Below are positions 1-64,000 of a stretch of 64,000 bases of DNA, piece by piece. The stretch is taken from NCBI GenBank assembly GCA_028714255.1, contig JAQTMR010000004.1:1-64000 (forward strand), given 5' to 3'. A model generated the notes under the pieces. The model did no database searches and had not been told where the DNA came from. It worked only from the letters and a program-made list of their open reading frames with translations. Source of the stretch: Phycisphaerae bacterium (GTDB lineage: Bacteria > Planctomycetota > Phycisphaerae > Sedimentisphaerales > Anaerobacaceae). The stretch's first letter is position 1. Each line of letters begins with the position of its first letter. Position numbers and translations under genes: made by a program.

Positions 1-524
1 AAAAGGGGATTAGGGCGAAAGACATAGTTGTTGGAATTGCCGCCTGCGGCATGACACCTTATGTTCGAGGCGCATTAAAACAAGCATCAAAAATAAAAGC
101 AGGCACAATCTTTATTACCTGTTCGGGGACAACAGCAAAAGGCTCGGCTGCTCAAATAGTCATAAATCCGGTCCTCGGCCCGGAAATTATCACCGGCTCG
201 ACGCGAATGAAAGCAGGGACGGCGACGAAACTTGTCCTCAATACACTTACAACTACCGCCATGATTAAAATGGGCAAGGTCTATGGGAATCTGATGGTTG
301 ACCTCAACGCGACAAACGAAAAACTGCGGGACAGGTCCGTAAGGATTATTATACAATTGACCGGCCTTTCACGAATAAAAGCAGAGAAATTACTGAAGCT
401 GGCAAAGGGAAAGGTCAAGACCGCGATTGTAATGCACTTTCGCAAAGCCGATTTCCGTCAGGCCATTGCCATCCTTGAAGAAAACGGGCAATCGTTGAGA
501 AACGCTATCAGGAAAGTTAAATGA
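1..524 (+). CDS. murQ: N-acetylmuramic acid 6-phosphate etherase, C-terminal part (cut by window edge)
   Basis: The reading frame is already open at base 3, so the gene begins upstream; about 173 codons are visible of a family that is normally near 300. MurQ cleaves the lactyl ether of MurNAc-6-phosphate to GlcNAc-6-phosphate and D-lactate in cytoplasmic peptidoglycan recycling. The visible part carries the SIS-family sugar-phosphate stretch with the motif GPEIITGSTRMKAGTATK, followed by the family's NLMVDLNATNEKL segment and the C-terminal helical domain. The stop overlaps the start of the next gene (ATGA), which implies co-transcription with the symporter. Identity is clear; the catalytic N-terminal half cannot be checked here. 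Confidence 0.93.
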   Translation, partial: KGIRAKDIVVGIAACGMTPYVRGALKQASKIKAGTIFITCSGTTAKGSAAQIVINPVLGPEIITGSTRMKAGTATKLVLNTLTTTAMIKMGKVYGNLMVDLNATNEKLRDRSVRIIIQLTGLSRIKAEKLLKLAKGKVKTAIVMHFRKADFRQAIAILEENGQSLRNAIRKVK

Positions 525-2008
525 TTCAATTGAGTCTGCCGCAAAATATCATAGCAGCTATCGGTCAAACGGATTTAATCATAGTCGGCTCGGCAATTCT
601 GCTTCTTTTTGTTATTTCCTACGTCTTCGGGCGTGAAGAAAAAGATATAAACGACTTTTTCCTCGGCAGCAGAAAAATTCCTTCGATTATTGCATGTTTG
701 TCTTTTGTAGCGACCGAGGTAAGCGCGCTTACAATCATTGGCGTGCCGGCAATCGCCTTTAGTGAAAACTGGGAGTATCTGCAGTTTTTTATCGGCTCGG
801 CTGCCGCACGAATCGTGGTGGCGTTTCTGTTCATACCTGTGTTTTACAAATATAATTGCACGAGCATATACGAATTCCTAAGGCATCGCTTCGGCCCCGA
901 AACACAGTACGCAGGCTCGATTTTCTTTTTCATCACGAGGCTGATATCATCGAGCGTTCGGCTATACGCCGCCTGTATGGGGGTTGGAATCATTATGGGC
1001 TGGGGCCTGGCACAAACGATTTTGGCCTTTACGTTAGTAGGTATCATCTTCATCGCATTCGGGGGCATAAAAGCGGTGGTTTGGGCAGGCGCCTATCAGG
1101 CGATAGTCTTCTTCGCAGCGGGTGTCGCATTACTAACTTATCTTTCGCTGCACATAAACGGCGGATTGTCCGCAGCGTGGCAGACCGCAAGCGAAGCGGG
1201 ACGACTTAGTATTTTTAATTTCGAATTCGACCTTAACAATCCAACAACATTTTGGGCCGGCAGCATCAATGCGTTTTTCATCGGCCTGGCTGTTTTTGGA
1301 ACCGACCAGGAAATGATGCAGCGACTGCTTACGGTCAGGACCAGAAAAACGAGCCAAAAAACGATTTTTATGACTATACTGGCGGCGTTTCCGATTCTTT
1401 GCATATATTTGGGAATCGGTACTCTGCTCTACGTGTTCTACCAGCAGAATCCCGGCATCATTCAGCCGGGCAAAGCCAAAGAGGTTATTTCGCACTTTGT
1501 GTCAAACTCTCTGCCGGCCGGTTTGAAAGGACTGATGCTCTCGGCAATCATATTAGCCAGTATTGACTCGCCATTGAGCGCACTTGCTTCGTCTTTTGTA
1601 ACGGATATTTATCGCCCGCTTATCAAAAAAGCCGGGACAGAAAAACACTATTTAATTATCTCGAGGATAGGAGTTGCAGCTTTCGGCATTATCCTCGGAA
1701 GTATCGCCTTTGCATGCGATTCGGTGGAAAATATACTGTGGTTCGCGTTCGAGATTTTTTCTCTGACAGGGGGCGCAACGCTTGGCGTTTTCATATTCGG
1801 CGTGTTAACAAAGCGAAAAACTAACTTCGGCAATGTAATCGCAATGATTGCCAGCACTTCATCTATGACAATACTTTTGCTATTGTCCCATAAAGGATAT
1901 ATTAAATTAGCATGGAGCTGGCTGATAGTCGTCGGCACGATAATGACCTTTACGCTAAGCTACCTGTTCAGCTGCATTCCGGCAGGCCAAATAAAAAATA
2001 AATCGTGA
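521..2008 (+). CDS. sodium:solute symporter (SSS family)
   Basis: A 495-residue polytopic inner-membrane protein with about 13 hydrophobic segments, the normal size for the SSS family. Family features seen are the early SFVATEVSALTIIGVPA segment (TM2), the charged FGTDQEMMQRLLTVR loop, and the LSAIILASIDSPLSALAS helix, which corresponds to the sodium-site helix (TM8). It starts inside the murQ stop codon, so the two are translationally coupled. SSS carriers beside murQ often import amino-sugars or sialic-acid-like compounds, so a muropeptide sugar is a reasonable substrate, but this is inferred from position only. A specific substrate cannot be read from the sequence. Confidence 0.9.
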   Translation: MIQLSLPQNIIAAIGQTDLIIVGSAILLLFVISYVFGREEKDINDFFLGSRKIPSIIACLSFVATEVSALTIIGVPAIAFSENWEYLQFFIGSAAARIVVAFLFIPVFYKYNCTSIYEFLRHRFGPETQYAGSIFFFITRLISSSVRLYAACMGVGIIMGWGLAQTILAFTLVGIIFIAFGGIKAVVWAGAYQAIVFFAAGVALLTYLSLHINGGLSAAWQTASEAGRLSIFNFEFDLNNPTTFWAGSINAFFIGLAVFGTDQEMMQRLLTVRTRKTSQKTIFMTILAAFPILCIYLGIGTLLYVFYQQNPGIIQPGKAKEVISHFVSNSLPAGLKGLMLSAIILASIDSPLSALASSFVTDIYRPLIKKAGTEKHYLIISRIGVAAFGIILGSIAFACDSVENILWFAFEIFSLTGGATLGVFIFGVLTKRKTNFGNVIAMIASTSSMTILLLLSHKGYIKLAWSWLIVVGTIMTFTLSYLFSCIPAGQIKNKS

Positions 2009-2063
2009 ATTTTACAGCGATGTTTAGTATATTACTCCAAATCTTAATTTAAGGAGAAATATT

Positions 2064-3110
2064 ATGTTCAGAGCAAGAAATACGCTGTTAATTGTCGTGG
2101 CTGGAATATCTTTGTTAATTGCTTCAAGCTGTGCCATGGGTGAAAAAGCGGATGCGAAAAAGAAGCCCGTAGATGCGTTCGAGCAGAATAAGCATCTCGG
2201 CAGAGGGATAAATCTCGGCAACGCGCTCGACGCACCGAAAGAAGGCGAATGGGGCGTAACGCTTAAAGAGGAATACTTCAAGATTATAAAAGACGCAGGG
2301 TTCGATTCCGTGCGCATTCCTATCCGCTGGTCCAACCACGCATTAAAGGAAGCGCCTTACACTATCGACCCGAACTTCATCAAAAGAGTTGACTGGGCGA
2401 TTGACAATGCTACTAAAAACGGCCTTTATGTAATGCTCAATATTCATCACTATATCGAGCTGATGGAAAAGCCCAAAGATAATACCGACCGTTTCCTCGC
2501 CCTTTGGCAGCAGATAGCGGAGCACTATAAGGATTCTCCCGATTCGGTCATGTTCGAGCTTTTGAACGAGCCGAGCAATCAACTGTCCCCGCAGTTATGG
2601 AACGAACTGCTCGCCAAAGGATTAGCGGTTGTCCGCAAATCAAACCCGGGCAGAACTGTCGTTATAGGCTCTGCCGAGAGCAATATTATTAATTTACTCC
2701 AAAAAATTCAAATACCAGAAGATGACCGAAATATTATTGTTACTGTTCATTACTATACGCCGCTGCGATTCACACATCAGGGCGCTGAATGGATAGGCGC
2801 AGAAAAGACAAAGGGCTGGCTCGGCACAAAATGGACGGGAGAGGAGAAGGAAACACAGGAAGTTATTAAATATTTCGATAGGGCCGCCGATTGGTCGAAA
2901 GAGAATAACAGGCCCATAAACCTCGGTGAATTCGGCGCTTACGAAAAGGCTGACATGGACAGCCGAGCGCTCTACACGGCTTTTCTCGCGAAATCGGCAA
3001 TAGAGCGAGGCTTTAGTTTTGATTATTGGGAGTTCTGTTCGAGCTTCGGAGCCTACGACCCGAAAAAGAATGCCTGGCGAGAGCCGTTACTAAAGGCCCT
3101 TATTCCGTAA
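2064..3110 (+). CDS. GH5 family glycoside hydrolase (endoglucanase-like), probable lipoprotein
   Basis: A 348-residue secreted hydrolase. The N-terminus is a signal sequence with a hydrophobic core (residues 8-20) and a possible lipobox ending at Cys23 (ASSC), so it may be lipid-anchored. The mature part is a GH5 TIM barrel: RGINLGNAL near residue 48, the SVRIPIRWS strand, LNIHHY near 125, the acid/base Glu169 in ELLNEP, HYY near 229, and nucleophile Glu289 in NLGEFGA. These are the standard retaining-glycosidase residues, and all are intact. The start is preceded by AAGGAG at 7-8 bases. It likely hydrolyses beta-1,4-glucans or a related plant or algal polymer. Its 55-base distance from the symporter allows read-through, but it may have its own promoter. 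Confidence 0.9.
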   Translation: MFRARNTLLIVVAGISLLIASSCAMGEKADAKKKPVDAFEQNKHLGRGINLGNALDAPKEGEWGVTLKEEYFKIIKDAGFDSVRIPIRWSNHALKEAPYTIDPNFIKRVDWAIDNATKNGLYVMLNIHHYIELMEKPKDNTDRFLALWQQIAEHYKDSPDSVMFELLNEPSNQLSPQLWNELLAKGLAVVRKSNPGRTVVIGSAESNIINLLQKIQIPEDDRNIIVTVHYYTPLRFTHQGAEWIGAEKTKGWLGTKWTGEEKETQEVIKYFDRAADWSKENNRPINLGEFGAYEKADMDSRALYTAFLAKSAIERGFSFDYWEFCSSFGAYDPKKNAWREPLLKALIP

Positions 3111-3786
3111 ATTGTCTTTTGGTAAAATGGCGAAAATGAGTAAGTTGGGATAGCACCATTTGCGCAAGTTCGCGCTGCGAAACGTGCGCAAACTTACGGA
3201 AACTTACAATAATTTACCAAAACTTGCAGGAAATTTACCAAAACTGATACCAAACTTACACCAATTTTGCCCCCCCCTGCGCATTTGATTGATTTTGTTT
3301 GTTAGCCACGAAGTCACTAAGACACAAAGGAAAAAATGAGTAAAGATTGCCTAAGTTAACGGGATTTTTTTAGCCATAAAGACTCTAAGGAAAATTAACC
3401 ATGAATGAACACGAATTGGCACGAATTTTTTAGACGCAGATTGCGCGGATTACGCAGCAAAGTTTAGCCACAGAGAACACAGAGTTCACAGAGAATTTTT
3501 AGACGAAAAAGTAAAGGTAGAAAGGGGGATTTTTTATTTAGCCGCAGGGAACACGGAGAACGCAGAGAGGATGGAAAATCAAAAGTATATTAGTATGTGC
3601 GTATATACTAATATAGTGATTTATGAATTATGGTTTTTTTAGTGAAGGTTTTTATAATGTAGTTTTTTTAAATCAGGGGTTTGGGGAAGAGATTTTTTTG
3701 ATGGCGATTTTTGAGAGAGAAAATTTCCAGCTTGTGTTCGGGGGGAATTGAGAATAAATAAGAACCACGGCGGATGAGGATGTGTT
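3111..3786. repeat. gene-free interval with dispersed repeats (AGCCACAGAG family and others)
   Basis: No gene is supported in these 676 bases. The first 150 hold a loosely periodic tract of AAACTTAC / TTTACCAAAAC words (about 3165-3265). From 3302 to 3570 come several copies of the dispersed AGCCACAGAG-type repeat in plus orientation: TTAGCCACGAAGTCACTAAG at 3302, TTAGCCATAAAGACTCTAAG at 3370, the related CACGAATTGGCACGAATTTT segment near 3410, GATTGCGCGGATTACGCAGC near 3438, TTTAGCCACAGAGAACACAG at 3462 and TTAGCCGCAGGGAACACGG at 3538. The remaining AT-rich bases to 3786 show nothing recognisable. Confidence 0.75.
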
Positions 3787-4407
3787 CTACTCGTACTTGG
3801 CATTTTCATATTTGAAGACCTTTTCAGGGACGGAATAATAAACAGTAACAGAAGTTTTATACGCATCGGCTTCTTCGCCTAACATCCCAGAATATGTTAA
3901 CTCTGTAACAAGCTTAAAAGTATTTTTCTCATCCATTGCGGCAGAGTAAGTGTCCTCCTGCAAAAAAACATGAGCCTTTGATGTACCTCCCTTGACAATT
4001 GCCGCCTCATTAATTGGGATATTACAAACAACCTTTCCATTTAAGAACACTTGATGAAATCCTTTAAGTCGGTTAGCAGGGATTTCAGAAAGATTCTCAA
4101 TGTCCATTTTTACACTATAAGGGTATAATTGTTTCTCTGTGCTTATAGCTTCTCCTGCGAAAGTATAGTTTTTTATAGCAACGTAAGGTCTATTCCGTAG
4201 TTCAAATTCTTTCTTCTGTAGTTCAAGTGCCTCGTGGTTCATCTGGAGAGACTCTTCTGTTTGATTTAGAGACCTACGGGTCAGATTTTGTGCTTCATAA
4301 CTCTGAAAAAGGCTAATACACATGATTATTGCAACAATTGCCATGACAGATGCTGATTTTTTATCAAACCAACTAAGCACATTTAGAAACTTTTCTTTCA
4401 TAGACAT
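3787..4407 (-). CDS. hypothetical membrane-anchored protein with coiled coil
   Basis: I do not recognise this 206-residue protein. It has a short positively charged cytoplasmic start, one membrane helix at about residues 18-36 (VMAIVAIIMCISLFQ), a coiled-coil stretch of about 35 residues rich in Leu, Gln and Glu, then a probably beta-rich soluble domain beginning near FELRNRPYVAIKNYTFAG. This layout is common for small periplasmic-domain proteins of unknown function. A second Met two codons downstream of the start is equally possible. The gene stands alone on the minus strand and is bordered on both sides by AGCCACAGAG-type repeats in opposite orientations, suggesting that it is accessory and was acquired. 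Confidence 0.6.
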   Translation of the reverse strand: MSMKEKFLNVLSWFDKKSASVMAIVAIIMCISLFQSYEAQNLTRRSLNQTEESLQMNHEALELQKKEFELRNRPYVAIKNYTFAGEAISTEKQLYPYSVKMDIENLSEIPANRLKGFHQVFLNGKVVCNIPINEAAIVKGGTSKAHVFLQEDTYSAAMDEKNTFKLVTELTYSGMLGEEADAYKTSVTVYYSVPEKVFKYENAKYE

Positions 4408-4431
4408 TTTACTTTACGACTATTATTTAAT

Positions 4432-4457
4432 TCTTCTCTGTACCCTCTGTGGCTAAA
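4432..4457 (-). repeat. AGCCACAGAG-family repeat, minus orientation
   Basis: Reads TTTAGCCACAGAGGGTACAG on the minus strand. It is the inverted counterpart of the copies at 3302-3570, so the membrane-protein gene between them lies inside an inverted pair. Confidence 0.7.
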
Positions 4458-4569
4458 CAAAGGATTTTATTTTCTGTTTACAAATTTTATCTGTCAATTC
4501 CTGTAAAACCTTCACCTGCTCGGCGAGATGATAGAGTTGTTTTGGCAGATGTGAAAGGGACTTTTTCAT
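4453..4569 (-). pseudogene. possible 38-codon gene remnant (N-terminus of an unknown protein)
   Basis: A short minus-strand frame starting MKKSLSHLPKQLYHL and ending at a TAG that belongs to the neighbouring AGCCACAGAG repeat. The opening MKKSLSHLPK resembles the start of HEPN/nucleotidyltransferase-type proteins, but 38 codons are too few to decide. There is no good Shine-Dalgarno sequence. It could be the stump of a gene truncated by repeat insertion, or chance. Confidence 0.2.
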
Positions 4570-4610
4570 ACAGCGGTATTATTATCGATTACGGGTATGG
4601 AGTAAAGAGA

Positions 4611-4735
4611 AAACCCCCTAACTATAAAAGATGGGGGGCTAAATAATAAATAACCCCCAACATAAAGTTGGGGGCTAACCGAATAACTGGAGGACGCAAC
4701 GGCAAGGTAACCCCACGTGAAACGTGGGGTTAAAT
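4611..4735. repeat. three consecutive AACCCC...GGGGCTAA hairpin elements
   Basis: Three palindromic units in a row: 4611-4643 (CCCCCTA / ATGGGGGG arms), 4651-4679 (AACCCCCAAC / GTTGGGGGCTAA) and 4707-4735 (TAACCCCACGT / ACGTGGGGTTA). Each starts with AACCCC and ends GGGGCTAA or GGGGTTAA, with variable inner sequence. They belong to a family also seen at 5109, 14691, 39101, 49609, 49722 and 49746. Confidence 0.75.
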
Positions 4736-5098
4736 ACGCCGATGGAGGTTATCGAGGCAGGTTTGGGTGTTTCTTTTCAAAAGTTCGAGGCCGAGGCGCA
4801 GAAAAGGCGAATCGGCAAATTCAATCTCAAAATCGTCTTCTGTCATATCCAAAATCCTGCGGAGATTAAGGCTGGCCCTATCAGGGAAAAACCTGAAATC
4901 TTTATTTTTACATACGGGGGCATCAGCGTTATAGGGACATGCGAGGACACATTCATCACAGCCAAAGAGATGAGTTCCGATTTTGGCAGTCAAGTCGGCT
5001 GGGAAATCGCCTTTATATTCTATTGTCAAATAGCTGATGCACTTATTGGCATCAAATTGGCCATCGGGCCTAATCGCCCCTGTCGGGCAGGCAGCAAA
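4730..5098 (-). pseudogene. queG: 3' fragment of epoxyqueuosine reductase (duplicate of queG end)
   Basis: About 345 bases closely match the C-terminal part of the intact queG at 8644-9585, at roughly 88 percent nucleotide identity by eye. The translation keeps AACPTGAIRPDGQFDANKC, the second iron-sulfur motif GCDECVLACPYNADAP and the end region DMTEDDFEIEFADSPFLRLG, with no stop codon inside. The cobalamin-binding domain and the first cysteines of the first cluster are missing, so it cannot be a working reductase. Upstream the frame runs into an unrelated hairpin rather than a start region. AACCCC-type hairpins border both ends. Substitutions are spread over the whole segment, so it is either an aged duplication or a piece brought from a related strain. 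Confidence 0.85.
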
Positions 5099-5108
5099 TT
5101 CATCATAG

Positions 5109-5167
5109 CAAACCCCTGCCGGGAGCGGCAGGGGTAAACCAACCCCACGTTTCACGTGTTGTTAAAT
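5109..5167. repeat. two AACCCC hairpin elements at the other end of the queG fragment
   Basis: The unit at 5109-5140 has arms CCCCTGCC / GGCAGGGG. The unit at 5141-5167 (AACCCCACGTTTCACGTG, then TTGTTAAATAC) is a decayed inverted version of the unit at 4707-4735, which also ends in TTAAATAC. The queG fragment is therefore enclosed by related elements. Confidence 0.65.
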
Positions 5168-5212
5168 ACAGAGAAGATTTGGGCGGACACACAGGTCCGC
5201 CCCTACGTTTCT

Positions 5213-5252
5213 GGATTCCCGTTCCCTTGGGGATAAATTTCACGGGAATGAC
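5213..5252 (+). repeat. GGATTCC...GGAATGACA palindrome
   Basis: Stem ATTCCCGT / ACGGGAAT with a CCCTTGGGG inner part. The same long architecture occurs at 53620-53660; shorter versions occur at 14590, 15923, 21585, 40383 and 49680. All seven copies read in the same direction on the plus strand. Confidence 0.75.
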
Positions 5253-5323
5253 AAAAGCAATCCTGGTGCGGATAATGATGGCGATTATTGTTGTATTGAT
5301 TTGTTTGGGGAAAGGGATTAGAA

Positions 5324-5352
5324 TTGACAGTGAAATGGTTTATAGGATTAAT
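5324..5352 (+). promoter_or_regulatory. candidate sigma-70 promoter for the mla operon
   Basis: A perfect -35 box TTGACA (5324-5329), a 17-base spacer and ATTAAT at 5347-5352 as a four-of-six -10 box. It ends 23 bases before the mlaE start, giving a short leader. Confidence 0.5.
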
Positions 5353-5375
5353 CAGGCTAAAAGGGGTTTGTTTAA

Positions 5376-6509
5376 GTGAGTATGCCGACGGAAAAACTTG
5401 TCTTTGATTATTCAAAACCAAAAACACTTCTTATTAAACTAAGCGGAGACTGGCAGATTTCAGCAGGTCTTCTTTCGACAGATGAAGTCACCTCGCAACT
5501 CGATAGCCATCCGGATGTCGCAGAAATTAATATTAGTGTTTCAAAAGAGTTAAAGTGGGACAGCGGACTCATTTCTTTCCTGCTTAAGCTGATTAGGGAG
5601 TGTGAGGACAAGGATATTCATGTCGCTCGCGAAGGGCTGCCGGAGAAATCGCAGAAATTGCTCTCGCTTGCTTTAAAGGGACATGAAAAAGATATTTCGC
5701 CTCAAAAGGCGAGGGAGTCATTTCTTGAAAAATTCGGCGGGAGAGTTTTACAAATTATCGAAAGCCTGCGTTCATGGCTTAATTTCCTGGGGGATGTCAC
5801 TGTTTCTCTCGGCAGGGTGATTACAGGTAAATCATATTTTCGCTGGAATGATTTTATGTTACTCGTGCAGAGATGCGGGGTCGATGCTTTCCTGCTTGTT
5901 TCTTTGATAAGTTTATTGGTGGGCATGATTCTTGCTTTTGTCGGGTCGATACAGCTTAAAGTATTCGGGGCCCAAATATTTATCTCCGATATGGTCGGAA
6001 TCGCCATGGTGCGCGTATTGTCCGCGGTGATGACGGGAATTATCGTGTCCGGCCGAATCGGGGCGTCTTTTGCGGCGGAGCTGGGGATGATGCAGGCAAA
6101 CGAGGAAATCGATGCGCTTAAAACGTTAGGTGTTTCTCCTATTGAGTTTTTGGTCGTGCCGCGCATTCTGGCACTGGTAATTATGATGCCTATCCTAACC
6201 ATATACGCGGACCTTATGGGCATATTAGGCGGTTTTATTATCAGCGCGGGGATGCTTAATCTTAATCCGATAGAATATCTGAATCATACCCAGCATGCAG
6301 TAAAACTCGGCTATGTGTGGGTGGGTCTTATTCACAGTTTTGTTTTCGGCGTGATTGTCGCAGTAGCCGGTTGTCTGCGCGGTATCGAGTGCGAAAGAAG
6401 CGCGGCCGGCGTGGGAAAGGCGACCACCTCAGCGGTGGTTACCGGGATAACCGGCATTGTAATTGCAACTGCAATTATCACGTATATTTGTCAGTATTTG
6501 GGTGTATAA
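5376..6509 (+). CDS. mlaE: MlaE-family ABC permease with N-terminal STAS (MlaB-like) domain
   Basis: A 377-residue inner-membrane permease of the Mla/Ttg2 phospholipid transporter. Residues about 12-100 form a STAS-like domain (LLIKLSGDWQISAG; helix after WDSGLISFLLKLI) equivalent to the separate protein MlaB in proteobacteria, so MlaB and MlaE are fused here. From about residue 130 onward comes the MlaE domain with five to six membrane segments and the conserved region GRIGASFAAELGMMQANEEIDALKTLGVSP, the coupling segment that contacts the ATPase. The start is GTG 5376, or ATG 5382 two codons later; AAGGGG lies at 5360-5365 and suits the GTG better. It leads the four-gene operon mlaE-mlaF-mlaD-pqiC. 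Confidence 0.93.
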   Translation: MSMPTEKLVFDYSKPKTLLIKLSGDWQISAGLLSTDEVTSQLDSHPDVAEINISVSKELKWDSGLISFLLKLIRECEDKDIHVAREGLPEKSQKLLSLALKGHEKDISPQKARESFLEKFGGRVLQIIESLRSWLNFLGDVTVSLGRVITGKSYFRWNDFMLLVQRCGVDAFLLVSLISLLVGMILAFVGSIQLKVFGAQIFISDMVGIAMVRVLSAVMTGIIVSGRIGASFAAELGMMQANEEIDALKTLGVSPIEFLVVPRILALVIMMPILTIYADLMGILGGFIISAGMLNLNPIEYLNHTQHAVKLGYVWVGLIHSFVFGVIVAVAGCLRGIECERSAAGVGKATTSAVVTGITGIVIATAIITYICQYLGV

Positions 6510-6512
6510 CTT

Positions 6513-7280
6513 ATGGGTTCAACAATGCCGGCGGTTATTGAAGTGCGAGAGCTTGATTTGGGGTATGACGATTACGCTGTGATGCGTAACCTTAACTTCA
6601 ACGTGAATAAAGGTGATATCTTTATTATTATGGGGGTAAGCGGGTGCGGCAAGAGCACTTTGCTTAAGAGTATGATAGGCCTCAAGGCGCCGACCAAGGG
6701 TAAGGTTTTATACTACGGCAAGAGCTTTTGGGATGAAGATGAAACGGGGCAAAAAAGTATTATGCGGCGTTTCGGCGTTCTTTATCAAAGCGGAGCGTTA
6801 TGGAGCTCTTTGACAATAGGTGAGAATGTCGCTCTTCCTTTGCAGTTGTACACAAAGTTATCCGGCCCACAGATACAGGAATTGGTAGCGTTAAAACTTT
6901 CGCTGGTGGGGCTGGAAGGATATGAGGACTTTTTACCTTCGGGACTAAGCGGGGGGATGCGTAAAAGAGCCAGCCTTGCGCGGGCAATCGCGCTTGACCC
7001 GGATATTATTTTTTTTGACGAACTGTCGTCCGGTCTTGACCCGGTAAACGCGAGAAAACTTGATGATTTGATTCTTGAGCTAAGAGATTGTTTAGGCGCT
7101 ACGGTAGTTGTTGTTACGCACGAACTCGCCAGTATTTTTGCTGTTGGGAATAATTCAGTGTTTCTCGATATGGACAGCAAGGCTATGATTGCTACAGGTG
7201 ACCCTAATATTTTGCTGGCTGATTCCAAGGATATCCGGGTTATCCAGTTTTTAACGAGAGCCAAAACGCAAGGAGCTTAA
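6513..7280 (+). CDS. mlaF: MlaF-like ABC transporter ATPase
   Basis: A 255-residue cytoplasmic ATPase that powers lipid movement by the MlaE permease. All ABC motifs are present: Walker A GVSGCGKST near residue 42, Q-loop LYQSGALWSSL (the family's typical form), signature LSGGMRKRASLARAIA, Walker B IIFFDELSSGLDP and the switch His in VTHELASIF. The FDELSSGLDP and GGMRKR variants are typical for Mla/Mkl-type ATPases. The gene starts 3 bases after the mlaE stop, so translation is likely coupled. A second in-frame Met at codon 5 is an alternative start. Confidence 0.94.
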   Translation: MGSTMPAVIEVRELDLGYDDYAVMRNLNFNVNKGDIFIIMGVSGCGKSTLLKSMIGLKAPTKGKVLYYGKSFWDEDETGQKSIMRRFGVLYQSGALWSSLTIGENVALPLQLYTKLSGPQIQELVALKLSLVGLEGYEDFLPSGLSGGMRKRASLARAIALDPDIIFFDELSSGLDPVNARKLDDLILELRDCLGATVVVVTHELASIFAVGNNSVFLDMDSKAMIATGDPNILLADSKDIRVIQFLTRAKTQGA

Positions 7281-7284
7281 AACT

Positions 7285-8001
7285 ATGAGCAGAAAAGCGA
7301 ACAAAACAATGATTGGTTTATTTGTAATAGCGGCCCTGGTATTGCTGATAATAGGAATAGTGGTTTTGGGTTCGGGGACACTTTTCAAACAGACAAATAA
7401 ATTCGTTTTGTACTTCGATGGTTCCGTTAAAGGCCTTTCCATAGGAGCCCCGGTTACATTTCGCGGGGTCAATATCGGTGCCGTAAGGAACATCAGCCTA
7501 ATATATGACTCAAAGGCAGGGACTATTATGCTTCCCGTGATTGTCGAGATCGAACAGGGTCGCGTTGAGGGCGCCCCCAGTTTTGGGGAATTGGGCGGAG
7601 ATGAGAAGCTGATCGAGCTTGGCCTGCGTGGGAAACTCGAAATACAGAGTTTTTTGACCGGCCAGCTTATGGTTTCATTTGATTTTTATCCGGATAAACC
7701 AGCCCAACTTCGTGGAATTATGAATCAGTACCCGGAGTTGCCGACGCTTCCGACCTCTCCGGATATTTTTGAGCTTATGAATGAAATCCCGATTAAAGAA
7801 ATTGCGAAGAATATAGAATCCACCACCAAAGAGATTAACAGATTGGTAAATTCAAGCGATTTACAGAGAAGCATTTACGAGCTGCGGGACACGCTCCATG
7901 AGACGAAACAGACAATGCGGTCATTGCGTTTACTTACCGAATATCTTGAGCAGCATCCGGAGGCGATTTTAAAAGGAAAACCAGTTACTGAAGGAGAATA
8001 A
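7285..8001 (+). CDS. mlaD: MlaD/MCE domain protein
   Basis: A 238-residue protein with one N-terminal membrane helix (about residues 9-31) and a single MCE domain (about 38-115, VYFDGSVKGLSIGAPVTFRG-like region). It probably forms a ring in the periplasm that passes lipid between the MlaE permease and the outer membrane. About 90 residues after the MCE domain are predicted helical (ESTTKEINRLVNSSDLQRSI), longer than in E. coli MlaD and closer to proteins whose helices build a tube. It starts 4 bases after mlaF. No mlaC or mlaA gene is found in this cluster. Confidence 0.9.
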   Translation: MSRKANKTMIGLFVIAALVLLIIGIVVLGSGTLFKQTNKFVLYFDGSVKGLSIGAPVTFRGVNIGAVRNISLIYDSKAGTIMLPVIVEIEQGRVEGAPSFGELGGDEKLIELGLRGKLEIQSFLTGQLMVSFDFYPDKPAQLRGIMNQYPELPTLPTSPDIFELMNEIPIKEIAKNIESTTKEINRLVNSSDLQRSIYELRDTLHETKQTMRSLRLLTEYLEQHPEAILKGKPVTEGE

Positions 8002-8002
8002 A

Positions 8003-8629
8003 ATGAAACAAATCCGGATTAATTCCTGTGCGGTTATGAGTGCGCTGTTTCTTGCGATGGTTTCAAACGGCTGCCTATCTACGTCAAATAGTCCAACACC
8101 TCGGTTTTATATGCTTCAGGCCGAGGGTGAAAATCAGGTAAGTAAAAAAACAGATATTGCTTCTGGTGTTGTGATTGGCATCGGGCCGGTTAGAATTCCG
8201 GAATATCAGGACAGGCCGCAAATTGTAACCCGGGATAAGGAAGGGATGCTTAAATTTGCTCAATTCGACCGCTGGGGGGAATCCCTTGACCTTGGGATGG
8301 CACGTTTGATTGGAGAGAATCTCGCAGTTGTGCTTCCGGAGGCAAAATTTACTTCGTATCCATGGAATTCATCTATTCCTGTTAAATACCAGGTGGCTGT
8401 AGAAGTTATTCAATTGGACAGCGAACTTGATAAGGACCTGTTTCTTGTTGTGCAATGGGTAGTTATTGATGCGCAAAAGGCGAAAACTTTGATTATAAAA
8501 AGATCAGAATTCCGGCGGTCGATTATACCGCAGAATTACTCCGGTTTAGCCAAAACGTTAAGTATGGTTTGCGCATCATTAAGCAGTGAAATCGCTGAAT
8601 CGCTGGCAACGCTTGAAACTCCTTCTTAA
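8003..8629 (+). CDS. PqiC/YmbA-type ABC transport auxiliary lipoprotein
   Basis: A 208-residue outer-membrane lipoprotein candidate with a signal peptide ending in the lipobox SNGC (Cys at about residue 24). The body shows the DUF330/PqiC pattern: FYML at the mature start, GIGPVRIPEYQDRPQIV, then FAQFDRWGESLDLGMARLIGENLA. PqiC-like proteins are partners of MCE transport systems and probably provide the outer-membrane end. It starts one base after the mlaD stop and is the last gene of the operon, ending 14 bases from the end of convergent queG. Confidence 0.87.
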   Translation: MKQIRINSCAVMSALFLAMVSNGCLSTSNSPTPRFYMLQAEGENQVSKKTDIASGVVIGIGPVRIPEYQDRPQIVTRDKEGMLKFAQFDRWGESLDLGMARLIGENLAVVLPEAKFTSYPWNSSIPVKYQVAVEVIQLDSELDKDLFLVVQWVVIDAQKAKTLIIKRSEFRRSIIPQNYSGLAKTLSMVCASLSSEIAESLATLETPS

Positions 8630-8643
8630 AACAAAAGAGTATG

Positions 8644-9585
8644 CTATAGATTGTTTAGGCAGGTTTGGGCGTTTCTTTTAAGACGCTCAAGGCCTAACCG
8701 CAGAAAAGGTGAATCTGCAAATTCAGTCTCAAAATCATCTTCAGTCATATCCAAAATCCTGCGGAGATTAAGCTCGGCCCTATCGGGGAAAAACCTGAAA
8801 TCTTTATTTTTGCATACGGGGGCATCAGCGTTATAGGGACATGCGAGGACACATTCATCACAGCCAAAGAGATGATTGCCGATTTTGGGAGACAGGTCGG
8901 GCGGAAAATCGCCTTTATATTCAATGGTCAAATAGCTGATACACTTATTGGCATCAAATTGGCCATCGGGCCTTAAGGCCCCTGTCGGGCAGGCAGCCAG
9001 GCACTTATTGCAGTTTGCGCAACCGGTTTCAATCGGCTTATCCGGCGGAAGTGAAAGAGTCGTTACAATTTCTGCGAGAAGAAGCTGCGAGCCAAACCGG
9101 GGATTTATAAGCATATGATTTTTGCCGATGAAGCCGAGGCCTGCGCGGGCGGTGAGCGCTCTTTCAGCGAGGGGGGCAGAATCTACGCAGATTTTGAATT
9201 CGACGTCAACGCCTGCAATGGAAGAAATGAAATCGGTAAGCTGCCGCAGTTGTTTTTTGACAAATGGGTGATAGTCTTCGTATTGGGCGTAGTTTGCCAC
9301 TTTGCCCATTGGGGCTGTGACGTCTGGTGAAGACTCGCCGCGGGGAGGCGGGGTGTAGTTTAAGGCAAGGCATATTACCGATTGGGCGGAATCCAATAGT
9401 TTGGCGGGGCTTGTGCGTTTGTCGAGGTTGTTTCGCATATAGTCCATTCGAGCCGCGTAGCCGAGGGAGAGCCAGTCGGTGAAAAATTCGAACTGCTCGC
9501 TATCCAGCGGGGAGGCGTCTGTGATTGCAACGAGGTCGAAGCCCAACTGGAGGGCCTTATGTTTTATGTCCTGAGCCAGAGTCAT
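8644..9585 (-). CDS. queG: epoxyqueuosine reductase
   Basis: A 313-residue cytoplasmic cobalamin- and iron-sulfur-dependent enzyme for the last step of queuosine synthesis in tRNA. The N-terminal part has the QueG DUF1730/B12-binding pattern (DYHPFVKKQLRQLTDFI; SAPLAERALTARAGLGFIGKN). The two 4Fe-4S motifs are CANCNKCLAACPTGA and CDECVLACPYN. It is slightly shorter than E. coli QueG because the C-terminal HEAT-like repeat domain is minimal. It converges on the mla operon. A damaged copy of its 3' third lies at 4730-5098. Confidence 0.94.
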   Translation of the reverse strand: MTLAQDIKHKALQLGFDLVAITDASPLDSEQFEFFTDWLSLGYAARMDYMRNNLDKRTSPAKLLDSAQSVICLALNYTPPPRGESSPDVTAPMGKVANYAQYEDYHPFVKKQLRQLTDFISSIAGVDVEFKICVDSAPLAERALTARAGLGFIGKNHMLINPRFGSQLLLAEIVTTLSLPPDKPIETGCANCNKCLAACPTGALRPDGQFDANKCISYLTIEYKGDFPPDLSPKIGNHLFGCDECVLACPYNADAPVCKNKDFRFFPDRAELNLRRILDMTEDDFETEFADSPFLRLGLERLKRNAQTCLNNL

Positions 9586-9631
9586 AGCGATTGATTATAC
9601 AAAATCACACCTGCAAATGTCATAAAAACAA

Positions 9632-9660
9632 TTGTGAACGAGCGGCAAAGGCGTTATTAT
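9632..9660 (+). promoter_or_regulatory. candidate promoter for mtnP
   Basis: TTGTGA (9632-9637), 17-base spacer, TATTAT (9655-9660), located about 30 bases before the mtnP start. Confidence 0.5.
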
Positions 9661-9690
9661 AACCGCCGTTAATTCGAGGAGACAAAAAAT

Positions 9691-10563
9691 ATGGCAGAAG
9701 AACTAATAGGTATAATAGGCGGTTCGGGGCTGGGCGATGCGCTGGCTGAACAAATAACTGGCGCCGAGCTTCACGATGTTGACACGCCTTTCGGCAAGCC
9801 AAGCACGGCTATTTTAATCGGCAGGTTCGGCAACAAACGGGTCGCATTTATAAATCGGCACGGCAAAGGACATAAACTTTCGCCGAGCGAAGTCCCGTTT
9901 GCGGCAAATATCTTCGCACTGAAAAAGTCAGGCGTTCATACGATAATCGGCAGCGGTGCGGTGGGGTCGCTTCGCAAGGATATTGCTCCGGGTAATTTGG
10001 TTATCGTTGACCAGTTCATCGACAAGACATTCAAACGGCAGAGCAGCTTTTTCGACGGGTTCGGCGCGGTGCACTGCGAGATGGCGGAGCCTGCCTGCGG
10101 GCGGGTCAGGAAGCTGCTTTGCGATGCGGCCAAGACTATCGATATAAAGACGCATTCAACGGGTACTTATGTATGTATGGAAGGCCCGCAATTTTCCACA
10201 CGGGCTGAATCGCTGATGCACCAGAAATGGGGCGGCGATTTAATCGGTATGACGGCTATGCCGGAGGCGAAATTAGCCAGAGAGGCGCAAATTTGCTACG
10301 GGTTGATTGCGCTGCCGAGCGATTATGACTGCTGGCAGGTCCGCGAGCAAAAAGACAAGCAGGAACTTCTCAAAGAGATTATTGGAAATCTGCAAATGGC
10401 AACGAACAATTGCCTGGAACTTATCAAGGCGGTTTTGAGCAGCGAAAGCAAACTTGTCTGTGAGGACTGCTCCTGCAGAAAAAGCCTCGATTTGGCTGTG
10501 TGGACAGAGGGCAGCCAAATCAACCCGGCTGATAAAGAAAAACTGAAATCGCTTTTCGAATAA
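9691..10563 (+). CDS. mtnP: S-methyl-5'-thioadenosine phosphorylase (purine nucleoside phosphorylase family)
   Basis: A 290-residue cytoplasmic enzyme that splits methylthioadenosine with phosphate to adenine and 5-methylthioribose-1-phosphate. Family signatures are IIGGSGLG at the N-terminus, FINRHGKGHKLSPSEVPFAAN, the phosphate and substrate region GTYVCMEGPQFSTRAES, and GMTAMPEAKLAREAQICY followed by the base-binding ALPSDYDCW. The Asp in SDYD favours a 6-aminopurine such as MTA. The last 30 residues contain a Cys pair (CEDCSC) of unknown significance. A good start is given by the GAGGAG sequence upstream. It appears monocistronic. Confidence 0.92.
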   Translation: MAEELIGIIGGSGLGDALAEQITGAELHDVDTPFGKPSTAILIGRFGNKRVAFINRHGKGHKLSPSEVPFAANIFALKKSGVHTIIGSGAVGSLRKDIAPGNLVIVDQFIDKTFKRQSSFFDGFGAVHCEMAEPACGRVRKLLCDAAKTIDIKTHSTGTYVCMEGPQFSTRAESLMHQKWGGDLIGMTAMPEAKLAREAQICYGLIALPSDYDCWQVREQKDKQELLKEIIGNLQMATNNCLELIKAVLSSESKLVCEDCSCRKSLDLAVWTEGSQINPADKEKLKSLFE

Positions 10564-10572
10564 GCGAAGGTC

Positions 10573-10600
10573 TTGACCTCAGGGCTGGAAATGATAATGT
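10573..10600 (+). promoter_or_regulatory. candidate promoter for the coiled-coil lipoprotein gene
   Basis: TTGACC (10573-10578), 16-base spacer, TAATGT (10595-10600). Confidence 0.4.
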
Positions 10601-10644
10601 AATGACTTAGTGTTCTTAAGATAATTAGATTCGAAAGGACAGCA

Positions 10645-11100
10645 ATGAAAAAAACATTTATTCTAACAGCAGGTGTTATTATTCTAATCGCGGGATGCGG
10701 CGGGCAGGATACATCAAACTCAGAAACAAATAGATGGAGACTGATAGCCGTTGAAAACACGCAACTGAAAAAACAATCGGAACAGCTCGGGAAGGAACTC
10801 AAAGAGCAAAAGGAACTGTTTGCGAAAAGCTCGGAAATCACAAAAAAACAGTTAAAGGCCGTCACGGAAGAAAATTCGATACTGCGTCAGACAGCCGAAA
10901 TGCTTGAAGGCCAGATAAAGCAACTTGAAGAAGAACTCGAAACACTCATGGATTCGGAAAAATTCAAAAAATGGCAGGAAGAAACGCAGAAAAGTTTTGA
11001 TGACGTGGCAAAAAATTCCGTTAGAAATCTCGAAAAAATTGCGGAACTGCAGGAAGAAAATGAGAAGCTCAAAGCTGAAATAACAGAGCTTAAAAAATAA
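10645..11100 (+). CDS. hypothetical coiled-coil lipoprotein
   Basis: A 151-residue protein with a clear lipoprotein signal (hydrophobic residues 4-16, lipobox IAGC with Cys at 18). Almost the whole mature part is heptad-patterned and rich in Lys, Glu and Gln (for example ENTQLKKQSEQLGKELKEQ), so it should form a long coiled coil on the periplasmic side of a membrane. I do not recognise a family. A GAAAGGA ribosome-binding site precedes it. It converges with pyrG at a distance of 36 bases. Confidence 0.7.
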   Translation: MKKTFILTAGVIILIAGCGGQDTSNSETNRWRLIAVENTQLKKQSEQLGKELKEQKELFAKSSEITKKQLKAVTEENSILRQTAEMLEGQIKQLEEELETLMDSEKFKKWQEETQKSFDDVAKNSVRNLEKIAELQEENEKLKAEITELKK

Positions 11101-11136
11101 TTAGAAACACACAAGGGCGCTACCGCCACCAATTAG

Positions 11137-12894
11137 CTATCCGGCCGCGGCCTCTATACAATCCGGCAGTTTTTCGTTAGGGTAACGTTTTTGCATCGCA
11201 GCGGCGACAAGTCCGGCGAACATCGGGGCAGGTCTTAAGGGACGCGAAGTAAGGCAGGGATGCGCCTGGGTAGCCATAAAGAACGGATGAGAGGCTATTT
11301 CGAGGATTTGCATAATAGGCTGATTGGGAGCCTTGCCGGAGAAGATTAAACCAGCTTTTTCCAATTGCTCGATGTATCGCGGGTCAACCTCGTAACGATG
11401 TCTAAATCTCATTCTGACAGAGTCAGCTTCGGCGAACAATTTCCATGCGAGGGTTTCCGGTTTTAATTCTATGTCCTTTCCGCCGAGGCGCATATTGCCG
11501 CCGAGTCCTTCTATTTTTTTCTGCTCGGGCAAAATATCAATTACCGCATCGGGGCAATCGGCCTGAATTTCGGTAGAGTTTGCTTTTTCAATTCCGCAGA
11601 CATTGCGGGCAAATTCTATAACGGCCATTTGGAACCCAAAGCACAGTCCGAGATAGGGCAAGTTATTTTCTCTGGCGAATTTTATACAAGCGATTTTTCC
11701 TTCCGCGCCCCTCGTGCCGAATCCGCCCGGGACAATAATCCCATCTACACCTGCAAGATGGCCAACTACGTTACTATCGTTGATGCCGGTTGTATCAATC
11801 CATTTTATCTCCGCCCTGCAGCCAAGCGCGATGCCTGCGTGTTCGAGGGCGTTGATTATGGATGCGTAACTATCACGGACAGCGGTGTATTTGCCGGTGA
11901 CGCCTATGGTTATTTCGCGAGCGATGGAATCGATTTTGTCGGTGAAATCACACCATTTGGCCCATGCCTTGCGTTCGTTGCGGAGATTGATTCTGTCCTC
12001 TATCTTTAGCAGTCGCAGTACCTGAAAATCAAGGCTCGCCTCTCTGAGCATAGCCGGTATAGTATAAATGCTGGTAGAATCCGGAAGGCTAACCACCCTT
12101 TCGACAGGGACGTTGCTGTAAACGCTGATTTTTTGCCGGGCCTTTTCGGTAACGGAATGGGTAGCCCTGCATGCGATGATGTCCGGCTGAACGCCAAGCT
12201 GCATAAGCTGTTTTATGCCGAGCTGGGCGGCCTTTGATTTTTGTTCGCCGAGGGTGGGCGGTTCGAGGATATATGTCAAAGCAACGAAGCAACAGCTATT
12301 GGGGCCTTCTTCGTAGGCAAGCTCTCGCATCGCTTCGATGTAATAGGCGTTTTCTAAATCGCCTACGGTTCCGCCGATTTCGACAAAGATTATGTCGGCA
12401 TCTGTCTTAGCGGCAAGGCTTCGCAGGCGGAGTTTTACTTCGCCGGTGACGTGCGGAATCATCTGGACGTCCCTGCCAAGATAATCGCCGTGGCGTTCCT
12501 TGTTGAGGACGTCGTTGAATATTTGGCCCGATGTGCAGAAATTTGCCTTCGAGAGGTTCTGGTCTAACATCCTCTCGTAAGTGCCTAAATCCATATCGGT
12601 TTCCATGCCGTCGTCGAGGACAAAGACTTCGCCGTGTCGGAATGGATTTAGCGTGCCGGAATCGATATTAAGATAACCTTCGAGCTTTATGGGGGCAACC
12701 TTTAAGCCCTTATCCTGCATGAGTTTAGCAAGGCAGGAGGAGAAAATCCCTTTTCCCAGGCCGCTCATTACCGTGCCCATAACGAAGACGTAACGGGCCT
12801 TTCCTTTTTTATAACCGGGCGGGAGCGGTGAGAAAAATTCACTATCAACTGAAACGTCCCCAACAGATGCTAATAAATCTTTATCCTTAGTCAT
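11137..12894 (-). CDS. pyrG: CTP synthase with an altered glutaminase triad
   Basis: A 585-residue enzyme that aminates UTP to CTP. The synthetase domain has VMSGLGKGI (P-loop), KLEGYLNIDSGTLNP (usually KLDPY), DDGMETDMD and EIGGTVGDLEN. The glutaminase domain has PGGFGTRG, the nucleophile Cys in LGLCFGFQMAVIEFARNV (an archaeal-type variant) and the RHRYEVDPRY segment. The normal HPE that supplies the catalytic His and Glu reads QAHPCLTSRP here, so Glu is replaced by Cys. Ammonia-dependent activity should be intact; glutamine use may be weakened or altered. About 20 extra residues precede the P-loop region. In many Gram-negatives pyrG follows kdsB directly; here two accessory genes intervene. 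Confidence 0.93.
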   Translation of the reverse strand: MTKDKDLLASVGDVSVDSEFFSPLPPGYKKGKARYVFVMGTVMSGLGKGIFSSCLAKLMQDKGLKVAPIKLEGYLNIDSGTLNPFRHGEVFVLDDGMETDMDLGTYERMLDQNLSKANFCTSGQIFNDVLNKERHGDYLGRDVQMIPHVTGEVKLRLRSLAAKTDADIIFVEIGGTVGDLENAYYIEAMRELAYEEGPNSCCFVALTYILEPPTLGEQKSKAAQLGIKQLMQLGVQPDIIACRATHSVTEKARQKISVYSNVPVERVVSLPDSTSIYTIPAMLREASLDFQVLRLLKIEDRINLRNERKAWAKWCDFTDKIDSIAREITIGVTGKYTAVRDSYASIINALEHAGIALGCRAEIKWIDTTGINDSNVVGHLAGVDGIIVPGGFGTRGAEGKIACIKFARENNLPYLGLCFGFQMAVIEFARNVCGIEKANSTEIQADCPDAVIDILPEQKKIEGLGGNMRLGGKDIELKPETLAWKLFAEADSVRMRFRHRYEVDPRYIEQLEKAGLIFSGKAPNQPIMQILEIASHPFFMATQAHPCLTSRPLRPAPMFAGLVAAAMQKRYPNEKLPDCIEAAAG

Positions 12895-12940
12895 AAGACA
12901 CCTTTATTCAAAAGAAAATAACAGATTACACAAGAAAATC

Positions 12941-12977
12941 GCAAATAACAAATAGCAAATTACAAATAAATTACAAA
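12941..12977. repeat. heptamer array (CAAATAA type)
   Basis: About five 7-base units, CAAATAA CAAATAG CAAATTA CAAATAA ATTACAA, between pyrG and the four-helix-bundle gene. Confidence 0.6.
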
Positions 12978-13001
12978 AACCAATATCTAATCTTCAAAAC
13001 C

Positions 13002-13367
13002 TTACTTAGTCTTCTGCAAAATAGAAGCGAAGATTTTCAAAAGCTCATCAGCTTCTTTTCCCAATTTTACGCGCTCTTTTTGGAGTTCCGAATCCTGCTG
13101 AATATCCAAGAGTTTCAGCCAATACCTACTTTCTTTAGCTTCTTTGAGGCAGATTTTAATTCTCATCGCAAAGTCTTTTTTGCCGAGTGATTCATTGGCC
13201 TCTATATAGTTAGCACCGACAGAGCCGGAAGACCGGATTAGCTGTTTTCCATCTTCAAAATTAGCGGAATTTTTGCTAAGTCTGGATACAAAGCTTCTGA
13301 CATTTTTCGCGAATTCAAGTGTTCGCGGCTCCAAATCGTATTGTTTTGAGTTTTGTGTATCGTTCAT
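13002..13367 (-). CDS. four-helix-bundle protein (S23 / 23S rRNA intervening-sequence protein family)
   Basis: A 121-residue all-helical protein. The family pattern is clear: LEFAKNVRSFVSRL, LIRSSGSVGANYIEANESLGKKDFAMRIKICLKEAKESRYWL. These small proteins were first found inside 23S rRNA intervening sequences and form pentamers. They are scattered through many genomes; their role is not settled, though a related protein is the accessory factor of diversity-generating retroelements. Here no retroelement or rRNA is near. It sits with the SIR2-like gene between kdsB and pyrG, next to repeat arrays. A broken relative lies in the trp operon. Confidence 0.85.
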   Translation of the reverse strand: MNDTQNSKQYDLEPRTLEFAKNVRSFVSRLSKNSANFEDGKQLIRSSGSVGANYIEANESLGKKDFAMRIKICLKEAKESRYWLKLLDIQQDSELQKERVKLGKEADELLKIFASILQKTK

Positions 13368-13393
13368 CAGGTTATATTCTCAATTTTGCTTCC

Positions 13394-13515
13394 AGCCACC
13401 CGGCTTCACCTTTGGCTACGCCGAGGCAGGCAGAGTTTTTCTTATTATTTTAGCCACAGAGGACACCCGTCTCGACTCGCGTCGAGCCGAGGCAGGCAGA
13501 GTTCACAGAGAATTT
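13394..13515 (+). repeat. AGCCACAGAG-family repeats with inserted GC hairpins
   Basis: Two units: 13394-13435 (AGCCACCCGGCTTC...GGCAGGCAGAG) and 13449-13515 (TTTAGCCACAGAGGACACCC, a GACTCGCGTCGAG hairpin, then CAGAGTTCACAGAGAATTT). They are in plus orientation and touch the 3' end of the SIR2-like gene; the copy at 14632 on its other side is inverted. Confidence 0.7.
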
Positions 13516-14560
13516 AATTTAAGTATTTTCTTAATAATATAAAACAATCAACATCGCCAAGCCCTATCTTTGTGGGTGATGCAAAATTACCTCGAAGTTT
13601 CCTTTTACCGTGCACAGCAATATATACTCTATGTATCTCTTCTGCTATTAGATTAAAACCCGTGCCATAAACAAAACACGGAGGAGATATTACCATAGGT
13701 AACCCTAATATTCCCATATTCTCTGGCGCATATCCAAATCCAAGAAAAAATATTTGCTCTGCTTGTTCAAGAAGTTGCTGCGCCTCATTTAATTCCGGGC
13801 TTTCTTTCAGCTCATACATTGTTTTGATATTAGCAGCTGTTTTCTGCAAAAGTGCCTCACTAATTTGCGGGCGATAATCTATCCCCTGCTCTGAATCCTG
13901 CCATTTTAGTGGTGCAACTTGACCATAAACATGCAGAATTTTCAGTTTTCTTAAGCACGTTATAATATCAGTTTCGGAAACTTCTGTGAACGAATTGCGT
14001 AAGCTATCATAAAGGATGTACTCCAGTGACCTGTCGTAGTTGAAGGTTATAAAAGCAAGATTACCATTAGAGAAATCTGGCAAGGTGCTTTTGCCAACCA
14101 ACTCTGCGATAAGTCGGTTATACAAATAGGAATACCAATCCCCACCCAGAAAAAGCGGTTGTGGGAACAAGTCTGCAGGGCTACGTCCCTGGTGATTTTG
14201 CAAGTGTGCAAGGTGTTCTCGTTCAAATTTAGCCTTTTCACCAAAAAGGCTTTGTTGTTCAGCACGCAAAATCTCGAAAGCAATTATATATTTACCAATT
14301 GTTGCAAGCTTGGGATTATTTGCTATGAACAAGTCAATTGACCGGATATTTGCTTTGTCGAAAGCATCTATAAATTCTCTAATCTCTTGCGATTTACTCT
14401 CTTTTGCAGTTCCTGAAAAATCTGGTAGATGATATGTCATATAACTCTGCCAAAGTCCTTGAGAAAGAACTATACGCTCGCGGAGACGAGCACCGGAAGG
14501 ATAGCCGTACGGGCAACTGGCCCCTGCACCCAAAACAAAAACTGTTTTTTTATCTATCAA
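13514..14560 (-). CDS. SIR2-like domain protein (candidate NADase/defence protein)
   Basis: A 348-residue soluble protein. The N-terminus FVLGAGASCPYGYPSGARL is the nucleotide-binding loop of the SIR2-like superfamily. FITFNYDRSLEYIL supplies the conserved Asn and Asp, ILHVYGQV the catalytic-type His, and FFLGFGYAPENMGILGL a late Rossmann strand. Such proteins degrade NAD in several antiphage systems (Thoeris, DSR), but many have unknown roles, and no partner gene is seen here. It lacks any fused sensor domain. It lies between kdsB and pyrG, bordered by inverted repeats, so I read it as a stand-alone accessory gene. Confidence 0.72.
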   Translation of the reverse strand: MIDKKTVFVLGAGASCPYGYPSGARLRERIVLSQGLWQSYMTYHLPDFSGTAKESKSQEIREFIDAFDKANIRSIDLFIANNPKLATIGKYIIAFEILRAEQQSLFGEKAKFEREHLAHLQNHQGRSPADLFPQPLFLGGDWYSYLYNRLIAELVGKSTLPDFSNGNLAFITFNYDRSLEYILYDSLRNSFTEVSETDIITCLRKLKILHVYGQVAPLKWQDSEQGIDYRPQISEALLQKTAANIKTMYELKESPELNEAQQLLEQAEQIFFLGFGYAPENMGILGLPMVISPPCFVYGTGFNLIAEEIHRVYIAVHGKRKLRGNFASPTKIGLGDVDCFILLRKYLN

Positions 14561-14589
14561 TCTTTATGTCCTTTACGACTAAGAATTCT

Positions 14590-14615
14590 GGATTCCTGCT
14601 TTCGCAGGAATGACA
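14590..14615 (+). repeat. GGATTCC...GGAATGACA palindrome
   Basis: GGATTCCTGC TTTC GCAGGAATGACA; the same sequence recurs at 21585. Confidence 0.75.
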
Positions 14616-14631
14616 GTATAAATTATTTTAT

Positions 14632-14688
14632 TTTTCTCTGTGCTCTCCCTTCGACTACGCTCAGGGCAGGCTGTGCACTCTGTGGCTA
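14632..14688 (-). repeat. AGCCACAGAG-family repeat, minus orientation
   Basis: On the minus strand it begins TAGCCACAGAGTGCACAG and ends AGAGCACAGAG. In between is a CCTGAGCGTAGTCGAAGGG segment, a sequence unit that has relatives at 52157 and 15708. It forms an inverted pair with 13449-13515 around the SIR2-like gene. Confidence 0.7.
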
Positions 14689-14690
14689 TA

Positions 14691-14751
14691 ACAACCCCGC
14701 AATAAATCCTCCTTCGCCAAGGCTTCGGCGAGACAAGTTGCGGGGCTAAAT
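14691..14751. repeat. AACCCC...GGGGCTAAA hairpin element overlapping the kdsB stop
   Basis: Outer arms CAACCCCGCAA / TTGCGGGG, with an inner hairpin TTCGCC AAGG CTTCGGCGA. The terminal GGGGCTAAA contains the complement of the kdsB TAG stop codon. Confidence 0.75.
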
Positions 14752-15513
14752 ATTTCTTTTGTATCTTTTTACGAATTCCGCGTACTGCTGCGGGGTGTCG
14801 ATTCCGTCGCAAGTGTGTTCGACTTTGCCGACTAATATATCGAAACCGTTTTCAATTGCACGCAATTGTTCGAGTTTTTCTATTTTTTCCAGCGGGGTCT
14901 GCGGCAGTTTCGTGAACTTCAGCAAAAAATCTTTGCGATAAGCGTAAATGCCGAGATGACGGAGATAATTTTTAATATTCCCAACGCCGGATTTGTCTCT
15001 GTCGTAAGGGATTACCGAGCGGGAGAAGTAGATGGCCCTTGCGGGCTCGTGGCCCGTGGCCCGTGACTCGTGACTCGTAACAATGACCTTAACTATATTC
15101 GGGTCGGAAATTTGCGATGTATCTTGAAATTCAGCAGCCAATGTTGCCATGGGGCAATCGGGGTTGTCGATTAAGAGTTTTGCAACCATGTCTATATTAG
15201 CGGGGTCGATTTCGGGTTCGTCGGCTTGCAGATTCACGACAATATCAACATCCAGCTCGGCAATCACCTCGGCGATGCGGTCGGTGCCGCTTGGACAATC
15301 GGGGCTGGTCATAATGCAATCTGCTCCAAAGGACTGGGCGGCGGCAACGATTCGCTGGTCATCGGCGGCTATTATTACCCTGGCGGGCAGTTTGGCTTTG
15401 CAAGCCTGCTGCCAAGTGTGCTGGATGAGGAATTGGCCGGTATCTTTGGCGAGAACCTTAGCGGGGAATCTGGTAGAACCGTAACGAGCAGGAATACAAG
15501 CGTAAACTATCAC
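14746..15513 (-). CDS. kdsB: 3-deoxy-manno-octulosonate (Kdo) cytidylyltransferase
   Basis: Activates Kdo as CMP-Kdo for lipopolysaccharide synthesis, hence an outer membrane with Kdo. The GTG start at 15513 gives MIVYACIPARYGSTRFPAK, the conserved nucleotidyl-transferase opening, with GGAAGG 10 bases upstream; the longer frame upstream lacks support. Other motifs are VVNLQADEPEIDP, CPSGTDRIAEV and HLGIYAYRKDFLLKF. Between VKVIVT and ARAIYFSRS there are about a dozen extra residues (SHESRATGHEPA) encoded by a 7-base tandem repeat at 15048-15081; related enzymes have a short loop there. The stop codon lies in a hairpin repeat. The downstream partner would normally be pyrG. Confidence 0.93.
   Translation of the reverse strand: MIVYACIPARYGSTRFPAKVLAKDTGQFLIQHTWQQACKAKLPARVIIAADDQRIVAAAQSFGADCIMTSPDCPSGTDRIAEVIAELDVDIVVNLQADEPEIDPANIDMVAKLLIDNPDCPMATLAAEFQDTSQISDPNIVKVIVTSHESRATGHEPARAIYFSRSVIPYDRDKSGVGNIKNYLRHLGIYAYRKDFLLKFTKLPQTPLEKIEKLEQLRAIENGFDILVGKVEHTCDGIDTPQQYAEFVKRYKRNI
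15048..15081. repeat. heptamer array inside kdsB
   Basis: CGTGGCC CGTGGCC CGTGACT CGTGACT CGTAAC on the plus strand, in frame within kdsB and coding for part of an extra loop. Confidence 0.8.
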
Positions 15514-15634
15514 AAAAATAAACCTTCCCGGCAGCAGAACCTGACCGAAGTACCGATAAAAAACCACTGCCGAAGCATATTAAGGCAGAAAGAAGATTTT
15601 GTCAACAGGAGAAAATATTTTGTTCGATTTGGTA

Positions 15635-15663
15635 TTGACAAAAAGGATATGTTGTGGTATAAT
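15635..15663 (+). promoter_or_regulatory. trp operon promoter (perfect sigma-70 consensus)
   Basis: TTGACA at 15635-15640, a spacer of exactly 17 bases, and TATAAT at 15658-15663. Transcription should begin near 15670. Confidence 0.88.
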
Positions 15664-15672
15664 ATTACGATA

Positions 15673-15747
15673 ATGCAAATTGACCCAAGAAATTTGTTTG
15701 GTAGCTTCGACAAGCTCACTATGAATTGGTGGCGGCCTGCGGAATAG
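15673..15747 (+). CDS. trpL: trp leader peptide (trpL-like)
   Basis: A 24-codon frame that ends NWWRPAE-stop, with tandem Trp codons TGG TGG at 15727-15732. A shorter version from ATG 15721 encodes only MNWWRPAE. The WWR sequence near the end recalls the E. coli leader peptide (GWWRTS). No strong Shine-Dalgarno is seen before either Met; the first ATG would be almost leaderless. Its stop codon lies in the loop of the first hairpin of the attenuator, and the terminator and trpE follow, so its role is to sense charged tRNA-Trp by ribosome position rather than to make a functional product. Confidence 0.78.
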   Translation: MQIDPRNLFGSFDKLTMNWWRPAE

Positions 15748-15813
15748 AACCGGCGGGCGGCGTTAATTTGCTGTTGTAAAGTTATTTTAGATTGTTTTTG
15801 AAAGCGGCCTGTT
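15735..15813 (+). promoter_or_regulatory. trp attenuator: competing pause and antiterminator hairpins
   Basis: Region 1 (15735-15742, GCCTGCGG) pairs with region 2 (15750-15758, CCGGCGGGC, one bulged G). Region 2 (15752-15761) can instead pair with region 3 (15804-15813, GCGGCCTGTT) with nine of ten pairs including G-U. Region 3 also forms the terminator with region 4. A ribosome stalled at the Trp codons would cover region 1 and favour the 2:3 antiterminator. Confidence 0.75.
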
Positions 15814-15835
15814 GGAAAAACAGGCCGCTTTTTTT
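15802..15835 (+). terminator. trp attenuator terminator
   Basis: A perfect 12-bp stem AAGCGGCCTGTT / AACAGGCCGCTT, loop GGAAA, and a run of seven T at 15829-15835: a strong intrinsic terminator 125 bases before trpE. Confidence 0.9.
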
Positions 15836-15876
15836 GTTTGTATTTATGAGGGTTTGCGGATAAAAAGTGTAAGAAA

Positions 15877-15950
15877 TAAGCCACAGAGAGCACAGAGAAC
15901 ACAGAGAAAATAAAAAGAAAATGGATTCCCGCTTACGCGGGAATGACAGG
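15877..15950 (+). repeat. AGCCACAGAG repeat followed by GGATTCC...GGAATGACA palindrome
   Basis: 15877-15908 reads ATAAGCCACAGAGAGCACAG and onwards. 15923-15950 is GGATTCCCGC TTAC GCGGGAATGACA. Both lie between the attenuator terminator and trpE; the end of the palindrome provides the purine-rich bases before the trpE start. Confidence 0.75.
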
Positions 15951-15960
15951 GAAAGCCGGA

Positions 15961-17556
15961 ATGGATGATTACAGAGAAATAATAGCCAGTGCCCAGCCGG
16001 GACAAATCGTGCCGATAGTCAAAGAGATGGATATTGACGAGCCGGTGGATTTTTTTGCCAAGCTGAGCGACTACGGACGGGCCAAGAATTGTGCTCTGCT
16101 GGAGGCAAGCGATTACCTTGCGGAAAACGCGCTGAGCTTCGGGACGGGCAAGCCCGGGCTTTACATTACCGGAACAGGGGCCGACTTCAAAATCGCGGCC
16201 CTTAGCAACACCGGCAGGCGGATGATAGAGTATCTGTCGGGCAGGAAAGAAAAAATCTTCGGTTTTTGTGAATCGGTGGAATTCGGCCCGGATGCAATTG
16301 TCGGCCGAATTAAACATGATGAAGAAACAATAGATGAGCAATCGCGCCTAAAAAGCACGAACCAGATGGATGTGCTGCGGGCGGTCGCGTTTAGTTTCAG
16401 CCTGGCGAGCAAGCCTTTCCGCGTGACCTGCGGACTATTGGGGGCGCTAAGCTACGATTTCATAGACCAGTTCGAGAAACTTCCCGCCAGCGGAGATGAT
16501 TTGCTCGGCAATCCCGATTATGAACTTTATTTCGCCGACAATATATTCCTGTGCGACCACAAACAAAACAAAGGTTACGTTATCGTCAATTGCGTGATAA
16601 CCGACGGCGACCGTGAAACGGCAGTTGCCGAGGCGAAGGAGTGCTTCGAATCTTATTTCAACATCGCCAAAACAGCCGCACCGAAAGGCCAAAAATATAC
16701 CGGGCCGCCGGCAGCCGCTTCTACTGATACAAATCAGCAGGAGTATGAAAAAATGGTCAGTGACGCCAAGTGTCACATTGTCGATGGTGACATCTTTCAG
16801 GTCGTATTGAGCAGGACGAAGATAGAGCCTTGTCCCGATGAGCCGCTGGATGTTTACAAGCGTCTTAGAAAACTAAATCCTTCGCCTTATATGTTTTATC
16901 TAAACACGCCGAGGACGATATTGATGGGGTCAAGTCCTGAACTTAATCTGCGAGTCAGCGGCGGGGACAAGCGTGACGTAGAGATTCGGCCGATAGCGGG
17001 TACAAAGCCACGAGGCAGGGTCGGAGATAAAATCGACGCGGACACCGATTTCAGATACGAGGCGGAATTGAAGCTCGACCATAAAGAACTGGCGGAGCAT
17101 ATAATGCTGGTTGATTTGGCGAGAAACGATATTGCCAGGGTCGCTGAGCCGGGCAGCAGAGTCGTTACGGAGCTTCTGACGGCGGAAAAATACTCGGCGG
17201 TGCAGCATCTTGTAAGCAACGTAAAAGGTACGCTGGCAAAAGGTCTCGATGCTTTGAGCGCATATCTTGCGACGATGAATATGGGGACACTCACGGGAGC
17301 GCCGAAGATTGAGGCGATGAAAATAATCCGCAAACTCGAAAAAACCAAACGCGGGTACTACGGCGGAGCGGTTTGCTACCTGACGGTGGACGGCCAGTTC
17401 GACAGCTGTATTACCATAAGAAGCCTGCAGGTTAAAGACCATACCGCTTATATCCGGGCGGGAGCCGGCATAGTATATGACAGTGTTCCTAAAACTGAAT
17501 TCGAAGAAACGGAGCACAAGGCAAATTCCTGCATGCGTGCGATTCGAGGGGAATAA
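15961..17556 (+). CDS. trpE: anthranilate synthase component I
   Basis: A 531-residue chorismate-using subunit of anthranilate synthase, first enzyme of tryptophan synthesis. Start chosen at ATG 15961 (MDDYREII), because the upstream Met (15943) lies inside a dispersed repeat. Signature regions are ISPEL-type SSPELNLRVSG, RPIAGTKPRGR, LDHKELAEHIMLVDLARNDI, and GTLTGAPKIEAMKIIRKLE followed by YYGGAVCYL. The N-terminal feedback-site region begins at LLEASDYL rather than the usual LLES, so inhibition by Trp may differ. It forms the complex with TrpG encoded 4 bases later and is controlled by the attenuator upstream. Confidence 0.95.
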   Translation: MDDYREIIASAQPGQIVPIVKEMDIDEPVDFFAKLSDYGRAKNCALLEASDYLAENALSFGTGKPGLYITGTGADFKIAALSNTGRRMIEYLSGRKEKIFGFCESVEFGPDAIVGRIKHDEETIDEQSRLKSTNQMDVLRAVAFSFSLASKPFRVTCGLLGALSYDFIDQFEKLPASGDDLLGNPDYELYFADNIFLCDHKQNKGYVIVNCVITDGDRETAVAEAKECFESYFNIAKTAAPKGQKYTGPPAAASTDTNQQEYEKMVSDAKCHIVDGDIFQVVLSRTKIEPCPDEPLDVYKRLRKLNPSPYMFYLNTPRTILMGSSPELNLRVSGGDKRDVEIRPIAGTKPRGRVGDKIDADTDFRYEAELKLDHKELAEHIMLVDLARNDIARVAEPGSRVVTELLTAEKYSAVQHLVSNVKGTLAKGLDALSAYLATMNMGTLTGAPKIEAMKIIRKLEKTKRGYYGGAVCYLTVDGQFDSCITIRSLQVKDHTAYIRAGAGIVYDSVPKTEFEETEHKANSCMRAIRGE

Positions 17557-17560
17557 TCCT

Positions 17561-18178
17561 ATGAAAGAAAATATGAGAAAAGTCCTGTTTATAGATAACT
17601 TCGATTCGTTCACATATAATCTGGTCGATGATTTCTGCAAGCGCAACTGCGACGCGAAGGTATATCGGGCAGACACCAAACTGGAAGAGCTTAAGCGAGT
17701 GGTTGACGAGTTCAAACCAGACCTTCTTGTGATTTCGCCCGGGCCGGGGACACCCGACACGGCAGGCGTTACGCTGACAGCGATAGATTATTTCAAAGAC
17801 AAACTGCCTATATTCGGGGTTTGTTTGGGTCATCAGGCTATTACGCAACATTTCGGCGGGAAAATCAGTCACGCCCCGGTGCCGATGCACGGAAAGCCCT
17901 CGCGAATAACGCATACCGGCAAAGGGATATTCACAGGAGTGGAAAATCCGCTGCAGGCAGGACGCTATCACAGCCTTTGCTGCTATACGATGAAACTGCC
18001 GGGGTGTCTGGAACAAACAGCGGAGTTCGAGGGGATTGTTATGGGAATCCAACATAAGAAGCTGCCGATATTCGGTGTGCAGTTTCATCCGGAAAGCATT
18101 TTGACGCCTGCGGGCGGAAAAATAATCGAAAATATTTTGTCGATAGCAACCGAAAAGAAACAAAAAATAAGGCGTTGA
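17561..18178 (+). CDS. trpG: anthranilate synthase component II (glutamine amidotransferase)
   Basis: A 205-residue class I glutaminase that delivers ammonia to TrpE. The start at ATG 17561 has AGGGG 9 bases upstream; the frame is open further upstream only as overlap with trpE. All triad residues are present: nucleophile Cys in GVCLGHQAI, His and Glu in QFHPESILTP. FIDNFDSFTYNLVDDF is the typical opening. Because the same fold could serve para-aminobenzoate synthase, a dual role is possible, but its place between trpE and trpD makes anthranilate the main product. Confidence 0.94.
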   Translation: MKENMRKVLFIDNFDSFTYNLVDDFCKRNCDAKVYRADTKLEELKRVVDEFKPDLLVISPGPGTPDTAGVTLTAIDYFKDKLPIFGVCLGHQAITQHFGGKISHAPVPMHGKPSRITHTGKGIFTGVENPLQAGRYHSLCCYTMKLPGCLEQTAEFEGIVMGIQHKKLPIFGVQFHPESILTPAGGKIIENILSIATEKKQKIRR

Positions 18179-18180
18179 TA

Positions 18181-19203
18181 ATGGCGGGAATAACTGAATA
18201 TATCGAGCCGTTGTTGAAAGGTCAAAGCTTAAGCCTCGAACAGGCAGAGCAATTATTGGATATTATTTTCGAAGGCGAGATTAGCGAGGTCCAGATAGCG
18301 GCGTTTCTTACAGCGATGCGCATCAAGGGCGCAACGGCAGCGGAACTGGCGGGGCTTGCCAAATCGCTGCGGCAGCACGCCGTCAAAGTAGAAGTCGATA
18401 TCGACAACTTAATTGACACCTGCGGCACGGGAGGCGGCGCTGTTAAGACCTGCAATGTCTCGACAGCTTCGGCGATAGTGGCGGCTGGCGCAGGGGTATA
18501 TGTGGCTAAGCACGGCAATCGAGGGATAACCAGCAAGTGCGGCTCGGCGGACGTGCTCGAAGCATTGGGCGTTAAAATAGATGCCGGGGCCGAGACGGTG
18601 GCGGAATGTATAAAGCAGGCGCATATCGGCTTTATGTTCGCACCGGCGTTTCACCCGGCGATGAAATATGTTCAGCCAATCCGCAAGAGTCTGGGATTCA
18701 GGACGGCATTCAATATTCTCGGGCCTTTAACCAACCCGGCCGGCGTGCAGAGACAGGTGCTCGGTGTGGCGGATGAAAGCCTGATGGAAACGATAGCCGA
18801 GGCACTTAAGCTGCTGGGTACAAAAGTCGCAATGGTAGTTCACAGTAATGGGATGGATGAAATAAGCACGATGGGGACCACCAGAATAATAAAATTAAAC
18901 GAAGGCAAAATCGAAAGCTATGAAATAAACGCGGAAGATTTTGGAATCCCGCCTGCCGATATAAACGATTTGAAGGTAACCGACGCCAAGGCAAGCGCCA
19001 AGGTTCTCAAAGATATACTAAGCGATGAAGAAAGCGGGCCTCGCAGGGATATTGTTATACTGAACGCCGCTGCGGCGATAATCGTCGCGGGGCTGGCAAC
19101 TGATTTCGAATCGGCAATCAGGCAGGCAGATGTCTCTGTCAGCAACGGCAGGGCCCTGGCCTGTCTGGAAAATTTAATCGACGTTTCTAATAGTAAATGG
19201 TAA
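18181..19203 (+). CDS. trpD: anthranilate phosphoribosyltransferase
   Basis: A 340-residue enzyme that joins anthranilate to PRPP. The start ATG 18181 is 2 bases after the trpG stop (a TTG two codons earlier would overlap it). Conserved parts are DTCGTGGGAVKTCNVST (PRPP loop), KHGNRGITSKCGSADVLEALG and RTAFNILGPLTNPA. The final residues NSKW and the TAA stop are written by the first unit of a 7-base repeat array (TGGTAAA), so the original C-terminus may have been slightly different. The next expected gene, trpC, is absent. Confidence 0.95.
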   Translation: MAGITEYIEPLLKGQSLSLEQAEQLLDIIFEGEISEVQIAAFLTAMRIKGATAAELAGLAKSLRQHAVKVEVDIDNLIDTCGTGGGAVKTCNVSTASAIVAAGAGVYVAKHGNRGITSKCGSADVLEALGVKIDAGAETVAECIKQAHIGFMFAPAFHPAMKYVQPIRKSLGFRTAFNILGPLTNPAGVQRQVLGVADESLMETIAEALKLLGTKVAMVVHSNGMDEISTMGTTRIIKLNEGKIESYEINAEDFGIPPADINDLKVTDAKASAKVLKDILSDEESGPRRDIVILNAAAAIIVAGLATDFESAIRQADVSVSNGRALACLENLIDVSNSKW

Positions 19204-19253
19204 ATGGTGAATGGTAAATGGTAAATGGTGAATGGTGAATGGTGAATGGTGAT
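19190..19253. repeat. heptamer array (TGGTAAA/TGGTGAA type) at the trpD stop
   Basis: About nine 7-base units of TGGTAAA or TGGTGAA. The first unit encodes the last Trp and the stop of trpD (AAA TGG TAA). Confidence 0.85.
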
Positions 19254-19660
19254 TAATATGGAGTATGGAACTTTCGAGGACCTTGAAATTTATAAATCAG
19301 CAAGGGAATATAGGAAAAAGATATATAGCTTGGCAAAACAATTGCCTGAATTCGAAAAATATAATTTAGCGAATCAAATGCGACGAGCAGCAGTTTCCTT
19401 AACCAACAATATAGCTGAAGGCCATGGCAGGTTTCATTATCAGGAAAATATCCAGTTTTTAAGGCAGTCTAGAGGTTCGCTCGAAGAACTAATACGACGA
19501 TATTAATACTTGTATAGACGAAGACTATGCTGAGTTAACCCGGTTAGATGATTTGAAGAAGGAAGGATACGAACTATTGAAAAGACTAAATGGCTATGTC
19601 AAGTACTTACGCAGTTGTAAGCTGGCAGCAGTTAATAACCCCTGCTCAAACTCAACTTAA
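19246..19660 (+). pseudogene. frameshifted four-helix-bundle (S23 family) gene inside the trp operon
   Basis: Frame 1 begins MVINMEYGTFEDLEIYKSA, continues through NLANQMRRAAVSLTNNIAEGHG (family core) and stops at 19506 after RGSLEELIRRY. One base skipped at about 19495 restores the family ending: EELI then DDINTCIDEDYAELTRL and onward to a stop at 19660. An extra C near 19495 therefore breaks the gene, or it is a sequencing error. Both flanks are 7-base arrays, TGGTRAA before and its complement TTACCAR after. It occupies the place where trpC usually sits. It is distinct from the intact relative at 13002. Confidence 0.82.
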
Positions 19661-19665
19661 CTTGA

Positions 19666-19729
19666 CTAATTACCAATTACCAATTAGTTTACTAATTACT
19701 AATTACCAGTTACCAGTTACCAATAACGA
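19666..19729. repeat. heptamer array (ATTACCA/TACCAGT type) before trpF
   Basis: Nine or so 7-base units related to the complement of the array at 19190. It ends 2 bases before the trpF start and leaves trpF without a Shine-Dalgarno sequence. Confidence 0.8.
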
Positions 19730-19731
19730 AT

Positions 19732-20355
19732 ATGCTGATAGTAAAAGTTAAAATTTGCGGCATTACCAATTACGAAGACGCGGAAGCGGCGGTAGATATG
19801 GGCGCGGACATGCTGGGTTTTAACTTTTACCCGAAAAGTCCACGTTACATAGAACCGGCAAAAGCAGCGAAGGTAATAAGCAAACTGTCGGCGTTTACAG
19901 ATATTGTAGGCGTTTTCGTGAACGAATCGTTTGAGAAAATCCATGAAATAAAACAACAGTGCTATTTAAACTGGGTACAGCTGCACGGGGACGAGGACTC
20001 CGAGTTCTGCAGGAGGTTTCTTACACATAACGTAAAAATAATGAAAGCTATACGCGTGAAAGACCAAAAAGATATCGAAAGAGCGGAAAGCTTTTTCACC
20101 GACGCGATTCTGCTGGACGCCTTTGACCCTAAAAAATACGGCGGGACAGGCGTAAGCTTTGACTGGAATATCATAGGTCACATCGGCAAGCGTATTTTTC
20201 TGGCCGGCGGGATAAATCCGGATAATGCAGTAAAGGCTGTTGAATTAGGAGTTTACGGAATCGATGTGTGCAGCGGTATTGAACTGCGGCCCGGCAAAAA
20301 AGACAAAAGATTAATGAAGAAATTATTCGAAAATATACGGCATTTGAGAGGTTAG
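19732..20355 (+). CDS. trpF: phosphoribosylanthranilate isomerase
   Basis: A 207-residue TIM-barrel enzyme that makes CdRP from phosphoribosylanthranilate. The catalytic Cys is in VKICGITNYEDAEAA, the catalytic Asp in ILLDAFDPKKYGGTG, followed by FLAGGINPDNAVKA and GIDVCSGIE. Start at ATG 19732; an alternative Met is not available before the conserved KICG. No ribosome-binding site is seen because the region before it is a repeat array. The gene ends TTAG directly before an AGCCACAGAG repeat. Its product needs TrpC, which is not encoded in the window. Confidence 0.94.
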   Translation: MLIVKVKICGITNYEDAEAAVDMGADMLGFNFYPKSPRYIEPAKAAKVISKLSAFTDIVGVFVNESFEKIHEIKQQCYLNWVQLHGDEDSEFCRRFLTHNVKIMKAIRVKDQKDIERAESFFTDAILLDAFDPKKYGGTGVSFDWNIIGHIGKRIFLAGGINPDNAVKAVELGVYGIDVCSGIELRPGKKDKRLMKKLFENIRHLRG

Positions 20356-20433
20356 GAGCCACAGAGGTTTTTTAGCCACAGAGGGCACCCGGCTTCGCCT
20401 TCGGCTACGCCGAGGCGAGCAGAGAACACAGAG
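20356..20433 (+). repeat. AGCCACAGAG-family repeats with GC hairpin
   Basis: GAGCCACAGAGG, then TTTTAGCCACAGAGGGCACC, a CGGCTTCGCCTTCGGC insert and GAGAACACAGAGG. It lies between trpF and the ankyrin gene. Confidence 0.75.
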
Positions 20434-20463
20434 GTAAAGTAAAAAAGAAAAAAGGAGAATCCA

Positions 20464-21525
20464 ATGAAACGAATTCCGTTTTTTCTAATGTGTGTTTCTT
20501 TGATACCCACAGCTTTTGCTGACATCAATACGCCAGATAAAGACGCTCAATTAACTGGTGCCGCAAAAAGCACTGATGCCAATACCGAAAGTTTTGCGCT
20601 GCACAAAGCTGCTTATGAAGGCAACCTTGAGGAAGTCAAAGCCCTTATCGCCAAAGGCGCTGATGTCAACGCCAAATGGTCGCGTGATTTTAATTATACG
20701 CCGCTGCATTTCGCTGTTATTAAAGGGAATGAAGGTATAGTAAAAATGTTTGACGACTTCAAAGAGGCAAAAGACATAACAAAAAATGTAGATTATCCCA
20801 GATTATATACAGACATAGTGTCTCTGCTGCTTGCCAATGGTGCCGATGTTAACGCAAAAAATTTACATGGCCAGACCCCGCTGCACATGGCAAGTTATCA
20901 CGGCTATTTAGATATGACTGAACTGCTTATCGCTAAAGGAGCCGATGTAAACGCCAAAGATAACAGTGGTACAACGCCTTTGTCTATTGCTGCTTCGGAA
21001 AATCATAAAGATATAGAAAATATTCTCATTGCAAAAGGCGCTAAAGTTGACATTTTCACAGCATCGGCTACGGGCGATATTGAACGCGTCAGAGATTTTC
21101 TGAGAAACGACCCTAATATGGTTAATGCTACTCAAGGCGATTACAATACCACACCGCTGCACTACGCGACATCCAGCGGGCAAATAGAAATGGTAAAGTT
21201 TCTCATTGAAAAAGGAGCAGATGTTAATGCCGGCTATCCCCAAAAGCCGACACCATTACACCTTGCTGCATTGCAAGGTCACCTGGAAGTGGCGGAAATG
21301 CTCATTAACAAAGGTGCTGAGGTTAATGCAAAAGACAACTTTGGTTTTACGCCTCTGTTTTTAGCCACAGAAAAAGGCAGCAAAGATATGGTAGAATTAC
21401 TTATTGCCAAAGGTACCGATGTTAATGTCAAGAATAACAATGGCAAAACAGCGTTAGGTATGGCAAAAGAGAGAGGCCGCACAGATATTGTGGAGCTTCT
21501 TGAAAAGGCCGGGGCAAAGGAATAA
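20464..21525 (+). CDS. secreted ankyrin-repeat protein
   Basis: A 353-residue protein with a signal peptide (about residues 1-19, cleavage after AFA) followed by about nine ankyrin repeats of the TPLHxAxxxGHxxxAxxLIxKGADVNAK type, so it works outside the cytoplasm as a protein-binding scaffold. One insertion between the second and third repeats (KMFDDFKEAKDITKNVDYP) makes that repeat longer. AAAGGAG lies 5 bases before the start. It has no known link to tryptophan synthesis and interrupts trpF-trpB; repeats of the AGCCACAGAG and GGATTCC families border it. Partner and function are unknown. Confidence 0.85.
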   Translation: MKRIPFFLMCVSLIPTAFADINTPDKDAQLTGAAKSTDANTESFALHKAAYEGNLEEVKALIAKGADVNAKWSRDFNYTPLHFAVIKGNEGIVKMFDDFKEAKDITKNVDYPRLYTDIVSLLLANGADVNAKNLHGQTPLHMASYHGYLDMTELLIAKGADVNAKDNSGTTPLSIAASENHKDIENILIAKGAKVDIFTASATGDIERVRDFLRNDPNMVNATQGDYNTTPLHYATSSGQIEMVKFLIEKGADVNAGYPQKPTPLHLAALQGHLEVAEMLINKGAEVNAKDNFGFTPLFLATEKGSKDMVELLIAKGTDVNVKNNNGKTALGMAKERGRTDIVELLEKAGAKE

Positions 21526-21584
21526 TTTCGATTTTTGGTTTCGGATTGAAGATTGTAGATTTGGACACAGAATAAAAAGAAATG

Positions 21585-21610
21585 GATTCCTGCTTTCGCA
21601 GGAATGACAA
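21585..21610 (+). repeat. GGATTCC...GGAATGACA palindrome before trpB
   Basis: Same core as 14590. It lies 13 bases before trpB; the AAGGGG that follows acts as the trpB ribosome-binding site. Confidence 0.75.
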
Positions 21611-21623
21611 GGGGAAAAATTAT

Positions 21624-22802
21624 ATGAGATATAAAGGCAGGTTCGGAGATTACGGCGGGTTCTATGTGCCGGAGGTTTTGATACCAGTTCTGGAAGAATT
21701 AGAAGAAGCGTTTTATCGTTTCTATCAAGACAAACAGTTCGTAACCGAACTTGAGTATCTCTCGAAAGATTACGCCGGCAGGCCAAGCCCGCTATACTTC
21801 GCGAAAAGGTTCAGCGAGCACGTCGGTTTTAAGGTTTATATAAAACGCGAAGACCTTCTGCACGGCGGAGCACACAAGGTCAACAACACGCTCGGTCAGG
21901 GACTTCTGGCGAAATATATGGGCAAGACCAAACTTATCGCCGAGACCGGCGCGGGCCAGCACGGCCTGGCAACGGCGATGATTGGCGCACTGTTCGGAAT
22001 GGAAACAAAAATCTTTATGGGTAAAATCGACATCGAACGGCAAAGCGTCAACGTCCATAAGATGAAACTGTGCGGCGCAGAGGTCGTGCCAGTCGAAGGC
22101 GGGACAGGTACACTCAAAGACGCCATCAACGACGCCCTTCGTTACTGGACTGCCCACGTTACCGATACGTTTTATCTTTTCGGCTCAGCGTGCGGGCCGC
22201 ATCCGTATCCGACAATAGTGAAACACTTCCAAAGCTGTATCGGCAAAGAGGCAAGGCAGCAGTGCATCGACAAATTAGGCAAATTGCCCGATATGGTTGT
22301 CGCATGTGTAGGCGGCGGCAGCAACGCGATAGGCATCTTTTCAGGTTTTGTGGATGATAAAGACGTAAAGTTAATCGGCGTCGAAGCCGGCGGCAGGAGT
22401 GTAGCCGAGGGCAAACACGCCGCGACGCTGGTAGCGGGGCGAGTTGGTATTTTGCACGGGGCAAAATCCTATCTGCTGCAGGATGCCGAGGGACAGGTTT
22501 ATGAAACCGAATCGGTAAGCGCGGGGCTGGATTACCCGGCTGTCGGGCCGGAGCATTGTCTGCTGAAAGATATGGGCAGGGCCCAATATGTCGCAGCGGA
22601 AGACGAAGAGGTTCTCGACGCGTTCGAGCTGTTGAGTAAAACCGAGGGAATACTGCCGGCGCTGGAAAGCTCGCACGCTTTGGCATACCTTATAAGCCAA
22701 AAAGGCAAATTGGCCCCGGAACAAATAGTGGTAGTGAACCTTTCCGGTAGAGGCGACAAAGATGTTGGAATCGTGGAAAAATATCGACCCCTTGAAAAAT
22801 AA
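21624..22802 (+). CDS. trpB: tryptophan synthase beta subunit
   Basis: A 392-residue PLP enzyme that condenses indole with serine. Start at ATG 21624 ([19 protein letters not shown]); the frame upstream to 21582 is translation of a dispersed palindrome and is not part of the protein. The PLP Lys is in HGGAHKVNN, the catalytic Glu in AETGAGQHG, and the phosphate loop is GGGSNAIG. It is the canonical TrpB1 type that pairs with TrpA (encoded 16 bases downstream). Confidence 0.96.
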
Positions 22803-22818
22803 TTAAGGCGTATTATTT

Positions 22819-23619
22819 ATGAAGACATATAAAGAACTTTTTTCCGAATTAAACAGAACGGCACTGATACCTTTTTTCGTAATCGGCGACCCTGATTTCG
22901 ATACCAGTTTTGAAATCGTTAAGACCGCTATCGACGCAGGTGCGGATATTTTAGAGCTTGGTATTCCGTTCTCCGACCCGATAGCGGATGGGCCTACGAT
23001 TCAAAAGGCCGATATCCGGGCAAGGAAAAGCGGATTGACTGTCGCGAAAGCGCGGGAGTTCATCCGAAAAGTCAAAGACTACAAGGACATCCCGATAGGA
23101 TTGTTGATGTATTACAACCTGATTTACCAATATGGGACGGAAAAGTTTTTCAGCGATTTTTACAAAGCAGGCGTTAACAGCGTATTAGTCGCTGATTTGA
23201 GTATCGACGACGCGGATGAAGTCGTACCGCCTGCGACCGAAGCGGGACTCGATACCGTCTTTATGGTCACGCCAAACACCGATAAGGAAAGAATGAAACG
23301 AATTGCCTCGAAGACCACAGGTTTTATTTACGCAGTGTCACTGTTCGGCGTAACCGGCAGCAGAGAAAGACTCTCCGGAGAGGTTGGTGGGCTGGTTAAA
23401 AAGTTAAAAGAAGTAACTTCCGTGCCGATTTGCGTTGGATTTGGAATCAGCAAACCCGAACACGCGGCGGAAGTAGCCGGTGCCGGTGCAGACGGCGTAA
23501 TCATCGGCTCGAAAATAGTGCAGTTAATTGAAAACAATTTAGGCAACAAGAAAAAATGCTTATCTGAAATTTCAAAATTTATAGGTGAAATTAGAAAAGC
23601 AATTGAAACTCGGGCGTGA
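22819..23619 (+). CDS. trpA: tryptophan synthase alpha subunit
   Basis: A 266-residue TIM barrel that cleaves indole-3-glycerol phosphate to indole. Catalytic Glu is in ILELGIPFSDP and Asp in IADGPTIQ; the flexible loop region is YAVSLFGVTGSR and the phosphate site GFGISKPEH plus GVIIGSKIV. The FVIGDPD segment replaces the more common FVTAGDP. It ends the operon. Since trpA needs the TrpC product, an indoleglycerol-phosphate synthase must exist elsewhere if the pathway works. Confidence 0.95.
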   Translation: MKTYKELFSELNRTALIPFFVIGDPDFDTSFEIVKTAIDAGADILELGIPFSDPIADGPTIQKADIRARKSGLTVAKAREFIRKVKDYKDIPIGLLMYYNLIYQYGTEKFFSDFYKAGVNSVLVADLSIDDADEVVPPATEAGLDTVFMVTPNTDKERMKRIASKTTGFIYAVSLFGVTGSRERLSGEVGGLVKKLKEVTSVPICVGFGISKPEHAAEVAGAGADGVIIGSKIVQLIENNLGNKKKCLSEISKFIGEIRKAIETRA

Positions 23620-23642
23620 ACTCGCCTCGGCGAAGCCCCTGG

Positions 23643-40433: not shown

Positions 40434-41963
40434 ATGTTAGCCAAATTGAACAGCGTAACGTTGGTGGGGATTGACGGCGTTATTTGCGAGGTCGAGGTTG
40501 ATGTCGGGCGGGGCGGATTCGAGAAGTCGCTAATCGTGGGTCTGCCTGATACGGCGGTAAAGGAAAGCATCGAGCGGGTCAAGAGCGCGATTATCAACTG
40601 CGGCTATGAGTATCCCAAGACACAGTCGTTGATAAACCTTGCGCCTGCGGACGTTAAAAAGGCTGGGCCTGCCTTTGATTTGCCGATTGCATTGGGGATG
40701 CTCATCGGTAAGGGGACACTGGCAAGCCCGGCGATTAAGGATTTTGTTATCGTCGGCGAATTAGCTCTGGACGGGCGAGTTCGGGAGGTCAACGGCATAT
40801 TGAGTATGGCGATGACGGCGGCGGCGAATGGTTTTAAGCAAATGATTGTTCCGCTGGCGAACGCGGAGGAGGCTGCGGTCGTCGGCGATTTGGAAGTTTA
40901 CGGAGTCGGGACACTGGCGCAGGCGGCGGGTTTTCTTTCGGGGCAGCTTGCGCTTGAGACGACGACCGTCAATATCAATAAACTATTCAGCGCGGCATCG
41001 AACTATGAGGTTGACTTTGCGGATGTTAAGGGCCAAGAGAGCGTTAAGCGTGCGCTGACGATAGCGGCGGCTGGGGGACATAATATAATGATGATAGGTC
41101 CGCCGGGGGCGGGCAAGACGATGCTTTCGCAGAGGTTGGCGACTATTCTGCCTGCTTTGAGCGTGGAAGAATCGCTCGAAACAACGCGGATATATTCTTC
41201 GGTTGGATTATTGGGCAAGGGTAAATCGCTATTGGCGAGGCGTCCTATCCGGATGCCTCATCATACGGCGAGCGGGCCAGCTTTGGTTGGCGGGGGCACG
41301 AATCCGAGGCCTGGGGAATTATCACTTGCGCATTTTGGGATATTGTTTCTCGATGAGTTCGCGGAGTTTCCGAGGCACATTCTTGAGATGATTCGTCAGC
41401 CTTTGGAGGACGGCTCAGTTGCGGTATCGCGGGCGAAGGGGACTATCCGCTTTCCGGCGCAATTTATGCTGGTCGCGGCGATGAATCCGTGTCCGTGCGG
41501 GTACTTCGGGACGAATGCGAGGAGGTGCAAGTGTACGCCGGGGCAGATTGAACGGTATTTGTCAAAAATATCCGGGCCTTTGGTTGACAGAATCGATATT
41601 CATATCGATGTACCAGCGATAAGTTTCAGTAAATTGCGCAGCAAATCAGACCAGCTCGATTCAGCTTCAATGAGGCAGGACGTTGTCAGGGCGAGAGAGG
41701 TACAAACAAAACGATTCGGCGATGACAGGACTATGACAAACGCGAGGATGAGCCATAAACAGGTCCGAAGCTGGTGCGAGCTCGACTCGGCCTGCGAAAT
41801 GCTGCTGAAGCAGGCGATGACCGAGTTCGGTTTGAGCGCGAGGGCGCACGATAAGATTTGCAAACTAGCGCGGACGATAGCGGATTTGGCAGGGGCTGAA
41901 AAAATACAGCCGGGGTATGTGGCAGAAGCGATAAGTTACAGGAAGCTGGACAGAAAACTGTAA
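40434..41963 (+). CDS. comM: YifB/ComM family Mg-chelatase-like AAA+ ATPase
   Basis: A 509-residue cytoplasmic ATPase of the ComM type, a hexameric helicase that promotes branch migration during recombination of incoming DNA. The N-terminal Lon-protease-like fold domain is present (VTLVGIDGVICEVEVDV; AGPAFDLPIALGML), then VKGQESVKRALTIAAAGGHNI, Walker A GPPGAGKTM, Walker B ILFLDEFAEFPRHIL, MNPCPCGYFG with the Cys-rich element, and VDRIDIHIDVPA. All main motifs are intact. Start ATG 40434; the spacing to GGGG is 5 bases. It ends 3 bases from the hydrogenase protease gene on the other strand. Confidence 0.93.
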   Translation: MLAKLNSVTLVGIDGVICEVEVDVGRGGFEKSLIVGLPDTAVKESIERVKSAIINCGYEYPKTQSLINLAPADVKKAGPAFDLPIALGMLIGKGTLASPAIKDFVIVGELALDGRVREVNGILSMAMTAAANGFKQMIVPLANAEEAAVVGDLEVYGVGTLAQAAGFLSGQLALETTTVNINKLFSAASNYEVDFADVKGQESVKRALTIAAAGGHNIMMIGPPGAGKTMLSQRLATILPALSVEESLETTRIYSSVGLLGKGKSLLARRPIRMPHHTASGPALVGGGTNPRPGELSLAHFGILFLDEFAEFPRHILEMIRQPLEDGSVAVSRAKGTIRFPAQFMLVAAMNPCPCGYFGTNARRCKCTPGQIERYLSKISGPLVDRIDIHIDVPAISFSKLRSKSDQLDSASMRQDVVRAREVQTKRFGDDRTMTNARMSHKQVRSWCELDSACEMLLKQAMTEFGLSARAHDKICKLARTIADLAGAEKIQPGYVAEAISYRKLDRKL

Positions 41964-41966
41964 AAA

Positions 41967-42440
41967 TCAGGATGGGTTGGTATTCGCAAGCTCCTTGCGA
42001 ACCATAGTTACATACTCGTTCAATCTGCCGGCGAGTGTTTCGCTTAATTCCAAACCGAGCTTAACAGATTGAGGTTCGATACCAAAGATTGTTATATCAG
42101 CGGGACACTGGCCGAGCTGTTTGGCAATATCGATTATTTTGATTAAGTCGGCTTCGTGGAGGGACTGGTGCGCAAGGACTTTGGTGTTTTTAATTTCCTG
42201 AGGCGTAAATTTTCTTATAGTTCCGGGCTGCTGGCCCATTTTTGCGCAGTCGATGAAAATCGCTTTATCTTTATCCCTGATAAGATGAAGGATGGCCATC
42301 CCCCCTGTCCCTGCATCTACAAAATTAACATAGGGAAATTCTGCGGCGAAACCCGAAAGCTGCCGTACGACCCATATCCCTATGCCCTCGTCCGACATAA
42401 GCGTGTTGCCGAGGCCGATTACAATAACAGCTTTTTTCAT
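41967..42440 (-). CDS. hydrogenase maturation protease (HycI/HyaD type)
   Basis: A 157-residue nickel-dependent endopeptidase that removes the C-terminal tail of the [NiFe] hydrogenase large subunit after metal insertion. Start ATG 42440 (MKKAVIVIGLGNTLMSDEGIG); the frame before it has no family match. The nickel ligands expected in the family are visible: Glu in SDEGIG, Asp in VDAGTGG and His in LAHQSLHEADL. It is the last gene of the hydrogenase operon, 38 bases after the large subunit. Confidence 0.92.
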   Translation of the reverse strand: MKKAVIVIGLGNTLMSDEGIGIWVVRQLSGFAAEFPYVNFVDAGTGGMAILHLIRDKDKAIFIDCAKMGQQPGTIRKFTPQEIKNTKVLAHQSLHEADLIKIIDIAKQLGQCPADITIFGIEPQSVKLGLELSETLAGRLNEYVTMVRKELANTNPS

Positions 42441-42478
42441 TAGCGGCGCCCCTCCCTCGGGACGGCAAGGCCGGCCAC

Positions 42479-43789
42479 TTACTTGACGAATTTCACATCG
42501 AGCATATGTGTTGAGCAAGAAATACACGGGTCGTAAGAGCGAACGAGCATTTCGAGTTTCAGCCTGACGGAGTCTTCACTCTCGTTAATTATCTCGGGCA
42601 CAAGTTTTTCGAAGTCCTTTTGTATGCTTGCGTGGTTCTGATTGGTCGGGATGCAAATATCGGCGGCGGTGCACAGACCATTCTTATCGAACTCATAATC
42701 GTGGAACAGTATTCCTCGCGGGGCCTCTACGCAGCCAGAGCCACGTCCGGCCTTCGGAGAGCTTGTTACCTTTTCCTGCTTCAAGCCTTTGGTCAGCAGT
42801 TCGTCTATGAGATTGATGCTTACTTCTACGATGTGGAAGCACTCGACAAGCTGTGCGACCGTATTCATATACGGGTTGCAGCAGCCTTTTTTCAGGCCGA
42901 ACATATCGGCAGCAGCTTTACCCATCGTGGAGAGAAGCTCGGCATTATTATTGAAGCGGGCCAGTGCGCCCACGGCGTAAGAATCACGATGCCACTTCGT
43001 CCATTTAGCAGTGGACTGTTCGCAGACGTATTCGTTGGCAACGTCGTGCCATTTTTCTATCGGCAGAGCTGCGCCTTTGTTATCGTTGGAAGTGATGCCG
43101 CCGTGATAGAAGGTATATGTCGGCGGGTCGGTCTGTTTGAGGGAGACGTATTCGGTATCCCGCTCGAATTGCGGTATGTTTCCGGCAACGCTTAAAACTA
43201 CTTCGGCGATTGCCTTTAGGTCGGGTACAGCGTCTTTCAATGTCTGCTGCAACTGGCGCAACTGCTGTTCGGTCGGGATTTTCGTAAGGCCACCGGGTAT
43301 GAGCGTAACCGGATGGGTCGTTCTGCCAGCAAGCAGGTCTGACCATTCGTTGGCGATTCTATGTGCCTTGACTATGGTCTTGACCGCATCGGTTGCCTTT
43401 GGAACTAACGGCACTACCGACGGTTCGCCGAAGAAATCGGGGGCGGCCAAATAGCCGACGTGAAGCGTGTGGCTTTGCAGTTGTTCGGAATAGTGCATCA
43501 ATATGCGGAGCTTGTCGTCCTGCTCGGAGACCTCGAGGCCGAGCGCGCTTTCGACGGCTTTTGTCGAAGCAAGCGAATGGGTAATCGAGCATATTCCGCA
43601 TATACGCGAGACGATTGTCTGGATGTCCTGATAGCTTCGGCCCCTGACCATTGCCTCGAAGAAGCGAGGCGCTTCGGGGACCTGCCACTGGAGTTTTTCG
43701 ATTTTGCCGCTATTAACATTTACGACGATGTTGCCATGTCCCTCGACTCGAGTTACATGATGAACATTTATATTCATATTTTTATGCAT
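42479..43789 (-). CDS. hydA: [NiFe] hydrogenase large subunit (group 3-like, HydA)
   Basis: A 436-residue catalytic subunit. Nickel-iron ligand motifs are L1 RICGICSITHS and L2 DPCISCSTHMLDVKFVK; eight residues after His form the tail expected to be cut by the protease. It resembles the alpha subunit of NADP-linked sulfhydrogenases (group 3b). ATG 43789 has AGGAG 7 bases upstream and overlaps the small subunit gene by 8 bases; ATG 43777 is the alternative. Gene order (beta, gamma, delta, alpha, protease) equals that of Pyrococcus soluble hydrogenases. Confidence 0.93.
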   Translation of the reverse strand: MHKNMNINVHHVTRVEGHGNIVVNVNSGKIEKLQWQVPEAPRFFEAMVRGRSYQDIQTIVSRICGICSITHSLASTKAVESALGLEVSEQDDKLRILMHYSEQLQSHTLHVGYLAAPDFFGEPSVVPLVPKATDAVKTIVKAHRIANEWSDLLAGRTTHPVTLIPGGLTKIPTEQQLRQLQQTLKDAVPDLKAIAEVVLSVAGNIPQFERDTEYVSLKQTDPPTYTFYHGGITSNDNKGAALPIEKWHDVANEYVCEQSTAKWTKWHRDSYAVGALARFNNNAELLSTMGKAAADMFGLKKGCCNPYMNTVAQLVECFHIVEVSINLIDELLTKGLKQEKVTSSPKAGRGSGCVEAPRGILFHDYEFDKNGLCTAADICIPTNQNHASIQKDFEKLVPEIINESEDSVRLKLEMLVRSYDPCISCSTHMLDVKFVK

Positions 43790-44531
43790 TTGTTGGCTCC
43801 TGCATACTTCCAAAAAGAAGCATCTTGCTTTTCAAAACATCTGTAGTTAAGCCGTATTTTTCGATTATGTCTTTTGCCGCGTTCACATTGGGGTTATCAA
43901 CATATCCCCGACATCCGAAACATCTGAAACCGAATGAGGGGCATCTTGCTCCGCAGCCGGCCCTTATGATTGGTCCCAGACAGACCTGTCCTTCGTCCCA
44001 GAGGCATGGGTTGCCTTTGGCCTTGCATTCGACGCATACGGGGTACAAAGGAATATCCGGGGTTTTGCCCATAAGCAAAGAGCGAACAATGTAGGTAAAT
44101 TCCTTGCGGTCTATCGGGCAGCCGTGGATTTTATAGTCAACCTTGACGACCTCGTCGAGGGCTTTGGTAAGCGCGGTATCGAGATGCGGCATATCAGCCG
44201 ACTTGCCGTACACGCACTTTTTGACGTCGGCAAGGTCGAAATTATTTTTGAGTTTGTTCACGCCGCCGATTGTGGCGCAGGCACCGAGTGCGATTAGTAT
44301 TTTTGCTCTTGAGCGAATGACCTCGATACGTTTTTCGTCTTCGGGCCTTGTGATTGAGCCTTCGATGATTGCTATATCGTATTCGTGACTCTGCTCGCTC
44401 ATTGCCTCGCGCCATTCGACGACGTCAACCGCGTCTATAAGGTCGAGCAGCTCTTCTTCGAGATTGACAATCTGTAATTGGCAACCCTCGCAGCAGGCAA
44501 AGTCAAATATAGCGATTCTTGGTTTACTCAT
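43782..44531 (-). CDS. hydD: [NiFe] hydrogenase small subunit (delta, HydD-like)
   Basis: A 249-residue iron-sulfur protein that carries electrons from the active site. The proximal cluster motif is FACCEGCQLQ near residue 12, then GACATIGG and IHGCPIDRKEF. The C-terminal half holds further Cys groups (CVECKAKGNPC, CLGPIIRAGCGARCPSFGFRCFGC), consistent with three clusters. No twin-arginine signal is present, so the enzyme stays in the cytoplasm. It starts 2 bases after the gamma subunit stop. Confidence 0.93.
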   Translation of the reverse strand: MSKPRIAIFDFACCEGCQLQIVNLEEELLDLIDAVDVVEWREAMSEQSHEYDIAIIEGSITRPEDEKRIEVIRSRAKILIALGACATIGGVNKLKNNFDLADVKKCVYGKSADMPHLDTALTKALDEVVKVDYKIHGCPIDRKEFTYIVRSLLMGKTPDIPLYPVCVECKAKGNPCLWDEGQVCLGPIIRAGCGARCPSFGFRCFGCRGYVDNPNVNAAKDIIEKYGLTTDVLKSKMLLFGSMQEPTNA

Positions 44532-44533
44532 AA

Positions 44534-45373
44534 TTATATTGCCTCCGGCATAACGCCCAAATCTGAATACTTAAACACGGGTCCATCCATACAAACATAG
44601 CTGTGGTTAATCTGGCAGTGGCCGCACTTGCCTACGCCGCATTTCATTTTGCGTTCGAGGTTAAGATATATGTTCTCGTGCGGTAATTCGTATTCCTGAA
44701 GCGCCATCAGCACGAACTTGTACATAACCGGCGGCCCGCAAACCGGTATCACAGCGGATGCAAGCTTGGACTTTATCTTTGGAATCAGGGTGGTGACAAC
44801 GCCGACGTTACCCTTCCAGCAGTCTTCGCCCTGGTCAACAGTTTCTATGAATTGGATGTCGCTTCTTTGGCTCCACGCTTTTAGTTCATCGAGGAAAAAT
44901 CTCTGCGACTGGCATTTGGTTCCGAGAAGTATTATTACATCTCCATAATCGGCGCGGTTATCCAGGACGTAGTTTATAAACGAGCGCTGCGGTACAAGGC
45001 CTATCCCTCCGCAGATAAAGATGATGTTTCGGCCTTTGGCTTCCTCTACCGGGTAAACGCCCTTTCCAAACGCGCCTCGGATGCCGAGTTTGTCGCCGGG
45101 CTGGAGTTTATGGACAGCGTTGGTGACGGTTCCGACTTTACGGATGACCAGCTCGAAGCCGTCTTTGAAGGTCGGCGACGAGGCAATGGTGACCGGGGCT
45201 TCGCCGATGCCGGCCAATGAGACCTCGACGAACTGGCCGGGGACATAGTCCAGCGGCTGACCATCCATCGCAAGATGCAGATAAAGCTCGGTTTCGTTCA
45301 ACATAGCCGCCTTTTTAACCGTGGCCAACTGCGGCAGGTAAATATCTTTCTCAACTGTGTTTTGTTTAATCAT
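44534..45373 (-). CDS. hydG: hydrogenase FAD/NAD(P)-binding subunit (gamma, HydG-like)
   Basis: A 279-residue ferredoxin-reductase fold. The flavin part has YVPGQFVEVSLAGIGEAPVTIAS, the NAD(P) part IFICGGIGLVPQRSFI, and the C-terminal 2Fe-2S segment CGVGKCGHCQ ... CMDGPVF, as in dihydroorotate dehydrogenase electron-transfer subunits. It links H2 to NAD(P)H. It lies 11 bases after the beta subunit. Confidence 0.92.
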   Translation of the reverse strand: MIKQNTVEKDIYLPQLATVKKAAMLNETELYLHLAMDGQPLDYVPGQFVEVSLAGIGEAPVTIASSPTFKDGFELVIRKVGTVTNAVHKLQPGDKLGIRGAFGKGVYPVEEAKGRNIIFICGGIGLVPQRSFINYVLDNRADYGDVIILLGTKCQSQRFFLDELKAWSQRSDIQFIETVDQGEDCWKGNVGVVTTLIPKIKSKLASAVIPVCGPPVMYKFVLMALQEYELPHENIYLNLERKMKCGVGKCGHCQINHSYVCMDGPVFKYSDLGVMPEAI

Positions 45374-45384
45374 CCGTAGAGCTC

Positions 45385-46428
45385 CTATTCCAATCCTAAA
45401 TCGTCAATAAGTCTGTTATAAATATTGACGGGATTTGCGATATCCGGCAGGCACGCGCTGACGCAGCGTCCGCAGCCGACGCACGCCGGTGTTTTTGTTC
45501 CCAATTTTTCAGGTACGTATTTGCCTTTGCGATAAAGGCGATGCCTGAAGCGGTCTTCACGTTTCTTCCTGAACTCGTGTTCGCCGGCTACTTTGGTAAA
45601 CCCGTCGAGCAAGCAGCCATCCCATGCACGCTGTCTTGTACCTTTTGTGAAGTCCCAGCTCACGTCGTCCTGAACATTAAAGCAGTAGCAGGTGGGACAC
45701 ACCTGGTTGCACGAGCCGCAGCTAAAACAGGTCTTTGCCTTTTCTTCCCAGACCGGATGGCTGTATGCCTTTTCGAGCAGTTTGGGCAGATAAGAGCTGC
45801 TGCAATTCAGTTTGTGTTTGCTAAGTCGGCCCTGGTTTTCTTTCCAGATATTTTTTCTTTTTTCGAGGTCGCCGGCGGCTGCGTCAACAGCACCCTGGGC
45901 TTTTTCGATTAGTTTTTCGCCCTTGGGCGAGCCTGTTTCCATCAGATACGAATCGCCGATGTCGGTGAGCAGTACATCAAAGCCGGCCTCGGCTGTTGCT
46001 GTCCCCATCGATGCGGCGAAGACATCTTTCGAGGGCGTGACAACATCGCAGGCGATTATCGTTGCGGCAAGTCTTCTTTTCATATAATGGGTGTCGTAAT
46101 TATCCCGGCTGAAAATCTGGTCCATCTGGTTTAACGCTGCTAAATCATAAGGATGAATGCCTAAAAGAACGAATTCAGTGTCGTCGTAAACGGACTGATA
46201 GCCTCCGCCGACTTCGCAGGTAAGAAGCGTTTCGACCGGCGGCAGAAAATACTTCCTGTTCGGCGGGCGAAGAGTCACGTCATAATCCAGCCTTAACTGG
46301 CTCGAAGAATCGAGTTGTTCAAATTCAAAACGGTCGCCTTTGGCACACGGGCCCATTACTTTCTGCTGCTTTATCAGGCCATCCACGAACTTGCCGAAAG
46401 CGTCTTTACTGATTTTCTTGATTGTCAT
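45385..46428 (-). CDS. hydB: hydrogenase iron-sulfur subunit (beta, HydB-like)
   Basis: A 347-residue protein of the sulfhydrogenase beta family (4Fe-4S dicluster, Fer4_22-like). ATG 46428 with GAGG 5-6 bases upstream is preferred to TTG 46443. Conserved parts are LLGIHPYDLAAL, the cluster motif CFSCGSCNQVCPTCYC and CVGCGRCVSACLPDI. It passes electrons between the gamma and delta subunits. It is 62 bases after rex, so co-transcription with rex is likely. Confidence 0.91.
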   Translation of the reverse strand: MTIKKISKDAFGKFVDGLIKQQKVMGPCAKGDRFEFEQLDSSSQLRLDYDVTLRPPNRKYFLPPVETLLTCEVGGGYQSVYDDTEFVLLGIHPYDLAALNQMDQIFSRDNYDTHYMKRRLAATIIACDVVTPSKDVFAASMGTATAEAGFDVLLTDIGDSYLMETGSPKGEKLIEKAQGAVDAAAGDLEKRKNIWKENQGRLSKHKLNCSSSYLPKLLEKAYSHPVWEEKAKTCFSCGSCNQVCPTCYCFNVQDDVSWDFTKGTRQRAWDGCLLDGFTKVAGEHEFRKKREDRFRHRLYRKGKYVPEKLGTKTPACVGCGRCVSACLPDIANPVNIYNRLIDDLGLE

Positions 46429-46490
46429 TTTTGCCTCGGTCAAAATTTCCTTTTAACGTTATTTTCTAAAATCCACATCGTCTGCAATCC

Positions 46491-47114
46491 TCAGCACGAA
46501 GGCATATAATACGGCAGACGAGCAAGGTCCATTGCAATATCAATAGTTATCACTTTAATTTTACCGGGTACGGTTATATAGCACGGGGAAAAATTCAGGA
46601 TGCCTTTCACACCGGCCTTGACGAGCGTTTCGGCGGTTTCCTGGGCCGCTTCCCGCGGCGCAGCTATAATACCAAGACTTATTTTTCTTTTTTTCAACGT
46701 CTTAATATTAGAAACATTTTCAATCGTAATGTTATTTATTTTTTTGCCGATTTTTTTGGAATCGACGTCAAACGCGGCGACAACCTCAAAGCCGTATACT
46801 TTAAAACCCTGATAAGCCAGCAGCGCCAAACCAAGATTACCTACGCCGATTAAAGCAGCTTTGTGAACGGCACCAAGTTTGAGTATTTTTCTAATCTGTT
46901 TTACGAGGTGTTCGACTTTATAGCCGACGCCACGTGTTCCGAAGTCTCCGAAGTAGGAAAAGTCCTTTCTTATCTGCCATGGGTTGACGCCAAGAAAATC
47001 CGCTAAACCCTTGCTGGATATACTGTTCTGGCCCTTTTCGAGCAAAGACTGCAGGCCTCTTAGGTAAAGAGGCAGCCTTCGAACGGTTTCATCCGGGATT
47101 TTATGGTATCTCAT
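46491..47114 (-). CDS. rex: redox-sensing transcriptional repressor Rex
   Basis: A 207-residue NADH-responsive repressor. The winged-helix N-terminus is RRLPLYLRGLQSLLEKG with FLGVNPWQIRKDFSYFGDFGTRGVGY; the Rossmann domain starts IGVGNLGLALLAY. Rex leaves DNA when the NADH/NAD ratio rises. It is the first gene before the hydrogenase subunits, and a Rex-box-like site lies 21 bases before its start, so it probably controls itself and the hydrogenase according to redox state. Confidence 0.94.
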   Translation of the reverse strand: MRYHKIPDETVRRLPLYLRGLQSLLEKGQNSISSKGLADFLGVNPWQIRKDFSYFGDFGTRGVGYKVEHLVKQIRKILKLGAVHKAALIGVGNLGLALLAYQGFKVYGFEVVAAFDVDSKKIGKKINNITIENVSNIKTLKKRKISLGIIAAPREAAQETAETLVKAGVKGILNFSPCYITVPGKIKVITIDIAMDLARLPYYMPSC

Positions 47115-47134
47115 AAACAGTCATTATTGGATAC

Positions 47135-47152
47135 TTGTGTTCACATTCACAT
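47135..47152. promoter_or_regulatory. candidate Rex operator
   Basis: TTGTGTTCACATTCACAT, close to the Rex-box pattern TTGTGAA-N4-TTCACAA (differences in two central positions of the first arm and the last base). Confidence 0.6.
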
Positions 47153-47385
47153 ATACTACGGCCATATTTTAGGGATGTTTGCCATTCTTGTCAAGAACAT
47201 TTGCATTAATTCCGGTATTGTAGAGCGCTTTGGTGAGTATAGAGTATATAAAGGGCAAATTCCGGCAGAAGACAAGGCCAGCGGCATCATTTCAGAGAGC
47301 ATCTTGACACAACCGAGGTTAGGAATTACTGTAATGTCGCAATAACGGATTGGAATCGTAATGAATTTGCAGGATAGCAGTTAAG

Positions 47386-48651
47386 ATGAATTCAAAAAGT
47401 AACATTATTGTAGCACAATCGGGCGGGCCTACGGCGGCAATCAATTCGAGCACGTGCGGGGTAATACAGGAAGCACTGAAATCGGACAAAATCAGTCAGA
47501 TTATAGGGGCAATCAACGGTATATTAGGCGTGCTGAAGGAAGATTTATTCGACATCTCGGCGGAAAGACCCGAAACCATCGAGGCGTTGAGGCAAACGCC
47601 TGCGGCAGCGGTCGGTTCGTGCAGATATAAACTAAAATCACTGGAAGAATCCCAGGCTGATTTCGACAGGATACTCGATGTGTTCAGGGTACATAATATT
47701 CGTTATTTCTTTTACGCAGGCGGCAACGACTCGATGGATACCGCTGACAAGGTAAATAAGCTGGCGGCGGCGAGGGGTTACGAATTAGTTTGTATGGGCA
47801 TTCCCAAGACGGTGGATAACGACCTTGCGATTACGGACCACTGCCCCGGTTACGGCAGCGTGGCGAAATATGTCGCGACCTGTGCGGCAGAAGCTGGGCG
47901 GGACACGGAGGCGCTGGCTACGACGGATACGTGCACGATTTTAGAGGTGATGGGGAGAAACGCAGGCTGGATAGCGGCAGCGACGGGTCTTGCGGCACGC
48001 GGGCCGGAAGATGCGCCGCATCTTATATATATGCCTGAAGCGGCTTTTTCTTTCGATAAATTTATCGGTGATGTTAAAGAGGTGTATAAGGAACTGGGCA
48101 GGGTCTTCATCGTTGTCGGCGAGGGACTTAAAAACGAAAAGGGAGAATATATAACTGCGGATAAGGGGACATTCGGAAGGGACAGCTTCGGTCACGTTCA
48201 GCTCGGCGGAGTGGCGGAAATGCTCAAGGCAGTCATCGAAAAAGAGGTCGGGATAAAGGCCCGATGCAACAAGCCCGGCACGAACCAGCGAAGCGCAATG
48301 CACTTTGCGTCACTAACCGATATCAACGAAGCGTATATGTGCGGGCAGGCGGCGGTCAAGGCGGCAATGGCAGGTGAAAACGGCAAGATGGTGACACTTG
48401 TACGCGAAAAAGGGGCAAAATATAAATGCACGACCGGACTGGCGAAATTAAAAGATATCGCCAACGGCGAAAAGAAAGTGCCGAGGGAGTATATAAATGA
48501 TAAGGGTAATCATATCACCGATGCGATGCGAGATTATGTACGACCTTTGGTAAAGGGGCAGGCACCTGTCACTATCGGCGAAGATGGGCTGCCGATATTT
48601 ATGCGGTTCAGTAAAAAATTTTTGGAAAAGAAACTTCCAAATTATCTTTAG
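47386..48651 (+). CDS. 6-phosphofructokinase, probably pyrophosphate-dependent
   Basis: A 421-residue enzyme converting fructose-6-phosphate and fructose-1,6-bisphosphate. FYAGGNDSMDTADK corresponds to the phosphoryl-donor loop (GGDGS in ATP enzymes, GGDDS in PPi enzymes), and GIPKTVDNDL has the Lys found in PPi-dependent members where ATP enzymes have Gly. The GND variant with Asn is less common. EVMGRNAGWIAAATGLA is also family-typical. Followed after 10 bases by an SDR gene. A possible promoter is TTGACA at 47308, but the -10 box is poor. Confidence 0.88.
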   Translation: MNSKSNIIVAQSGGPTAAINSSTCGVIQEALKSDKISQIIGAINGILGVLKEDLFDISAERPETIEALRQTPAAAVGSCRYKLKSLEESQADFDRILDVFRVHNIRYFFYAGGNDSMDTADKVNKLAAARGYELVCMGIPKTVDNDLAITDHCPGYGSVAKYVATCAAEAGRDTEALATTDTCTILEVMGRNAGWIAAATGLAARGPEDAPHLIYMPEAAFSFDKFIGDVKEVYKELGRVFIVVGEGLKNEKGEYITADKGTFGRDSFGHVQLGGVAEMLKAVIEKEVGIKARCNKPGTNQRSAMHFASLTDINEAYMCGQAAVKAAMAGENGKMVTLVREKGAKYKCTTGLAKLKDIANGEKKVPREYINDKGNHITDAMRDYVRPLVKGQAPVTIGEDGLPIFMRFSKKFLEKKLPNYL

Positions 48652-48661
48652 AGGATAACAA

Positions 48662-49480
48662 ATGAAAGAGCTGTTTAATCTCAAAGGCAAAACCATCGTC
48701 ATTACGGGGGCAGGCGGTGTTATTTGCGGGACGATGGCCAGGGCGCTTGCCAAGGCTGGGGCGAAGGTCGCGGTTCTGGATTTGAGAAAGGAAGCGGCTG
48801 ACAAAGTCGCTGATGATATCAAGGCCGAGGGCGGCGAGGCGATCGCGATTGAGTGCGACGTACTGAAAAAGAATAGTCTGCAAGCGGCAAAAGAAAAAGT
48901 AAACGCGGCGTTCGGCAAGATTGATATTCTTATTAACGGGGCGGGCGGGAATAAGAAGGAAGCTACGACTTCCGAGGAATTGTCGTTTTTCGACCTGCCG
49001 GCGGATGCTATACGATTTGTCTTCGAGTTGAACTTCATCGGGACTTTGCTGGCGACGCAGGTTTTCGGTAAGGAGATGGCGGACAACGGCAGCGGTATAA
49101 TATTGAATGTTTCGAGTATGACTGCTCTTCAGCCTTTGACCAACGTTGCTGTATATTCGGCTGCCAAGGCTGCGGTTAATAATTTTACGCAGTGGTTTGC
49201 GGTGCATATCTGTCATAATTACTCCAAAAATATCCGCGTCAATGCGATTGCGCCGGGGTTTTTCCTGACCGAGCAGAACCGGTTTTTGTTAACCGAGGAA
49301 AAAAGCGGCGAATTGACCAGCCGGGGCAAAACAATAATAGAGCATACGCCGATGGGAAGATTCGGTGAGCCGGGAGATTTGGTCGGGACGGTTTTGTGGC
49401 TGTTAAGTGACGCGGCGAAATTTGTTACAGGCATTGTCGTTCCTGTTGACGGAGGCTTCTCTGCATTTAGCGGAGTGTAG
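48662..49480 (+). CDS. SDR oxidoreductase (D-mannonate/fructuronate oxidoreductase-like)
   Basis: A 272-residue NAD(P) enzyme. Cofactor motif is VITGAGGVICGTMARALA, then INGAGGN, catalytic Ser in NVSSMTAL, YSAAKAA (Tyr-x3-Lys) and NAIAPGFFLTEQNR. The latter block resembles SDR fructuronate reductases of hexuronate breakdown; a uronate isomerase-like gene lies 5 kb away. GAGGA precedes the start. The stop codon TAG is the first three bases of an AGCCACAAAG-type repeat. Confidence 0.85.
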   Translation: MKELFNLKGKTIVITGAGGVICGTMARALAKAGAKVAVLDLRKEAADKVADDIKAEGGEAIAIECDVLKKNSLQAAKEKVNAAFGKIDILINGAGGNKKEATTSEELSFFDLPADAIRFVFELNFIGTLLATQVFGKEMADNGSGIILNVSSMTALQPLTNVAVYSAAKAAVNNFTQWFAVHICHNYSKNIRVNAIAPGFFLTEQNRFLLTEEKSGELTSRGKTIIEHTPMGRFGEPGDLVGTVLWLLSDAAKFVTGIVVPVDGGFSAFSGV

Positions 49481-49592
49481 CCACAAAGACACCAAGACGC
49501 GAAGAATTTTATATAGCCACGAAGAAGCACAAAAGAAATTCACCACGAATGGACACGAATTAACACTATTATTTTAAGCCATAGAGGACGCA
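49478..49592 (+). repeat. AGCCAC-family repeats starting at the SDR stop codon
   Basis: TAGCCACAAAGACACCAAGA at 49478, TAGCCACGAAGAAGCACAAA at about 49514, CACCACGAATGGACACGAAT at about 49540 and AAGCCATAGAGGACGC near 49576. Confidence 0.75.
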
Positions 49593-49608
49593 ACAACAAA
49601 TTAAGCTA

Positions 49609-49775
49609 ACCGAACCCCGTCATCCGTCTTCGCCAAGGGCTACGCCGCGACAAGCAAGATGACGGGGCTAAACAGTTATGGATTCCGCATCAAGTGCGGA
49701 ATGACAACCCACAGTCAAGATAACCCCCTGCGGTGCAGGGGGCTAAAAGCCCCGGCACAGGTCCGGGGGCTAAGC
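49609..49775. repeat. cluster of hairpin repeats (three AACCCC elements and one GGATTCC palindrome)
   Basis: 49609-49673: arms CCCCGTCAT / ATGACGGGG around an inner hairpin. 49680-49707: GGATTCCGCA TCAAG TGCGGAATGACA. 49722-49747: AACCCCCTGC GGT GCAGGGGGCTAAA. 49746-49775: AAGCCCCGG ... CCGGGGGCTAAG. The interval 49481-49905 has no gene; its last 130 bases are AT-rich with TTGTAGATT words. Confidence 0.75.
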
Positions 49776-49905
49776 ACAGGGCGGGTGAAAAGACTTGATT
49801 AGGCGGGGGAAAGATTGTAGATTTTGGATTGTAGATTGCTTCGGCAGACGGCCTCGCAATGACAAAAGGGAAAATCAGCGTAATCCGTGATTTTAAGGGA
49901 ATAAA

Positions 49906-50814
49906 ATGAATGACGCGGCGAAAGCGTTGAAGAAGTTCAAGCCAAAGCACGACTTCTTTGTCGGTATCGATTCGGACGGCTGCGCGTTCGATACGATGGG
50001 GATTAAGCAGCGGGAATGCTTCTGCCCGTGGATGATAAGGTATTTCGGATTGCAGCCGGTATCGCAGGCAGCGAGGGAATGCAAGGAATTCGCAGACCTG
50101 TTTTCCAAGACGCGAGGGGCCAACCGGCACAAGACGGTTAAACTCATTTTGGAAAAGCTGCTGCCATCGCATCCACTGGTAAAGAGCAGGAATTTCAAAG
50201 TGCCGCAATTTCCGCACTATTTCGCGTGGGTCGATGACCCGAAAAGCGTGTTGAGCAACGAGGGACTTAAAAAGACAATCAAGAAAGATGGGGACAAGCA
50301 AGCTAAAAAAGAGCTGGCACTTGCACTGGAGTGGAGCGAAAGGGTCAACTGGGCCGTCGGGGAAATCGTTAAGGAGATGCCGCCTTTCCCGTATGTGCGG
50401 GAGAGCTTAGAGAAGATAAGACCTCTTGCCGATGTGGTTGTCGTATCAGCTACGCCTGGCGAGGCACTTGTGCGGGAGTGGAAGGAACACGACATCGCTA
50501 AATACACCGATTTGATAGCTGGGCAGGAATGCGGAACAAAGCAGGAGCATCTCGAGTATGCTACGAAGGGTAAATACGAGAAAAACCACGTGCTGATGAT
50601 TGGCGACGCAAAGGGCGACATGAAGGCAGCGAAGGCGAATAACGCACTATTTTACCCGATTAATCCCGGGGCCGAGGACGAGTCATGGAAAAGATTTCAC
50701 GATGAGGCTTTTAATAGGTTCCTGAAGGGCCGATACGCAGGCAAATATCAGGAAAAACTGATAGCGGAATTTGACGCGTGTCTGCCCGAAAAGCCGCCAT
50801 GGGAAAAGGGATGA
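49906..50814 (+). CDS. HAD-superfamily hydrolase
   Basis: A 302-residue cytoplasmic phosphohydrolase candidate. Motif I is FVGIDSDGCAFDTMG (nucleophile Asp and acid/base Asp), motif II VVVSATPGEALV, and motif IV VLMIGDAKGDMKAA; a large helical cap of about 140 residues separates I and II, which points to the C1-cap class and a small-molecule phosphate substrate. The gene ends 7 bases before a LarA-like gene, so the two probably form one transcript and act on the same compound, which I cannot name. Confidence 0.84.
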   Translation: MNDAAKALKKFKPKHDFFVGIDSDGCAFDTMGIKQRECFCPWMIRYFGLQPVSQAARECKEFADLFSKTRGANRHKTVKLILEKLLPSHPLVKSRNFKVPQFPHYFAWVDDPKSVLSNEGLKKTIKKDGDKQAKKELALALEWSERVNWAVGEIVKEMPPFPYVRESLEKIRPLADVVVVSATPGEALVREWKEHDIAKYTDLIAGQECGTKQEHLEYATKGKYEKNHVLMIGDAKGDMKAAKANNALFYPINPGAEDESWKRFHDEAFNRFLKGRYAGKYQEKLIAEFDACLPEKPPWEKG

Positions 50815-50821
50815 TGTGCGA

Positions 50822-52096
50822 ATGATAATAGAAAGACAAAATGAAAATGATTTTGTCACAAACGACGAAGCCCGTGAAGCAATCGCAGAATTTTTCGCAC
50901 GAAATGATTATGCCGATAAACGGATACTGCTGATAATCCCGGACAACACCCGCTCCGGCCCTATTGGGGACATATTCAAAACGATTTACGATTGTCTAAA
51001 TCAAAAGGCAAAGGCGATTGATTGTCTGGTTGCGCTGGGGACACATCAGCCGATGACGGAAGAGCAGATTTGCGTCAGATTAGGGATGACAACAGACGAG
51101 CGCAGGGGCAAATTCGCGTCGGTAAAATTTTTCAATCACGAGTGGGGAAGGAAAGAGACGTTCACTTCCATCGGGAAAATATCGGCTGACGAAATTGGTC
51201 AAATAAGCGAGGGGCTTTTTTGCGAAGAGGTCGATGTAACAATTAATAAACTGATTTTCGATTACGATGAGTTTTTTATTTTGGGGCCGGTATTTCCGCA
51301 CGAGGTTGTGGGGTTTTCGGGGGGACACAAATATATCTTTCCCGGAATAGCAGGTGAGGAAATCATAAATTTCTTTCACTGGCTCGGCGCGGTTATTACG
51401 AACCCCTGTATAAACGGCAATAAATGGACGCCTACGCGGCGTTTGGTCGAGAAGGCGGCTTCGTTTATAAAGAAGCCGAGGAAACTTTTCGCCATAGTAA
51501 CAACTGAAAACAAGCTAAAGGGAATATTTATCGGGGACTGCGTCCAAGCGTGGGAAAAAGCGGCGGAGCTTTCCGAGAAGGTACATATTATCTACAAGAC
51601 CAGGCCTTATAAAACTATTCTCGGGATAGCGCCGGAGATGTACGAGGACATCTGGACGGCGGGCAAGGTGATGTATAAGCTCGAGCCGATAGTCGCTGAC
51701 GGCGGGATGCTGATTATCTACGCTCCGCATATCAGCGAAATATCATATACACACGGAAAAATCATCGACAAAATCGGTTATCACAGCAGGGATTATTTTC
51801 TTAAACAAATGGACCAATTCCCAAGCATCCCGCGCGGCGTGATGGCGCACTCGACGCATGTTAAAGGGATAGGGACATATATCGACGGAATCGAGAAGCC
51901 AAGAATTAACGTGGTATTGGCTACGGGCATCAGCAGGCAGAGATGCCGAGAGGTGAACCTCGGCTATATGAACCCGGACCAAATCGACATAGCTAATTAT
52001 AAAAACAAGGAAGACAAAGGTATTTTAGTTGTGCATAACGCAGGAGAAATGTTATACAGATTGTCCAGCGGATACATTCCAACAATCAACTGGTAA
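50822..52096 (+). CDS. LarA-family nickel-pincer racemase/epimerase-like protein
   Basis: A 424-residue protein starting at ATG 50822. It follows the lactate racemase LarA pattern: IIPDNTRSGP, GTHQPMTEEQ (equivalent of His108), FNHEWGR, and HEVVGFSGGHKYIFPG, in which His and Lys are ten residues apart as in His174/Lys184; a further His 16 residues later (NFFH) fits His200. All residues that hold the nickel-pincer nucleotide are thus present. Many such proteins racemise other 2-hydroxyacids, including sugar acids, so lactate is not certain. The last Trp and the stop (TGG TAA) come from a 7-base repeat array. Confidence 0.85.
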   Translation: MIIERQNENDFVTNDEAREAIAEFFARNDYADKRILLIIPDNTRSGPIGDIFKTIYDCLNQKAKAIDCLVALGTHQPMTEEQICVRLGMTTDERRGKFASVKFFNHEWGRKETFTSIGKISADEIGQISEGLFCEEVDVTINKLIFDYDEFFILGPVFPHEVVGFSGGHKYIFPGIAGEEIINFFHWLGAVITNPCINGNKWTPTRRLVEKAASFIKKPRKLFAIVTTENKLKGIFIGDCVQAWEKAAELSEKVHIIYKTRPYKTILGIAPEMYEDIWTAGKVMYKLEPIVADGGMLIIYAPHISEISYTHGKIIDKIGYHSRDYFLKQMDQFPSIPRGVMAHSTHVKGIGTYIDGIEKPRINVVLATGISRQRCREVNLGYMNPDQIDIANYKNKEDKGILVVHNAGEMLYRLSSGYIPTINW

Positions 52097-52121
52097 ATGG
52101 TAAATGGTGATTGGTGATTAG
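52091..52121. repeat. heptamer array at the larA-like stop codon
   Basis: TGGTAAA TGGTAAA TGGTGAT TGGTGAT TAG; the first unit supplies the final Trp and TAA of the LarA-like gene. Confidence 0.8.
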
Positions 52122-52136
52122 AAAGGGTATTGCGAA

Positions 52137-53597
52137 ATGGCAAAAGTGGATTCGACACTTCGACAAAGCTCAGTGCAGGCAAGCTCACCACAGGCGGACA
52201 TCGGACTCTGGGGTTTGGCGGTGATGGGGCAAAATCTGGTTTTGAATATGGAAAGCAAGGGCTTTACCGTAGCTGTTTATAACCGTACGGCTGAAAAGAC
52301 GAAAGAATTCATTGAAGGGCCAGCAAAAGGCAAAAACATCATTGCGGCCTACGAGGTGAAGGATTTTATGGGACAGTTGGCCAGGCCTCGGAAGGTTATG
52401 ATAATGGTCAAAGCGGGAAGACCAGTGAATATGGTTATCGAGCAGATTCTGCCTTATCTGGAAAAAGGCGATATTATAATCGACGGCGGAAACAGCTATT
52501 TCGAGGACACGATAAGAAGGTGCAAACAAATAAAAGACAAAGGTTTTCTTTATATCGGGACAGGGGTTTCCGGCGGAGAGGAAGGCGCACTGAAGGGGCC
52601 ATCCATAATGCCCGGTGGGAGCAAGGAGGCGTATAAAGCTGTTGAGCCGATTCTTACCAAGATAGCAGCACAGGTGGATAACCAGCCCTGCTGTACGTAT
52701 ATCGGCGATGACGGAGCAGGACATTTCGTCAAGATGACGCATAACGGAATCGAGTATGGGGACATGCAGCTTATCTGCGAGGCGTATTACCTGATGAAAA
52801 ACGCACTCGGAGAAACAGCAGAGAAAATGCATGATGTATTCGCAGACTGGAACAAAGGCGAACTGGACTCATACCTGATTGAAATAACCGCGGACATTCT
52901 CTCAAAGAAAGATTCCGAAACCGGCAAGGCACTGGTAGAAGTGATTTTAGATAAAGCGGGTCAAAAAGGTACCGGTGTATGGACGAGCCAGAGCGCACTG
53001 ACGCTGGGTATCGCTGCGCCAACGATTGCAGAGGCAGTATTTGCCCGCTGTATCTCGGCGATTAAGAACGAACGAGTCGCGGCATCGAAGCAGCTTTCGG
53101 GGCCGAGCGGGAAATATGCCGGGGACAAGGCTGAATTCATAAAAGCGATTCGAGACGGACTTTACGCATCCAAGATTTGCTCGTACGCGCAGGGTTTTGC
53201 GCTGATGACTTCGGCGGCGAAAGAATATAACTGGAAACTGGACTTCGGCAAGATTGCAATGATATGGCGAGGCGGGTGCATTATAAGGGCACACTTCTTG
53301 CGGCGAATCAAGGAGGCATACGACCGCAACGCTGACATAGCCAATCTGCTGCTGGACCCGTACTTTAAGAAGATTATAGAAGAGGCGCAGGGGAACTGGC
53401 GAAAGGTGGTTTCTACAGCCGTGGAACTGGGCATTCCTGTGCCGGCCTTTAGCTCGGCATTGAATTATTATGACAGCTACCGCAACCCGCGATTATCGGC
53501 AAATATGATTCAGGCGCAGCGAGATTATTTCGGCGCACACACTTACGAGCGAGTCGATAAAAAAGGCGTTTTCCATACGGAATGGCTGAAGATATGA
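52137..53597 (+). CDS. gnd: 6-phosphogluconate dehydrogenase, decarboxylating
   Basis: A 486-residue enzyme of the pentose phosphate pathway. The core begins [53 protein letters not shown] and the substrate segment [19 protein letters not shown] are intact, and the C-terminal [30 protein letters not shown] is typical. About 20 residues before the core ([16 protein letters not shown]) have no counterpart in the family; they are encoded by a dispersed repeat-like segment (CACTTCGACAAAGCTCAGTG, 52157-52176). The start ATG 52137 has AAGGG 9 bases upstream. Confidence 0.95.
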
Positions 53598-53619
53598 TTT
53601 GGAGTCTATAACAAAATCC

Positions 53620-53660
53620 GGATTCCCGCTCCCTTGGGGATAAATTCCGCGGGAATGACA
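53620..53660 (+). repeat. GGATTCC...GGAATGACA palindrome (long form)
   Basis: Arms GGATTCCCGC / GCGGGAATGACA with an inner CCCTTGGGGATAAATT; nearly identical layout to 5213-5252. Confidence 0.75.
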
Positions 53661-53679
53661 GTTGTGATTTTAGTAACTT

Positions 53680-54141
53680 TCAGATAAGCTTTTTGCTAAG
53701 CAGTAAATCGTATTCGGTCTCGAACCTTAATTTGTGTTTGACCTCTTCTTCGGCCAGTCCGAGAAGCAATTCGCGAGACTGGGTGTCTTTAACCTGTGAG
53801 ACCATGCTTACATACAACCTGAAAGCGGCCTGCTCTTTTTCTATGCCCAGCAGAAGCAAGTCCTTGTAATCCATATTCAGCAGCGACTGGCTGTCTGATA
53901 GAATGTAATCGTGTTCGGGGATAGTGAGTTTTCCCGGAGTTGAGACCACCCTGCCGGTTTTCATAACTTCCAGTTCGAGTTTAGCCTTGTGTTCCAGCTC
54001 TTCTTTGGCTAAATCTTCAAAAACTTTGCGTATCCCGGGGCTGGTCACACGGTCGGCCATAGCCAGATAAAAATTGCTGGCTTCTATTTCTTTGGCTATT
54101 GCGAATTCGAGAATTTCATAATCGGGAGTAATTTCGGTCAT
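53680..54141 (-). CDS. ferritin-like / rubrerythrin-family protein
   Basis: A 153-residue four-helix di-iron protein. The ligand pattern is visible in both halves: LEFAIAKEIEASNFYLAMA with FEDLAKEELEHKAKLE, then LLLGIEKEQAAFRLYVSMV with LLGLAEEEVKHKLRFE (Glu and E-x-x-H pairs). No rubredoxin Cys domain is present. Such proteins detoxify peroxide or sense iron and oxygen in anaerobes. Single gene with its own short divergent upstream region. Confidence 0.85.
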   Translation of the reverse strand: MTEITPDYEILEFAIAKEIEASNFYLAMADRVTSPGIRKVFEDLAKEELEHKAKLELEVMKTGRVVSTPGKLTIPEHDYILSDSQSLLNMDYKDLLLLGIEKEQAAFRLYVSMVSQVKDTQSRELLLGLAEEEVKHKLRFETEYDLLLSKKLI

Positions 54142-54262
54142 CGCCAGTTTCCCTTAATAGTCCCCTTTTATAGCAACCGTCACCACCACAGTCCATCGCC
54201 ACGCTGCTTTGCAGATTATAACCTTTACAGCTTACGAGTAAAGTGTTGTTTCCAATGTTCGG

Positions 54263-54291
54263 TTGACTTGACAGAGGAATCCGGCTATTAT
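54263..54291 (+). promoter_or_regulatory. candidate promoter for the uronate isomerase-like gene
   Basis: TTGACT (54263-54268), 17-base spacer, TATTAT (54286-54291), 41 bases before the start codon. Confidence 0.55.
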
Positions 54292-54331
54292 TCTGTAATA
54301 AGGCACTACGGCCTAAATGGAAGGTAATATT

Positions 54332-55507
54332 ATGGATTTCAAAAAGCTCGCATTGCAAGTTACCAAAATCATCGATGAGACACCGATAGCTGACATTCAT
54401 ACGCATATATACAGCGAGGCGTTCGGCGATTTACTGCTTTGGGGCATCGATGAACTTCTGACCTATCACTATCTCGTGGCCGAGTTATTCAGATACAAGC
54501 CTGAATTAGACTACGAGGTTTACTGGAGCATGCCGAAACAAAAGCAGGCGGAACTTGTATGGGACGAGCTTTTCGTAAAAAACTCACCGATAAGCGAGTC
54601 CGCCCGCGGGGTGGTGACGGTAATTGATGCGCTGGGGCTGGATGTAAGCAATAAAGACCTCAACAAGCTGCGCAGGTATTTCGCGGAAATTCCGCTCAGC
54701 CAATATATCGACAAAGTATTTCAGTTATCCAATGTCAAATACGTCATTACGACCAACGACCCATTCGACGCACAAGAGCAACTGGTCTGGGACAAAGGGG
54801 CCAATACCGACAGCCGATTCAAGGCAGCGCTGCGAATTGACGGGCTGTTTGACCCCAACTGCTTCGCAAACAAGAACAAGGCCCTGGGTACAGAATTTCT
54901 CAAACGCTGGATAGAAAAAATTAAGCCTGTATATATGGCGGCTTCACTGCCGCCTGATTTCAATATAGAGGACGGCGGAACAAAAGCAAAAATGATTTTG
55001 GAATGCATCCTGCCTGCTGCGCGAGAATATAACATGCCCTTTGCGATGATGATTGGGGTAAAGAGGGCAATAAACCCCGCCCTGAGGCTCGCGGGCGACG
55101 GAGTCGGCAAAGCTAATGTCGATACAATAGCTAAACTTGCGCGAGATTGGCCTGATGTGAAATTTATGGTAACGATGCTATCGCGTGAAAATCAGCACGA
55201 ACTTTGCGTAACCAGCAGAAAATTCAAAAACATATTAGTCTTCGGCTGCTGGTGGTTCTTGAATAATCCGAGTATCATTCGCGAAATAACCACAGAGCGC
55301 ATCGAAAGTCTGGGGCTTACGATGATACCGCAGCACAGCGACGCACGCGTACTCGACCAGCTAATCTATAAATGGCGACACTTCCGCAAGATTATCGCCG
55401 AGGTTCTGACAGAGAAGTATTTCGACCTTACCAACACAGGCTGGCCCATTACCGAGGCCGATATTAAAAGAGATGTGAACCGCATCCTCGGCGGCCAACT
55501 TCTTTAA
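54332..55507 (+). CDS. uronate isomerase-like amidohydrolase-fold protein
   Basis: A 391-residue protein; ATG 54332 has GGAAGG about 8 bases upstream. TPIADIHTHIYSEAFGDLLLWGIDELLTYHYLVAE is the typical start of glucuronate isomerase (UxaC) with the metal His-x-His. VYWSMPKQKQAELVWDELF and late GCWWFLNNPSIIREITTERIESLG, IPQHSDARVLDQLIYKW and TNTGWPI agree with that family. It is about 80 residues shorter than E. coli UxaC, so it may act on another sugar acid. Together with the SDR gene it suggests hexuronate use. Confidence 0.83.
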   Translation: MDFKKLALQVTKIIDETPIADIHTHIYSEAFGDLLLWGIDELLTYHYLVAELFRYKPELDYEVYWSMPKQKQAELVWDELFVKNSPISESARGVVTVIDALGLDVSNKDLNKLRRYFAEIPLSQYIDKVFQLSNVKYVITTNDPFDAQEQLVWDKGANTDSRFKAALRIDGLFDPNCFANKNKALGTEFLKRWIEKIKPVYMAASLPPDFNIEDGGTKAKMILECILPAAREYNMPFAMMIGVKRAINPALRLAGDGVGKANVDTIAKLARDWPDVKFMVTMLSRENQHELCVTSRKFKNILVFGCWWFLNNPSIIREITTERIESLGLTMIPQHSDARVLDQLIYKWRHFRKIIAEVLTEKYFDLTNTGWPITEADIKRDVNRILGGQLL

Positions 55508-55524
55508 AGATTACCGCTCACTGA

Positions 55525-55604
55525 AGTTCGCGGCTCTGTAATTAAGAGCAAAATAAGCCGGTTGCGTATCCTAATGGGATGTGGTATAAACAAACCGCGA
55601 AGCT
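55525..55604 (+). ncRNA. possible structured RNA (three-way junction) before prfB
   Basis: A closing stem TTCGCGG (55527-55533) / CCGCGAA (55595-55601) encloses two hairpins: GCTCT-GTAATTA-AGAGC (starting 55533) and CGTATCC-TAATG-GGATGTG (about 55565-55583, with G-U pairs). I cannot match it to a known riboswitch or ribozyme class. Confidence 0.3.
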
Positions 55605-55606
55605 AA

Positions 55607-55630
55607 TTGGTGATTGGTGATTGGTGATTA
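55607..55630. repeat. heptamer array (TTGGTGA) before prfB
   Basis: Three units TTGGTGA TTGGTGA TTGGTGA followed by TTA. Confidence 0.7.
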
Positions 55631-55670
55631 TCATCAAATCGGTCGGTTTGAGCAGGTCACAGAATAAATA

Positions 55671-56817
55671 ATGGAAACCGTAGAATTAAAATCAACTATA
55701 ACAGAGCTGTTGGCCCGGGTTGAAAAAATCCGGGACTGGCTTTGACTTGTCCAGCAAGAAGGCACAACTGGCGGAATTAGAAGAGAAGATGACCAGGCCC
55801 GGATTCTGGGACAATTCTGATTCGGCGCAATCGGTGGTTTCACAATTAAGCGCACTCAAATCAATAATTGGGCCGGTGGAGGAGCTTACCTGCGAGGTTA
55901 AAGATTTGGCGGAGTTGTTCGATATGGCATCGGCTGAATCGGACAAGGAAGAACTTGCACAATTGGAAGATGATTTAGGCAGTTTGATAAAGCGATGCGA
56001 ACAAATCGAACTTCAGGGGCTGTTGTGCAGAGCCGATGACGCGAAGAATTGCTTTTTCAGCATTCATGCTGGGGCAGGCGGGACGGAAAGCTGTGACTGG
56101 GTCAATATGCTGCTTAGAATGTACGGGCGGTATTTCGAAACGGAAAAATACAAGGCCGAGGAGCTCGATATGGTTCCCGGCGAAGAGGCAGGTATCCGGT
56201 CAGTGACACTGAAGGTTAGCGGGCCATTCGCATTCGGCAAACTTTCCTGCGAAATGGGCGTTCACAGGCTGGTGCGGATAAGTCCATTCGACTCCAACAA
56301 GAGGCGTCATACGAGCTTCGCGGCGGTCGATGTCGTGCCCGAAACCGAGGATATCGATATCGAGATAAAAGAAGAAGACCTCAAAATAGATTATTACCGT
56401 GCAGGCGGAGCGGGCGGCCAGCATGTTAACAAAGTCAGCTCGGCGGTAAGGATTGTGCATATACCCACAGGCATCTCGGTACAATGCCAGAACGACCGAA
56501 GTCAGCACCGAAACAAGGCTGAGGCGATGAAGATGTTAAAGAGCAGATTGTATATGCTCGAACAGCAAAAACGCGACACGGAACTTGCGAAAGTATATGG
56601 CAATAAGGGTGAAATAGCATGGGGAAACCAGATACGAAGTTATGTATTGCAGCCCTACCAAATGGTCAAAGACCATCGAACAGACTACCAGACGGGAAAT
56701 ACGGACGCGGTGCTGAACGGGGACATCGAGGGCTTTATCGAAAGCTATTTGAGATACAGGGTCAAAAATAAAAAAAAGGAACCAGAAGTAAAAACAGGAA
56801 AAAAAGACAAGGATTAG
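55671..56817 (+). CDS. prfB: peptide chain release factor 2, with programmed +1 frameshift
   Basis: RF2 releases proteins at UAA and UGA stops. The gene has two frames: 55671-55742 (METVELKSTITELLARVEKIRDWL), then the slippery site CTT TGA C at 55740-55746, where a +1 shift continues with DLSSKKAQLAELEEKM to 56817. This is the classic autoregulatory frameshift: low RF2 slows reading of UGA and favours the shift. The Shine-Dalgarno-like element usually just upstream is weak here (CCGGGACTGG). Domain marks are CDWVNMLLRMY and the peptide-release motif GGAGGQHVNK. The SPF tripeptide in RISPFDSNKRRHTSFA is the stop-codon recognition loop of RF2. Confidence 0.96.
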
Positions 56818-56821
56818 CAAG

Positions 56822-58345
56822 ATGAAAGAAATAATCGAAGTCAAATTAAAAACTCGCAAGGCTGATTTCATCACATGCAAAACAGACCTGCTCGCAGCGG
56901 GGCTGTTTAGCGACGCCAAAGGGCTGGACAAATTAAACGCCGAGCTTGACCAAAAACTCGGCGGCGCCATCGAACGATTGATTAAGCTGGGCGATTTCAA
57001 GGGCAAAGAGGGGACAACAGCCATCGTTTACGGCAACGACAGCATAGGAGCCAAAAGAATCCTGCTGGTCGGCTTAGGCGAGAAAAAGAAGGCGACGCTC
57101 GATACAGTCCGCAATGCGGCGGCCAACGCAGCGAAAAAAGCTGTGGAAATAAAGGCAGAGACCTTAAGCTTGGCACTGCATCGGGCATTCGACGGCAAGT
57201 GCGATTTGGCCGCGACGGGCAGGGTCATGGCGGAGGGGACATATCTCGGCAGCTATCGTTATGACGAGTTTGTCACTCAACGCGAAAACGGACGGTTAGG
57301 CTCACTTGGTGTCGAGATAATAGATTCCGACGCTGGGAAAATAAAAAAGATAGACAAAGGGCTTCAATGCGGGGGCATAATCGGCAGGGCGCAAAGTTAT
57401 GCGCGGACGCTGGCGAATCGGCCCGCGAATGTAATAAATCCGGAAAAGCTCGCGGCAGAAGCGAAAAGAATCGCGAAAGCTGTAAAGGGGCTAACCTGTA
57501 CGGTGTTCGATGAAAAGCAAATGGCTGAAAAGGGTATGGGGGGCATACTTGCCGTTGGTTCGGGGTCCAAGAGCCCACCGAGATTTATTGTTTTGCAGTA
57601 CAACGGCGCAGGCAAATCCAAGCCTACAATCGCTCTGGTGGGCAAGGCGATAACTTTCGATTCGGGCGGGATAAGCATTAAGCCTGCGAGCAAAATGGAT
57701 GAGATGAAATTAGACAAGAGCGGCGGAATCGCCGTGCTGGGGACAATGAGAGCAGTTGCGGAATTGAAACTGCCGGTGAATGTCATCGGGATAATTCCAT
57801 CGGCGGAAAATCTGCCGAGCGGGACGAGCTATCGGCCCGGCGATATTATCAGCACGTTCAGCGGCAAGACCGTCGAGATATTAAATACCGACGCCGAGGG
57901 CAGAATGATACTTTGCGACGGGATTGCATACGCAGTGAAACAAAAATGCGACACCATCATCGACATAGCGACGCTAACCGGCGCATGCAAAGTTGCTCTG
58001 GGCAGTTATATGGCGGGGCTTATGGGAAGCGACGAGAAACTAATAAAGCAAATACAAAAAGCAGCAGAGGAAAGCGGTGAGAAGGTATGGCCCCTGCCGA
58101 GCGGTGACGAATACGCAGAGGAGATGAAAAGCAAGATAGCTGATTTGAAAAACACCGGCAGCAGGTGGGGCGGGGCGTGCACGGCGGCGGCTTTTCTAAG
58201 GCAGTTCGCGGGCGAGACGAAATGGGCACACCTTGACATTGCTGGAATGGATATGTTCGAGCGGGCCACAGAATATTTGGCAGAAGGGTCGAGCGGTTTC
58301 GGAGTTCGGCTGTTAACCACATATCTTATGAATATCGCCAGATAA
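56822..58345 (+). CDS. pepA: leucyl aminopeptidase (M17, PepA)
   Basis: A 507-residue two-metal peptidase that removes N-terminal residues and helps peptide turnover. Catalytic region: [30 protein letters not shown] (metal Lys and Asp), then [12 protein letters not shown], the M17 signature with Arg. The N-terminal macro-like domain is regular. It starts 4 bases after prfB and is followed by folE after 13 bases, so it is part of the prfB-pepA-folE-T-fold transcript. Confidence 0.95.
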
Positions 58346-58358
58346 GAAAGTTGAAAAT

Positions 58359-58946
58359 ATGGGTTCTAAAAACAAGAAAAAAGTGGATATCGAAAGAATA
58401 AAAAAAGCAACCAAGGAAATACTTTTGGCGATAGGCGAAGACGTCGAGCGCGAGGGGCTAAAGAAGACGCCGCAGCGAGTGGCGAATATGTACGTCGAGC
58501 TGCTGGCAGGGATGCGCGAGGATTGCGAGCAGCACCTTCAAAGCGTTTTTTCCGAAGACTATGACGAGATAGTTCTGCTGCGCGACATACCTTTTTACAG
58601 TATTTGTGAACATCACCTGATGCCGTTTATCGGGACAGCTCATATCGCATATCTGCCGGAGGGAGTTGTACTCGGCGTCAGCAAGCTGGCCCGGATTGTG
58701 GATTGTTTTGCGCGCAGGCTCCAGACACAGGAAAGGCTTACGGGGCAGATAGCCAATTTTATAATGAATAACCTGAAGCCTCGCGGCGTGGCGGTGGTGC
58801 TGGAGGCATCGCACAGTTGTATGACGATTCGAGGGATTAAGAAGCCCGGCTCGACAATGGTGACTTCGGCTCTTCGCGGGATATTTATGAGAGACCCCAA
58901 GAGCAGAAGTGAGATTATAAGCCTGATGCACAAAGGCAATAAATAG
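58359..58946 (+). CDS. folE: GTP cyclohydrolase I
   Basis: A 195-residue enzyme that opens GTP to dihydroneopterin triphosphate, the first step to folate, queuosine or pterins. Zinc ligands are in [22 protein letters not shown] (Cys and His) and [15 protein letters not shown] (second Cys); [15 protein letters not shown] is the usual substrate-side helix. Followed after 14 bases by a tandem T-fold protein that likely uses its product. Confidence 0.95.
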
Positions 58947-58960
58947 AAGGCTCTTTGCCT

Positions 58961-59761
58961 ATGCATAAATTATCAAGGCTGGTGCGTTTTTCGATTAATC
59001 CTTTTCTGCCCGATGACAGTGAGGGATTTAATTCTTTCGCATCGAGGCCCGCGGGCGAAGGGCTGGCGATATTTTTCGAGTTGACCGTTGCGCTGGTCGG
59101 CGAGGTCGAGCCGGCGACGGGACTTGTCGTCAATGTAAGCGATATAGACGAAAAGGTACAGAAATATGTCGTTCCGATTTTCGCCCGGCAGATTAGAGAA
59201 GACTTTCAGCAGGGCCGGCATATCGGGCTTTTGGGAATAACCGAGCTTTTGAAATCGGCGTGGGGACAATTAGCCGACAAGCTCGGCTCGGCAAAGCTGA
59301 AAGAATTGAGCCTGTCGCTGAATCCGTTCAGAAAGGTGACTATTGAGGGGCAAGACTGCAAGATGAGTTATTTTAGTGAGAAATTCGAATTCGCGGCGAC
59401 GCACAAACTTTGGAACGATGACTTCTCGGATGAGCGTAATCAGAAGGTTTTCGGCAAATGCGCAAACCCCGCAGGTCACGGGCATAATTATATCGCTGAA
59501 GTTACGATAAAAAGGCCGGCAGAGGGAGAAAATTTTTGCATCGGCGATTTCGAAAAAGTGGTGGACGATGAGTTTATAAAAGTGGTTGACCACAAGAACC
59601 TGAACGAAGACGTGCCGCATTTCGCCAAGACGATTCCGACGGTAGAGGAATTGGCGGCTTTTGCGTGGGGAAAGCTGGCGGGCAAATTCGGAGAAGCAGC
59701 GCTTCATTGCATAACAATCTGGGAAACCGATAAGACCTACTGCTGCTATTACGGGCAGTAG
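58961..59761 (+). CDS. tandem T-fold 6-pyruvoyl/6-carboxytetrahydropterin synthase-like protein
   Basis: A 266-residue protein of two T-fold domains. The C-terminal one (about 130-266) has the full PTPS/QueD pattern: EKFEFAATHKLW, FGKCANPAGHGHNY (catalytic Cys and zinc His), VVDHKNLNED, PTVEELAAF and IWETDKTYCCYY. The N-terminal half has the same layout (VRFSINPF; GEGLAIFFELTVALVGEV) but no zinc His or catalytic Cys, so it is probably structural. Normal QueD is about 120-140 residues. ATG 58961 is chosen; TTG 58955 is possible. With folE and queG in the window it may serve queuosine or another pterin. Confidence 0.86.
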   Translation: MHKLSRLVRFSINPFLPDDSEGFNSFASRPAGEGLAIFFELTVALVGEVEPATGLVVNVSDIDEKVQKYVVPIFARQIREDFQQGRHIGLLGITELLKSAWGQLADKLGSAKLKELSLSLNPFRKVTIEGQDCKMSYFSEKFEFAATHKLWNDDFSDERNQKVFGKCANPAGHGHNYIAEVTIKRPAEGENFCIGDFEKVVDDEFIKVVDHKNLNEDVPHFAKTIPTVEELAAFAWGKLAGKFGEAALHCITIWETDKTYCCYYGQ

Positions 59762-60199
59762 AACAAAGAGCAAACAGGGCATATCATATCAATATCCTCA
59801 TTCTGAACCTGCCAGAGACAGATAAGTTTTTCAGAAAATAAGCATAAGCAACCCAAAGCCCCAAAGAAGTCCCATAAAAAGCCTTTTTCAGTGCCAAAAA
59901 ACAGGCTGTTAAGCTTGTTTGGCGTTATGAACTTACAAACGATACAACACGTATAGTTTTTATCGCAAAATCGGCTAATATTGCTTGCTGAAATCTTGTC
60001 TTCACTAAAGCTATCTCCTTTATTTGCCGATAGTTATGCTATAAGAAGGCCGACGAACAAACTTTCCGACTTTCTACAAGAATATGGCTTAAAAGCCTGA
60101 TACAATGCCAAGGCTGTGTTTGTTTTTACAGCGCAACCGACAGGGACGGAGTCTTCGATGGAACACCCCCCTGCTTAGTTATTCACTATTGAGGCCTCT
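59762..60199. other. gene-free interval upstream of the nucleotide-sugar genes
   Basis: 438 bases. I see no tRNA or short gene. A hairpin GCCAAA-aaa-CAGGC / GCTTG-TTTGGC spans 59893-59933 without a T-run. TACAAT at about 60100 might be a -10 box but has no good partner. Confidence 0.45.
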
Positions 60200-61165
60200 A
60201 TGAAAGTACTTATTACAGGCGGGGCGGGCTTTATAGGCTCTCATCTGGCGGAACGGCTACTGCAAGACGGACACAAGGTCGCAGTTGTCGATAATCTCAG
60301 CACCGGCAGTTTAAAAAATATCGAAGGCTTCAAAGGACACCGCAACTTTGACTTTGTCGAAGGCGACATCCGCAATGCCGAGTTGCTGGAACCTCTAATA
60401 GAACAATGCGAGGCAGTGTTTCATTTAGCCGCGGCTGTCGGCGTCAAGCTGATAGCGGAGAAGCCTGTCCACACGATAGAAACAAACATCGGCGGCACGG
60501 AAGTGGTGCTGGAGGCAGCAAACAAGTTCGGGAAAAAAATCCTGATTGCTTCGAGCAGCGAAGTCTATGGGAAAAACGAAATAGTGCCCTTTGGCGAAGA
60601 TGACGATATCGTGCTGGGCAGCACAAGAATGTCGCGATGGTCATACGCCTGCAGTAAAGCGATAGACGAATTTTTAGGTTTGGCTTTTCATCAACAGTAT
60701 AATTTAGGCGTGGTAATCGGCAGGTTCTTTAACACAATCGGACCCAGACAGACGGGGCAATATGGAATGGTGGTGCCTCGTTTCGTTCAAAGGGCGTTAA
60801 GAAATGAGCCGATTTTAATATACGGCACAGGTCAGCAAAGACGCTGCTTCTGTTATGTGGATGACCTCATCGAGGCGGTGACAGGTTTAATGGGCTGCGG
60901 GGAAGCAGCGGGAAAAGTATATAACATCGGCTCAAATGAAGAGATTACCATCGAAAGTCTTGCTGATAAAATCATCGAAATGACGGACAGCAAAAGCAAA
61001 AAGGAATTCGTATCATACGAAGAGGCCTACGGCAGGCCTATTGAGGACATGATGCGTCGCGTGCCGAATGTTGAACGAATAAAAAAGACCACCGGCTGGG
61101 TACCTAAAACGAGTACGGACAAGGCACTGCGGCTGATTATAGAACATTTCAAACAAGCGAAATAA
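60200..61165 (+). CDS. NAD-dependent nucleotide-sugar epimerase/dehydratase (extended SDR)
   Basis: A 321-residue enzyme. [19 protein letters not shown] is the NAD loop, [10 protein letters not shown] and [10 protein letters not shown] carry the family pattern, and YACSKAIDE is Tyr-x3-Lys. The later [23 protein letters not shown] and [15 protein letters not shown] fit UDP-hexose epimerases or UDP-glucuronate decarboxylase. The precise substrate is open. It leads the three-gene set with gmd and the fucose synthase gene, spaced by 28 bases. Confidence 0.88.
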
Positions 61166-61193
61166 CAATGGATTGTCAGGGAGGCAAGATATT

Positions 61194-63142
<1,949 letters not shown>

Positions 63143-63155
63143 AGACTGCGCCCTG

Positions 63156-63650
63156 CTAAGGCCTGGTACAATCTCGAGGTTTTTTGATGAAATCGAATAA
63201 GCGGTGCGCGCCAAGAAAAGGCCCGTCAGTCTGATTAGTGTCAGGACACTCGACATAATGCGTAGGATAATATTCAATATTGTAACGTTTGGCGATTTCG
63301 GGTTGTTTATCGACGTCAATCAAAATCGGAACAAAATTAGCCTGGACGTATTTTCTGACGTCGGTTTTACTGTAAACATCCTGCCACATATCCGAGCTAA
63401 AGCGTGTGCCTTGTTTGAAAAAACAAATTAAAGCAGGTTTATGTTGTTGTTTTGCTAATTTGATTCCAGCGTAATAATCTTTGTTCCACCAAGCAGTTGG
63501 GTCCCCCTTGTTTTCGGTCAAAAAAACGAATATAATGAATACAATGAAAGCCAGAATGACTATCCGTAACATTCGAGATTGTTTTTTGCCGCTGGAAGGT
63601 TTAGCTTCCTTCGGCGTCTGACTGGTCAAGGCATCATAATTGTCGGCCAC
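63156..63650 (-). CDS. membrane-anchored thioredoxin-fold protein without CxxC
   Basis: A 164-residue protein with a basic, proline-rich cytoplasmic N-terminus, one membrane helix (about residues 28-44, IVILAFIVFIIFVFL) and a thioredoxin-like domain facing outward: WWNKDYYAGIKLAKQQHKPALICFFKQG, then YVQANFVPILIDVDKQPEIAKRYNIEYYPTHYV (cis-Pro in YPTH). The site where Cys-x-x-Cys should lie reads GTRFSSDMW, so it cannot act as a disulfide reductase; a binding or chaperone role is more likely. Single gene divergent from the next. Confidence 0.75.
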   Translation of the reverse strand: MADNYDALTSQTPKEAKPSSGKKQSRMLRIVILAFIVFIIFVFLTENKGDPTAWWNKDYYAGIKLAKQQHKPALICFFKQGTRFSSDMWQDVYSKTDVRKYVQANFVPILIDVDKQPEIAKRYNIEYYPTHYVECPDTNQTDGPFLGAHRLFDFIKKPRDCTRP

Positions 63651-63763
63651 AAGGACCTCCGTATAAGGCTATTACAATGAGTGATTTATTATAGGTAAAG
63701 CTGTCAATCAGTCAAGCTTTGCCGAAGTGTTTTTTCTTTTTTAGTTTCAAAGGAAATAAAACT

Positions 63764-64000
63764 ATGAGCGAGGATACTTTAAACGTTGCGGTTGTTGGTG
63801 CGGGATATTGGGGCAAGAATCTGGTTCGCAATTTTGCCACCGCTAAAAGGTGTAATTTGAAATACGTCTGCGACCTCAATAAAAAGGCACTGGCCGCCCA
63901 AAAGAAGAGTTTCCCCTTTATTACGACCACATCCGAGTTAGGGGACGTTTTGAGTGATGCCGAAATTGATGCTGTGGTGATAGCGACTGAAGTACCTACG
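63764..64000 (+). CDS. Gfo/Idh/MocA family oxidoreductase, N-terminal part (cut by window edge)
   Basis: 79 codons visible. NVAVVGAGYWGKNLVRNFATAKRCNLKYVCD is the NAD-binding Rossmann start, and AEIDAVVIATEVPT the typical second block. AAAGGA precedes the start. Members close to this pattern (GAGYWGKN) are often UDP-GlcNAc-type 3-dehydrogenases (WlbA/WbpB), which would fit the sugar genes before it, but the rest of the gene is needed. Confidence 0.88.
   Translation, partial: MSEDTLNVAVVGAGYWGKNLVRNFATAKRCNLKYVCDLNKKALAAQKKSFPFITTTSELGDVLSDAEIDAVVIATEVPT

Follow-up and report, generated by a model that had tools for sequence, protein, structure and literature searches.

Positions 15635 to 15836 of the window (the whole 64,000-nucleotide stretch analysed, contig 4 of a 2.41-Mb genome) were read, with a probability of about 0.93, as a ribosome-mediated (Yanofsky-type) transcription attenuator of the trp operon. 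The region holds a promoter, a short ORF with Trp codons and an intrinsic terminator ahead of a biosynthetic operon, and the arrangement is conserved in relatives. The earlier note on this DNA had called it a textbook attenuator of this type, a reading now supported by the Trp codons of the leader, the terminator and three covarying helices in relatives. Its impression of a planctomycete-like genome was also right: the named relatives of TrpE (66-88% identity) were Planctomycetota/Phycisphaerae/Sedimentisphaerales MAGs. Positions are collected in Table 1.

Table 1. Positions of the attenuator parts and of the trp genes in the window.
Feature	Position	Strand	Basis
Sigma-70 type promoter TTGACA-17-TATAAT, extended -10 TG	15635..15663	+	12/12 match
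Predicted transcription start zone and leader ATG (15673-15675)	15670..15675	+	5' UTR of 0-3 nt (leaderless), predicted
Leader peptide ORF, 24 codons, MQIDPRNLFGSFDKLTMNWWRPAE	15673..15747	+	stop TAG 15745-15747; relatives have homologous WW/WWW leaders
Segment 0, 5' end of leader ORF, partner of 2'	15675..15686	+	folding, permutation, alignment
In-frame insertion of 24 nt, AGCTTCGACAAGCTCACTATGAAT, copy of a dispersed repeat (codons 11-18)	15703..15726	+	missing in L010, L011, L042
Region 1	15732..15742	+	folding; covariation
Region 2, partner of 1 or of 3	15750..15761	+	folding; covariation
Segment 2', partner of segment 0	15759..15771	+	folding, permutation, alignment
3:4 intrinsic terminator hairpin with T7	15800..15836	+	each of the 83 relatives scored has one; median energy -19.8 kcal/mol
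Region 3	15804..15815	+	folding; covariation
trpE	15961..17556	+	Pfam Chorismate_bind and Anth_synt_I_N
trpG	17477-18178	+	Pfam; gene order in relatives
trpD	18175-19203	+	Pfam; gene order in relatives
trpF	19732-20355	+	Pfam; gene order in relatives
trpB	21582-22802	+	Pfam; gene order in relatives
trpA	22819-23619	+	Pfam; gene order in relatives

The comparison set comprised 87 distinct trpE loci from MAGs of the same order (Phycisphaerae/Sedimentisphaerales), each with up to 500 nt of upstream sequence. A promoter matching at least 9 of 12 positions, then a short ORF containing neighbouring Trp codons and then a terminator were found in 83 of them. Promoter scores at these loci ranged from 9 to 12 of 12, and the spacer was 17 bp in 81 of the 83. 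Leader ORFs were 16-28 codons long, with the terminator 56-97 nt past the stop codon. The Trp codons formed runs of three (51 loci), two (30) or four (1), and W-x-W in one locus. The conserved WW leader that the earlier note had proposed to look for before trpE was thus present as a run of two to four in 82 of the 83, with a terminator in every one. Lack of conservation of the Trp codons or terminator, which the same note had named as grounds against its reading, was looked for in these relatives and the opposite was found, with the helices covarying as well. As to the four remaining loci, L120 begins inside the promoter and has the leader, L051 is N-masked and ends WWWPAG, L115 has one Trp codon and L121 has two that are separated. 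A Trp-containing leader was also present in 20 of 20 additional upstream regions, some of which duplicate loci already counted. Dinucleotide shuffling of the same upstream regions (435 shuffles) gave 17 sequences with any Trp-rich short ORF and 1 with such an ORF behind a promoter; set against 83 of 87 real loci, this argues that the leader architecture is not due to chance.

The earlier note's perfect TTGACA-17-TATAAT was confirmed as the sole 12/12 promoter match in 16 kb (TTGACA at 15635-15640, TATAAT at 15658-15663). The gap between the -10 box and the ATG was 9 nt in the window and 6-13 nt (mode 9) in relatives (n=83). Among the 48 loci where this gap is 9 nt, its seventh base was A or G in 47, followed mostly by two pyrimidines and the ATG, which suggests that transcription starts 0-3 nt 5' of the AUG. 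No Shine-Dalgarno site fits between this predicted start and the leader AUG; for the gap, the median anti-SD energy was 0.9 kcal/mol, versus -4.0 kcal/mol for the region upstream of trpE. Because the AUG lies so close to the -10 box, the leader is probably translated leaderless.

At seven loci from other families of the order (L103, L105, L106, L107, L120, L163 and L165) a palindrome, GTTTCT-N6-AGAAAC, spans the leader start codon. It was not seen in the window's family. Because the palindrome persists even without the ATG (L163, L165), it could serve as operator for a trp repressor. In L163 and L164 (family f3, single-contig genomes) GTA stands in place of the leaderless ATG, and the start of the leader (..YWCWLPEK) lies further downstream, preceded by a Shine-Dalgarno-like AAGGAAAAA; initiation seems to have changed there from leaderless to Shine-Dalgarno.

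The earlier note had offered a leader ORF of 24 or 8 codons with tandem Trp codons. The longer one was borne out as MQIDPRNLFGSFDKLTMNWWRPAE, with Trp codons 19-20 at 15727-15732. The ATG of the 8-codon ORF comes from an insertion that relatives lack; the 24-codon frame is therefore ancestral, and the shorter ORF arose incidentally when a repeat was inserted. In the three nearest relatives the leader reads MQI.R.NLFGWWRPAE, and the window has eight additional codons between Gly10 and the Trp codons. On this comparison, a dispersed repeat recently inserted in frame accounts for the eight codons. The repeat core, CTTCGACAAGCTCA, had 39 genome matches at no more than one mismatch, versus 2 for the reversed pattern. 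The insertion is in frame, and the Trp-to-hairpin geometry is unchanged. The inserted repeat, a dispersed element lodged inside a regulatory leader ORF, is palindromic (AGCTT CGAC AAGCT).

Downstream, three mutually exclusive helices (1:2, 2:3 and 3:4) are present, as in a ribosome-mediated trp attenuator. The loop of the 1:2 hairpin contains the stop codon, as the earlier note had it (TAG 15745-15747 inside 15732-15742/15751-15761), and regions 1 and 3 do have GCGGCCTG in common. Its count of nine of ten pairs for 2:3 was slightly low, the pairing itself being sound, with 11 pairs and one mismatch (15750-15761/15804-15815). The terminator with seven T likewise stood, its stem lengthening from the 12 bp given there to 14 pairs when G-U is counted (15800-15813/15819-15832). 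This hairpin had a folding energy of -24.1 kcal/mol (z -5.8), and 0 of 200 shuffles were as good. Across 65 aligned loci, standard pairs occupied 87% of cells in 1:2, 94% in 2:3 and 95% in 3:4, compared with 19-52% in controls in which the partner was slid. Cells in which both sides had changed (compensatory) exceeded those of all 500 shuffles for each helix; these shuffles ignore the relatedness of the loci, whereas the slid controls do not.

A fifth segment was recognised at the 5' end of the transcript, which paired with the stretch following region 2 already in the initial folding of the window. Leader codons 2-7 (segment 0) pair with the stretch directly 3' of region 2 (segment 2'). Over the 83 loci, codons 1-9 against this stretch gave a median of -13.7 kcal/mol, and shuffles -8.2 kcal/mol. 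When partners were permuted among loci, 0 of 20,000 permutations equalled the real sum (z -10), and none was as good when permutation was limited to 57 divergent loci without the common sequence. When 44 loci were aligned, 0:2' cells were paired in 86.5% of cases, versus 28-46% when slid. Both-sides-changed pairs were few in this alignment (10 cells, a number matched by 5 of 500 shuffles), so the permutation over divergent loci is the chief support for the helix. Wholly different sequences still pair in L082, L090 and L093. Since 1:2 lies within 0:2', and 0:2' together with 2:3 would make a pseudoknot, the 0:2' helix should make termination the default without a ribosome and close the start region once 2' has been made.

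The effect of a ribosome was assessed in silico, assuming an E. coli-like footprint, and masking was scored by explicit 2:3 energies. A measure of masking based on all upstream pairing lacked specificity and was dropped in favour of these energies. A ribosome at the stop codon changed the median 2:3 energy from -19.7 to -6.9 kcal/mol, with a loss of at least 5 kcal/mol in 82 of the 83 loci. For the window, RNA was folded to 15818, where region 3 has been made and region 4 has not. The 2:3 helix had a probability of 0.77 when either Trp codon occupied the A site, and of 0 both when the ribosome stood at the stop and when there was none; the codon positions entered in this folding were one base too high, which should be harmless for a 30-nt footprint. 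In this modelling a ribosome at Trp frees region 2, and one at the stop masks it. The insertion in the window puts the Trp codons farther from the start of the transcript, segment 0 consequently lies wholly outside a stalled ribosome, and full-length thermodynamic folding of this leader with a stalled ribosome preferred 0:2' plus 3:4. Antitermination would therefore depend on 2:3 forming first, that is, on kinetics. Kinetic reliance on an earlier-forming antiterminator is normal for attenuators.

From the parts present, their conservation and their covariation we infer the transcription start, translation, stalling, termination and Trp response as follows. Transcription would start at, or just before, the leader AUG, and a pioneer ribosome would load onto the bare 5' end and translate the leader. 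With charged tRNA-Trp scarce, it would stall at codons 19-20 and cover region 1; 2:3 would then form, the terminator would be blocked and RNA polymerase would proceed into trpE. With Trp plentiful, the ribosome would reach the stop codon and cover region 2, permitting the 3:4 terminator. With no ribosome, 1:2 and the long-range 0:2' would sequester region 2 and termination would be the default; 0:2' would also shut the start region against later ribosomes.

Other readings of the same parts were weighed. The short ORF and terminator might instead yield a small mRNA or sRNA acting in trans, comparable to peTrpL/rnTrpL of Sinorhizobium meliloti, with attenuation in cis secondary or absent. Leaderless trpL with trans functions is known in that organism (PMC7298713), the window's family conserves the amino acids of the N-terminal codons (M[RK]QINRKNT), and codons 6-9 had an excess of third-position changes (49 of 96, p 2.6e-4). 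However, codons 2-7 lie within the 0:2' RNA helix, which accounts for most of this conservation, and selection on the peptide was rejected as its main source; codons 8-9 alone had a modest third-position excess (24 of 49 changes). The 2:3 antiterminator pairing, unneeded for a trans role, is conserved, and a trans role would be an addition to attenuation, not a replacement for it. We consider this reading unlikely.

Sensing by direct tRNA binding (T-box) or by a protein (TRAP-like) in place of a translating ribosome was judged very improbable. Such systems, too, are found ahead of trp genes and have a terminator/antiterminator switch at their end. Against them, no Rfam family, T-box included, was found at threshold in the window and six relatives, and the Rfam matches at E values up to 10 in 15620-15970 were all far below the family thresholds. 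Repeated GAG/UAG triplets were not seen by eye, and the WW codons are kept in frame with the start and stop and at a fixed distance to the hairpins. Next to no credence was given to a constitutive terminator between divergent genes accompanied by a chance Trp-rich ORF. An intergenic region beside the divergent kdsB is a usual site for a terminator, but here both promoter and terminator are directed into trpE, the combination of promoter and Trp-rich ORF was rare in the shuffles (1/435), and order-wide conservation of the Trp codons and all helices refutes the proposal.

Downstream of the leader, the operon under control of the putative attenuator is trpEGDF..BA, with trpG to trpA spanning 17477..23619 (+). 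The trpE start was taken as ATG 15961, which is kept in relatives; the start at 15943 in the ORF list sits in a repeat. This second dispersed repeat (CCACAGAGA... and GGATTCCCGC..GCGGGAATGA) occupies 15879-15950 between terminator and trpE and is the source of the misleading upstream ATG; parts of it were found more than 20 times genome-wide. The trpD-trpF gap (19203-19732) contains a truncated ORF for a 23S rRNA-intervening-sequence protein (PF05635) with tandem and inverted repeats on its flanks, and an ankyrin-repeat protein gene (20464-21525) is inserted between trpF and trpB. The operon lacks trpC, which is located on contig 2 of the same genome (G000); none was seen in the fetched trp loci of relatives. 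Upstream of the displaced trpC there was no Trp-rich ORF, and no further attenuator copies were found in this genome.

The E. coli trp attenuator has tandem Trp codons, a stop codon in or close to the 1:2 loop, mutually exclusive helices 1:2, 2:3 and 3:4, and an intrinsic terminator followed by trpE. The present region shares all these with the enteric system (RF00513) and differs from it in having no Shine-Dalgarno site, in its conserved 0:2' and in its planctomycete host. Rfam Trp_leader (RF00513) gave no match at the gathering score in the window and six relatives, nor down to E 10 in 15620-15970. A leaderless start would not be unprecedented, since trpL of S. meliloti and several leaders of S. 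lividans are leaderless. In S. meliloti and relatives, trpL mRNA starts at the AUG, carries consecutive Trp codons and attenuates trpE(G) (PMC7298713); there is no evident homology past the Trp run to this alphaproteobacterial leader, and the trans functions are those of S. meliloti. Leaderless leader peptides also occur in Actinobacteria, for example S. lividans leuL/thrL (PMC8079986). In ilvBNC of C. glutamicum the H1 hairpin blocks leader initiation and serves as an anti-antiterminator (PMC11857589), a published parallel to 0:2', which is proposed to do the same job. These actinobacterial leader ORFs are alike in being leaderless but serve other amino acids in another phylum.

A covariance model matched 43 of the 298 genomes of the class, all within the same order; the model was insensitive and missed members of the order clearly bearing the leader, leaving absence elsewhere unproven. 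Its lone match outside the order among 392 genomes of the phylum (L128) was a terminator without leader or trpE and was rejected as false. In other orders, W-rich ORFs behind promoter-like sites precede trpE in family f10 (3/3, WWWRW/WLWRW) and in some members of f16, mostly without an evident intrinsic terminator. The W-rich leaderless ORFs of f10 (L169, L182, L183) are followed by strong GC hairpins without a T run; attenuation there is possibly Rho-dependent or translational. Within the window's own order, the leaders of genus g49 (L133, L134, L135, L137) end YWRRPQA or YWWRPQA and the terminator is retained. The single Trp codon of some g49 members may confer weak Trp sensitivity. Tentatively, a class-wide Phycisphaerae variant could be envisaged, with leaderless trp attenuators in which a conserved 0:2' admits the pioneer ribosome only and termination is the default state. 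On this view the W-rich leaderless form would have arisen before the order did, and individual lineages would have altered its output and its type of start; W-rich leaders precede trpE in two further families of the class as well, in some cases with no evident intrinsic terminator.

A 2010 paper stated that Proteobacteria and Actinobacteria had been the only groups with known leader-peptide attenuation, and itself added Firmicutes (PMC2965389). No described case in planctomycetes was found in the literature, and as far as our search shows this would be the first for the phylum; the order-wide conservation and the start architecture, with a probable leaderless start and a conserved, putatively start-sequestering helix, are the other new points. 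The predicted logic of the attenuator is ordinary and its comparative support is good. Conservation across the order implies that the attenuator is old. The comparative set of leaders (WW, WWW, WCW, single W, leaderless and Shine-Dalgarno) provides material for following attenuator evolution. Both the internal compartments of planctomycetes and a possible nuclear-like body in them are under debate (PMC5287468, PMC5394234). As attenuation needs a ribosome close behind RNA polymerase, the attenuator would make transcription-translation coupling directly testable in these bacteria.
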